From NCBI GenBank assembly GCA_017541995.1, contig JAFXYD010000045.1, forward strand, positions 1 to 43,679: DNA of 43,679 nucleotides, in the 5' to 3' direction. Shown here piece after piece: positions 1 through 43,679 of this stretch. This stretch comes from Oscillospiraceae bacterium. Lineage in GTDB: Bacteria; Bacillota; Clostridia; Oscillospirales; Oscillospiraceae. A program made the position numbers and the translations under genes. Each line of letters starts with the position of its first letter. Positions within the stretch are counted from its first letter, which is position 1. Below the pieces are notes generated by a model. That model made no database searches. It was not told the origin of the DNA and saw nothing but the letters and a program-made list of their open reading frames with translations.

Positions 1-139
1 CTCGCACGAGCCGGATACATTAGCTTATCCGACAGGTACGAGTCCCTGCACTTATGCGATTGAACCGCCGTGTACGGATCCGTACGCACGGTGGTGTGGG
101 AGGACGGTCACTCAACTAATGGGTGACCTCCTACCCGAT
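1..139 (+). mobile_element. 3' end of a group II intron (domains V and VI), probably class C
   Basis: The edge carries the catalytic hairpin of a group II intron. Positions 64-72 pair perfectly with 87-95. A two-base bulge (85-86) follows an inner 4-bp stem (73-76 with 81-84) capped by a tetraloop (77-80), which is the domain V architecture. The lower stem holds a CGC triplet, as in the catalytic triad of class C introns. Domain VI follows: 99-103 pairs with 127-131 and 108-113 with 121-126, with an AT-rich loop. The intron should end at the AT around 138-139. The reverse transcriptase gene would lie upstream, outside the window. Class and exact boundary are inferred from pattern recognition. 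The end lies only 13 bp from the stop codon of the opposing gene. Confidence 0.75.
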
Positions 140-152
140 TTATACCGCCCCG

Positions 153-728
153 TCATCCGCAGAGGCTGCGGCGTAGGCGGAAGAGCTTTGCCATCATGTA
201 CAGGCCCACGCAGAGCCCCGTCAGGGCCAGCAGGACGAGGCAGACCAGGCGGAGGAGCTCGAACCGGGCGAAGTCGATCCGGCGAAAGAGGAGCCCGGCC
301 AGGATCAGCGCCGTCTGGATCAGGGTCATAGTGGTCCGGCAGCGCAGCAGGCTCTGATCCAGGGCGGTCTCCGGCGGCTGGTGCCGGGCGGCGATCCTGG
401 CCAGATCGGTCAAAAACTGGAAATTGAAGTAGAGAAACAGCAGGCTGCCCACCATCTCCGGCAGCTGCCACAGGCCCTCCGGAGCTTGCCCCAGCAGGGC
501 CGCGGCCCATTCCAGGCCGGAGAGGGCCGCCAGGAGGATGGAGATGGGCCGCAGCAGGGCCAGGGTCCGCTCCTCCTCTGTCAGCAGGGCGATGGCGCCC
601 AAAAACAGCAGATGCCCCGCGAAATCCGGCAGCAGCTCCAGATTGCCCAGCTTGAGGGAGAAAAACACGAAGAAATAGCCCCAGGCAGCCCGGCCTATGC
701 CCCGGCAGCGCTTGTCCTGTTCGCCCAT
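153..728 (-). CDS. Hypothetical multi-pass membrane protein, last gene of the BlaI-M56 operon
   Basis: A 191-residue protein with about five hydrophobic stretches (roughly residues 14-31, 40-50, 63-80, 88-108 and 135-185) and short charged linkers. It is almost certainly an integral membrane protein. No catalytic motif or named family was recognised. The ATG at 726-728 lies two bases after the stop codon of the upstream M56 peptidase gene, so the two are translationally coupled and share a promoter. Being the third gene of a repressor-sensor operon suggests a role in the same envelope-stress response, for example as the protected or effector membrane component, but this is inference only. A group II intron ends just beyond its stop codon, so any natural terminator may have been displaced. 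Confidence 0.75.
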   Translation of the reverse strand: MGEQDKRCRGIGRAAWGYFFVFFSLKLGNLELLPDFAGHLLFLGAIALLTEEERTLALLRPISILLAALSGLEWAAALLGQAPEGLWQLPEMVGSLLFLYFNFQFLTDLARIAARHQPPETALDQSLLRCRTTMTLIQTALILAGLLFRRIDFARFELLRLVCLVLLALTGLCVGLYMMAKLFRLRRSLCG

Positions 729-730
729 GG

Positions 731-2662
731 TCAGCCTCCTTCCGGCAAAAGCGTCAGAGACGCGGCCTTTGCCCCGTTCTGATACAGGTCGATCCGGTAT
801 TGCGCCGGGGCGGCGGGCAGCTGCTCCGGGTCCAGGTCGGCCCCATAGTAGGACCAGGGCGTCTCCACCCGGAGATAGGGCTCCTGCCAGCCGCCGGGCA
901 GGGCTTCCCGGCAGCCCGCGGCCAGCTCCGAGCTGCTATAGCTGCTGTTGGGCTCGGGGGAGGCGGGAGTCTCAGCCCCGGGGCAATAGCTGTAGCCGAA
1001 GTCCGTGATCTCCCGGCCCGGCTCCGCGCCCGGGCGGCGGACGCTGAGGGTCTGCCCCAGGACCGCGTAGTCAAAGTGCCCGTGGGGATAGGGGGTGAGA
1101 TCGAAGTCGTAGCCCGGTATGGTAACGGTATTACTCTGACCGTGGCTGATGAGGGCCAGGACGGTCCATTGCCGCAGCTCTACCCGGAAGCCGCCCCCCG
1201 CTCCGGTGTAGCGCGTCCCTTCCAGCCCCGGCAGCAGACCCAGCTGGTAATTGCGGACCGGGCCATATTCGCCGGGCAGCTCGGTGAGGGTGAAATCCTC
1301 CAGGGGCGAGACCACCCAGCGGCCCGCCTCCCGCCAGAGCCGGACCGGCTGGGAGGCGATCCGGGTGGAGATTTCTGTTTCCGGGTCCTCCGGCTCCAGG
1401 CGCCGGGAGCCCATCCACAGGGCCAGCAGGGCGCTTTGGCTGCCGTCCGCCTCCTGCCGCAGGCCGCAGACCCGGTAGCCGAAGCCCTGGTTGGGGAGCT
1501 CTCCCAGGCCGCCGGTCCAAAGCGGCCCGTCCCGCAGCAGAAATTCCCCCAGCTGCTCCTGCTCCGCCTGGGGGGCGCAGAGGGCCCGCAGATAGCCGTC
1601 CTGGGTCAGCAGGGCCTTGCCGTATACGTCCAGCGCCCCGTCCGGGGTGGAGCATTGGATGCTCCTGGCCTGGGCCAACCGGGCCCGGGGCGAGGCGGAG
1701 ACGGACATGGGCAGGGCCTCCGCCCGGACCCCCAGGGTCAGATAGGCCGTCAGCAGCACCAGCACGCAGGCGGCGGCCAGCCCCATGCCCCGGGGATAGC
1801 GCCGGAAGCGGGCTATGGCCTCGATCCGGGGCCGCAGCTGCTTCGCGCCGTTGTGGAAGCAGCTGGCACCGGGGCAGCGGGCGAAGCGGTCGTTGGCCGC
1901 GGTGAGCAGCACCCGGCCATAGTCCCGGCGCTCCTCTCCCGCCAGCCGCTCCAGCACCCGCTGGTCACAGCGGCTCTCCAGATCGGCGCAGGCCTGCCGG
2001 GCACAGTAAACCAACAGGGGATTGCACCAGTGGAGACTCCGCAGCAGGCAGATCACCAGGGTCCAGAGCGTGTCCCGGGAACGAAGGTGGAGCAGCTCGT
2101 GGAGCAGGATCTTCTCATCCGGGCGCTGCCCCGCCGGGACCGCCAGCACGGGCCGCAGCAGCCCGCAGACAAAGGCGCTGGGCAGCCCCGGCACCCGGAC
2201 CACCCGGCAGGGCTTGATCCCCAGCTCCCCGGCCAGAGCCTTCACCCGGGCCAGGGTCTCCGGGTCGGCGGGGCGGCCCTTTGCCAGGGCCAGCCGCAGC
2301 CGGAGCCAGGCGGCCAGATAGCGGAGCAGATGGGCCGCCGCCCCCGCGGCGTAGAGGGCGAAGAGCCATTGGGGCAGAGTCCGGGGCAGCTCCGTGACCC
2401 AGGGGAAGGGAAAGCGCACCCGGATGGGGCTGTAGTCCCCCAGACCCAGCTTCAGAAGCTCCAGAAGATAGCGCCAGTTGTAGAACACGCAGCTGCCCCC
2501 CAGCCCCGCGGGCAGCAGCAGCACCAGCCCCAGCACCCCCCAGACGGAGAACTGCCAGCTGGGGGGCAGCTTGTCCCGGAGCAGGGCCTTCATCAGAAGC
2601 AGCAGGGCCGCCGCCCCGGAGGCCGTGAGGCTTTGCAGCAAAAAGCTCCAGAGATCGCACAT
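731..2662 (-). CDS. BlaR1/MecR1-family M56 membrane sensor peptidase with an unrecognised sensor domain
   Basis: A 643-residue membrane zinc peptidase of the M56 family. In the BlaR1/MecR1 scheme an external signal activates the cytoplasmic metalloprotease, which leads to loss of the BlaI/MecI repressor. The HELLH zinc motif is at residues 188-192, and the third ligand is probably Glu229 in the ADLES segment. Hydrophobic segments lie near 8-28, 38-53, 97-118, 200-220 and 296-315. About 325 residues follow the last helix and should be outside the cell. I found no SxxK/SxN penicillin-binding signature there, so the signal is probably not a beta-lactam recognised covalently. The start is the ATG at 2660-2662, two bases after the repressor stop codon; a longer reading frame runs on upstream but overlaps the repressor gene and is not credible. 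Confidence 0.85.
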   Translation of the reverse strand: MCDLWSFLLQSLTASGAAALLLLMKALLRDKLPPSWQFSVWGVLGLVLLLPAGLGGSCVFYNWRYLLELLKLGLGDYSPIRVRFPFPWVTELPRTLPQWLFALYAAGAAAHLLRYLAAWLRLRLALAKGRPADPETLARVKALAGELGIKPCRVVRVPGLPSAFVCGLLRPVLAVPAGQRPDEKILLHELLHLRSRDTLWTLVICLLRSLHWCNPLLVYCARQACADLESRCDQRVLERLAGEERRDYGRVLLTAANDRFARCPGASCFHNGAKQLRPRIEAIARFRRYPRGMGLAAACVLVLLTAYLTLGVRAEALPMSVSASPRARLAQARSIQCSTPDGALDVYGKALLTQDGYLRALCAPQAEQEQLGEFLLRDGPLWTGGLGELPNQGFGYRVCGLRQEADGSQSALLALWMGSRRLEPEDPETEISTRIASQPVRLWREAGRWVVSPLEDFTLTELPGEYGPVRNYQLGLLPGLEGTRYTGAGGGFRVELRQWTVLALISHGQSNTVTIPGYDFDLTPYPHGHFDYAVLGQTLSVRRPGAEPGREITDFGYSYCPGAETPASPEPNSSYSSSELAAGCREALPGGWQEPYLRVETPWSYYGADLDPEQLPAAPAQYRIDLYQNGAKAASLTLLPEGG

Positions 2663-2664
2663 GG

Positions 2665-3027
2665 TCAAACCTCCATCTCGTCCAGCAGCTTCCGCAGCCG
2701 CTCCAGCTCCTGGGGAGAAATGCGCTCCTGCTTCAGAAAGGCGGCGATGAGATCCCCGGCGGAGCCCCGGTAAACGCTGTTGAGAAAGCTCCGGCCCTCC
2801 TGGGCCCGGCAGGCGTCCCGGTCCAGGGCGGCGCGGTACAGGTGGGGGACCGCCTGGCTGTCGATGCGCACCAGGCCCTTGGCCTCCATCCGGGTGAGGT
2901 AGGTCAGCACCGTGTTCCGGCTCCAGCCGGTCTCCGGCCGCAGCCGCTTCACCAGCTCTCCCAGCCCGGCCCCGCCGCTGTCCCACAGGGCGTTCAGCAC
3001 GGTCCACTCCCGATCCGACAGCTTCAT
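2665..3027 (-). CDS. BlaI/MecI-family winged-helix repressor
   Basis: A 120-residue repressor. The N-terminal winged helix (residues about 1-75) contains the family pattern LSDREWTVLNALW and a recognition region ending in NTVLTYLTRMEAKGL. The C-terminal part (about 80-120), with SFLNSVYRGS and ISPQELERLRKLLDE, matches the dimerisation and cleavage region of BlaI/MecI. The ATG at 3025-3027 is preferred because it lies 8 bases after GGAGG; a TTG two codons earlier is too close to that site. It heads a three-gene operon with the M56 peptidase and a membrane protein, and its own promoter carries a paired TACA-N2-TGTA operator, so autoregulation is well supported. The target genes outside this operon are unknown. 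Confidence 0.92.
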   Translation of the reverse strand: MKLSDREWTVLNALWDSGGAGLGELVKRLRPETGWSRNTVLTYLTRMEAKGLVRIDSQAVPHLYRAALDRDACRAQEGRSFLNSVYRGSAGDLIAAFLKQERISPQELERLRKLLDEMEV

Positions 3028-3035
3028 AGACAAAA

Positions 3036-3079
3036 CCTCCTACAGTTGTAGTACACAATTATACTACAACTGTAGGAGG
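3036..3079 (-). promoter_or_regulatory. Double BlaI/MecI-type operator, perfect 18-bp inverted repeat
   Basis: Two 18-bp arms (3036-3053 and 3062-3079) are exact inverted copies separated by 8 bp. Each arm contains its own dyad, CTACA-N2-TGTAG, the core recognised by BlaI/MecI repressors. One arm covers the -10 box and spacer, and the other covers the transcription start and the GGAGG ribosome site. Bound dimers should block both polymerase and the 5' leader region. Confidence 0.9.
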
Positions 3080-3089
3080 CATTTGTCAA
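3061..3089 (-). promoter_or_regulatory. Sigma-A-type promoter of the repressor-M56 operon
   Basis: On the minus strand a perfect -35 TTGACA (3084-3089) is followed by a 17-bp spacer and a -10 TAGTAT (3061-3066). A shifted TATAAT-like reading overlaps it. Predicted transcription starts near 3054, giving a leader of about 27 bases. Confidence 0.85.
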
Positions 3090-3102
3090 GCCCTTTTTTC
3101 AG

Positions 3103-3123
3103 AAAAACAGCCCGGCGGGGGCT
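3103..3123 (-). terminator. Rho-independent terminator of the HTH membrane regulator gene
   Basis: Read on the minus strand, a 5-bp stem (AGCCC/GGGCT) with a 5-base loop is followed by GTTTTT. It lies between the stop codon of the HTH gene and the promoter of the repressor operon. The stem is short, so efficiency may be moderate. Confidence 0.6.
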
Positions 3124-3160
3124 ATGGCCCGGAAAAAGAACTGACCGGAGCCGGAAGCCT

Positions 3161-4375
3161 TTATTTCCTGCTCCGAATGGCCCGGGCCACGGCAAGCACC
3201 AGGCCGAAGCACACGCCGGCGATGGGCCAGACGATCCAGGTCTTGTCCCAGGCGTTGGAGAGGAAGCTCCAGCTCAGATACCCGGCGGTGACGGCGGCCC
3301 AGTAGACGGTGGACAGGAGCTGATTGCGCCGCTTTTCCTCCTTGGCTGCCCGCTGATACTCCCCCTCCTCCAGGAGAATCTGGTAACTGCCCCAGATCAT
3401 GGAGGCGTGGACGATCAGCAGCACGCCCGCGGCCACCAGGGCCAGCAGCATTGCCACGGCGCAGATCTGGGGAATGGCCCCCAGGCGGCTGTCCGCTTCT
3501 CCGTAAAACAGCAGCACCAGGAAGATGGGCAGGACCGACAGCACACAGAGCAGAATGCCCAGGGTCATGTGCCGATTGAAAACAGCCCGATATTTCTCCT
3601 GGCGGTCCTTCACCATGCCGCTCACGCCGTAGGAAGTCTCAAAGGCTTCCTTTTCCAGGTATTCAAAGCGGCTGCCCCGAAGGCCGGTGATCACGAAAAG
3701 GGCGACGGCTCCGCCAACCATCAGAATCAGCACGGTCAGACCCACGCCGAGCTCCTGGGCATCGGTAAGATGGAAGGTCCATTGCAGGAGTCCGTAGAAG
3801 GGGGACAAAATGGCCTCCAGGGCGAAGAGAAGGACGGCGCCCACCAGGCAGAGGGGAGAAAAGGCGCGGCCCCGGCGAAGGGGAAAGGCAAGATACAGCA
3901 GCCCGCAGCCCAGCAGCGGCAGCAGGAGCGTCGGCAGATAACCAAGGGCGGCGCCCTCCGGCGGGAAGCTGTGGAGATGGAACAGCTCTCCGCTGAGGCC
4001 GGACACCAGGATCAGAAGCACCGGAGACAGAATGCACAGCATGACGCCGACGGAGATCCGCCGGGCGGCAAGCGCCCGGTAGTCCAGGAAGGCGCTTGCC
4101 TCCTCCATGGAGACCTGCCGCAGGAGCGGCTCAGTGTCGGGGACCGGATGGGACTCCGCCCGCAGGCTCTCCGGCCCCAGCTCGTCATTCAACAAGTAGT
4201 CGGTGGAAACGCCGAAGAGCTCCGAGAGCTTCAGAATCCGGACCATGTCGGGGACGGACTGGGCGCTCTCCCATTTGGAGACGGACTGGCGGCTGACCTC
4301 CAGCCGGTCGGCCAGATCCTCCTGGGACCAGCCGCTCTTCTTGCGCAGCTCGGTCAGTTTGTCTGCGAATATCAT
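3161..4375 (-). CDS. XRE-family HTH regulator with a large multi-pass membrane domain
   Basis: A 404-residue protein. Residues 1-66 form a Cro/C1-type helix-turn-helix (LRKKSGWSQEDLADRLEVSR, then QSVSKWE and a final VSTDYLLNDE), typical of Firmicutes XRE regulators. After a linker the rest is strongly hydrophobic, with about seven or eight predicted membrane segments, so the DNA-binding domain is probably tethered to the membrane. The start is the ATG at 4373-4375, with AAAGGAG 6-8 bases upstream; an upstream extension has no such site. It is a single-gene unit, ending before a hairpin terminator. The signal it senses and its targets are not evident. A dyad upstream may be its own operator. 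Confidence 0.85.
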   Translation of the reverse strand: MIFADKLTELRKKSGWSQEDLADRLEVSRQSVSKWESAQSVPDMVRILKLSELFGVSTDYLLNDELGPESLRAESHPVPDTEPLLRQVSMEEASAFLDYRALAARRISVGVMLCILSPVLLILVSGLSGELFHLHSFPPEGAALGYLPTLLLPLLGCGLLYLAFPLRRGRAFSPLCLVGAVLLFALEAILSPFYGLLQWTFHLTDAQELGVGLTVLILMVGGAVALFVITGLRGSRFEYLEKEAFETSYGVSGMVKDRQEKYRAVFNRHMTLGILLCVLSVLPIFLVLLFYGEADSRLGAIPQICAVAMLLALVAAGVLLIVHASMIWGSYQILLEEGEYQRAAKEEKRRNQLLSTVYWAAVTAGYLSWSFLSNAWDKTWIVWPIAGVCFGLVLAVARAIRSRK

Positions 4376-4439
4376 GTTCAGTTCTCCTTTCGGCGCCGGA
4401 CCTCCGGCGCGATTTGATGGTCCGATCTTAGCAGATTCC

Positions 4440-4490
4440 ACGGTTGCAGACCACCAATTTCCCTTGGAAATCCCGCAACTGACGGTTGCA
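4440..4490 (-). promoter_or_regulatory. Candidate operator region upstream of the HTH membrane regulator
   Basis: The 9-mer ACGGTTGCA occurs at 4440-4448 and again at 4482-4490, 42 bp apart, about four helical turns. The second copy is part of a dyad GCAAC-N5-GTTGC (4475-4489). A -10-like TAAGAT lies on the minus strand near 4426-4431, without a good -35. The spacing on one face of the helix fits binding by the adjacent regulator, but this is inference. Confidence 0.4.
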
Positions 4491-4519
4491 ATGGGGGTAA
4501 ATTGTCCCCAAAAGTCGGG

Positions 4520-4574
4520 AAAAAACAGGTAAGAAGCAAGCGCCGGAGGGATCCGGGCGCTTACTTCTTACTTG
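4520..4574 (-). terminator. Rho-independent terminator of the carbamate kinase operon
   Basis: On the minus strand a stem of about 19 bp (4556-4574 with 4526-4544, one mismatch and one G-U pair) is followed by six Ts (4520-4525). It lies 15 bp past the stop codon of the carbamate kinase gene and closes the three-gene catabolic operon. Confidence 0.85.
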
Positions 4575-4588
4575 TTCCTTTTTCCCTG

Positions 4589-5518
4589 TTACTTTCTTAC
4601 CACGGTGCCGCTCTCCCCCCGGACGGCCTTGCCGGCGTTCTCCAGGGAGGCGATGATGGCCTCGCCGCCGGTGCGGGCGAAGGAGATGGCGGCCTTCACC
4701 TTGGGGAGCATGGAGCCGGGGGCGAAGTGGCCCTCGGCGCAGTAGCGCTCGGCCTCGTCAATGGTCATGCTGTCCAGGGCGGTCTGGTTGGGCTTGCCCC
4801 AGTTGATGGCCACCCGGTCCACCGCGGTGAGGATCACCAGGGCGTCGGCGTGGACCAGCTCCGCCAGCTTGGCGGAGGCGAAGTCCTTGTCGATGACGGC
4901 GGGGGTGCCCAGGAGCTTGCCCTCCTTGCGGATCACGGGGATGCCGCCGCCGCCTACGGTGATGACCACAAAGCCCTGATCCACCAGGGCGTTCACCATG
5001 TTCTTCTCGATGACGTCCACCGGCTTGGGGGAGGGAACCACCTGCCGATAGCCCCGGCCCGCGTCCTCCACCATGGTATAGCCCTTCTCCGCGGCGATGC
5101 GCTGGGCGGTCTCCTTGTCATAGAAGGCGCCGATGGGCTTGGTGGGATGCTGGAAGGCGGGGTCGGCCTCGTCCACCAGCACCTGGGTGACGATGGTGGC
5201 CACGTCCTTTTGGATCCCCCGGGCCGCCAGCTCGTTGCCGATTGCGTTTTGCAGATGGTAGCCGATGTAGCCCTGGCTCATGGCGCCGCACTCGGGGAAG
5301 GGCATGTCGGACTTGATGGCCCCCGCCTCGGCGGCGGTGCTGAGCCCCAGATTGATCATGCCCACCTGGGGGCCGTTGCCGTGGGCGATGATGACCTCGT
5401 TGCCCTGGGCGATCAGATCTACAATGGGCTTGGCGGTCTCTTTGACGAGCTTGAGCTGCTCATAGGGGGTTTTGCCGAGGGCGTTGCCGCCGAGGGCGAT
5501 GACGATGCGCTTTGCCAT
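4589..5518 (-). CDS. arcC: Carbamate kinase
   Basis: A 309-residue cytoplasmic carbamate kinase of normal family length. It catalyses carbamoyl phosphate + ADP to carbamate + ATP, a substrate-level phosphorylation step. Visible family motifs are the N-terminal ALGGNALGK, HGNGPQVG near residue 53, the VTVGGGGIPVI loop, and IDKDFASAKLAELVHADALV, which binds nucleotide. The start is the ATG at 5516-5518, with AAAGGAG about 12 bases upstream; the longer frame runs into a palindromic repeat and is rejected. It is the last gene of an operon with YgeY- and YgeW-like genes, which points to ATP generation from a carbamoylated compound rather than the classical arginine deiminase route, since no arcA is present. 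Confidence 0.95.
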   Translation of the reverse strand: MAKRIVIALGGNALGKTPYEQLKLVKETAKPIVDLIAQGNEVIIAHGNGPQVGMINLGLSTAAEAGAIKSDMPFPECGAMSQGYIGYHLQNAIGNELAARGIQKDVATIVTQVLVDEADPAFQHPTKPIGAFYDKETAQRIAAEKGYTMVEDAGRGYRQVVPSPKPVDVIEKNMVNALVDQGFVVITVGGGGIPVIRKEGKLLGTPAVIDKDFASAKLAELVHADALVILTAVDRVAINWGKPNQTALDSMTIDEAERYCAEGHFAPGSMLPKVKAAISFARTGGEAIIASLENAGKAVRGESGTVVRK

Positions 5519-5547
5519 AGTTAATGATGTCTCCTTTTGCTTTCGTC

Positions 5548-5618
5548 GTAGGGGCCGATGCCCACATCGGCCCTCTTTTCGATGGGTGGATAGGGCCGAT
5601 GTGGGCATCGGCCCCTAC
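5548..5618. repeat. Inverted pair of GTAG-headed palindromes (REPIN-like)
   Basis: Two 27-bp copies, 5548-5574 on plus and 5592-5618 on minus, are exact inverted repeats with a 17-bp spacer. Each begins with GTAG and then folds on itself (GGGCCGATG with CATCGGCCC). The heads face outwards. The pair lies inside the operon between the carbamoyltransferase and carbamate kinase genes, where the hairpins may affect message stability. The same pair recurs at 19394-19464. Confidence 0.9.
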
Positions 5619-5621
5619 GGA

Positions 5622-6815
5622 TCAGAAGATCTTGCGCTTATCGTTGGAAGCGTCCAGGGTCATGAGGGCCCGGACGGGATCCTTCACCTGGGCCAGGAAG
5701 ATCATGGCCGCGATGATGTAGGGCTTGTAGGAGGCCTGCTTGTAGAGGGGCACCAGATAGCGGTCAAAGACCGTGGCGTCCACCTCTCCCTCGGGGCAGC
5801 TCACGCCGGAGATGTCCGCGGGCAGGCAGTGGAGATACAGGGCCTTGCCGTCCCGGGTGAGCTTCATCATCTCCTCGGAGCAGGTCCAGTCCTTGTGGGT
5901 CGCGTTCTGGGCCAGCAGCCGCTGCTCCAGCGCGTCGATGCCCGCCTGGTCGCCCTTGGAATAGAGGGCGGTGCGCTCCTCCATGGCGGCGAAGGGGGCC
6001 CAGGACTTGGGGTAGACGATGTCCGCGTCCCGGAAGGCCTCGGCCATGCTGGAGGACTTGGAGAAGCGGGAGCCGTATTTCTCGCAGTTCTGCCGGGCAA
6101 TGGCCTCCACCTCGGGGAAGATCTCGTAGCCCTCGGGGTGGGCCAGGGTCACGTCCATGCCGAAGCGGGTGAAGAGGCCGATGACCCCCTGGGGCACCGA
6201 GAGGGGCTTGCCGTAGGAGGGGGAGTAGGCCCAGGTCATGGCCACCTTCTTGCCCTTCAGCTTTTCCACGCCCCCGAAGTGGTGGATCACGTGGAGCAGG
6301 TCCGCCATACACTGGGTGGGGTGGTCCACGTCGCACTGGAGATTCACCAGGGTGGGCCGCTGCTCCAGAATGCCGCTGCGGTAGCCGTCCTCCAAGGCGT
6401 CCATGAAGGTCTTCATGTATTCGTGGCCCTGGCGGATGTACATATCGTCCCGGATGCCGATGACGTCCGCCATGAAGGAGACCATGTTGGCGGTCTCCCG
6501 GACGGTCTCGCCGTGGGCGATCTGGGATTTCTTTTCGTCCAGCACCTGCTCCTCCAGGCCCAGCAGATTGCAGGCCGAGGCGAAGGAGAAGCGGGTCCGG
6601 GTGGAGTTGTCCCGGAACAGGGAGATGCCCAGGCCGGAGTTGAAGACCCGGGTGGACTTGTTGTGCTCCCGCAGATCCCGCAGGGCGTCGGCCACGGCAA
6701 AGACCGCGGCAAGCTCGTCGTCGGTTTTGTCCCAGGTCCAGTAGAAGTCCTGCTTGTACATATTGTTGATGTGCAGCTTTTCCAGCTCCCGGGCCAGTTC
6801 AAAGGCTTTGCTCAT
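5622..6815 (-). CDS. ygeW: YgeW-type knotted carbamoyltransferase
   Basis: A 397-residue member of the aspartate/ornithine carbamoyltransferase superfamily. The carbamoyl-phosphate site is seen as STRTR (residues 71-75) and HPTQ (164-167). HCLPA lies near the C-terminus, where the second substrate binds. The length and the segments FRDNSTRTRFSFASACNLLG and DVDHPTQCMADLLH match the YgeW branch, whose physiological substrate is not firmly established, rather than classical OTC. Reading in the phosphorolytic direction it would yield carbamoyl phosphate for the downstream carbamate kinase. The ATG at 6813-6815 has GGGAGG at proper distance and is 13 bases after the ygeY stop codon. A REPIN-like pair separates it from arcC. 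Confidence 0.92.
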   Translation of the reverse strand: MSKAFELARELEKLHINNMYKQDFYWTWDKTDDELAAVFAVADALRDLREHNKSTRVFNSGLGISLFRDNSTRTRFSFASACNLLGLEEQVLDEKKSQIAHGETVRETANMVSFMADVIGIRDDMYIRQGHEYMKTFMDALEDGYRSGILEQRPTLVNLQCDVDHPTQCMADLLHVIHHFGGVEKLKGKKVAMTWAYSPSYGKPLSVPQGVIGLFTRFGMDVTLAHPEGYEIFPEVEAIARQNCEKYGSRFSKSSSMAEAFRDADIVYPKSWAPFAAMEERTALYSKGDQAGIDALEQRLLAQNATHKDWTCSEEMMKLTRDGKALYLHCLPADISGVSCPEGEVDATVFDRYLVPLYKQASYKPYIIAAMIFLAQVKDPVRALMTLDASNDKRKIF

Positions 6816-6828
6816 TGCTGTTCCTCCC

Positions 6829-8226
6829 TTATCGGATCTCGTTCCCCGTCAGCTCCTGGCGGAAGGAGGTGGCGGACTCGGACTTGTCGCCGGGCCTGTA
6901 GAGCATGGGCACGGCGGCGTAGAGGGCGGCGCAGACCACCAGATCCTGCTTCCAGGTGATCTCGTTGGGGGCGTGGGCCTGGCTCTCGGCCCCGGGGCCG
7001 AAGCCCACGCAGGGGATGCCGTAGCGGCCCTGGATGGAGACGCCGTTGGTGGAGAAGGTCCACTTGTCCGTCAGGGGGCGGCCCTCCCGCTTGGCCCGGG
7101 CGGTCTCGTCGGCCCAGAGACGCCGGTCGCCCCAGAGGGCCCGGTGGGCCTCCGCCAGGGCCCGGACGTGGGGGGCGTCCTCCCGGTTGATCCAGGTGGG
7201 GAAGAAGGCCTCGGTCTCGTAGACGTGGCCGGTCCAGGAGGGCCGGTCGTACATATACATGGAGACCTTCACATCCTTGGCGTATTTCCGCACGGCGGGG
7301 AGATTTTCGATCTCCCGGAGGCAGGACCGGTAGGTTTCCCCGGCGGTCATGCGGCGGTCGATGGAGATGGAGCAGGAGTCCGCCACGGCGCAGCGGCTGG
7401 GGGAGCTGTAGAAGATCTGGCTGGTGGTGCAGGTCCCCCGGCCCAGGAAGCGGGCGTCCTGCCAATGCTCCGGGTTGTACTTCGGGTCCAGCATCTTCAC
7501 CAGGCCCTTGATCTGCTTGTCCTCCCCGGCGTCGTTCTCGTTGAGGTCCCGGACGTTCAGCAGAATCTCCGCCATTTTGTGGATGGCGTTATCCCCCCGC
7601 TCCGGGGCGGAGCCGTGGCAGCTGACGCCGTGGACGTCCACCCGGATTTCCATGCGGCCCCGGTGGCCCCGGTAGATGCCGCCGTCGGTGGGCTCGGTGG
7701 AGATGACGAACTCGATCTTCTCCCGGGCGTCCTGAGGCCCGTTGAAATACTCGTTGACGATGGACTGCCAGCACATGCCGTCGCAGTCCTCCTCCTGGAC
7801 GGAGCCCACCACCATGATCCGGTAGCCCTCGGGGATCAGCCCCAGGTCCTTCATGATTTTGCCGCCGTAGGCCGCGGCGGCCATGCCGCCCTCCTGGTCG
7901 GAGCCGCCCCGCCCGTAGATGATTTCCTCGGTTTCGTAGCCCTCGTAGGGATCGGCCTCCCAGTTTTCCCGGTTGCCGACGCCCACGGTGTCGATGTGGG
8001 AGTCGATGGCGATGATCTTCTCGCCCCGGCCCAGCCAGCCGATGACGTTGCCCAGCCGGTCGAACTCCACCTTGTCGTAGCCCAGCCGGGTCAGCTCTTC
8101 GGCCACGCGCTTTGCCACGCCTTCTTCTTCACAGGATTCGGAGGGAATGGCGATCATATCCCGCAGAAAGCGGGTCATGTCGGCGCGGTAAGCTTCGGCG
8201 GCCTGCCGGATCTGCTGATAGTCCAT
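6829..8226 (-). CDS. ygeY: YgeY-family M20 metallohydrolase
   Basis: A 465-residue M20 peptidase/deacylase related to ArgE and DapE. Metal ligands are visible as [16 protein letters not shown] and SVQEEDCDG, the usual H-x-D, D, EE pattern of di-zinc M20 enzymes, and RGHRGR begins the dimerisation domain. These enzymes hydrolyse amide bonds of small N-acyl amino acids or dipeptides. In E. coli ygeY is clustered with ygeW, ygeX and yqeA, and related clusters accompany anaerobic purine and urate breakdown; its exact substrate is not established. It is the first gene of the minus-strand operon, with CGGAGG before the ATG at 8224-8226 and its own promoter. No purine hydroxylase genes are in the window. 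Confidence 0.92.
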
Positions 8227-8280
8227 AGTTACCTCCGTTTTTTAATAAATTGACAAAAATAAAGGGCATTCACCCCATAT

Positions 8281-8308
8281 ATTTTAGCACAAGTGTACAG
8301 GAAGTCAA
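8281..8308 (-). promoter_or_regulatory. Promoter of the ygeY-ygeW-arcC operon
   Basis: On the minus strand TTGACT (8303-8308), a 16-bp spacer and TAAAAT (8281-8286) form a good sigma-A promoter, leaving an AT-rich leader of about 50 bases. It points away from the promoter of the PLP enzyme, so both can be controlled from the same 180-bp region. Confidence 0.75.
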
Positions 8309-8328
8309 GGGAAACAGAAAAATTTTTA

Positions 8329-8361
8329 TTGATTTCTGGAAAAGCTGTGGTATAGTATAAT
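8329..8361 (+). promoter_or_regulatory. Promoter of the PLP enzyme gene
   Basis: TTGATT (8329-8334) followed after 16 bp by TATAGT (8351-8356), with an overlapping TATAAT at 8356-8361. The gene's AGAAGGAGG ribosome site starts about 30 bases further on. Confidence 0.65.
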
Positions 8362-8408
8362 TGTATTATTATAAGGAGCGCGAAACGCCGCAGAAGGAGG
8401 AATACAAG

Positions 8409-9881
8409 ATGATCGACCTTTCCGTTTGCAAAGAGGGCCTGGCCCACAACGTCAAAAGAGCCAGAGAGCACAACGTCATCATCCCCACCATCGCCCAGAT
8501 GCAGAACCCGGAGCTGATCCCGGAGAAGATCAAGGAAAAGCTGGCCCATACCGACCTCTGGGCCGTGGATCCCGTCAACCTCTTCCGCATCAACTGGCAC
8601 AACGAGGCCAAGGAGTCCGGCGGCCTGTTCCAGAAGGTCCCCAACTACGTGGAAATCCCCTCCGAGCTCTCCGGCGTGCCCTGCCGCATCCTGGCTATGG
8701 CGGGCAAGTGGTTCCCCACGGGCTGCCACAAGGTGGGCGCCTCCTACGGCTGCCTGGTGCCCCGGCTGGTGACCGGCCAGTTTGACGCCGACTACCACCA
8801 CGCCGTCTGGCCCTCCACCGGCAACTACTGCCGGGGCGGCGCCTTCAACTCCAAGCTGCTGGCGGTGGACTCCGTGGCGATTCTGCCCGAGGACATGTCC
8901 AAGGAGCGCTTCGACTGGCTCAAGACCATGGCGGGGCAGATCATCGCCACCCCCGGCTGCGAGTCCAACGTCAAGGAGATTTTCGACAAGACCTGGGAGC
9001 TCAAGCAGGACCCCTCCATGATGATCTTCAACCAGTTTGCCGAGATGGGCAACCCTCTGTGGCACTACAACGTCACGGGCTTCGCCCTGGCGGAGCTCTT
9101 TGAGGCGGTCAGGAAGCCCGGCCAGCGCCTGGCGGGAGCGGCCTTCACCTCCGGCTCCGCGGGCACCATGTCCGCCGGGGACCTGCTGAAGGAGCGCTAT
9201 CCCCGGATGAAGCTGGCGGTGGGGGAGGCCCTGCAGTGCCCCACCATCGTCAACAACGGCTTCGGCGGCCACCGCATCGAGGGCATCGGGGACAAGCACA
9301 TCCCCTGGGTTCACAACGTCCGCAACACCGACATGGGCATTGCCATCGACGACGAGGACTCCCAGCGCCTGCTGCGGCTCTTCAACACCCCCGCGGGCCA
9401 GAAGTACCTGAAGGAGGAACTGAAGCTCTCTGACGAGCAGATCGAAAAGCTCACCTGGATGGGCATCTCCGGCATCGCCAACGTCCTGTGCTGCATCAAA
9501 ATGGCCAAGTGGTACGAGCTCACCGAGGACGACGTGCTGGTGACGGTGCTCACCGACTCCGCCGTGATGTACAAGTCCCGGGTGGAGGAGCTCAACGAGA
9601 TGTACGGCCCCTACGAGCTCCACGAGGCCGCCAAGGACCACGCCCTGCACATGCTGGGGCTGAAGACCGACAATATGCTGGAGCTGACTTACCCCGAGCG
9701 CAAGCGGGTCCACAATCTGAAGTACTACACCTGGGTGGAGCAGCAGCAGATGAAGGTGGAGGATCTCAACGACCAGTGGTACAAGCCCCAGGTCTGGGAC
9801 GAGGTCCACGCCCAGGCCGCCGAGCTGGACAAGCTCACCGAGGCCTTCAACGAGGAGGTCGGCCTGCTGGCGAAGCTGTAG
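8409..9881 (+). CDS. PLP-dependent fold-type II enzyme, divergent from a ygeY-ygeW-arcC operon
   Basis: A 490-residue protein. The segment FPTGCHKVGASYG with Lys108 replaces the usual SxK PLP-lysine motif of cysteine-synthase/threonine-dehydratase enzymes. The Gly/Ser-rich TSGSAGTMSAGD segment (near 245-256) could hold the cofactor phosphate. A distinctive GFGGHRIEGIGDKHIPWVHN segment follows. It occupies the place that ygeX (2,3-diaminopropionate ammonia-lyase) has in E. coli, but sequence and length (about 400 residues in YgeX) differ, so I do not call it YgeX. Elimination or replacement chemistry on an amino acid feeding the divergent hydrolase/carbamoyltransferase operon is a reasonable guess. 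The start is the ATG at 8409 with AGAAGGAGG upstream. No terminator was seen; repeats begin directly after the stop codon. Confidence 0.8.
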   Translation: MIDLSVCKEGLAHNVKRAREHNVIIPTIAQMQNPELIPEKIKEKLAHTDLWAVDPVNLFRINWHNEAKESGGLFQKVPNYVEIPSELSGVPCRILAMAGKWFPTGCHKVGASYGCLVPRLVTGQFDADYHHAVWPSTGNYCRGGAFNSKLLAVDSVAILPEDMSKERFDWLKTMAGQIIATPGCESNVKEIFDKTWELKQDPSMMIFNQFAEMGNPLWHYNVTGFALAELFEAVRKPGQRLAGAAFTSGSAGTMSAGDLLKERYPRMKLAVGEALQCPTIVNNGFGGHRIEGIGDKHIPWVHNVRNTDMGIAIDDEDSQRLLRLFNTPAGQKYLKEELKLSDEQIEKLTWMGISGIANVLCCIKMAKWYELTEDDVLVTVLTDSAVMYKSRVEELNEMYGPYELHEAAKDHALHMLGLKTDNMLELTYPERKRVHNLKYYTWVEQQQMKVEDLNDQWYKPQVWDEVHAQAAELDKLTEAFNEEVGLLAKL

Positions 9882-9915
9882 GATCAGGCATCAGGGATCA
9901 GGCATCAGGCATCAG
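9882..9915. repeat. Short tandem ATCAGG(C/G)-type repeat
   Basis: About five copies of a 7-base unit of the type ATCAGGC/ATCAGGG start at the base after the PLP enzyme stop codon. The same microsatellite occurs after recA (38791-38816) and inside the RsmF-type gene (from 20487), each time directly before a GTAG palindrome or its companion element. Confidence 0.85.
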
Positions 9916-9923
9916 ACCCGCCT

Positions 9924-10271
9924 GTAGCGGCGGTCATTGACCGCCACATACACCCCGCCTGTAGGGACGGCTCTCAGCCGTCCGCGTTCCCCGCCCGGAC
10001 AAGGCATCGGGCACCAGGCATCATGCAATAGGCAACAGGCAACGGGCAACAGGGGACGGGGGATGCGGATTGCCACGCCAGTGTGCGCACTGGCTCGCAA
10101 TGACACGTCCGCACCCGCCCGTAGCGGCGGTCATTGACCGCCACATACACCCCGCCTGTAGGGACGGCTCTCAGCCGTCCGCGTTCCCCGCCCGGACACG
10201 CCGTAGGGGCGGCCATTGGCCGCCCGCCGTATCCCGCCCGTACACGCCGTAGGGGCGGTCAATGGCCGCCC
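9924..10271 (+). repeat. Composite array of six GTAG-headed palindromes with a 78-bp duplication
   Basis: Six hairpins with GTAG heads lie at 9924-9945, 9961-9983, 10121-10142, 10158-10180, 10203-10225 and 10249-10271. A doublet of two different hairpins (9924-10001) is repeated exactly at 10121-10198. Between the copies are degenerate GGCAACAGG-type repeats and a second palindrome family (10063-10103). With the flanking pieces this accounts for most of the 565-bp gap before the SLH gene. Short open frames here are translations of the repeats, not genes. Confidence 0.9.
10063..10103 (+). repeat. Second palindrome family: GGATTGCCACG - stem - CTCGCAATGACA
   Basis: Fixed flanks (CGGATTGCCACG and CTCGCAATGACA) enclose a palindrome CCAGTGTGCGCACTGG. 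A second copy at 38829-38864 keeps the flanks but has a different palindromic centre. Both are preceded by GGGGACGGGGG-like DNA. Confidence 0.8.
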
Positions 10272-10292
10272 GCCGTACCCCGCCCTGGGGCG

Positions 10293-10366
10293 AAGGAATA
10301 AGGAAAAATGAAAAAGGAATGAGGGAATTGGAATAAGCCGCCGTAAAAACTTATTCCTTATTCCTT
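10293..10366. repeat. AT-rich inverted repeat upstream of the SLH gene
   Basis: The 13-mer AAGGAATAAGGAA (10293-10305) recurs inverted at 10354-10366, with further GGAATAAG/CTTATTCC partners between. It could form a hairpin of about 70 bases. No clear promoter was found between here and the SLH gene. Confidence 0.7.
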
Positions 10367-10446
10367 GTTACATATTCCTTCTCCCCCGCCCGCGGCAATC
10401 CGCAAACGATGGATCATTGACAGTTGAGAAAGAAAGGAGTATCACC

Positions 10447-12603
10447 ATGAAACAGCCCTTATTTCGCTGCCTGGCCCTGCTTCTTGCCCTTGTTCTGACC
10501 GTCTGTCTGCTGCCGGGCTCCGCCCTGGCCGGGGGAGACCCGACGGAGGAGCTAGTGGGCAGCGTCCGCGTCTACGTAAGCGCTCCCATCGCCGGGGAAC
10601 ATCCGAATCTCACCGGACTTCCCGAGTATGACGACGATCCCTATACGGTGGAGGAGGTCCACTTCTTTGAGCTGGACGCCGCAGGAAATCCCATGGGCAG
10701 CTTCCTGCCGGAAAGCTACAGCTTTGTCGCGAATCAGAGCTACGCCTGCCAGGTGCTGGTCAGAGTGAAAACGGGATACGTGTTTTCCGGGTACATCAGC
10801 TACAGCGTGATCAACGGCCGCGAGGTGGAGGCGCAGCGGCTGAGCGACGCGACCGCTCTGCTGAGCTGTCACTTTGTCTGCGCCCCCGGAACGGTGACGG
10901 TGCGCTTCGACGCCAACGGCAGCCCGGACCCGGCCCCCGCGCCCCTGAAGGTCCCCATGGGGGGCACGATCTGGGACGCGATTCGGAATTTCGACCGGGT
11001 CCTGATGCCGGATCAGCCCTACGAGCAATTCTGGGATTGGAGTCTGAGCCCCTTCGGCGACTCCGACGGCGGCTATTTTCCCTTCGATGAGGCGGTCACG
11101 ACGGATCTGACCCTCTACGCCATGTGGGAGCCCTGCACCGAGTCGGTGGAGCTCTTCGTCAGCCTGCCCGAGACCTGTCTGACGGAGGACCAGTACGGCC
11201 CCAGCATCAGCGTGCCGGAGGGAGCCCAATACGAGGCCTACACCGATCAATTCTACCTGGGTCTGGTGGACGGCCATCTGCACGACGATCTGGTCTATAC
11301 CGGCCCCCTGCAAAAGGGCGTGAGCTACTACAGCCGGGCCAGGATCGGTCTGAGGCTGGGCGGAGCGCTTCCCCGGATCATTCTGCACGGCGCGGAGCTG
11401 ATCTCCGTGGAACGAATGAATTGGGCAGCCCTGGCGGTGCTCTACAGGGTGACGATCCCCGAAGGGGAGAGCCTGGAGGAGGCCCGCGCCTTTATCCAGA
11501 CCCCCCGGGCCGGGACAAGCGACTTCCCCCAGATCATCAATCTGACCCCCGGGGTCTCCATGGGGGTACAGGGCTGGTACAGCGACCCCGAGGCCGGTAC
11601 CCTCCATGAGGGCGCGCTGGAGGGCGGAAAGACCTACTATGCCAAAATAGGCGTCTACGACGGCACGGGCAATTATATCGTCAACCCCCAGACCCTGCGC
11701 TTTACCGTCGAGGGCAAGAACGCGAAGCTGGTGAAGCTGAGCTACAACCCCGCCACAGACGCCCCAAACTCCGCCGCGGCCATCGTGGCCGTGACCATCC
11801 CGAGGACCTGGGAGCTTGTGGTGGACGCGCCCTACGGCGGCGGCAGATTCCGCTCGGATCGGGATCCCGGGCAATGGGTCACCGTTATGGATTTCGCCGC
11901 TGTGGAGGAGGGCCCCATCACCCTGGAGGCCAAGCCGGATCCTGAGCATCTGTTCAAAATGTGGTACGACGCTAAAACCTTCCAGCGCCTGAGCAAGGAT
12001 GCCGTCTACAGCTTCCAGCTGGACCGGGACGTGCATATCCTTGCCGAATTCGTGGAGCGGCTGCCCTTTGAGGACGTGGGAGCCTGGGACTATTTCTATG
12101 AGCCCGTCCAGTGGGCGATCCACCACGACCCCGTCATCACCGGCGGCAAGGACGATACCCACTTCGCCCCCAAGGACCCCTGCACCCGGGAGCAGATCGT
12201 CACCTTCCTCTGGAAGGCCGTGAACGCCCCGGAGCCGCAATCCGCCGAAAACCCCTTCAGCGACGTGAAGCCCGGCAAGTATTACTACAAGGCGGTGCTC
12301 TGGGCCAATGAGAAGGGCGTCACCGGCGGCGTCGGGGACGGGAAATTCGGCGTGGGCAAAACCTGCACCCGGGAGCAGGCCATGGTCTTCCTGTGGAAGG
12401 CCGCGGGCGCTCCGGAGCCGCAATCCACCGAAAACCCCTTCTGCGACGTGAAGGCCGGCAAATACTATTATAAGGCCGTTTTGTGGGCCGTGGAAAACGG
12501 CGTCACCAGCGGCACCGGCAGCGGGGTATTCGGCGTGGGCAAGACCTGCACCCGGGCCCAGATCATTACCTTCCTGTACAAGGTCTTCGGCCCTAAGGGA
12601 TAG
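10447..12603 (+). CDS. Secreted SLH-domain surface protein
   Basis: A 718-residue exported protein. Residues 1-30 are a classical signal peptide (basic start, Leu-rich core, cleavage probably at ALA-GG). Residues about 153-228 form a Listeria-Bacteroides-type repeat (starting TVRFDANG, ending LTLYAMW). Three S-layer homology domains close the protein (about 540-600, 602-660 and 662-718), each with a TREQ/TRAQ motif, and should anchor it to secondary cell-wall polymers. SLH2 and SLH3 are near copies (NPFSDVKPGKYYYKAVLWA against NPFCDVKAGKYYYKAVLWA), a recent internal duplication. The middle 300 residues are beta-rich with no recognised catalytic motif. The start is the ATG at 10447, with AGAAAGGAG upstream. 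Confidence 0.9.
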   Translation: MKQPLFRCLALLLALVLTVCLLPGSALAGGDPTEELVGSVRVYVSAPIAGEHPNLTGLPEYDDDPYTVEEVHFFELDAAGNPMGSFLPESYSFVANQSYACQVLVRVKTGYVFSGYISYSVINGREVEAQRLSDATALLSCHFVCAPGTVTVRFDANGSPDPAPAPLKVPMGGTIWDAIRNFDRVLMPDQPYEQFWDWSLSPFGDSDGGYFPFDEAVTTDLTLYAMWEPCTESVELFVSLPETCLTEDQYGPSISVPEGAQYEAYTDQFYLGLVDGHLHDDLVYTGPLQKGVSYYSRARIGLRLGGALPRIILHGAELISVERMNWAALAVLYRVTIPEGESLEEARAFIQTPRAGTSDFPQIINLTPGVSMGVQGWYSDPEAGTLHEGALEGGKTYYAKIGVYDGTGNYIVNPQTLRFTVEGKNAKLVKLSYNPATDAPNSAAAIVAVTIPRTWELVVDAPYGGGRFRSDRDPGQWVTVMDFAAVEEGPITLEAKPDPEHLFKMWYDAKTFQRLSKDAVYSFQLDRDVHILAEFVERLPFEDVGAWDYFYEPVQWAIHHDPVITGGKDDTHFAPKDPCTREQIVTFLWKAVNAPEPQSAENPFSDVKPGKYYYKAVLWANEKGVTGGVGDGKFGVGKTCTREQAMVFLWKAAGAPEPQSTENPFCDVKAGKYYYKAVLWAVENGVTSGTGSGVFGVGKTCTRAQIITFLYKVFGPKG

Positions 12604-12683
12604 GGGCCGCTGCGAAGACACAATGCGGGCTCCGCTGACGGAAGCCGCAAAGCCCTTGAAAACCCAGAAAGGAGGAAACGAAG

Positions 12684-13478
12684 ATGAAATTCATCAGATG
12701 GAAACGTGACAAGAAAAAGGACGAGTACAAGCTGGACAAATCCATGCAGCCCTGGTTTTTGAAGCTGATGGTGTTCTGCCAGTGCATGGCGATCATCCTC
12801 TTCAACTTCTACGCCTTCAGTATGCTCTACCTCATCATGTTGCGGGGCACTGAGCTGGGAGCCTGGACCATCCCGCTGATTCTCCTGCACATGTTCTTCC
12901 TGGGCTTCCTGGCGGGCTGGCTCCAGTTCCGCAAGGTGAAGCGGGAGCAGCACATGATCCTGGGAGACGAGCTCTACTACCGGGAGTACCCCCTGGATCT
13001 CTGGCTCCTGGAGCGGCGGCTGGCATGGAAAAAGGCCATGAAGACCCTGGAGAATCGGCCCCGGCTCCAGCGGACGGTTCTGAGCCTCTGCGTGGCCGTC
13101 GCCTCCAGCAAGCCCAAGCGCCGCAGGTTTGCCCGCTTCCAGCCCTATCAGGTCTCCTCCAGCCTGGCCCCCCTGCCCCAGGTGCTGGCCATGTTCGGCC
13201 TCATCCTGCTCTGCTTCTTCCCCCTGTATTGGATTCTCCTCCGGGCCGCCGTCCTGGGTTGGGGCGCGCTGCTGCTGTTGGTTCTCTATCTGGCCGTCCT
13301 GGCCTCCGCCGCCTGGCTCATTGACGATCACAAGCAGCGGCTGCTGGAGCACGGGCTGCTGGGGGACGAGGACTACTACGCCCGCTATCCCGTCAGCGCC
13401 TGGCTGCTGGATCGGCATCTGGCCTGGCACCGCCTGCTCCGGCGGGTGGGCCACCCCACCATCGAGATTCGTTACTGA
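12684..13478 (+). CDS. Uncharacterised membrane protein with two copies of a two-helix GDE-YY-YP-W module
   Basis: A 264-residue membrane protein made of two related halves. Each half has a pair of predicted membrane helices (about 27-51 and 60-80; 167-186 and 191-213) followed by a charged cytoplasmic motif: LGDELYYREYPLDLWLLERR then LAW (94-115), and LGDEDYYARYPVSAWLLDRH then LAW (226-247). The next gene carries a third copy. I do not recognise the family. AGAAAGGAGG precedes the ATG at 12684. It lies between an SLH surface protein and a smaller paralogue, so a cell-envelope setting is plausible, but no function is assigned. Confidence 0.85.
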   Translation: MKFIRWKRDKKKDEYKLDKSMQPWFLKLMVFCQCMAIILFNFYAFSMLYLIMLRGTELGAWTIPLILLHMFFLGFLAGWLQFRKVKREQHMILGDELYYREYPLDLWLLERRLAWKKAMKTLENRPRLQRTVLSLCVAVASSKPKRRRFARFQPYQVSSSLAPLPQVLAMFGLILLCFFPLYWILLRAAVLGWGALLLLVLYLAVLASAAWLIDDHKQRLLEHGLLGDEDYYARYPVSAWLLDRHLAWHRLLRRVGHPTIEIRY

Positions 13479-13531
13479 GCAAGCGCGGGCAGCCCGGCTG
13501 CCCCTGGAAACAAGAACCACAGGAGGCGCGC

Positions 13532-13876
13532 ATGAAGCAGAAAAAGAAAAACCGGGACGGCTGGGGCCTTTATAAGCTCAAGCCCCTGGTCCAGGTCTTC
13601 GGCTTCTGGGCCCTTCTGGTGGGCTCCATCGCCCTCTTCGCCCTGATCATCCTCAGCGCGGAGAAGCTGCGCTATTTCTTCATTCCGGCGGTGGTGCTGT
13701 ATCTGGCGACCCTGGCGGGAGTGGGCTATTTCCTCCTGCGCCGCCATGAGAAGCTGGAGGAGCACGGACTCATGGGGGACGAGCTCTACTACGCCGCCTA
13801 CCCCATCGACCGCTGGTTCCACGAGAAGAAGCTGGCCCTGCGGCGTCGCCTGCGGGGAAAGCAAGGCACGAAATAA
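13532..13876 (+). CDS. Small paralogue with one GDE-YY-YP-W membrane module
   Basis: A 114-residue protein with two predicted membrane helices (about 21-42 and 50-69) followed by MGDELYYAAYPIDRWFHEKK and LALRRR (81-105), the same motif found twice in the preceding gene. It appears to be a single-module version of that protein. AGGAGG precedes the ATG at 13532. It is 53 bp after its paralogue and 62 bp before threonine synthase, probably on the same message. Basic ends (KQKKKNR at the start, RRRLRGKQGTK at the end) suggest that both termini are cytoplasmic. Function unknown. Confidence 0.8.
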   Translation: MKQKKKNRDGWGLYKLKPLVQVFGFWALLVGSIALFALIILSAEKLRYFFIPAVVLYLATLAGVGYFLLRRHEKLEEHGLMGDELYYAAYPIDRWFHEKKLALRRRLRGKQGTK

Positions 13877-13881
13877 CAAAC

Positions 13882-13908
13882 GCGGGGACGAGCTCGGCTC
13901 GTCCCCGC
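13882..13908. repeat. 27-bp palindrome between the small membrane gene and thrC
   Basis: A perfect 12-bp stem (GCGGGGACGAGC and its complement) with a 3-base loop. There is no T-run on either side, so a classical terminator is unlikely. It may be a headless relative of the GTAG palindromes. Confidence 0.75.
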
Positions 13909-13938
13909 CTGTAAAGACTGCAAAGAGGAGAAAACGCC

Positions 13939-15177
13939 ATGCGAAACGTCATCTGCGCCCGCTGCGTGAAGTGCGGGCGGGAATACGAGGCCGTCCCGAA
14001 TCTCACCGACTGCGCCTGCGGGGGCATCCTGGATATCGTCTACGACTACGACTATATCCGCTCCGTCCTCAGCAAGGAGAAGCTGGCGGCCCGGCGCAAG
14101 CTCAGCATGTGGCGCTACCGGGAGCTGCTGCCCGTGGAGGAAAGGAGCCCGGACCCGGAGCTGCGGGTGGGCTGGTCTCCCCTCTATGAGGCTCCCCGGC
14201 TGGCGGAGCGCCTGGGGCTGAACAGGCTCTGGATCAAGGACGACGGGCTGAACCCCACCGCCTCCCTGAAGGACCGGGCCTCCGCCATGGTGGTGGTCAA
14301 GGCCCGGGAGGCCGGGGCGGAGGTCATCGCCTGCTCCTCCACCGGCAACGCCGCCTCCTCCCTGGCGGGCAACGCCGCGGCGGCGGGGCTCAAGACCTAC
14401 ATCTTCGTCCCCGCCCGGGCCCCCAAGGGCAAGGTGGCCCAGCTCATGAGCTTCGGGGCCACGGTGATCTCCGTCCGGGGCAGCTATGAGGACACCTTCG
14501 AGCTGTCCAAGGCCGCCATCGAGCGCTGGGGCTGGTACAACCGCAACGCCGCCATCAACCCCTATCTCTCCGAGGGGAAGAAGACCGTGGGTCTGGAGAT
14601 CCTGGAGCAGCTGAACTGGCAGGTTCCGGACTACGTCGCCATCTCCGTGGGGGACGGCTGCACCATCGCGGGGCTCTGGAAGGGGCTCAAGGACCTGTAC
14701 GCCATCGGCTTTATCGATCGGCTGCCGAAGCTGATCTCCGCCCAGGCGGCGGGCTGCTGCCCTATCAACCGGGCCGTGGAGACCGGGGAGCCCTGGCGTC
14801 CCATGGAGGAGAACACCCTGGCGGACTCCATCGCCGTGGGGGTGCCCCGGAACGCGGACAAGGCCATCGCCGCCATCCGGGAGTCCGGCGGCCTCACCGT
14901 GGAGCTTACGGACGCCGAGATCATGGACGCCCAGAAGCTCCTGGGGGAGAGCTGCGGCGTCTTCGGAGAGCCCGCGGGGGTCACCGGCACCGCCGGGATC
15001 AAAAAGCTCCGGGAGCAGGGGCGGCTGCCCGCCGATTCCACGGTGGTCTCGGTGGTCACGGGCAACGGCCTCAAGGACGTGGCCAACGCCATCGCCGCCC
15101 GGGGGGAGCCCCTGTCCTGCCCCTCGGATATGGAGCGGCTTCTGGAGGCCTTTGCCGCCCGGGGGATCTGCCCTTAA
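13939..15177 (+). CDS. thrC: Threonine synthase
   Basis: A 412-residue PLP enzyme converting O-phospho-L-homoserine to L-threonine in the cytoplasm. An N-terminal zinc-ribbon-like stretch (CARCVKCG near residues 6-13 and CACGG) is common in Firmicutes/archaeal-type threonine synthases. The PLP lysine is Lys111 in NPTASLKDRAS, and SSTGNAASSLAGNAA binds the cofactor phosphate. The segment VSVVTGNGLKD near the C-terminus is also typical. AAGAGGAG precedes the ATG at 13939. No other threonine-pathway gene is adjacent. A strong bidirectional terminator follows its stop codon. Confidence 0.93.
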   Translation: MRNVICARCVKCGREYEAVPNLTDCACGGILDIVYDYDYIRSVLSKEKLAARRKLSMWRYRELLPVEERSPDPELRVGWSPLYEAPRLAERLGLNRLWIKDDGLNPTASLKDRASAMVVVKAREAGAEVIACSSTGNAASSLAGNAAAAGLKTYIFVPARAPKGKVAQLMSFGATVISVRGSYEDTFELSKAAIERWGWYNRNAAINPYLSEGKKTVGLEILEQLNWQVPDYVAISVGDGCTIAGLWKGLKDLYAIGFIDRLPKLISAQAAGCCPINRAVETGEPWRPMEENTLADSIAVGVPRNADKAIAAIRESGGLTVELTDAEIMDAQKLLGESCGVFGEPAGVTGTAGIKKLREQGRLPADSTVVSVVTGNGLKDVANAIAARGEPLSCPSDMERLLEAFAARGICP

Positions 15178-15185
15178 TCCAGATC

Positions 15186-15219
15186 AAAAACAGCTCCCTC
15201 CGGCGGAGGGAGCTGTTTT
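15186..15219. terminator. Bidirectional Rho-independent terminator between thrC and the kinase-like gene
   Basis: An 11-bp perfect stem (ACAGCTCCCTC/GAGGGAGCTGT) with a 5-base loop is flanked by AAAAA on the left and TTTT on the right, so it works on both strands. It ends the convergent genes at 15177 and 15253. Confidence 0.9.
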
Positions 15220-15252
15220 GCGTCCGGCATAGGAAGCGGGCTGGTATCCGGA

Positions 15253-17547
15253 TCAGCCGAGCACCGGGGCGTCGCCTGCCTTCTGGGCTTGATTGCGCAT
15301 GGCGGGGTCCTTGGCGTCGCCCTTTTTCCGGGCGATCTCCTCCATGGCTTGCCGCTGGCTGACCTTGGCCAGGTCCGCCTCCTCGGGCTTCACGGTCTTA
15401 TAGAGCTTGGCGATCTTCAGAATATCCTGGGCGGCCTCGATGCGGCCCTGGGTGTAACCGGAGTAATCCCCGAGCTTCTTTGCCCCGGTGCTGATGCCCT
15501 TGTAGCTGAGATAGCGCTCGGCGGCCTTCTCCAGCTTCTCCGCCAGCTTCGCCATCTTCTCCACTTCTTCGGGCTTGACAATGGCGTTGAGCTGCTGGGA
15601 ATAGTTCGGCTCCGCTTTGACGTCAGCGCTGTTGGCCACGGACACCCGGGTCAGGATCTTCTTCTGATAGTTGAACAGATCCTTGGCGGCGCTCTCCATG
15701 TCGCGGTACTTGCCGGAGCTGTGGAAGAGCTTGGTGTTCCGCTCCAGCATCCGCTGTACTCTGCCGGCATCGTTCTGGGCGGTCTCCAAGCCGTCGACGC
15801 GGCAGCGGTTCTCCGCGTTGAGCACCACGTCGCCCCGCAGCTGATAGCTGACGTTGGTGACCTGACGGTTCTTCGCGTCGGTGATGGCCGTGTAGGCGCA
15901 GGAGAAGATGTTGCCGTGCTCCTTGGCCTTGGGGACCTCCTTGCCCTTCTCGTCGGTCTTCACCACCAGATCCTTGAGATCCAGCTTCCGGAACTGCTCG
16001 TCCGGCAGGATGCGGATGCGTCCCTGCACAAAGAGGGGCTTGCCGTCCTTCGTCTCTCCGACCACCGGATTCTCCATGCTCTTCTGAATGGCGTCCTGCA
16101 TCCGCTCGAGCCGGGCGCAGGCGGCGTCCAGCTGCTTCTCGGTGAGACTGTAGCCCCGCAGCGCGTATTTCAGCGTGGGGGCCTTCAGGGCCAGGACCCG
16201 GTTCGCCATGGATGCGGACATGCAGCGCATATTGTCCAGCCCCGCCAGCCGTCTGCGGGACTCGCCGCCCTTGGGCACGAACTCCCCGAAGCTGCAGTCG
16301 TTGTCGATGCCCTGGATGCCGATGAGCTTGCCGGTCTTTTCGTCGATCTGATAGAAGATGTTGCCCATGTGCCGGTCCACGTTGCCGCAGATGAAGTCCA
16401 GCACCTGCAGATCCGCCAGCTGCCGGAAGGCGTTGCCGTCGGTGCCCTCAATGGCCGATTGCTTCAGCAGCTCCGTTTTGGTGTAGCGGTTGTTGAGGTC
16501 GATCCCCTTGGCCTCCACCATGAAGGTGCCATCCAATTCCACAGGCTTGCCATTCTCGTCCAGCACCGTGAGCTTCATGGGGCGGGATCTGGCCAGCAGA
16601 TTCGGCTGGCCCAGCAGATCCGCCACGGCGCTCATGGCGGCGTTGCGGGTGTCGATCCGGGAATCGTCGGAGATGCCGGCCTGCTCCATGTTGGCCATGA
16701 CCTGGGTGGCATAGGGCTCCAGCAGGGATTCAATCTGCTCCAAAACGTCCGCGCCCAGCTTGTTGACAAGCTCGCCGGGCCGCATTTTGTTGAGCTTTGC
16801 CAGATAGCTCTTCAGCTTCTCGGTGTTGACGGAAAAGCCGTGATTGGCCGGGTTGTAATCGGTGACGCTGGACATGAGCGTATACAGAGCGGCGTAATTA
16901 TCGCTTTTCAGGATGGTGTTTTCCGGCAGATTTTTCGGATCCGCCAGATTGCCCAGCACGCTCATAATGATGTCTTTTTGAATCAGAGAATTGGATTCCT
17001 GCGCGATATTGTACAGCTTGTCGCTGATGGTATCGTAGACCGCGTCCTTCAGCTTGGGGGTAAAGACGCCGTTGACTCTGCGGCCCTTTTCATCCAGGAA
17101 GGAGATGATCTTGCGCTGGGAAAGGGTCTTTCCCACGGCTTTCGTCTTGGAGCGGCCCATATCCAGATGCAGCGCCCGGAGCTCCTCGTCGATGGTGTCC
17201 ACAGACTTCGGCTTGAGGCTGGGATCGTAGCCGGAAATGTTGGTGAAGCTCTTGGAGGACAGGGCGAAGATCTTCTCCATGAGCTGCTTCACTTCTTTGC
17301 TGTTGTTCTGTTTCAGAACCGTCTCCGATTCCGCTGCCACCCGCTCATGGAGCTCCATCAGCTTCTCCTTGTCGGCCTGGGTGACGTAGGGAATTCTCTT
17401 GTACTTGTCGGGCTTCCGAAGCTTCGCGGTGTACTGGTTGATTTCATTCAGAGCGTTCAGCAGCGCCGGATGCTCGGCGTTCTTCATCTGGGTCTTGAGA
17501 GACTCATACAGGGACTCGAGGGTGTTTTCCGCTGCGGGCTTTGGCAT
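15253..17547 (-). CDS. Large uncharacterised protein with a PI3/4-kinase/HipA-like catalytic core
   Basis: A 764-residue soluble, Lys-rich protein without signal peptide or membrane segment. The centre contains NVDRHMGNIF (Asp391-Arg-His-Met-Gly-Asn396) followed by GIQGIDNDCSFGE (Asp415/Asp417). This is the DRHxxN catalytic loop plus metal-binding Asp pair of the PI3/4-kinase, HipA and related protein-kinase-like folds. FMVEAKG (Lys347) just before may supply the ATP lysine. The N-terminal 300 and C-terminal 280 residues are mainly helical with no recognised domain. The ATG at 17545-17547 is preferred, 8 bases after GGAGG. It is a single-gene unit, convergent with thrC and divergent from htrA, with a -10-like TACAAT at 17611-17616. 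Its DNA looks less GC-rich than its neighbours', a possible sign of transfer. No HipB-type partner is adjacent. The kinase assignment is motif-based. Confidence 0.8.
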   Translation of the reverse strand: MPKPAAENTLESLYESLKTQMKNAEHPALLNALNEINQYTAKLRKPDKYKRIPYVTQADKEKLMELHERVAAESETVLKQNNSKEVKQLMEKIFALSSKSFTNISGYDPSLKPKSVDTIDEELRALHLDMGRSKTKAVGKTLSQRKIISFLDEKGRRVNGVFTPKLKDAVYDTISDKLYNIAQESNSLIQKDIIMSVLGNLADPKNLPENTILKSDNYAALYTLMSSVTDYNPANHGFSVNTEKLKSYLAKLNKMRPGELVNKLGADVLEQIESLLEPYATQVMANMEQAGISDDSRIDTRNAAMSAVADLLGQPNLLARSRPMKLTVLDENGKPVELDGTFMVEAKGIDLNNRYTKTELLKQSAIEGTDGNAFRQLADLQVLDFICGNVDRHMGNIFYQIDEKTGKLIGIQGIDNDCSFGEFVPKGGESRRRLAGLDNMRCMSASMANRVLALKAPTLKYALRGYSLTEKQLDAACARLERMQDAIQKSMENPVVGETKDGKPLFVQGRIRILPDEQFRKLDLKDLVVKTDEKGKEVPKAKEHGNIFSCAYTAITDAKNRQVTNVSYQLRGDVVLNAENRCRVDGLETAQNDAGRVQRMLERNTKLFHSSGKYRDMESAAKDLFNYQKKILTRVSVANSADVKAEPNYSQQLNAIVKPEEVEKMAKLAEKLEKAAERYLSYKGISTGAKKLGDYSGYTQGRIEAAQDILKIAKLYKTVKPEEADLAKVSQRQAMEEIARKKGDAKDPAMRNQAQKAGDAPVLG

Positions 17548-17771
17548 AATCAATTCCTCCCTTTCTCAGGTGCAGGCTGTGGCCGAGGGTGTTCGGCTGT
17601 TTCTGGGGCTATTGTAACACACAACCTGTACAAAAACATTACAAAAAACCGTGCCGGGAGAAAAATAATGGAATTGTTCATAATTTTTTTTGTTTTTCCG
17701 CAAACTATGTTAAAAATTCGGCGCTACAATGACAGCGTAAACAGAAAACAACAGCAAAGGAGTGCTGAGAT

Positions 17772-19355
17772 ATGAGCAATTACGATTGGAACAGGGAAAA
17801 CCCCTTTGAAGAGCAGACGCCCCTTGCCGGGGAGCCGGAGCAGAACGCCGGGGAGAGCCCCGCGGCCGGTCAGAATGAGCCCGCCTGCAATGAGCCCGCC
17901 TGCAGCGAGCAGTCCCCCCGGGAGGAGCAGCCCTCCTACCAGGATTACTACTACGCCTCCGGCCCCAGCGCCACGGCCCGGCCCGCCCAGAGCTGGAGCG
18001 CTCAGACCGAGACCCGGCAGACTCAGACCGTCCAGGCTCCCACCAAAAAGGAGAAGCGGGGCGGCTTCTGGAAGAAGGCTGTGGCCCTGGCCCTGGTTTG
18101 CACCCTGCTGGGCGGCGCGGCGGGCTTCGGCGGCGCGCTGCTGGCGGGCAAGACCGGCGGCAGCACCGAGGCCTCCAGGAACAGCACCAGCGTCCAGGTG
18201 GCCGTGCCCCGGGAGACCTCCGAGATCAGCGTGGTTCCCGTGGAGAGCGGCAAGCTGATGAGCGCCAGCCAGGTCTACGCCCAGAACGTGAACTCCACCG
18301 TGGGCATCACCACCGAGATCACCACCACCAACTGGTGGGGCTATCAGTCCACCGCCGCGGCGGCGGGCTCCGGCTTCATCCTCACGGAGGACGGCTATAT
18401 CCTCACCAATCAGCACGTCATCGACCAGGCCAACACCATCACCGTCGCCATGTACGACGGCACCAAGTACCCCGCCACCCTGGTGGGCTATGACGCCAGC
18501 AACGACATCGCCGTTTTGAAGATCGACGCCAAGGGCCTGACCCCCGTGACCCTGGGGGACTCCGACAAGCTGACGGTGGGCGACGAGGTCATCGCCATCG
18601 GCAACCCCCTGGGCGAGCTGACCTTCTCTCTGACCAAGGGCAACGTCAGCGCCCTGAACCGGGCCGTGACCCTCTCCAGCAGCGTCACCATGAATCTGAT
18701 CCAGACCGACGCCGCCATCAACTCCGGCAACTCCGGCGGCGCCCTGTTCAATATGTACGGCGAGGTGGTGGGCATCACCAACGCCAAGTATTCCTCCAGC
18801 GGCTACTCCGGCCAGGCCAGCATCGACAACATCGGCTTCGCCATCCCCATCAACTCCGTCCGGGACATCGTCACCTCCATCATCGAGAAGGGCTACATCG
18901 TCCGGCCCTATATCGGCGTCAGCGTGGCCAACGTCAGCGAGGAGAGCCAGAGCTACGGCATGCCCAAGGGCGCGGCCATCCGGAAGGTGGAGGAGGGCAG
19001 CCCCGCCGCCCAGGCGGGCCTGCAGGCCAACGACATCGTCACCGCCATCAACGGCGAGACCGTGGAGAACTACGAGGGCCTGGCCAAGAAGGTGGCCGCT
19101 TCCCAGCCCGGGGACGTGCTGGAGTGCAGCGTCTACCGCAAGGGCGAGACCCTGACCGTCAAGATCACCGTGGGCGAGACCAAGCAGGACGCCACCGCCC
19201 AGCAGGACAGCCAGAGCCAGCAGGGACAGAACGGTCAGCAGGAGCAGCAGGGGCAGAACGGCCAGCAGGGCCAGGGAGGCCAGGGCTATGGCGGCAGCGA
19301 CCCCTTCGGCTGGGGCTTCGGCAGCTTCCCCTGGGGCTTCGGCTTCGGCGGCTGA
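17772..19355 (+). CDS. htrA: HtrA/DegP-family membrane-anchored serine protease with PDZ domain
   Basis: A 527-residue envelope quality-control protease. The acidic, Pro/Gln-rich N-terminus (1-95) is cytoplasmic and is followed by one membrane helix (about 97-122). The trypsin-like domain has the full triad: His215 (LTNQHVI), Asp245 (SNDIAVLKID) and Ser321 (NSGNSGGAL). A PDZ domain follows (about 375-470, starting IGVSVANVSEE). The last 55 residues are a low-complexity Gln/Gly tail ending in Trp-Gly-Phe repeats. AAAGGAG lies 10 bases before the ATG at 17772. It is monocistronic, with its own strong terminator beyond a REPIN-like pair. The AT-rich 224 bp shared with the divergent kinase-like gene contains TACAAT at 17725-17730 but no convincing -35. 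Confidence 0.95.
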   Translation: MSNYDWNRENPFEEQTPLAGEPEQNAGESPAAGQNEPACNEPACSEQSPREEQPSYQDYYYASGPSATARPAQSWSAQTETRQTQTVQAPTKKEKRGGFWKKAVALALVCTLLGGAAGFGGALLAGKTGGSTEASRNSTSVQVAVPRETSEISVVPVESGKLMSASQVYAQNVNSTVGITTEITTTNWWGYQSTAAAAGSGFILTEDGYILTNQHVIDQANTITVAMYDGTKYPATLVGYDASNDIAVLKIDAKGLTPVTLGDSDKLTVGDEVIAIGNPLGELTFSLTKGNVSALNRAVTLSSSVTMNLIQTDAAINSGNSGGALFNMYGEVVGITNAKYSSSGYSGQASIDNIGFAIPINSVRDIVTSIIEKGYIVRPYIGVSVANVSEESQSYGMPKGAAIRKVEEGSPAAQAGLQANDIVTAINGETVENYEGLAKKVAASQPGDVLECSVYRKGETLTVKITVGETKQDATAQQDSQSQQGQNGQQEQQGQNGQQGQGGQGYGGSDPFGWGFGSFPWGFGFGG

Positions 19356-19393
19356 CCCAGCGTTAAATTTGGATTTGCAGGGCGCTCCAACCC

Positions 19394-19464
19394 GTAGGGG
19401 CCGATGCCCACATCGGCCCTTGCCCCGGTCAATCGGGAGGGCCGATGTGGGCATCGGCCCCTAC
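19394..19464. repeat. Inverted pair of GTAG-headed palindromes (REPIN-like), second copy
   Basis: Copies at 19394-19420 (plus) and 19438-19464 (minus) are the same 27-bp element as at 5548-5618, again inverted with outward heads and again exactly 17 bp apart, although the spacer sequence is unrelated. It lies between the htrA stop codon and its terminator. Confidence 0.9.
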
Positions 19465-19489
19465 GAATGACCCCGACAAATCCCGATCT

Positions 19490-19524
19490 GCAAGCACAAG
19501 CCAAGGCTTGTGCTTGCTTTTTTT
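19490..19524 (+). terminator. Rho-independent terminator of htrA
   Basis: A perfect 13-bp stem (GCAAGCACAAGCC and its complement) with a 2-base loop, followed by seven Ts (19518-19524). Confidence 0.93.
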
Positions 19525-19542
19525 CGCCCTTTGCGGTACAAT
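19514..19542 (+). promoter_or_regulatory. Probable promoter of the RsmF-type gene
   Basis: TTGCTT (19514-19519), a 17-bp spacer and TACAAT (19537-19542). The -35 box is inside the terminator of the preceding gene. The ribosome site and ATG follow within 30 bases. Confidence 0.5.
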
Positions 19543-19567
19543 AATAAAAACGAAAGGGGAGAGGGCC

Positions 19568-21082
19568 ATGCTGCCGGAGCTGTTCTGCGAAAAAATGAAA
19601 TCCCTGCTGGGGGAGGAATACGAGGCCTTCCTGGCCGCCCTGGACCGGCCCCGGGCCGTGGGCCTGCGGCTGAACCCCCTCAAGCTCCGTCATTCCCAGC
19701 AAAGCGAGGAATTCTCAATTCTCAATTCTCAACTCTCAATTTTCAATTTAACCCCCGTTCCCTGGTGCCCCACCGGCTTCTATTACGACCCGGAGACCCG
19801 GCCCGGCCTGCATCCCTGGCACGCGGCGGGGGCCTACTACCTCCAGGAGCCCAGCGCCATGGCCCCGGCGGTCCTGCTGGACCCCCGGCCCGGGGAGCGA
19901 GTGCTGGATCTCTGCGCCGCCCCCGGGGGCAAAACCACCCAGCTGGCGGCCCAGATGCTGGGGCGGGGCCTGCTGGTCTGCAATGAGATCCATCCCAAGC
20001 GGGCCGCGGTCCTGGCCTCCAACGTCGAGCGTCTGGGCATCGCCAACGCCCTGGTGCTGAACGAGCACCCCGCCCGGCTGGCGGAGCGCTTTTCGGGGTA
20101 CTTCGACCGCGTCCTGGTGGACGCCCCCTGCTCCGGGGAGGGGATGTTCCGCAAGCACGACGCCGCCTCCGCCGACTGGAGCCCGGAGACCGTGGCCATG
20201 TGCGCCCGGCGGCAGGCGGAGATTCTCGACTGCGCCGCCGCCATGCTGAAGCCCGGCGGGCGGCTGGTCTACTCCACCTGCACCTTCTCCCCGGAGGAAA
20301 ATGAGGGCAGCGTGGCAAAAATGCTGGAACGAAACCCGGAATTCGTCGTCGAAGAGCTGAGCGCCCCCTGGTTCGCGCCGGGCCGCCCGGAGTGGGCGGG
20401 GGGAGACCCCGCCTTGGCCCGCTGCTTCCGGCTCTGGCCCCACAGGCTGCCGGGGGAGGGGCATTTCGCGGCGGTGCTTCAGAAAGGGATCAGGGATCAG
20501 AGATCAGGGATCAGAGATCAGGAATCAGGCTCGCCCGCCTGTAGCGGCGAGCATTGCTCGCCATTGCAGCTCCGCCCGGACGAGGGATCAGGGATCAGGG
20601 AAAGGGGAGCGGATCGGAACAGCAGAAAGGAACGAGGCTCCCGTTTCCGTCATTCCGAGCGCAGCGAGGAATCCGTTCTCCCCAGGCCGGTGGAGACGCT
20701 GTTGAAGGAGCTGGGCGTCACGCTCCCGGAGGGCAAGCCTGTGCTGTTTGGCGAGCGGGTCTTCTGGGCCCCGCCCGAGACCCCGGAGCTGGAGGGCCTG
20801 CGGGTCCTGCGGCCCGGCCTGGAGCTGGCGGAGCTGCGGCGGGAGCTGGCGGCCCCGGCCCACGCCCTGGCTCTCTGGACGGGGCAGGCCGCCTCCTGTC
20901 ACGAGCTCAGCGCCGACGACCCCGCCTGCGGGGCCTATCTCCGGGGCGAGACGATCCCCAGCCCCTGCTCCGGCTGGACCCTGGTGCGGGTGGACGGCCT
21001 GGGCCTGGGCTGGGGCAAGGGCAGCAAGGGGATTTTGAAAAACCATTACCCCAAGGGTCTGCGAATTACCCCAAGGTCTTGA
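19568..21082 (+). CDS. rsmF: RsmF-type rRNA cytosine-5 methyltransferase carrying two in-frame repeat insertions
   Basis: A 504-residue SAM-dependent RNA m5C methyltransferase of the RsmF/NSUN family, methylating rRNA in the cytoplasm. DLCAAPGGKTTQLA binds SAM, DAPCSGEGMFRKHD holds the conserved PC motif, and YSTCTFSPEENE has the catalytic TC cysteine. The C-terminus (TLVRVDGLGLGWGKGSKG) fits the RNA-binding domain of the Firmicutes branch. Two stretches do not belong to the fold. Residues about 40-60 translate a CATTCC-type element plus an ATTCTCA heptamer array, and residues about 306-372 translate ATCAGGG repeats, a GTAG palindrome and another CATTCC element. Both keep the frame open. The start is the ATG at 19568 after an AAAGGGGAG-type site. 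The enzyme may still work if the insertions lie in loops. Confidence 0.88.
   Translation: MLPELFCEKMKSLLGEEYEAFLAALDRPRAVGLRLNPLKLRHSQQSEEFSILNSQLSIFNLTPVPWCPTGFYYDPETRPGLHPWHAAGAYYLQEPSAMAPAVLLDPRPGERVLDLCAAPGGKTTQLAAQMLGRGLLVCNEIHPKRAAVLASNVERLGIANALVLNEHPARLAERFSGYFDRVLVDAPCSGEGMFRKHDAASADWSPETVAMCARRQAEILDCAAAMLKPGGRLVYSTCTFSPEENEGSVAKMLERNPEFVVEELSAPWFAPGRPEWAGGDPALARCFRLWPHRLPGEGHFAAVLQKGIRDQRSGIRDQESGSPACSGEHCSPLQLRPDEGSGIRERGADRNSRKERGSRFRHSERSEESVLPRPVETLLKELGVTLPEGKPVLFGERVFWAPPETPELEGLRVLRPGLELAELRRELAAPAHALALWTGQAASCHELSADDPACGAYLRGETIPSPCSGWTLVRVDGLGLGWGKGSKGILKNHYPKGLRITPRS
19687..19748. repeat. Repeat insertion 1 inside the RsmF-type gene
   Basis: A CGTCATTCCCAGC-type element (19689-19712) is followed by four to five ATTCTCA-like heptamers to 19748. 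The heptamer array is the reverse complement of the ATTGAGA array at the end of ycaO (43486-43519). The CATTCC element recurs in the same gene at 20649-20674. Confidence 0.85.
20484..20678. repeat. Repeat insertion 2 inside the RsmF-type gene
   Basis: About 195 bp and 65 codons: ATCAGGG/ATCAGAG units (20487-20527), a GTAG palindrome (20541-20562, stem GGCGAGC/GCTCGCC), more ATCAGGG units (20583-20600) and a CGTCATTCCGAGC...GAGGAATC element (20649-20674). The same modules in similar order fill the intergenic gaps after the PLP enzyme and recA. Confidence 0.9.
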
Positions 21083-21092
21083 GAATTTATGC

Positions 21093-21121
21093 TTTACAAC
21101 GGGTAAATGTTGTGCTATAAT
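21093..21121 (+). promoter_or_regulatory. Promoter of murA
   Basis: TTTACA (21093-21098), a 17-bp spacer and a perfect TATAAT (21116-21121), starting 11 bp after the RsmF-type stop codon. The leader is about 55 bases with an AAAGGGG ribosome site. Confidence 0.88.
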
Positions 21122-21183
21122 ATAAAAGTTAAAGTTTTAATATTCATCTGCACAATGATTATTACCAAAAGGGGTAAGCATCC

Positions 21184-22476
21184 ATGCTCAAATACGTGAT
21201 CCACGGCGGCAAGCCGCTGAGCGGCAGGGTCGTGATCTCCGGGGCGAAAAACGCCGCGGTGGGAATCCTGCCCGCCACACTGCTGGTAAAGGGCGTGTGC
21301 CGCATTGAGAACGTTCCTGATATTTCCGACATCCGTCTGATTCTCCAGATCCTGGACGAGATGGGGGCCTCCATCCACCGTCTGAGCCCCGGCACCCTGG
21401 AGATCGACTGCTCCAGAATCCGCGACGCCGTGGCGCCCGCGGAGCTGGTGCGGCGCATCCGGGCCTCCTATTATCTCATCGGCGCCCAGCTGGGCCGCTT
21501 CGGCCACGCCACCGTAGCCCTGCCCGGCGGCTGCAACTTCGGCCCCCGGCCCATCGACCAGCACATCAAGGGCTTTGAGGCCATGGGCGCGGAGGTGGAG
21601 CTGGTGGGCGGCAGCGTGGTGGCGAAGGCCCCCGAGGCCGGCCTCCAGGGCGCCCGGGTGAACCTGGACGTGGTCAGCGTAGGCGCCACCATGAACATCA
21701 TGCTGGGAGCCGTGCTGGCCAACGGCACCACCTGGATCGAGAACGCCGCCAAGGAGCCCCATATCGTGGACCTGGCGAACTTCCTCAACGCCATGGGAGC
21801 CAAGGTCTCCGGCGCGGGCACCGACGTGATCCGCGTCCGGGGCGTCAAGAGCCTCCACGGCGGGTCCTATTCCATCATCCCCGACCAGATCGAGGCCGGC
21901 ACCTATATGGCCGCCGCCGCGGCGGTGGGGGGCAGCGTGCTGGTGCAGAACGTGATCCCCAAGCACATGGAGTCCATCACCGCCAAGCTGCGGGAGATGG
22001 GAGCCCGGATCACCGAGTATGAGGACGCCATCGCCGTGGTCCGCACGGGCAAGCTCCGCCGGGCCAACGTGAAGACCCTGCCCTATCCTGGCTTCCCCAC
22101 GGATATGCAGTCCCAGGTGGCGGTGTGCATGGCCCTGGCCAAGGGCACCAGCATCATCACCGAGGGCATCTACGACACCCGCTTCCGCTACTGCGCCGAG
22201 CTCAACCGCATGGGCGCGAAGATCCAGGTGGATACCAAGGTGGCGGTGATCGACGGCGTGGAGCAGCTCCACGGGGCCGTGGTGAAGGCCTGCGATCTCC
22301 GGGCCGGCGCGGCCATGGTCATCGCCGGTCTGGCCGCCGACGGCGTCACCACCGTGGAGGACGCGCATTTCATCGAGCGCGGCTACGAGTGCATGATCGA
22401 AAAGCTGCGGGGCCTGGGCGCGGACGTCACCCGGGTCGAGTCGCCGGAGCCAACCCGAACCCGCTCTGCGGGCTGA
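21184..22476 (+). CDS. murA: UDP-N-acetylglucosamine 1-carboxyvinyltransferase
   Basis: A 430-residue cytoplasmic enzyme of normal length. It transfers enolpyruvate from PEP to UDP-GlcNAc, the first committed step of peptidoglycan synthesis. GAKNAAVGILPA near the N-terminus contains the conserved Lys22-Asn23. The catalytic loop is GGCNFGPRPIDQH with Cys117, the residue alkylated by fosfomycin in other MurA proteins, so the enzyme should be of the sensitive type. PGFPTDMQSQ and the C-terminal GLGADVTRVE are also typical. AAAGGGG precedes the ATG at 21184. It has its own promoter and terminator. Confidence 0.96.
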   Translation: MLKYVIHGGKPLSGRVVISGAKNAAVGILPATLLVKGVCRIENVPDISDIRLILQILDEMGASIHRLSPGTLEIDCSRIRDAVAPAELVRRIRASYYLIGAQLGRFGHATVALPGGCNFGPRPIDQHIKGFEAMGAEVELVGGSVVAKAPEAGLQGARVNLDVVSVGATMNIMLGAVLANGTTWIENAAKEPHIVDLANFLNAMGAKVSGAGTDVIRVRGVKSLHGGSYSIIPDQIEAGTYMAAAAAVGGSVLVQNVIPKHMESITAKLREMGARITEYEDAIAVVRTGKLRRANVKTLPYPGFPTDMQSQVAVCMALAKGTSIITEGIYDTRFRYCAELNRMGAKIQVDTKVAVIDGVEQLHGAVVKACDLRAGAAMVIAGLAADGVTTVEDAHFIERGYECMIEKLRGLGADVTRVESPEPTRTRSAG

Positions 22477-22480
22477 CTGG

Positions 22481-22512
22481 AAAGCCGCCCCGCAGACCGT
22501 GGGGCGGCTTTC
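22481..22512 (+). terminator. Terminator after murA
   Basis: An 11-bp stem (AAAGCCGCCCC/GGGGCGGCTTT) with a 10-base loop, starting 4 bp past the murA stop codon. The T-run is only three bases, inside the stem, so some read-through to the next gene is likely. Confidence 0.7.
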
Positions 22513-22548
22513 CCATACAACAAAAAACGACAGGAGGATCAAAGATCA

Positions 22549-24771
22549 ATGGATTGGGATTTGGATAAGTACTTGGACGAGCCGGCCAAGACCGCGACGC
22601 CCCGGCCGGCGCGCCAGTCCGCCCCCCGGCAGACCGCGGCCCCCCGGCAGCGGGACAGCCGCGGCCCCGGCAGAGCCCAGCAGGGCGGCAAGCGCCGCCG
22701 GATCGGCTCCCTGCCCCCCTGGGTGCTGGTGCTGGTGTGCATGCTGTTTTATTCCTTCTGCTTCCAGGTCTGGACGGAGGACCACTTCTCCGTAGGCCGC
22801 TTTCTGACCCTCCTGACCCTGTCTGTGGGCTTCGCCCTGCTGACGGCCCTGGTGGGCACCATCGGCAAGAAGCGGAAGCTCATGACCGTCTGCGCCATGG
22901 TGACGGTGATCTTCTGGGGCGTCATGTACCTGGCCCAGTACTTCCTCTATGACTCCTTCAAAAACTTCTTCACCATCAGCGCCATGCTGGCCGGCGGAGA
23001 AAACGCGGGCCAGGAGGACTTCGCCGCCCGGACCACGGATCTGATCCTGTCCAACTTCTGGCGGATCATCCTCTTCGCCCTGCCAATCGTGGGCTGGTTT
23101 TTGGCCAACCGCTATCTGCGGCTGCCCCGGATCCTGACCCGGGGGGTGCGCCGCTATCTGGCGGCGGGAGGCGCGGCGCTGATGCTGCTGGGCATCTTCT
23201 TCGCCGCGGTGTTCTCCCCGGACAAGAACAAGCTCTCCGACGCCTGGGAGTTCAGCCAGGGCATCCACAGCTTCGGCCTGCCCGTGGGCCTGGCCCTGGA
23301 CAGCATCCGGGGTAAATCCGGCGAGGGGCTGGAGATCGACGATCCCGTCTTCACCCTGCCCCCCGAAACCCAGGGCAGCCAGCCCGCCCAGACGGAGGCG
23401 CCTCCCCAGACCGATACCAACGGCGAGGTCATCCCCCCGGAGAGCGGCAGCCAGACCGGCACCACGGAGCCCCCGGCCCCCGTCACCCCCGCCAAGACCT
23501 ACAACATGCTGGACATCGACTTTGACTCCATCATTGCCAACGCCAAGAGCGACACCGTCAAGGACGTGGCCCGCTATCTGAGCACCGTGGTGCCCAGCAA
23601 GACCAACGCCTATACCGGCATGTTCAAGGGCAAGAATCTGATCCTCATCACCGCCGAGGCCTTCTCCAAGGAATTCATTACCCCGGAGCTGACCCCCACC
23701 CTCTATCGGATGATGACCAAGGGCATCCAGTTCACGGACTACTACCAGCCCGCCTGGGGCGGCAGCACCTCCTCCGGCGAGTTCTCCGTCATGACCGGCA
23801 TCGACCCCGCCCGGGGCGTCAACTCCATCCGGGAGACCATCGGCAAGAACATGGGCGTCACCGTGGGCAACCGCCTCAAGGACCTGGGCTACTTCACCCG
23901 GGCCTACCACAACCACACCTACGACTACTACCGCCGCAACGAGACCCATGAGAACCTGGGCTACGAGAAGTACATCGGCGTGGGCAACGGCATGGAGGTC
24001 ACCAAGGCCTGGCCCGAGAGCGACCTGGAGATGATCGACTTCACCGTGCCCCAGTACATCGACCACCAGCCCTTCAGCGTCTACTACATGACCGTCTCCG
24101 GCCACGGCGCCTACTCCTGGGCCGGCAACCGCCAGTCCGCCCGGCACAAGGAGGACGTGGCCTCCCTGACCTGCTCCGACACCGTCAAGGCCTACATCGC
24201 CTGCAACTTAGAGGTGGAGCTGGCTATGGAGTCCCTGCTCAAGCAGCTGGAGGAGGCCGGGATTGCCGACGATACCCTGGTGGTGCTCACCGCCGACCAC
24301 TATCCCTACTGCCTCACCAAGAGCGACGCCTGGTACACGGACAAGGATTACCTCTCCGAATACTTCGGCTTCACGGTGAACGACTGCTTCGGCCAGGATC
24401 ACAACTGCCTCATCATGTGGAGCGGCTGCCTGGAGGACAAGAACATCGTCATCGACACGCCCACCTTCAGCCTGGACATCTGCCCCACCCTCTGCAACCT
24501 CTTCGGCGTGGACTACGACTCCCGCCTGGTGGTGGGCCGGGACGTGTTCTCCGACCAGGAGCCCATCGTCTTCTGGCCCAACCGCAGCTGGAAGACCGAC
24601 AAGGGCGAGTGGGACTCCACCAAGGCCGACGGCACCGAGTTCACCCCTGCCGAGGGCGTCACCGTGGACCAGGAATACCTGGACCGCATCCGCAAGACCG
24701 TCAAGAACCGCATCAACTACAGCTATCAGGTGCTGGATACGGATTTCTTCTCCTACGTCTATACAGACTGA
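22549..24771 (+). CDS. LTA-synthase-like membrane phosphotransferase/sulfatase
   Basis: A 740-residue polytopic protein of the lipoteichoic acid synthase branch of the alkaline phosphatase superfamily. The first 60 residues are cytoplasmic and rich in Pro, Arg and Gln. About five membrane helices follow (roughly 62-75, 84-104, 112-132, 160-185 and 203-222). After a Pro/Thr-rich linker (260-315) comes the external catalytic domain. Glu370 (LITAEAF), nucleophile Thr407 (GGSTSSGEF) and Asp583-His584 (TADHYPY) match the Glu, Thr and Asp-His metal site of LtaS. SGHGAYSW near 524 is also conserved. It probably polymerises or transfers a glycerol-phosphate-type group to an envelope glycolipid; the substrate is not determined here. 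AGGAGG lies 11 bases before the ATG at 22549. Confidence 0.88.
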   Translation: MDWDLDKYLDEPAKTATPRPARQSAPRQTAAPRQRDSRGPGRAQQGGKRRRIGSLPPWVLVLVCMLFYSFCFQVWTEDHFSVGRFLTLLTLSVGFALLTALVGTIGKKRKLMTVCAMVTVIFWGVMYLAQYFLYDSFKNFFTISAMLAGGENAGQEDFAARTTDLILSNFWRIILFALPIVGWFLANRYLRLPRILTRGVRRYLAAGGAALMLLGIFFAAVFSPDKNKLSDAWEFSQGIHSFGLPVGLALDSIRGKSGEGLEIDDPVFTLPPETQGSQPAQTEAPPQTDTNGEVIPPESGSQTGTTEPPAPVTPAKTYNMLDIDFDSIIANAKSDTVKDVARYLSTVVPSKTNAYTGMFKGKNLILITAEAFSKEFITPELTPTLYRMMTKGIQFTDYYQPAWGGSTSSGEFSVMTGIDPARGVNSIRETIGKNMGVTVGNRLKDLGYFTRAYHNHTYDYYRRNETHENLGYEKYIGVGNGMEVTKAWPESDLEMIDFTVPQYIDHQPFSVYYMTVSGHGAYSWAGNRQSARHKEDVASLTCSDTVKAYIACNLEVELAMESLLKQLEEAGIADDTLVVLTADHYPYCLTKSDAWYTDKDYLSEYFGFTVNDCFGQDHNCLIMWSGCLEDKNIVIDTPTFSLDICPTLCNLFGVDYDSRLVVGRDVFSDQEPIVFWPNRSWKTDKGEWDSTKADGTEFTPAEGVTVDQEYLDRIRKTVKNRINYSYQVLDTDFFSYVYTD

Positions 24772-24780
24772 GCTTTGAAA

Positions 24781-24830
24781 GCAAAGAAGCAGAAAAAAGA
24801 GGCCGCGGCCTCTTTTTTCTGCTTCTTTGC
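24781..24830. terminator. 50-bp perfect palindrome acting as a bidirectional terminator
   Basis: Positions 24781-24805 are exactly complementary to 24806-24830 with no unpaired spacer base. The inner part is a GC stem (GAGGCCG/CGGCCTC) with a six-base A-run on one side and T-run on the other, so either strand yields a hairpin followed by Us. It ends the LTA-synthase-like gene on plus and abuts the stop codon (24831-24833) of the pseudouridine synthase on minus. Confidence 0.92.
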
Positions 24831-25433
24831 CTATTCCACCCGGGGCAGGAGGACGATTTCGGCTGCATTCAGAGGGCGGAAGCCCCCGGGAGGAAGCTCC
24901 GGGTCCAGGACCAAAGGGCCGATGGAAACGCGCTTCAGGGTAAATACGTGGCCTCCCACGGCCTTCACCATCAGCTTGACCTGGTGTTTCCGGCCCTCCC
25001 GCAGGGCGATCCAGCCCGCCGTCACGGGCCGCCCGGGGTTTTTCATCAGATGGTTGTGCTTTTTCGGGGGCAGCAGGGCCTCGCAGGCCCCGATGCTGCT
25101 GTAGCCCTCCGGCCAGGCCCGGGCGGGGAGGCTGCGGACGCCCGTGCCCTCCAGCTCCACCCCGGCGGCCATGCGGTCAAAAGCCTCCTGCTCCAGCCGC
25201 CCGAAGGCCCGGAAGAAATAGAGCTTCTCCACCTGGGCCTCCGGCCGCAGCAGCAGGGGATCCAGCCGCCCCTCGTCCGTCAGCAGCAGCAGGCCCTCGG
25301 TGTCCAGATCCAGCCGCCCGATGGGGTGCAGACGCCTCAGCTCCGGGGGCAGCAGCTCCATAACCGTGGGCCGGCTCCGGTCCCGCACCGCCGTCAGATA
25401 CCCGGCGGGCTTGTTCAGCATATAAACCTCCAT
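24831..25433 (-). CDS. RsuA/RluE-family rRNA pseudouridine synthase, no S4 domain
   Basis: A 200-residue pseudouridine synthase that isomerises a uridine in rRNA. The catalytic motif is GRLDLDTEGLLLLTDEG with Asp42 as the expected nucleophile. LNKPAGYLT and REGRKHQVKLM are further RsuA-family blocks. The protein starts directly at the catalytic domain, so the N-terminal S4 RNA-binding domain of RsuA and RluB is missing, as in RluE. The ATG at 25431-25433 follows GGAGG by 6 bases; a longer in-frame start would include the ribosome site itself. Which uridine is modified cannot be told from the sequence. Confidence 0.87.
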   Translation of the reverse strand: MEVYMLNKPAGYLTAVRDRSRPTVMELLPPELRRLHPIGRLDLDTEGLLLLTDEGRLDPLLLRPEAQVEKLYFFRAFGRLEQEAFDRMAAGVELEGTGVRSLPARAWPEGYSSIGACEALLPPKKHNHLMKNPGRPVTAGWIALREGRKHQVKLMVKAVGGHVFTLKRVSIGPLVLDPELPPGGFRPLNAAEIVLLPRVE

Positions 25434-25466
25434 GGCGGTCCTCCGTGAATTGGGGTTTTTCAAATT

Positions 25467-25536
25467 GTAGTGCCGGCAATCTGCCGGCTGCAGCGCGAAG
25501 CCAAAGCGGATCGAGCCGGCAGATTGCCGGCACTAC
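25467..25536. repeat. Inverted pair of GTAG-headed palindromes with a different stem
   Basis: Copies at 25467-25489 (plus) and 25514-25536 (minus) are inverted, heads outward, 24 bp apart. The stem is TGCCGGCA/TGCCGGC rather than GGGCCGATG, so this is a separate subfamily. The pair lies in the divergent gap between the pseudouridine synthase and murB promoters. Confidence 0.88.
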
Positions 25537-25603
25537 CGACTTACAATCCCGATTTGCTGTTCCCATTATATCACAATTGTGCCTCCGTGGCAAAGAAAAA
25601 CCT

Positions 25604-25632
25604 TTGCATATTGGAGCTGTATATGCTATAAT
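25604..25632 (+). promoter_or_regulatory. Promoter of the murB-whiA cluster
   Basis: TTGCAT (25604-25609), a 17-bp spacer and a perfect TATAAT (25627-25632). The leader to murB is about 55 bases. Confidence 0.88.
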
Positions 25633-25694
25633 CATATAAATAAACGCCCGGGGCCGTGTATGACCCGGAGCTTGGGAAACGGAGCGATTGATCT

Positions 25695-26597
25695 ATGACG
25701 GAATCCCTCTTTGAAAGTTTACATAATGCCCTTCCGGAGCTGCCCCTGCTGGCGGCGGAGCCCCTGGCGAAGCACTGCTCCTTCCGCATCGGCGGCCCGG
25801 CGGAGCTGCTGGCCTGTCCCCGGAACGAAGCGGAGCTGCGGGAGCTCTGGCTGGCCTGCCGGGAGCTGGGGATCAGCCCCCGGATCCTGGGGGGCGGCAC
25901 CAACGTCCTGGCCCCGGACGAGGGGGTGCCCGGCCCGGTGATCTCCACCCGGGGCCTGGACAGCCTGGAGCTGCTGGAGGACGGCAGCCTCAGCGCCGGG
26001 GCCGGAGTGCCCCTGGCCCGGCTGGCGGTCTTCGCCCAGAAGCAGGGCCTCACGGGCCTGGAATTCGCCCACGGCATTCCCGGCACCGTGGGGGGCGGCA
26101 TGTATATGAACGCCGGGGCCTACGGCGGCGAGCTGGCCCAGGTCGCTGTCTCCGCCCGCTTTCTGACAGCGGAGGGAGAAATCAAGGACTTTGTGGGGGA
26201 GGAAATGGGTCTGGGCTACCGACGCAGCGCCTTCATGGGCCTGCCCGGAGTCATCGTCTCCGCCCGCTTCCGGCTTCAGGCCGGAGATCCGGAGGCCATC
26301 CAGGCCCGGATGCGGGAGCTGATGGAGCGCCGCAGGGCCTCCCAGCCCCTGGAGCTGCCCTCGGCAGGCTCCACCTTCAAGCGCCCCGTGGGGGGCTACG
26401 CTGCCGCTCTGATCCAGGAGGCGGGGCTGAAGGGCTTCCGGGTGGGGGACGCCGCCGTGTCGGAGAAGCACGCGGGCTTCGTGGTGAACCTGGGCTCCGC
26501 CACCGCCGCCGAGGTCCTCACCCTCATGGCCCGGGTCCGGGAGACCGTCAAGGCCAAGTCCGGCATCGAGCTGGAGCCGGAGGTAAGGATCTGGTAG
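25695..26597 (+). CDS. murB: UDP-N-acetylenolpyruvoylglucosamine reductase
   Basis: A 300-residue FAD enzyme completing UDP-MurNAc synthesis by NADPH reduction of the MurA product. FAD-binding blocks are CSFRIGGPAEL, ILGGGTNVLAPD and the long GIPGTVGGGMYMNAGAYG segment. PSAGSTFKRP near residue 220 carries the catalytic serine, and the domain-3 pattern of the short (type II) MurB is present. The ATG at 25695 follows GGAGCG. It begins the cluster murB, RapZ-C/Nudix fusion, whiA, with one base between the first two genes. MurA lies 3 kb upstream on the same strand under a separate promoter. Confidence 0.95.
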   Translation: MTESLFESLHNALPELPLLAAEPLAKHCSFRIGGPAELLACPRNEAELRELWLACRELGISPRILGGGTNVLAPDEGVPGPVISTRGLDSLELLEDGSLSAGAGVPLARLAVFAQKQGLTGLEFAHGIPGTVGGGMYMNAGAYGGELAQVAVSARFLTAEGEIKDFVGEEMGLGYRRSAFMGLPGVIVSARFRLQAGDPEAIQARMRELMERRRASQPLELPSAGSTFKRPVGGYAAALIQEAGLKGFRVGDAAVSEKHAGFVVNLGSATAAEVLTLMARVRETVKAKSGIELEPEVRIW

Positions 26598-26598
26598 C

Positions 26599-27414
26599 AT
26601 GAGTGAAATTACCTTGATGTCCTTCGGCTACGTCTTCGGACCGCCGGAGGGGGCGGACACCGTCATCGGCACCCGGGGGCTTCCGAATCCCTACTGGGCG
26701 GAGGAGCTGAAGCACAAAACCGGCCTGGATCAGGAGGTTCGGGACTATGTGTTCTCCACGCCGGAGGTCGAGGCCTATTTTGAAAGCTGCCTGGATATGC
26801 TGCGACGGCGAATCGCCTTCTATGAACGGTACGACAGCCCGCTGAAGACCCCTCTGCTGATTGCCGTGGGCTGCACCGGGGGCAAGCATCGCTCCGTCAG
26901 CATGACCCTGCGGCTGGCGGCGGCCCTGGCGGGGGAGGGGATCCCCGTCCGGGTGCTCCACCGGGACCTGGACAAGGTCCTGGAGCACAGCGCCGGAGCC
27001 GTGGTCTTTACCAGACAGGCGGGGGAGCCCCGCTTTGTGATCCTGCGCTCGGTGTTCGGAAACCCGGGCTTCCCCAAGGGCCACATCGAGGCCGGGGAGA
27101 ACGACCGGGACACGGCGCTGCGGGAGGCGGAGGAGGAGATCGGCCTCCGGATCCGTCTGCTGCCGGGCTTCCGGACCGTCAACGTCTTCCCCCTGCCGAA
27201 CAGGCCCAAAACCTGGAAGCAGGTGGTCTACTACCTGGGAGAATACGAAAACCAGCCCCTGCGGCCCCGGGAGGGGGAGATCGCGGAGGCCAGGCTGCTG
27301 CCCTATGAGGCCGCTCTGAGCGCCCTTTCCTTTGAAAACACCCGGGGCGTCCTCCGGGAGGCGAAGGCCTTCCTGGACGGGCTGCCCGCTCCCCGTCGCA
27401 GCGGCGGTCATTGA
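26599..27414 (+). CDS. Fusion of a RapZ C-terminal-type domain with a Nudix hydrolase
   Basis: A 271-residue two-domain protein. Residues about 3-128 match the C-terminal domain of RapZ/YvcJ: SFGYVFG, GLPNPYWAEELKHKTGLD, VRDYV, GCTGGKHRSV (91-100) and a closing LHRDL. In E. coli RapZ this domain binds RNA and the amino-sugar signal. The N-terminal P-loop kinase domain is absent. Residues about 133-260 are a Nudix hydrolase with a complete Nudix box (161-183: G-x5-E, then REAEEEIGL), which would cleave a nucleoside-diphosphate-linked compound. In Bacillus the order is yvcI (Nudix)-yvcJ (rapZ)-yvcK-whiA; here the first two appear fused in reverse order and yvcK is missing. The start is one base after the murB stop codon. 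The stop codon lies inside a palindromic repeat. Confidence 0.85.
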   Translation: MSEITLMSFGYVFGPPEGADTVIGTRGLPNPYWAEELKHKTGLDQEVRDYVFSTPEVEAYFESCLDMLRRRIAFYERYDSPLKTPLLIAVGCTGGKHRSVSMTLRLAAALAGEGIPVRVLHRDLDKVLEHSAGAVVFTRQAGEPRFVILRSVFGNPGFPKGHIEAGENDRDTALREAEEEIGLRIRLLPGFRTVNVFPLPNRPKTWKQVVYYLGEYENQPLRPREGEIAEARLLPYEAALSALSFENTRGVLREAKAFLDGLPAPRRSGGH

Positions 27415-27419
27415 CCGCC
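27401..27419 (+). repeat. GTAG-family palindrome overlapping a stop codon
   Basis: The GGCGGTC/GACCGCC hairpin identical to that at 9929-9945 lacks a clear GTAG head here (GTCGCA precedes it). Its loop and right arm provide the TGA (27412-27414) that ends the RapZ-C/Nudix gene. Confidence 0.75.
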
Positions 27420-27470
27420 ACAATTATTCAGTATTCATTTTTCATTTCTTCGCCTCCGGAGGTGGCTGCG

Positions 27471-28361
27471 ATGTCCTTTTCATCCGACGCAAAGGCAGAG
27501 CTTTGCAAGGATTTCATCAACAAAAAATGCTGCGCCCTGGCGGAGGCCAGCGGGGTGCTGCTGTTCTGCAGCGGCATCAGCGGCGAGCAGATCAAGCTGG
27601 TGACGGAGAGCGAGGCCTTTGCCGCCCGTCTGCCCCAGCTCTTTCACAAGGCCTTCCGGCTGGACTTCGACGAGGTCCAGGAGGGGGGCAAGTTCAGCTT
27701 CTGGATCAACGACCCGGAAAAAATCGCGGGGATCTTTGAGGCCATCGGCTACAGTCCCGCCGAGAGCATCACCCTCCACGTCAACTACGGCCTGCTGGAG
27801 AAGGACTGCTGCCGCCTGGCCTTTCTGCGGGGGGCCTTCCTCTCCGGGGGCTCCGTCACGGACCCGGAAAAGCGCTACCATCTGGAGCTCACCACCAACC
27901 ACCACAAGGTGAGCCGGGAGACGGAGCGTCTGCTGACAGAGCAGGGCTTCGCCCCCAAGACCACCCTCCGCAACGGCAGCTCCATCCTCTACTTCAAGCA
28001 GAGCGAGGCCATCGAGGACGTGCTGGCCTGGCTGGGGGCCCCGGTGGCGGCCATGGGGGTGATGGAGGCCAAGATCGAGAAGGAAATGAAAAACAAGATC
28101 AACCGCATCGTCAACTGCGACAACGCCAATACCTCCAAGGTGGTGGAGGCGGCCCAGACCCAGATCGCCGCCATCCGCAGGCTCCGGGAGCAGGAGCTGT
28201 TCGAGAAGCTGCCCGAGAAGCTGAGGCTGACCGCTGAGCTCCGGGAGGCCAACCCCGAGGCGAACCTGACCGAGCTCGCGGAGATGTTTGATCCGCCCCT
28301 GACCAAGTCCGCGCTCAATCACCGACTGCGCAAGCTCACGGAGCTTGCAAATGAAGAGTGA
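27471..28361 (+). CDS. whiA: WhiA-type DNA-binding regulator
   Basis: A 296-residue protein conserved in Gram-positives, linked to cell division and sporulation in Streptomyces and to chromosome segregation/division in Bacillus. The N-terminal half is a LAGLIDADG-like fold (FLRGAFLSGGSVTDPEKRYH) without nuclease residues. The C-terminal half (about 200-290) is a helix-turn-helix ending LTKSALNHRLRKLTELA. The start is the ATG at 27471, with GGAGG 8 bases upstream; an earlier in-frame start would run through repeat DNA. It follows the RapZ-C/Nudix gene by 56 bp. Its last codons and stop lie in an octamer repeat. Confidence 0.95.
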   Translation: MSFSSDAKAELCKDFINKKCCALAEASGVLLFCSGISGEQIKLVTESEAFAARLPQLFHKAFRLDFDEVQEGGKFSFWINDPEKIAGIFEAIGYSPAESITLHVNYGLLEKDCCRLAFLRGAFLSGGSVTDPEKRYHLELTTNHHKVSRETERLLTEQGFAPKTTLRNGSSILYFKQSEAIEDVLAWLGAPVAAMGVMEAKIEKEMKNKINRIVNCDNANTSKVVEAAQTQIAAIRRLREQELFEKLPEKLRLTAELREANPEANLTELAEMFDPPLTKSALNHRLRKLTELANEE

Positions 28362-28420
28362 AATAGTGAAATAGTGAAAAAGTGATATTTCGTTCTTTCA
28401 CTCTTTCACTCTTTCACTTC
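28353..28420. repeat. Inverted octamer arrays between whiA and dnaE
   Basis: AGTGAAAT-type units (28357-28384) face CTTTCACT-type units (28395-28418) to form a long AT-rich hairpin with about 25 paired bases per arm. The whiA stop TGA (28359-28361) is in the first unit. There is no T-run, so termination is uncertain. Confidence 0.8.
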
Positions 28421-28436
28421 AGAAGGGAGAAACGAC

Positions 28437-31400
28437 ATGTCATTCGTACACCTCCATCTACATACAGAATACAGCCTTCTGGACGGGGCCTGCCGCATCG
28501 GGAAGCTGATGGACCGGGTGAAGGAGCTGGGGCAGAGCGCCGTGGCCATCACGGACCACGGGGTCATGTACGGCGTCATCGACTTCTACAAGGCCGCCAA
28601 GGCGGCGGGGATCAAGCCCATCATCGGCTGCGAGGTCTACGTGGCCCCCCGGACCCGCTTCGACAAGGTCCACGGCATCGACAACGAAAACGCCCATCTG
28701 GTGCTGCTGTGCAAAAACGAGACCGGCTACCGGAATCTCAGCTACCTGGTCTCCAAGGGCTTTCTGGAGGGCTTTTACGGCAGGCCCCGCATCGACATGG
28801 AGCTGCTGCGGCAGCACAGCGAGGGCCTGATTGCCCTCTCCGCCTGCCTGGCCGGGGCCATTCCCCGGAGGCTCAAGGCCGACGACTACGAGGGCGCCAG
28901 GGCCCTGGCCCTGGAATACAGCTGCATGTTCGGCCCCGACAACTTCTATCTGGAGCTCCAGGATCACGGCATCGCGGAGCAGGCCCGGATCAATCCCATG
29001 CTGCTGCGCCTGGCCCGGGAGCTGCAGCTGCCCCTGGTGGTCACCAACGACGCCCACTACCTCCGCCGGGAGGACGCCCCCACCCAGGACGTGCTGATGT
29101 GCATCCAGATGGGCAAGACCGTGGACGATCCCAACCGCCTGCGCTTCGAGAGCGACGAGTTCTACGTCAAGTCCGAGGCGGAGCTGCGGCAGCTCTTCCC
29201 CCAGCTGGAGGAGGCCTTCGAGAACACCGCCCGCATCGCCGAGCGCTGTAATGTGGAATTTGAGTTCGGCCACTACCATCTGCCCGCCTACGAGGCCCCA
29301 GACGGCTCCGACTCGCTGACGTATTTCCGGAAGCTCTGCGAGGAGGGCTTCGCGGAGCGTTATCTGAACGCCTCCACGACCTCGGGTAGCGGCGCACAGT
29401 GTGCGCCACGGGACCTGTCTGCCTCGGGCGGGAGCCCGATGAGCGCCTCTTCAGTGGCGGAGTATCGCAAGCGGCTGGACTATGAGATGGGCGTCATCGA
29501 GAAGATGGGCTACGTGGACTACTTCCTCATCGTGGCGGACTTCATCCGCTGGGCCAAGGAGCAGGGCATCCCCGTGGGCCCCGGCAGAGGCTCCGGCGCG
29601 GGCTCCATCGCCGCCTACTGTATGCACATCACCGAGATCGACCCCATGCAGTACGCCCTGATCTTCGAGCGCTTTCTCAACCCGGAGCGGGTCTCCATGC
29701 CCGACTTCGACACGGATTTCTGCCAGGAGCGCCGGGGCGAGGTCATCGACTACGTGACCCGGAAGTACGGCAAGGACCGGGTGGCCCAGATCGTCACCTT
29801 CGGCACCATGGCCGCCCGGGGCGCCGTCCGGGACGTGGGCCGGGCTCTGAATATGAGCTACGCCGAGACCGACGTGGTGGCGAAGGCCATCCCCAACGAG
29901 CTCCACATGACCCTGGAGCTGGCCCTCACCAAGAACCCCAGGCTCAAGCAGATGTACGACCAGGACCCCAAGGTCAAGAAGCTCATCGACACCGCCCGGG
30001 ACATCGAGGGCATGCCCCGCAACACCTCCACCCACGCGGCGGGGGTGGTCATCACGGCCCGGCCCGTCTCCGACTACGTGCCCCTGGCCCGGAACGAGGA
30101 CACCGTGGTGACCCAGTTCACCATGACCACCATCGAGGAGCTGGGCCTGCTGAAGATGGACTTCCTGGGCCTGCGGAACCTCACCGTCATTGACGACGCG
30201 GAGAAGAAGATTCGCCGGAGCGTCCCCGGCTTCTCCATGAAGTCCGTCCGGGACGACGACCCGGAGACCTTCGCCATGCTGGGGGAGGGCAAGACCTCCG
30301 GCGTCTTCCAGCTGGAATCCTCGGGCATCACCGGGGTCTGCGTCCAGATGAAGCCCCAGTCCATCGAGGATATGACCGCCATCGTGGCCCTCTACCGTCC
30401 GGGCCCCATGGAGTCCATCCCCAGGTTCATCCAGTCCAAGCACCACCCGGAGACCATCTCCTACATCACCCCCCAGCTTCAGCCCATTCTGAACGTCACC
30501 TACGGCTGCATCGTCTATCAGGAGCAGGTCATCGAGATCTTCCGCAAGCTGGGCGGCTATACCCTGGGCCAGGCGGACAATATGCGCCGGGCCATTTCCA
30601 AGAAGAAGCAGAACGTCATCGTCCAGGAGCGGCAGGCCTTCGTCTACGGCGACCCTGCCCGGGGCATCCCCGGGGCCGTGGCCAACGGGGTCAAAGAGGA
30701 GGCGGCCCAGCAGATCTACGACGAGATCCTGGACTTCGCCAACTACGCCTTCAACAAGGCCCACGCGGTCTGCTACGCCAAGGTGAGCTACGACACCGCC
30801 TGGCTCAAGTGCCACTATCCCCGGCAGTACATGGCGGCGCTGATGACCTCCATGCTCTCCGACACCGAGAAGGTGGCGGGCTATATCGCAGACTGCAGGG
30901 ACATGGGCATCGAGCTCCTGCCCCCGGACGTGAACCACTCCGAGGACGTCTTCACCGTGGAGGGGGACAAGATCCGCTTCGGCCTGGGGGCCGTGAAGAA
31001 CGTGGGCCGGGGGCTGATCCAGAAAATGACCGCGGAGCGGGAGAAGAACGGCCCCTTCACCGGCATCGCCGCCTTCTGCAAGCGGCTGAACGACACCGAG
31101 CTCAACCGCCGTGCCGTGGAAAATCTCATCCGCTGCGGCGCCATGGACTGCTTCGGCCTGCGCCGGAGCCAGCTGCTGGCGGTGTACGAGTCCGTCATGA
31201 CCTGGGTCAGCGGCGAGAGCCGCCGGAACCTGGCGGGCCAGCTGGGGCTCTTCGACAGCCTGGAGGACCGGGAGAACGAGCTCAGCCTCCAGGTGCCGGA
31301 CATTCCGGAGCTGGATCTCTTCGAGCTGCTGGCGGGGGAGAAGCAGACCACGGGCCTGTACATCTCCGGCCACCCCATGGACAAGTACCGGGAGGCCCTG

Positions 31401-31973
31401 GCCCGCACCGACGCCAAGCCCATCCGGGCCGTGATCGGGGAGGGCTCCGGCTTCCGGGACGGGGACCAGGTCACCGTCTGCGGCGTGATCCAGTCCGTCA
31501 CCACCAAGAGCACCCGAAACAACAGCCTCATGGCCTACGTGACCCTGGAGGACGACAGCGCCTCGGTGGAGATGCTGGTCTTCTCCGCCACCCTGTCCCG
31601 CTGCGAGGCCCTGCTGCAGCCCGGCGCCGCCGTGGCGGTGGAGGCCCGGGTATCCCTCCGGGACGAGAAGCCCACCCAGCTCATGGTAAACAGCGTCACG
31701 GAGCTGGACCGCTTCGCCCGGCAGGGGGCCGCGCCCCGGCGGGAGCTGCATCAGCTCCGGCCCTGCGGCAGGCTCTATCTGAAGCTGCCCTCCGAGGACA
31801 GCCTGGAGTATCAGAAGACCCGGGCGATTCTGAATATGTTCCCCGGCTCTGTCCAGGCGGTGCTCTATTTTGCCGATACCGGCGTCCGCCGGGGGGCCCT
31901 GTGCAGTCCCGAGACCGTGATGGTGGAGGAGCTGAAGAGCCTGCTGGGCTCGGAGGCCGTGGTGGAGAAGTAA
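28437..31973 (+). CDS. dnaE: DNA polymerase III alpha subunit with an in-frame repeat insertion
   Basis: An 1178-residue replicative polymerase of the DnaE type. An N-terminal PHP domain (starting HLHLHTEYSLLDG) leads to the palm, where PDFDTDFCQERR places catalytic Asp423 and Asp425. The fingers include FNKAHAVCYAKVSYDTAWLK. An OB-fold follows near 1020-1090 (VTVCGVIQSVTTKSTRNN). Firmicutes use DnaE beside PolC, so it may act in primer extension or repair; no polC is in the window. Residues about 312-340, between FAERYLNA and AEYRKRLDYEMG, where other DnaE proteins have only a short linker, translate a GTAG palindrome and flank. AGAAGGGAG precedes the ATG at 28437. It follows whiA across the octamer hairpin. 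Confidence 0.95.
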   Translation: MSFVHLHLHTEYSLLDGACRIGKLMDRVKELGQSAVAITDHGVMYGVIDFYKAAKAAGIKPIIGCEVYVAPRTRFDKVHGIDNENAHLVLLCKNETGYRNLSYLVSKGFLEGFYGRPRIDMELLRQHSEGLIALSACLAGAIPRRLKADDYEGARALALEYSCMFGPDNFYLELQDHGIAEQARINPMLLRLARELQLPLVVTNDAHYLRREDAPTQDVLMCIQMGKTVDDPNRLRFESDEFYVKSEAELRQLFPQLEEAFENTARIAERCNVEFEFGHYHLPAYEAPDGSDSLTYFRKLCEEGFAERYLNASTTSGSGAQCAPRDLSASGGSPMSASSVAEYRKRLDYEMGVIEKMGYVDYFLIVADFIRWAKEQGIPVGPGRGSGAGSIAAYCMHITEIDPMQYALIFERFLNPERVSMPDFDTDFCQERRGEVIDYVTRKYGKDRVAQIVTFGTMAARGAVRDVGRALNMSYAETDVVAKAIPNELHMTLELALTKNPRLKQMYDQDPKVKKLIDTARDIEGMPRNTSTHAAGVVITARPVSDYVPLARNEDTVVTQFTMTTIEELGLLKMDFLGLRNLTVIDDAEKKIRRSVPGFSMKSVRDDDPETFAMLGEGKTSGVFQLESSGITGVCVQMKPQSIEDMTAIVALYRPGPMESIPRFIQSKHHPETISYITPQLQPILNVTYGCIVYQEQVIEIFRKLGGYTLGQADNMRRAISKKKQNVIVQERQAFVYGDPARGIPGAVANGVKEEAAQQIYDEILDFANYAFNKAHAVCYAKVSYDTAWLKCHYPRQYMAALMTSMLSDTEKVAGYIADCRDMGIELLPPDVNHSEDVFTVEGDKIRFGLGAVKNVGRGLIQKMTAEREKNGPFTGIAAFCKRLNDTELNRRAVENLIRCGAMDCFGLRRSQLLAVYESVMTWVSGESRRNLAGQLGLFDSLEDRENELSLQVPDIPELDLFELLAGEKQTTGLYISGHPMDKYREALARTDAKPIRAVIGEGSGFRDGDQVTVCGVIQSVTTKSTRNNSLMAYVTLEDDSASVEMLVFSATLSRCEALLQPGAAVAVEARVSLRDEKPTQLMVNSVTELDRFARQGAAPRRELHQLRPCGRLYLKLPSEDSLEYQKTRAILNMFPGSVQAVLYFADTGVRRGALCSPETVMVEELKSLLGSEAVVEK
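29376..29453 (+). repeat. GTAG palindrome inserted in frame in dnaE
   Basis: A GTAG palindrome (29386-29407, stem GGCGCAC/GTGCGCC) is followed by CTGCCTCGGGCGGG (29419-29432), which also occurs inverted beside the palindrome at 43573-43595. The frame remains open, adding roughly 29 residues. Confidence 0.85.
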
Positions 31974-32042
31974 ACCGTTGAAACGGAGCCCGAAAAAAGT
32001 TACAAAAATGGTAAAATAATGCTATCCTTTTCCGTAGTTTTG

Positions 32043-32051
32043 TGATATACT
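32043..32051 (+). promoter_or_regulatory. Extended -10 promoter candidate for the lipoprotein gene
   Basis: TGA followed by TATACT (32046-32051) gives a TGn-extended -10 box in an AT-rich stretch; no good -35 is present. It lies about 80 bases before the lipoprotein start. Confidence 0.45.
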
Positions 32052-32131
32052 GTAATTTGATGTAATGGGGCTATTTTGCTCTATATCTTGCGGAAAAACA
32101 TCAAAGAACGCTTTGAAAGAACGAGTAACGA

Positions 32132-33454
32132 ATGAATAAATTAAAGCTGATCGCGCCGGTTCTGCTGCTGCTTTCGCTGCTGAGCGGCTGCTATTCCTTT
32201 GACAGCGACTCCTTCTACGCCCTGCCCCAGCGCTCGCCGGAGTACCGGGAGCTCCAGACCGCCGTGGAGACGGCCCTGGCCGGGGGCAGCTACAGCGCTC
32301 CCGTCTCCGGGGCCAACCGCCAGGTGATCCAGCAGGTGGATCTGGACGGCGACGGCCTGGAGGAGGTGCTGGTCTTCTGCAAGCAGGAGGGGGAGCGCCC
32401 CCTGAAGGTGCTGATCCTGAAGCGGGAGGAGGAGCGCTACGTCCATCTGTCCACCCTGGAGGGGGACGGCACCGCCTTCGACTCCGTGCAGTACGCCCAG
32501 CTGGACGGACAGCCCGGCATGGAGATCCTGCTCTCCCGCCGCATCGGCGAGCAGGTGCAGCAGTTTCTCAGCGTCTATACCATCGGCCAGGAGGGGCCCC
32601 GGGAGCTGATGAGCTCCGGCTACGCCGCCTACACCGTCCTGGACCTGGACGGCGACGCCCGCTCGGACATCTTCGTGCTGCGGGCCAACGCCGAGGGCCC
32701 CCGGGCCTACGCCGAGCTCTACCGCTGCAGCGAGCAGGGGGATCTGGTGAAGGACGCCGAGGCCAGCCTCTCCACCGGGGCGGACTCCGTCAAGCGCATC
32801 CTCACCGGCAACATCGCCCCGGAGGTGCCCGCGGTCTTCGTGGCCTCGGCCTATGACGAGAGCAATCTGATCACCGACGTGTTCACCCTGGAGCGGAACG
32901 TCTTTGTGAACATCACCCAGAACGCCGAGAGCGGTCAGAGCTCCCAGACCGTCCGCAACTACTACGTCTACTCCACGGACATCGACAACAACGGCGTCAT
33001 CGAGCTGCCCAACACCCTGCCCCTGCCCCCCATCGAGGGGGACAGCGGCTCCGAGAACCAGTACCGCATCATCTGGTACAATCTCAGCGCCGACGGCAGC
33101 CGCAGCGACAACAAGACCACCTACCACAATTTTGCCGAGGGCTGGTTTCTCTTCCTGCCCGAGGCCTGGTGCCCGAGCCTGCGGGTCAGCCGCGTCCACA
33201 CGGAGACGGGCCAGGCGGGCACCGAGTTCTCCGTGCAGGGGGAGGACGGCAGCCTGCAGCCGGTTCTGCGGGTCTACGCCTTCACCGGCGAAAAGGCCCA
33301 GGCCCAGAGCCGGGAGGAGGGCCGCTTCCTCATCACCCAGCGGGGCGACGTGTGCTACTCGGCCCTGCTGGACCCCCAAAGCGGCCTGACCCGGGAGGAG
33401 CTCCAGGCCCGCTTCAACTTCATCTCCGTGGATCTGCTGCCCAGCGAGGGCTGA
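32132..33454 (+). CDS. Lipoprotein with FG-GAP/EF-hand-like calcium motifs, next to a two-component system
   Basis: A 440-residue predicted lipoprotein. The signal peptide ends in the lipobox LLSGC, with Cys20 as the lipidated residue. Three acidic loops of the Asp-x-Asp-x-(Asn/Gly) kind, VDLDGDGLEEV (about 69-79), LDLDGDARSDIF (about 171-182) and TDIDNNGVIEL (about 287-297), resemble calcium-binding FG-GAP/EF-hand-like turns, suggesting a beta-propeller-type external domain. No enzyme motif is visible. The ATG at 32132 has only a weak GAACGAG-type ribosome site. It is 75 bp upstream of a response regulator and sensor kinase on the same strand and may be an accessory sensor or a target of that system; this is inference. 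Confidence 0.85.
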   Translation: MNKLKLIAPVLLLLSLLSGCYSFDSDSFYALPQRSPEYRELQTAVETALAGGSYSAPVSGANRQVIQQVDLDGDGLEEVLVFCKQEGERPLKVLILKREEERYVHLSTLEGDGTAFDSVQYAQLDGQPGMEILLSRRIGEQVQQFLSVYTIGQEGPRELMSSGYAAYTVLDLDGDARSDIFVLRANAEGPRAYAELYRCSEQGDLVKDAEASLSTGADSVKRILTGNIAPEVPAVFVASAYDESNLITDVFTLERNVFVNITQNAESGQSSQTVRNYYVYSTDIDNNGVIELPNTLPLPPIEGDSGSENQYRIIWYNLSADGSRSDNKTTYHNFAEGWFLFLPEAWCPSLRVSRVHTETGQAGTEFSVQGEDGSLQPVLRVYAFTGEKAQAQSREEGRFLITQRGDVCYSALLDPQSGLTREELQARFNFISVDLLPSEG

Positions 33455-33529
33455 GATCGGAGCAAAAACAGGAATTTACCCCGCGGAGGCCCCGATGGGA
33501 GGCCTCTGCCGGAAAGGTTGGATGGAACA

Positions 33530-34216
33530 ATGAAAAAGGTTTTGATTTTAGAGGACGAGATCAACATTCGCAGCTTTGTGGTCATCAATCTGCGGCGGGC
33601 CGGCTATGACGCCATCGAGGCCGGCACCGGGGCCGAGGCCCTGGAGAAGCTCCGGGAGAACCCGGACATCGGCGTGGCGATTCTGGATATCATGCTGCCG
33701 GATATGGACGGCTTCGAGGTCTGCCGGAACATCCGGGCCACCAACAAGACCATCGGCATCATCATGCTCACCGCCCGCACCCAGGAGATGGACAAGGTCA
33801 CGGGCCTCATGACCGGGGCCGACGACTACGTCACCAAGCCCTTCTCCCCGGCGGAGCTCACCGCCCGGATCGACGCCCTCTACCGCCGCATCGGCGGCGA
33901 CGTGAACGCCGACGCCGAGGTGCTGAGCCAGGGCATCTTCGTGCTGAACACCCGCAACCGCACCCTGGAGAAGAACGGCCAGCGCATCAAGCTGACCCAG
34001 GTGGAGTACGCCATCATGAAGCTCTTCATGCAGAACCCCGGCCGGGCCCTGTCCCGGGAGGACATTCTCACCTCCGTCTGGGGCCGGGACTACGACGGCG
34101 AGCTGAAGATCGTGGACGTGAACATCCGCCGCCTGCGGATCAAGATCGAAAACGACACCGCCAATCCCACTTTCATCACCACGGTCTGGGGCTTCGGCTA
34201 TAAATGGGGTGCCTGA
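33530..34216 (+). CDS. OmpR/PhoB-family response regulator
   Basis: A 228-residue regulator. The receiver domain (1-118) has the acidic pocket (LEDE, 7-10), phosphoacceptor Asp53 (ILDIMLPDMDG), Thr81 and Lys103 (VTKPF). The C-terminal winged helix (about 130-228) includes the LTQVEYAIMKLFMQNPGRAL and VDVNIRRLR recognition segments. It overlaps the downstream histidine kinase gene by 13 bp, a cognate pair. The ATG at 33530 is chosen because the receiver begins there; the ribosome site is weak. A 9-bp hairpin (GCGGAGGCC with GGCCTCTGC, about 33483-33509) lies in the leader between the lipoprotein and this gene and might modulate expression. Confidence 0.94.
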   Translation: MKKVLILEDEINIRSFVVINLRRAGYDAIEAGTGAEALEKLRENPDIGVAILDIMLPDMDGFEVCRNIRATNKTIGIIMLTARTQEMDKVTGLMTGADDYVTKPFSPAELTARIDALYRRIGGDVNADAEVLSQGIFVLNTRNRTLEKNGQRIKLTQVEYAIMKLFMQNPGRALSREDILTSVWGRDYDGELKIVDVNIRRLRIKIENDTANPTFITTVWGFGYKWGA

Positions 34217-35679
34217 GCTTGAGGGATCCACAGAAGAAGCAGACCCGGCGGGAGGCCCGCCGGAAAAAACGGAAGCTGGCGGGCGGCCTGCAGCAGCGCT
34301 GGCTGCGGAACATTCTCAGCATCGTGGCGGTCATCGTCATTCTGGTGGGAGTGGCCTTCTCCGTGGCCAACGGCGTCTACACCTATTCCGCCATGCGCTC
34401 CGGCCTGGAGGCGGAGGCCAACACCACCACGGCCTTTCTGCGGAACTATCTGAACCTGGACTACAACGAGTGCTACGCCTCCTGCGTGCTGCTGGTGCAG
34501 AACTACGCCGGCCGGGATCGGCTGGAGCTGCAATTCGTGGGCAGCCGGGGAGAGGTGCTGGCCTCCTCCTACGGCCTCTTTGCCGAGGAGACCGTCCGCA
34601 CCATCGACGTGGCCCAGGCGCTGGAGTCCCGCTCCATGTACTACTACGTGGGGGAGAACCCCGACACCGGGGAGCGGATCATGTCGGTGGCCACGCCCAT
34701 GATTTACTCCGACGGCCAGGTGGTGGGGGTGCTGCGCTTTGTCAGCTCCACCCGGAACGCCGACCGCTATATCATCCTGGGCATGGTGCTGGCGACGGGC
34801 TTTGCCCTGGCGGCCCTGGCCATCGTCTACGTCAGCAACCGGCTCTATTTCCGCTCCATCCTGGAGCCCGTGGCCGAGATCACCGAGACCGCCAAGCGCA
34901 TCTCCGCCGGCAGCTACGGCATCCGCATCCAGAAGAAGTATGACGACGAGATCGGCGTCCTGGCGGACACCATCAACGATATGTCCGCCAAGATCGGCCA
35001 GGCGGAGCGGATGCAGTCCGAGTTCGTCTCCTCCGTCTCCCACGAGCTGCGCACCCCTCTGACGGCCATCACCGGCTGGGGCGAGACCCTGCTGGAGGGG
35101 GAGCCGGACCCGGAGGAGACCCGCCGGGGCATTTCCATCATCCTGGGAGAGGCCAGGCGTCTGACCTCCATGGTGGAGGAGCTGCTGGAGTTCACCCGGA
35201 TCCAGGACGGGCGCTTTACCCTGAATATCCGCCCCTGCGACCTGCGCTCCGACTTTGAGGATATGATCTTCATGTACGGCAGCCGCCTGAAGCAGGAGGG
35301 CATTTCCATGGAATACCAGGAAAACGACGACGACATTCCCGAGATCTCCTGCGACCCGGAGCGGATGCGGCAGGTCTTTCTGAACATTCTGGACAACGCC
35401 GCCAAGCACGGCGGCGAGGGCAAGCGCATCACCGCCTCCATGCGGCTGGAGGGGCAGAACGTGGTCACCCGGATCCGGGACTACGGCCCCGGCATCCCCG
35501 AGGAGGAGCTGCCCCACGTCAAGATGAAGTTCTACAAGGGCAGCTCCAAGGCCCGGGGCTCCGGCATCGGCCTGGCGGTCTGCGACCAGATCGTGGAGCT
35601 CCACGGCGGCAGACTGACCCTGGAAAATGCCCCCGGCGGCGGAACGCTGGTCACGGTATCCCTGCCGCTTTCCCAGTAA
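34204..35679 (+). CDS. Membrane sensor histidine kinase
   Basis: A 491-residue class I sensor kinase. A strongly basic start (RREARRKKRK) precedes membrane helix 1 (about 37-57). An external sensor of about 135 residues follows, then helix 2 (about 192-215), a HAMP linker (about 218-270), the phosphorylated His280 in SSVSHELRTPL, and an ATPase domain with N box NILDNAAKHGG, G1 GPGIPEEELPH and G2 GSGIGLAVC. Architecture resembles the PhoR/WalK group. The ATG at 34204 overlaps the response regulator; a TTG at 34219 is an alternative, since neither has a strong ribosome site. The signal is not evident; the adjacent calcium-motif lipoprotein is a candidate partner. Confidence 0.94.
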   Translation: MGCLSLRDPQKKQTRREARRKKRKLAGGLQQRWLRNILSIVAVIVILVGVAFSVANGVYTYSAMRSGLEAEANTTTAFLRNYLNLDYNECYASCVLLVQNYAGRDRLELQFVGSRGEVLASSYGLFAEETVRTIDVAQALESRSMYYYVGENPDTGERIMSVATPMIYSDGQVVGVLRFVSSTRNADRYIILGMVLATGFALAALAIVYVSNRLYFRSILEPVAEITETAKRISAGSYGIRIQKKYDDEIGVLADTINDMSAKIGQAERMQSEFVSSVSHELRTPLTAITGWGETLLEGEPDPEETRRGISIILGEARRLTSMVEELLEFTRIQDGRFTLNIRPCDLRSDFEDMIFMYGSRLKQEGISMEYQENDDDIPEISCDPERMRQVFLNILDNAAKHGGEGKRITASMRLEGQNVVTRIRDYGPGIPEEELPHVKMKFYKGSSKARGSGIGLAVCDQIVELHGGRLTLENAPGGGTLVTVSLPLSQ

Positions 35680-35712
35680 TCATCGTCAAAGAACAGAAAG
35701 GAGGGACAGACT

Positions 35713-36732
35713 ATGCCGAAGGAAAGCTGTCCCGTTCAGGAAAAATTCAAGACCATGATCGGCGGACAGGCGCTGATCGAGGGGATTATGATGCGAGGGC
35801 CGGAGAAGCAGGCCATCGTGGTCCGCCATGCCACCGAGGGGATCAGGGAAAAGGTGGAGCCCCTGCGGAAGAAAACAGGCGTCCTCACCTGGCCCCTGAT
35901 CCGGGGCATCGTCAACTTCGGCGGCTCCATGGTCTCCGGGGTGAAATCCTTGATGTGGTCCGCCGAAAACTCCGGCATGGAGGAGGACACGGAGGAAAAC
36001 ACCGAGCCCTCCAAGCTGGATCAGTGGCTGGAAAAGAAGCTGGGCAGCGAGAAATTCATGTCCGTGCTGATCACAATTTCCGTGATCCTGGGCATGGGCT
36101 TCTCCGTGGCCCTGTTCTTCCTGCTGCCCATGCTGCTGGGCAACGGGATCCAGCGGCTCACCGGCTGCGGCGTGGTGGTGCAGCACCTCTTTGAGGGCCT
36201 GTTCCGCATCGTGATCTTCCTGGTCTATATGATCCTGGTCTCCCGGCTGAAGGATATGAAGCGGGTCTTCTCCTACCACGGGGCGGAGCACAAGACCATC
36301 CGCTGCTACGAGGCGAGGCTGCCCCTCACGGTGGAAAACGTCCGCACTATGACCCGCAAGCACCCCCGCTGCGGCACCAGCTTCCTCTTTGTGGTGATGG
36401 CCCTGTCCATCTTCCTCTTCACGGTGCTGACGGCGGTGCTGAACGCGCTGATTCCCGGCCTGCTGGTGCTCCAGCAGAACAGCCGGGTGCTCTACAATCT
36501 GCTGATGATGGCCCTGAAGCTGCTGGTGATGCTGCCCCTGGTGGTGTCCGTCAGCTATGAGCTCAACCGCTTCGTGGGCCGCCACGACAACCGCTTCACC
36601 CGCATTCTGACGGCGCCGGGGATGTGGTTCCAGAATTTTACCACCAACGAGCCCGACGACTCCATGATCGAGGTGGCCATCCGGGCTCTGGAGCTGGTGC
36701 TGCCGGAGCAAGAAGGAGCCGACAAATGGTAA
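35713..36732 (+). CDS. yqhQ: DUF1385 membrane protein YqhQ
   Basis: A 339-residue DUF1385-family protein. The N-terminal block GGQALIEGIMMRGPEK and the central segment FSYHGAEHKTIRCYEA are the family hallmarks. Membrane helices are near 118-137, 163-180, 222-240, 244-260 and 268-282. The biochemical role of DUF1385 proteins is not settled. It is commonly found with prmC and prfA in Firmicutes; here it overlaps prmC by 7 bases, which supports co-translation. GAAAGGAGG precedes the ATG at 35713. Confidence 0.92.
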   Translation: MPKESCPVQEKFKTMIGGQALIEGIMMRGPEKQAIVVRHATEGIREKVEPLRKKTGVLTWPLIRGIVNFGGSMVSGVKSLMWSAENSGMEEDTEENTEPSKLDQWLEKKLGSEKFMSVLITISVILGMGFSVALFFLLPMLLGNGIQRLTGCGVVVQHLFEGLFRIVIFLVYMILVSRLKDMKRVFSYHGAEHKTIRCYEARLPLTVENVRTMTRKHPRCGTSFLFVVMALSIFLFTVLTAVLNALIPGLLVLQQNSRVLYNLLMMALKLLVMLPLVVSVSYELNRFVGRHDNRFTRILTAPGMWFQNFTTNEPDDSMIEVAIRALELVLPEQEGADKW

Positions 36733-37604
36733 AGACCTACGCTGACCTCTACCTGGACGCCCGGAAGGCCCTGCTCCCCACAGAGGGCATGTACGCGGGG
36801 AACATCGCCCGGGAGCTGGTCTGCGCGGCCTCCGGCAAAACCCAGGAGGCCTTGATCGCGGATCGGGGCCTCTACGCCTCGGAGGAGATCTGCCTGCGGG
36901 TGGAGAATTTCGTCCAGCGGCATCTAACCGGGGAGCCCACCGCCTACATCCTGGGGCAGTGGGATTTCTACGATATGACCCTCACCGTGACCCCCGACGT
37001 GCTGATCCCCCGGGACGACTCCATGGCGGTGACGGAGCTGGCCATCAAGAAGGCCCTCTTCCTGCCCCAGAATCCCCGGATTCTGGATCTCTGCACCGGC
37101 TCCGGCTGCATCGGCCTGGCCCTGGCCCGGCGGGTGAAGGACGCCAAGCTGACCCTGGCGGACATCTCCCCGGAGGCCCTGCGGGTGGCAAAGAAAAACG
37201 TGGCGGATCTCCATCTGGGGGGCCGGGTCAGCTGCGTCCTGGCGGACGCCCGGAAGCCCGCCGCGCCCTTTCTGGGCAAGTTTGATCTCATCGTCTCCAA
37301 TCCTCCCTACGTCACCACCGCCGAGATGGAGGCCCTGGACAGCTCCGTGAAGGACTTCGAGCCCCATCTGGCCCTCCACGGGGGCGCCGACGGCCTGGAC
37401 TTCTACCGGGCCATCGTGCGGAACTTCACCCCCGCCCTGCGGCCCGGCGGCTGCATGGCCTTCGAGTTCGGCCGGGGCCAGGCCCCGGCGGTGCGCGCCA
37501 TTCTGGAGGCGGCGGACTTTCGCATCCTGGAGCAGCGGGAGGACAACTCCGGCATCCTTCGGGCCGTGCTGGCGCAGCACGGCGAGGAGAAAAAAGAAGA
37601 CTAA
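36726..37604 (+). CDS. prmC: Release factor glutamine methyltransferase
   Basis: A 292-residue SAM-dependent enzyme that N5-methylates the GGQ glutamine of release factors RF1/RF2. An N-terminal helical domain (1-90) is followed by the Rossmann fold with SAM motif LDLCTGSGCIGLAL and substrate-glutamine motif NPPY at 192-195. The start is the ATG at 36726 inside the end of yqhQ, chosen because the family's N-terminal helix begins there; a longer in-frame extension is antisense-like and is rejected. No prfA follows; the next gene is recA under a separate promoter. Confidence 0.94.
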   Translation: MVKTYADLYLDARKALLPTEGMYAGNIARELVCAASGKTQEALIADRGLYASEEICLRVENFVQRHLTGEPTAYILGQWDFYDMTLTVTPDVLIPRDDSMAVTELAIKKALFLPQNPRILDLCTGSGCIGLALARRVKDAKLTLADISPEALRVAKKNVADLHLGGRVSCVLADARKPAAPFLGKFDLIVSNPPYVTTAEMEALDSSVKDFEPHLALHGGADGLDFYRAIVRNFTPALRPGGCMAFEFGRGQAPAVRAILEAADFRILEQREDNSGILRAVLAQHGEEKKED

Positions 37605-37605
37605 A

Positions 37606-37635
37606 TTGTACGCATTATGGTACATATAATATGAT
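37606..37635 (+). promoter_or_regulatory. recA promoter with an overlapping dyad
   Basis: TTGTAC (37606-37611), an 18-bp spacer and TATGAT (37630-37635); TATAAT at 37625-37630 overlaps but is too close to the -35. A dyad TGTAC-N8-GTACA (37607-37624) covers the -35 and spacer, and could be an SOS-repressor site. It differs from the GAAC-N4-GTTC box of Bacillus LexA, so that role is tentative. Confidence 0.6.
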
Positions 37636-37675
37636 ACAGTACAGCTATCCTGAAAACAAGTGAGGTAGAAATACT

Positions 37676-38788
<1,113 letters not shown>

Positions 38789-38790
38789 TT

Positions 38791-38864
38791 CAGGGATCAG
38801 GGATCAGGGATCAGGGGACGGGGGGTTACGGATTGCCACGGGCCGTACCGGCCCTCGCAATGAC
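38791..38864. repeat. ATCAGGG microsatellite followed by a second-family palindrome
   Basis: Four CAGGGAT units (38791-38816) are followed by GGGGACGGGGG and the element CGGATTGCCACG - GGCCGTACCGGCC - CTCGCAATGACA (38829-38864). The module order is the same as in the gap at 9882-10271. Confidence 0.85.
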
Positions 38865-38884
38865 AGATAGGGGACCTTCCCGCC

Positions 38885-39137
38885 GTAGGGGCGGCCATTG
38901 GCCGCCCGCCGTCTCCCGTTCGCACCCGCCGTAGGGGCGGTCATTGGCCGCCCGCCATCTCCCGTTCGCACCCGCCGTAGGGGCGGTCATTGGCCGCCCG
39001 CCGCCTCCCATTCGCACCCGCCGTAGGGGCGGTCATTGGCCGCCCGCCGCCTCCCGTTCGCACCCGCCGTAGGGGCGGTCATTGGCCGCCCGCCGTCTCC
39101 CGTTCGCACCCGCCGTAGGGGCGGCCATTGGCCGCCC
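38885..39137 (+). repeat. Six tandem 46-bp units, each with one GTAG-headed palindrome
   Basis: Copies start at 38885, 38931, 38977, 39023, 39069 and 39115, exactly 46 bp apart. Each has GTAG, the stem GGGCGG(C/T)C/GGCCGCCC and a conserved 23-bp linker containing TTCGCACCCGCC. Four copies have T at the stem position that pairs with G, a change that keeps pairing in plus-strand RNA as a G-U pair. With 38791-38864 this fills the 392 bp between recA and recX; no gene is present there. Confidence 0.95.
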
Positions 39138-39180
39138 ACCGTGTCCTGGCCGGGCAGGAATATCCCATCGAGGAAACATT

Positions 39181-39798
39181 ATGAATCACATCATCAAAGC
39201 GATCCTCCCGCCCAAGCGGCAGGGGATGAGAGCTGTCGTTGTCTTTGAGAACGGCAGCACGAAGAAATACCTGCCTCAGACGGTGGCGGAGCAGGGACTT
39301 TTCGCGGGCATGGAGCTGACGGAGGCGGAGCTTGCGGCCCTGGAGAAGGCCAACGCCGCCGCCTCCGCGAAGCAGCGGGCGGTACGGATCATCTCCGCCG
39401 CCGCGGTCTCCAAGGGGGATCTGCAGCGGCGGCTGACCCAGAAGGGGGAAAGCCCCGAGGATGCCAAAAAGGCAGTGGAATGGCTCTCCGAGCTGAAGCT
39501 GCTGGACGACGCCGAGACCGCCCGCCAGATCGTGGCCCGGGGCGCCGCCCGGGGCTACGGGGCGGAGCGGGTCAAGCAGATGCTCTATGAAAAGCGGGTC
39601 CCCCGGCAATACTGGGAGGAGGCCCTGGCCGCCATGCCGGATATGTCCGAGGCCCTGACGGACTTCCTCCGCAAGCGTCTGGGGGAGGAGCCCGACGAAA
39701 AAACCCTCCGCAGCGCCTCCGCCGCCGCCCTCCGCCGGGGCTACACCTGGTCCCAGGTGCGGGAGGCCCTGGAGCGGCTGCGAAATTCCGAACTGTAG
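39181..39798 (+). CDS. recX: RecX-family regulator of RecA
   Basis: A 205-residue protein composed of three-helix RecX repeats (for example KGDLQRRLTQKGESPEDAKKAV-type and YGAERVKQMLYEKRVP-type segments). RecX modulates RecA filaments. Its position directly after recA, and an N-terminal extension preceding the repeats, support the assignment. The ATG at 39181 follows GAGGAAAC; an upstream extension would translate the tandem palindromes and is rejected. It starts 44 bp after the last palindrome and is followed 10 bp later by rimO. Confidence 0.88.
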   Translation: MNHIIKAILPPKRQGMRAVVVFENGSTKKYLPQTVAEQGLFAGMELTEAELAALEKANAAASAKQRAVRIISAAAVSKGDLQRRLTQKGESPEDAKKAVEWLSELKLLDDAETARQIVARGAARGYGAERVKQMLYEKRVPRQYWEEALAAMPDMSEALTDFLRKRLGEEPDEKTLRSASAAALRRGYTWSQVREALERLRNSEL

Positions 39799-39808
39799 GA
39801 GCACAACT

Positions 39809-41128
39809 ATGAAGCATACCGTATCGTTCATATCTCTCGGCTGCGCCAAGAACCAGGTGGACTGCGAGCAGATGATGTACCGCATGGCGGAGGCGGGCTG
39901 GGAAATCCGTCCCGAGCCCGAGGACGTGGAGCTGGTGGTCATCAACACCTGCGGCTTCATCGACGCCGCCAAGAGCGAGGCCATCGAAAACATTCTGACC
40001 GTGGGCCAGAAGAAGGCCGAGGGCCGGGTGGGCAAGATCCTGGTCACCGGCTGCCTGGCCCAGCGCTATCAGCAGGAGATTCTGACGGAGCTGCCCGAGG
40101 TGGACGGCGTGCTGGGCACCGGCAATTACCAGGACGTGGTTTCCGCGGCGAAGCAGCTGCTGGCGGGCCGCGCCGTGTCGGAGTTCGGCTCCATCCACGC
40201 CCCGGTGGAGGAGACGGGCCGCATCCTCACCACCCCCCGCTACTATTCCTTCATCAAGATCGCCGAGGGCTGCGACAACTGCTGCGCCTTCTGCGTCATT
40301 CCCAAGCTCCGGGGCAAATTCCGCAGCCGGGCCATGGAGGACGTGGTGGCGGAGGCGGAGGGCCTGGCGGCCAACGGCACCCGCGAGCTCATTGTGGTGG
40401 CCCAGGATACCTCCCGCTACGGCATCGACCGCTACGGGGCGCGGAAGCTGCCGGAGCTGCTGCGCCGCCTGTGCCGCATCGAGGGCCTCCACTGGATCCG
40501 GGTCCACTACACCTACCCCGACGAGCTCTCGGACGAGCTCATCGACACCGTGGCCTCGGAGCCCAAGATCGTGAAATACCTGGATATCCCCATCCAGCAC
40601 GTCAACGACGGCATTCTGAAAAGGATGAACCGCCGGGGGGACAAGGCCTATCTGGAGGAGCTGTTCACCAAGCTCCGGGATCGCATCCCCGGCCTGGTGA
40701 TCCGCACCAGCCTCATCGCCGGGCTTCCCGGGGAGGGGGAGGCGGAGTTCGAGGAGCTCTGCGACTTCCTCCGCCGCCGCCGGCTGGAGCGGGTGGGGGC
40801 CTTCGCCTTCTCTCCGGAGGAGGGAACCCCCGCGGCTAAGATGGAATACCCCGACGAGGAGACGGCCCGACGCCGGGCGGACTACATCGCCCAGCTCCAG
40901 TCTGAGGTGCTGGACGAGTGGAACGAAAGCCGCTTTGACACCGTCATGGAGGTTCTGGTGGAGGACTGGGACGGGGAAAGCTATTACGGCAGAAGCTACG
41001 CCGACTCCCCGGGCATCGACGGCGTCGTCCGCTTTACGTCTGAGCGGGAGCATGGGCCCGGCGAATTTGTACAAGTTCTGATCCTGGGCGCCGAGGACGG
41101 CGACCTGATCGGCAGGGAGGTAGAATGA
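39809..41128 (+). CDS. rimO: Ribosomal protein S12 methylthiotransferase
   Basis: A 439-residue radical-SAM enzyme that adds a methylthio group to the beta-carbon of the conserved Asp of ribosomal protein S12. The N-terminal MTTase domain has SLGCAKNQVDCE, the NTCGF segment and a third cysteine in TGCLAQ. The radical-SAM cluster is Cys155, Cys159 and Cys162 in GCDNCCAFC, followed by a C-terminal TRAM domain (about 370-439). The ATG at 39809 follows GTAGGAG. It is in one operon with recX, pgsA and ycaO; the link to ycaO is of interest because YcaO has been reported to affect this same modification in E. coli. Confidence 0.95.
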   Translation: MKHTVSFISLGCAKNQVDCEQMMYRMAEAGWEIRPEPEDVELVVINTCGFIDAAKSEAIENILTVGQKKAEGRVGKILVTGCLAQRYQQEILTELPEVDGVLGTGNYQDVVSAAKQLLAGRAVSEFGSIHAPVEETGRILTTPRYYSFIKIAEGCDNCCAFCVIPKLRGKFRSRAMEDVVAEAEGLAANGTRELIVVAQDTSRYGIDRYGARKLPELLRRLCRIEGLHWIRVHYTYPDELSDELIDTVASEPKIVKYLDIPIQHVNDGILKRMNRRGDKAYLEELFTKLRDRIPGLVIRTSLIAGLPGEGEAEFEELCDFLRRRRLERVGAFAFSPEEGTPAAKMEYPDEETARRRADYIAQLQSEVLDEWNESRFDTVMEVLVEDWDGESYYGRSYADSPGIDGVVRFTSEREHGPGEFVQVLILGAEDGDLIGREVE

Positions 41129-41129
41129 T

Positions 41130-41666
41130 ATGACGACTGCAAGCAAAATTACCATGATCCGGGTGGTGATGATCCCGGCCTTTATGCTGGCCTTTCTTCT
41201 GAGCCCGGGCCAGCCCTGGCTCAAATGGCTGTCTCTGGCCCTGTTCATCATCTCCAGCCTCACGGACTTCGTGGACGGCCACATCGCCCGGAAGTACAAC
41301 CAGGTCTCCGACTTCGGCAAGTTCCTGGATCCCCTGGCGGACAAGCTGCTGGTGATCTCCGCCATGTGCATTTTCTGCCAGTGGGGGCTGATGCCCGCCT
41401 GGGCTCTGATGATCGTCCTGGCCCGGGAGTTCGCCGTCACCGGCCTGCGGCTCATCGCCGTGCAGAAGGGCCGGGTCATCGCCGCCGGCTGGTCCGGCAA
41501 GGTGAAGACCTTCTCCACCATGGTGGCCCTCTGCGTCTGGATCGTCTTCCATGAGTGGGCCTGGCTCAACTGGGTCATCATCCTGGTGATCGTCCTGCCC
41601 ACCCTCTATTCCGGCGTGGAGTATTTCATCCAGAACCGGGACGTTCTGGATCTGAAGAAGAAATAA
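41130..41666 (+). CDS. pgsA: CDP-diacylglycerol-glycerol-3-phosphate 3-phosphatidyltransferase
   Basis: A 178-residue membrane CDP-alcohol phosphotransferase making phosphatidylglycerol phosphate. The signature D-x2-DG-x2-AR-x8-G-x3-D-x3-D is complete, starting at Asp46 (TDFVDGHIARKY, then SDFGKFLDPLAD). About five membrane helices are predicted. CAGGGAGG precedes the ATG at 41130, one base after the rimO stop codon. rimO-pgsA adjacency is common in Firmicutes. It feeds phospholipid and, through phosphatidylglycerol, lipoteichoic-acid-type synthesis. Confidence 0.95.
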   Translation: MTTASKITMIRVVMIPAFMLAFLLSPGQPWLKWLSLALFIISSLTDFVDGHIARKYNQVSDFGKFLDPLADKLLVISAMCIFCQWGLMPAWALMIVLAREFAVTGLRLIAVQKGRVIAAGWSGKVKTFSTMVALCVWIVFHEWAWLNWVIILVIVLPTLYSGVEYFIQNRDVLDLKKK

Positions 41667-41687
41667 AGCGGCAAGGAGCAGCGAAGT

Positions 41688-43499
41688 ATGTTTGTGGATC
41701 GGAAATTCAAGGAGCGCCTTCCCGAGCAGACCGTCGCCAAGATTCAATCCATTCTGGCAGCCCACGGCATCGAGACCCTGGAAAGCGGCGTCGCCAGCGG
41801 CGTCAAGCACTGCCACTCCATGCGGGTGTCGGTAAAGGACGTGGAGTTCGGCGCCAACGGCAAGGGCATGACCGAGGCCTATTCCAGGGCCAGCGGCTAC
41901 GCGGAGTTTATGGAGCGGCTGCAGGGGGGCTATCTGACCCGGCGGATCTGGCGGGATCAGTGCCTGGACTTTCCCGATGAGCGGCAGCTGAGCCGGGAGG
42001 CGTGCACCGCCTCCTGCGGGGAATGGATCGACGCCATGCAGCGCAGCCTCTCCGCCCTCTTCGACCGGGAGATCCCCCGGAGCCAGATCCTGCGCAAGCT
42101 CTTCGAGGCCGACGGCGAGGCCGAAACCGTGGCCGCCCTGCCCTTCTACGACCCCCAAAACGACCGGCAGGTCTGGTTCCCCAAGAAGGCCATGGCCTTC
42201 CTCTACAACACCAACGGCCTGGCGGCGGGCAACGATCTGACGGAGGCCGCGGTCCAGAGTCTCAGCGAGATCTACGAGCGGCACAACCTGGTGCGGATGT
42301 TTTTCGGCAATTTCGTGCCGCCCACGGTGCCGGAGGACTGTCTGCGGCAATATCCCAGGGTCTGGGAGATCATCGAGGATCTGCGGGCCACGGGCCTGGA
42401 GGTGCTGGTGAAGGACTGCTCCCTGGCAGAGCCCTTCCCCCTGGTGGCGGCGGTGGTCATCGACCGGCCCCACCACGCCTACCACGTCCATCTGGGGGCC
42501 TTCCCGGCCTTTGAGATTGCCCTGGAGCGGGCCTTCACCGAGATGTTCCAGGGCCGCACCCTCGGGGACGTGGCCAACACCAACACCCTGGCCGCCGGGG
42601 ACAGCAAAAAGCGCTCCAACGCGGAGCTCATCAAGTTCCTTACCACCGGCTGCGGCCGCTACCCCCTGTCCTTCTTTTCGGATGAGCCCAGCTATCCCTT
42701 CAAGCCCTTCCCGGACCGGGCCGACAGCTCCAACCGGGCCCTGCTGCGGGAGTATCTGGACTATTTCGCCGCCCAGGGGGCCCCGGTCTACTTCCGGGAC
42801 ATCTCCCATCTGGGCTTCCCCTCCATCCGGGTGGTGGTCCCCGGGTTCAGCGAGATCATGCCCACCCAGCTGCTGGACCGCTTCCCCATTGCCTGGCTGC
42901 TGGAGCGCTACAAAAAGGCCCCCCTGGACCTGCGGGCCCTGACGGAGGACGAGCGCTTTGAGTATCGGATGCTGCTGGACTACCTGGCCGCCAACTACGG
43001 CCCCGACGCCTTCGATTTCCTCTTCCTCTCCGGCCGCAACCTGGACCGGAGCAACCGCAACGTCTGCCGCTTCCTGGGCCGTATGGCCTACGGCTGGCTG
43101 GAGTGGGAGCGGGACCGGGAAACCGCCCTGGGCTTCATCCGGGCCGCCTTCCCAGTGGCGGAGCCCGAGGACGCCCGCTATCTGTCCTGCTATCTGGCCT
43201 TCCGGGAGCAGCTGCAATCCGGCGCGGACCGGGCTGTGATCCGCTCCGCTCTCTCGCTGCTCTACGGGGCGGAATACGCCGCCGAGGCCGACGCGGTGCT
43301 GGCGGCAGGGGAGAATCCCTTTGCCAAATACCTGGTGCGCTGCACGCCCGCACTCTGCCCCGCCTGCCCGTACCACGAGAGCTGCACCGGCTGGACCACC
43401 GATGAGTTTATCCGGAAAATCCGGGACATTGTGAAACAATTCGACAGCGCACAGGCCTACGAGGGCCTGCGGCGGGCGTTTGGTAAAATTGAAAATTGA
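41688..43499 (+). CDS. ycaO: YcaO-family ATP-dependent protein with a C-terminal cysteine cluster
   Basis: A 603-residue protein, close in size to E. coli YcaO. The YcaO core shows GKGMTEAYSRASGYAEFMER (about 58-77), NTNGLAAGNDLTEAAVQSLS then EIYERH (about 174-199) and ERAFTEMFQGR (about 283-293), the ATP-binding blocks of the family. After a helical region near 410-530 comes C-x5-C-x2-C-x5-C (RCTPALCPACPYHESC, about 552-567), which could bind a metal or Fe-S cluster. YcaO enzymes activate amide backbones with ATP. It is the last gene of recX-rimO-pgsA-ycaO, with no cyclised-peptide precursor nearby, so a role with RimO is more likely than natural-product synthesis. The ATG at 41688 follows CAAGGAG. 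The last residues (KIEN) and stop are encoded by repeat DNA. Confidence 0.9.
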   Translation: MFVDRKFKERLPEQTVAKIQSILAAHGIETLESGVASGVKHCHSMRVSVKDVEFGANGKGMTEAYSRASGYAEFMERLQGGYLTRRIWRDQCLDFPDERQLSREACTASCGEWIDAMQRSLSALFDREIPRSQILRKLFEADGEAETVAALPFYDPQNDRQVWFPKKAMAFLYNTNGLAAGNDLTEAAVQSLSEIYERHNLVRMFFGNFVPPTVPEDCLRQYPRVWEIIEDLRATGLEVLVKDCSLAEPFPLVAAVVIDRPHHAYHVHLGAFPAFEIALERAFTEMFQGRTLGDVANTNTLAAGDSKKRSNAELIKFLTTGCGRYPLSFFSDEPSYPFKPFPDRADSSNRALLREYLDYFAAQGAPVYFRDISHLGFPSIRVVVPGFSEIMPTQLLDRFPIAWLLERYKKAPLDLRALTEDERFEYRMLLDYLAANYGPDAFDFLFLSGRNLDRSNRNVCRFLGRMAYGWLEWERDRETALGFIRAAFPVAEPEDARYLSCYLAFREQLQSGADRAVIRSALSLLYGAEYAAEADAVLAAGENPFAKYLVRCTPALCPACPYHESCTGWTTDEFIRKIRDIVKQFDSAQAYEGLRRAFGKIEN

Positions 43500-43519
43500 G
43501 AATTGAGAATTGAGAATTT
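43486..43519. repeat. ATTGAGA heptamer array overlapping the ycaO stop codon
   Basis: About four ATTGAGA-type units, the reverse complement of the array in the RsmF-type gene (19712-19748). The TGA at 43497-43499 ends ycaO within the second unit. Confidence 0.85.
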
Positions 43520-43572
43520 CGGTATCGTTCAAATTGCGATTCTGGTTATCGGTTTTACTCAGCAAGCCGGGC

Positions 43573-43653
43573 GTAGGGGCGGTCATTGGCCGCCCGCCCG
43601 AGGCAGAGGCCTGCCGTGAACCACCCGTCCGTAGGGGCGGTCATCGGCCGCCC
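43573..43653 (+). repeat. Two GTAG-headed palindromes at the right edge
   Basis: Copies at 43573-43595 and 43631-43653 have the GGGCGGTC/GGCCGCCC stem of the recA-recX array; the second has CATCGG in place of CATTGG. The 35-bp linker differs from the 46-bp array. The segment between 43596 and 43630 contains the inverted GCCTCGGGCGGG also seen in dnaE. The last 180 bp of the window hold no gene. Confidence 0.9.
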
Positions 43654-43679
43654 GGTTTGCGGAGCAAACAATCGCCCGC

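Follow-up and report, generated by a model that had tools for sequence, protein, structure and literature searches.

RapZ of Escherichia coli and YvcJ of Gram-positive bacteria consist of a P-loop, kinase-like N-terminal half and a C-terminal domain, here called RapZ-C, with a characteristic pocket motif. In E. coli, RapZ-C alone binds sRNA, and its pocket, as defined in the cited passages, touches the RNA backbone (PMC5737377, PMC9841335); the domain is also reported to bind GlcN6P (PMC7073468). According to the same passages, D182A abolishes dimers of this domain (PMC5737377), and the action of RapZ on GlmZ requires K170 as well as the pocket (PMC9841335). YvcJ of Bacillus subtilis is described as binding UDP-GlcNAc, for which its Walker lysine K22 is needed (PMC7525490). 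In the experiments cited for Enterococcus faecalis, YvcJ gives a thermal shift with UDP-GlcNAc and none with GlcN6P, and K18 is needed (PMC10986989).

The Nudix protein YvcI of B. subtilis, which has RNA pyrophosphohydrolase activity, is presumably encoded beside yvcJ of the yvcJ-glmR-whiA cluster. The same protein, also called NahA, is reported to convert (p)ppGpp to pGpp (PMC7584652). In other Nudix enzymes a tyrosine is tied to ApnA activity, and the passages cited suggest that ApnA hydrolases possibly act on RNA 5' ends too (PMC5389931).

The window analysed here, the whole stretch of 43,679 nucleotides from an Oscillospiraceae bacterium, carries a gene in which RapZ-C is followed by a Nudix domain (Table 1). 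With RapZ/YvcJ, the fusion has in common the C-terminal domain, the pocket motif and the place between murB and whiA; it differs by the lack of the P-loop N-terminal domain and of the residues K170 and D182 of E. coli, by a genome in which no YvcK gene was found, and by the extra Nudix domain. With the asymmetrical Ap4A hydrolases (human NUDT2, Aquifex aq_158, Chlamydia CT771) it shares the fold, the Nudix box and an FPKG[HR]xE stretch. The X-loop ApnA tyrosine occurs in 10 of 12 Nudix halves that were aligned, the window copy (F197) and that of the relative G215 having Phe. Unlike in these enzymes, its Nudix domain follows RapZ-C; in the AlphaFold2 model, a gap of five residues separates the last RapZ strand (117-121) from the first Nudix strand (127-140). 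Among open-licence papers, no report on a RapZ-C-Nudix fusion was found by title or by the start of the abstract.

Table 1. Features of the fusion locus in the window, and Nudix fusions with other partners in relatives
Feature	Position	Strand	Basis
Promoter-like site ahead of murB	25603..25632	+	consensus scan
murB, directly upstream of the fusion	25695..26597	+	NCBIfam NF010480 above cut-off
RapZ-C-Nudix fusion gene, 271 aa	26599..27414	+	ORF, Pfam, AlphaFold2 model
RapZ C-terminal domain, residues 3-125	26605..26973	+	PF22740, E 4.7e-35
Pocket motif GCTGGKHRS (ligand/phosphate), residues 91-99 (E. coli 246-254)	26869..26895	+	alignment
Nudix domain, Ap4A-hydrolase type, residues 132-243 (Pfam)	26992..27327	+	PF00293, E 2e-16; profile; Foldseek
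Nudix box GX5EX7REUXEEXGU, residues 161-183	27079..27147	+	motif
Position of the ApnA-specificity tyrosine (F197)	27187..27189	+	alignment
whiA (yvcL), downstream of the fusion	27471..28361	+	TIGR00647 above cut-off; start picked by GGAGG ahead
dnaE (presumed), next in conserved order	28437..31973	+	order seen in relatives
GrpB- or DUF4298-Nudix loci in relatives	L112:4508-5521, L113:4386-5318, L115:4759-5727, L049:6869-7600		domain scan

The fusion protein and its locus

The match to the RapZ_C profile covers positions 2-121 of 121. When the halves are searched separately, RapZ-C alone gives E 7.2e-36 and the Nudix half also matches, while the P-loop kinase-like domain (PF03668) is not found by Pfam in the 271-aa protein. 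The RapZ equivalog model of NCBIfam (NF003828) reaches 119.1 bits against a cut-off of 244, and only its C-terminal part is matched. The first-pass annotation of this DNA had proposed one protein with RapZ-C followed by Nudix, placed between murB and whiA, with the P-loop half missing and the pocket motif and Nudix box intact, and all of this is confirmed.

An AlphaFold2 model of the fusion (pLDDT 95.2, pTM 0.81) was obtained from 26 rows, namely the window protein, two fused relatives, 15 phage RapZ-C and eight phage Nudix sequences; an earlier model from a 3-row alignment (pLDDT 43.5) was unusable. The modelled Nudix fold extends to about residue 260, beyond the Pfam end at 243. For the RapZ half, E. 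coli RapZ stands at ranks 40 and 45 of the 50 Foldseek matches listed (8b0i: 34% identity, rmsd 2.0, 126 columns). PADLOC gave one weak match, on residues 158-192 (E 3.3e-4).

An assembly artefact or frameshift is ruled out, since the fusion is a single open frame in 11 of the 23 genomes of the genus, as well as in two GTDB contigs that are seemingly assemblies of G215 and G219. A pseudogene is ruled out by dN/dS and the intact motifs. Among the 26 pairs listed of the 55 pairs of fused genes, dN is 0.04-0.24 for RapZ-C and 0.03-0.48 for Nudix, with dS of 0.28-2.9 (two values saturated). Judged by these rates, selection on the RapZ-C half is clearly purifying, and it appears weaker on the Nudix half, with dN/dS up to about 0.7 among these pairs.

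The ATG of the fusion gene lies one base past the TAG of murB. A promoter-like site precedes murB and none was found between murB and whiA, which makes a single operon of murB, fusion gene and whiA likely; the consensus scan used alone gave 2 such sites in the region versus 0.6 expected by chance. The start of whiA had been placed at a TTG (27411); it is more probably the ATG at 27471, which has a GGAGG at 27458-27462. The next reading frame is presumably dnaE.

Elsewhere in the window, a 766-aa protein (15253-17553, minus strand) has a weak match to PI3/PI4-kinase below the cut-off (26.5 versus 27.1 bits). A YcaO cyclodehydratase-family protein of 603 aa is encoded at 41688-43499 (plus strand), and the gene ahead of it looks pgsA-like by eye only.

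Distribution and descent

In the genome to which the window belongs (78.5% complete) there is one RapZ-C match; the RapZ N-domain model gave only a 27-residue match below the cut-off, on another contig, and the CofD/YvcK model gave none, so that neither a full-length rapZ nor a yvcK was seen elsewhere in it. These models were run on three of the 23 genomes of the genus, and the other two, G096 and G164 (95% and 98% complete), had no match to either. A match to the fusion occurs in 15 of the 23. Apart from the window's own, 10 genomes have the fusion in one frame, at 60-93% identity to it; G212 encodes a RapZ-C of 126 aa and a Nudix protein of 147 aa in adjacent, separate genes; and in G096, G203 and G210, RapZ-C stands alone at the murB-whiA locus, with a similar Nudix elsewhere in the genome of G203.

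The remaining eight are without a match. In G164, G208 and G213, whiA lies straight behind murB with nothing between, and in G214, itself a member of the fused clade, the place is taken by an ORF of about 198 codons that is unrelated to the fusion (L105:1088-1830). The fusion gene is therefore dispensable. As for the other four, the contig of G202 ends beside whiA, G211 has neither murB nor dnaE within 9 kb around whiA, and whiA was not matched in G204 and G216.

In the family, RapZ-N was matched above the cut-off in 174 of 200 genomes and CofD in 101; the absence of YvcK is thus common and that of RapZ-N rare. Hence the absence of yvcK to which the first-pass annotation pointed holds for the window's genome but is unspecific, 99 of the 200 having no CofD match. 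Of the 26 family genomes with no RapZ-N above the cut-off, 19 have no RapZ-C either and seven do: two of the window's genus (g1), two of g93 and three of g53. All seven show the order murB, RapZ-C, whiA, dnaE, and six of their RapZ-C proteins are stand-alone, with 122-140 aa. A kinase-less RapZ-C between murB and whiA is therefore found in three genera, and murB also lies upstream at the kinase-less loci examined whose 5' side was covered. Across a sample of the phylum, RapZ-C was matched in 390 of 398 genomes. No other match spanning both halves was found among the best matches listed for the 200 family and 394 order genomes, in searches where the fusions of the genus score above 340 bits.

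Genus g34 has a separate Nudix gene in the cluster, in the order murB-rapZ-yvcK-whiA-Nudix-dnaE (L035, L036, L037). A glmS ribozyme as GlcN6P sensor in the clade is ruled out, none being found in 28 genomes of g1, g53 and g93; it was matched in the B. subtilis control and in the relative G128.

A tree of murB, whiA and dnaE from 50 genomes separates 24 that have full-length RapZ from 26 that lack it (local support 0.95), and in the RapZ-C tree the 20 kinase-less sequences of g1, g53 and g93 form one clade (99/97). When 29 genomes were placed in a tree with three full-length-RapZ genomes as root, a single clade (100/100) took in the fused genomes plus G212, G214 and G202. The RapZ-C-only lineages branch before this clade, from which it would seem that Nudix was acquired after the kinase half had been lost. 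In the Nudix tree, the 11 fused halves group together (98/96) and leave the separate Nudix gene of G212 outside; support for all 12 together is 74/67.

The simplest account of these trees would be that the kinase half was lost once, leaving RapZ-C alone, that Nudix was then placed beside it and fused to it, and that several complete losses followed. G212 could be either a stage before the fusion or a later fission, as both are compatible with the species tree (AU test of fused genomes without G212, p 0.145); the Nudix tree sets it outside the fused clade, and the RapZ-C tree joins it to RapZ-C-only G210 and fused G200 (81/94). A derivation of the fused Nudix from the Nudix between whiA and dnaE of g34 is not favoured, since a split of 86/87 (on a branch not starred) separates them. 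The first-pass description of the locus as a condensed yvcI-yvcJ-yvcK-whiA cluster does not agree with this split, nor with the earlier branching of the RapZ-C-only lineages. On the question of whether kinase-less RapZ-C came from phages, the RapZ-C tree sets the phage rows apart (99/90), but the AU test does not reject a joint clade (p 0.306); vertical descent is favoured because of synteny. This tree used 15 of the 21 viral loci, six being omitted as near-copies or partial (L124, L132, L134, L136, L137, L143).

Pocket, RNA-binding residues and Nudix type

The RapZ-C alignment holds 45 sequences: 25 full-length and 20 kinase-less, the latter comprising nine RapZ-C-only (G212 included) and 11 fused. 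SFG, D20, R26, N30-P31, G42, GC[TS]GGxHRSV and R122 are present in all 45 and H121 in 44; the pocket motif is invariant save for T/S at 93 and the variable position 96, and GC[TS]GGxHRS was found in 13 of 13 RapZ-C halves examined. The E. coli pocket residues T248, G249, H252 and R253 are T93, G94, H97 and R98 in the window protein, where R184 is kept too, and T/S248, G249, H252 and R253 are retained in all 20 kinase-less sequences. At pocket position H190 the window protein has Y32, and the 25 full-length relatives likewise have Tyr or Phe.

Other positions have changed with the loss of the kinase half. K170 is Lys in 24 of 25 full-length sequences; among the 20 kinase-less ones, only G052 has Lys and only G203 Arg, and the window protein has V12. 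From the RNA-binding set K170, K270, K281, R282 and K283, only K281 is retained (K126), while K270, R282 and K283 are I115, V127 and L128, where the last two were assigned by register, as the alignment to E. coli stops at 281. P231 is present in 25/25 full-length and 0/20 kinase-less sequences; F185 is F in 21 and C in three of the full-length, and G or C in every kinase-less one. D182 is conserved in all full-length and seven of nine RapZ-C-only sequences, and is Gly in G210, G212 and the 11 fused; the dimer residues F181 and D182 are I23 and G24 in the window protein, with Ile and Gly in 11/11 fused. Selection seems to have held the pocket as a small-ligand site and not the sRNA-adaptor surface. 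The first-pass remark that the RNA-binding half is kept is not supported, although T248, G249, H252, R253 and R184 are retained.

The sensing of amino sugars, also put forward at first, holds for E. coli RapZ. UDP-GlcNAc binding as in YvcJ requires the Walker lysine, which lies in the half absent from the fusion, and because E. faecalis YvcJ shows no shift with GlcN6P in the experiments cited, the ligand of the fusion may not be an amino sugar.

The Nudix box is intact in 12 of 12 Nudix halves. Ap4A hydrolases are the six best of the 60 PDB profile matches listed, CT771 included, and fill ranks 1-12 of the 50 Foldseek matches listed (Aquifex, human, Chlamydia CT771, C. elegans). Mycobacterial MutT1 (Rv2985), which is also among the fold matches, is likewise described as a two-domain Nudix protein; unlike in the fusion, its Nudix domain is N-terminal. 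The partner domain of MutT1 is a histidine phosphatase.

With Ap4A hydrolases as the nearest structures, and with neither the 50 fold matches nor the 60 profile matches listed naming a Nudix enzyme for UDP- or GDP-sugars, the initial suggestion of a nucleotide-sugar hydrolase, which would act on cell-wall precursors such as UDP-GlcNAc and would suit a place behind murB, has become very improbable. An improbable reading as well is that of a (p)ppGpp hydrolase like NahA (YvcI), by which the fusion would link alarmone levels to the state of the cell wall: the conversion of (p)ppGpp by NahA and the presumed place of yvcI beside yvcJ agree with it, but among the PDB sequences and structures compared, Ap4A hydrolases come closest to the fused Nudix.

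The account that we favour, plausible if somewhat short of probable, is that of an Np4N-type Nudix hydrolase controlled by a RapZ-C sensor and expressed with murB and whiA. RapZ-C, freed from the P-loop half, would be a phosphate- or phosphosugar-binding sensor in cis to Nudix. A ligand at the GCTGGxHRS pocket, the oligomeric state or both may switch hydrolysis, and the substrate would be of the Np4N type: an Np4 cap at the 5' end of RNA or a dinucleoside polyphosphate in free form. Being expressed together with murB and whiA, the enzyme would have its output coupled to the supply of cell-wall material. In favour of this account are the domain and fold assignments, the retained pocket motif and Nudix box, the ApnA tyrosine in 10 of 12 halves, the kinase-less RapZ-C beside murB and whiA in three genera, the purifying selection and the links of RapZ-C with Nudix on plasmids and viral contigs described below. 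Against it stand Y32 at pocket position H190, F197 at the ApnA tyrosine of the window copy, the absence of a GlcN6P shift in E. faecalis YvcJ, the dispensability of the gene, the fusion of similar Nudix domains to other partners, and the RapZ-C-only and full-length RapZ loci at which no Nudix was found in the stretches covered. The functional part of the earlier reading stands in part, and the observation behind it in full.

The chief rival, in our judgement unlikely, is RNA decapping. RapZ-C would grip RNA at the pocket and present its 5' end to the Nudix site, as a one-chain analogue of RapZ with RNase E, the caps being of Np4 type in Clostridia and of NAD type on Streptomyces plasmids. The binding of sRNA by E. 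coli RapZ-C alone, the contact of its pocket with the backbone, the occurrence of E. coli RppH among the 50 fold matches listed and the possible action of ApnA hydrolases on RNA 5' ends all agree with this. However, Lys170, needed for GlmZ in E. coli, is lost in 19 of 20 kinase-less proteins, K270, R282 and K283 are lost in the window protein, and the cited passages on B. subtilis YvcJ give no evidence of RNA binding (PMC7525490).

It could also be imagined that RapZ-C is merely a scaffold for oligomerisation or for interaction with MurB, WhiA or GlmS, the Nudix domain doing ordinary Ap4A clean-up. RapZ-C is the more conserved half, and this type of Nudix takes several partners: when seven Nudix proteins of relatives in the same order were scanned, three similar domains were fused to GrpB and one to DUF4298. 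For the same reason one fusion alone proves little. The pocket motif is kept throughout, however, and D182, needed for E. coli dimers, is Gly in all 11 fused proteins, which leaves the scaffold distinctly unlikely.

Linkage of RapZ-C and Nudix on plasmids and viral contigs

Searched at the protein level, 92 of 72,556 plasmid records gave a match, of which 60 were listed; none of the 92 matches covers 80% of the query. Among those listed, at least five Streptomyces records match both halves in one annotated gene. Four were examined (L183, L184, L185, L187), and all have RapZ_C and NUDIX and no RapZ-N by Pfam; in L186 both halves match, yet the annotated protein has RapZ_C only, and in L188 the match spans a RapZ-C gene and a gene on the opposite strand. 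The Streptomyces plasmid proteins, annotated as RNase adapter RapZ (WP_331764885, WP_006351134, WP_119994938, WP_328753586), have RapZ-C followed by Nudix, as in the window protein, and no kinase half. They differ from the window protein in their plasmid context, in a product name that omits Nudix and in the Nudix subtype, for which WP_331764885 was compared. The best PDB matches of the L183 Nudix include NMNAT-Nudix, AraR and NrtR-type Nudix chains, with no Ap4A hydrolase among the best 23; the NMNAT-Nudix match would also suit the removal of NAD-type caps. On the basis of these matches, for one of the four, the Streptomyces fusion is taken as a second origin with another Nudix subtype, the four being counted as one event because they are close to one another. 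A second RapZ-C-Nudix fusion with another subtype makes chance a less likely explanation and suggests that the two halves function jointly.

Nudix genes also occur next to RapZ-C. On plasmid pPR2 of Planobispora rosea, 17 bp lie between the end of a Nudix gene and the RapZ-C gene that follows; in viral contig L126, the stop of RapZ-C and the start of a Nudix gene overlap as ATGA; in viral contig L138 a Nudix gene is upstream; and on a Kitasatospora plasmid one follows with one gene between. The fusions on Streptomyces plasmids and the neighbours on the Planobispora plasmid and the two viral contigs are new. Nudix was found within or near RapZ-C at eight of 32 loci (11 plasmid, 21 viral), where the plasmid loci were chosen partly for their Nudix match and five of the eight positive loci supplied rows to the HMM. 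The same HMM found no Nudix elsewhere in three whole plasmids (84 kb), nor, within the stretches covered, at six RapZ-C-only chromosomal loci or at 22 full-length RapZ loci, from which three g34 loci with Nudix were left out. The link is recurrent, not general.

It is possible, if doubtful, that RapZ-C is an autonomous regulatory module with Nudix hydrolases as recurrent partner, two subtypes being fused and others adjacent on chromosome, plasmids and phage contigs. If so, the RapZ family would, outside enterobacteria, have the turnover of nucleotide alarmones or non-canonical RNA caps as a core function, and the kinase half with the RNase E adaptor role would be one specialisation. The fusion may be looked upon as a dissection made by evolution: the kinase half is gone, no YvcK was found in the window's genome, and the C-terminal domain remains at its locus with an enzyme whose substrates can be assayed. 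Two small proteins, the fusions of Clostridia and Streptomyces, allow direct tests of ligand, substrate and gating.

Stand-alone RapZ-C also occurs in viral contigs (L123-L143) and phages, many of these proteins having about 115-140 aa. Like the fusion they are without the kinase half, as is phrog_18111, and they differ by the absence of Nudix from the chain, a Nudix gene lying beside them in two of 21 viral loci (L126, L138). Despite the absent P-loop half, viral stand-alone RapZ-C and phrog_18111 are labelled 'ATPase' or 'RNA binding protein'.
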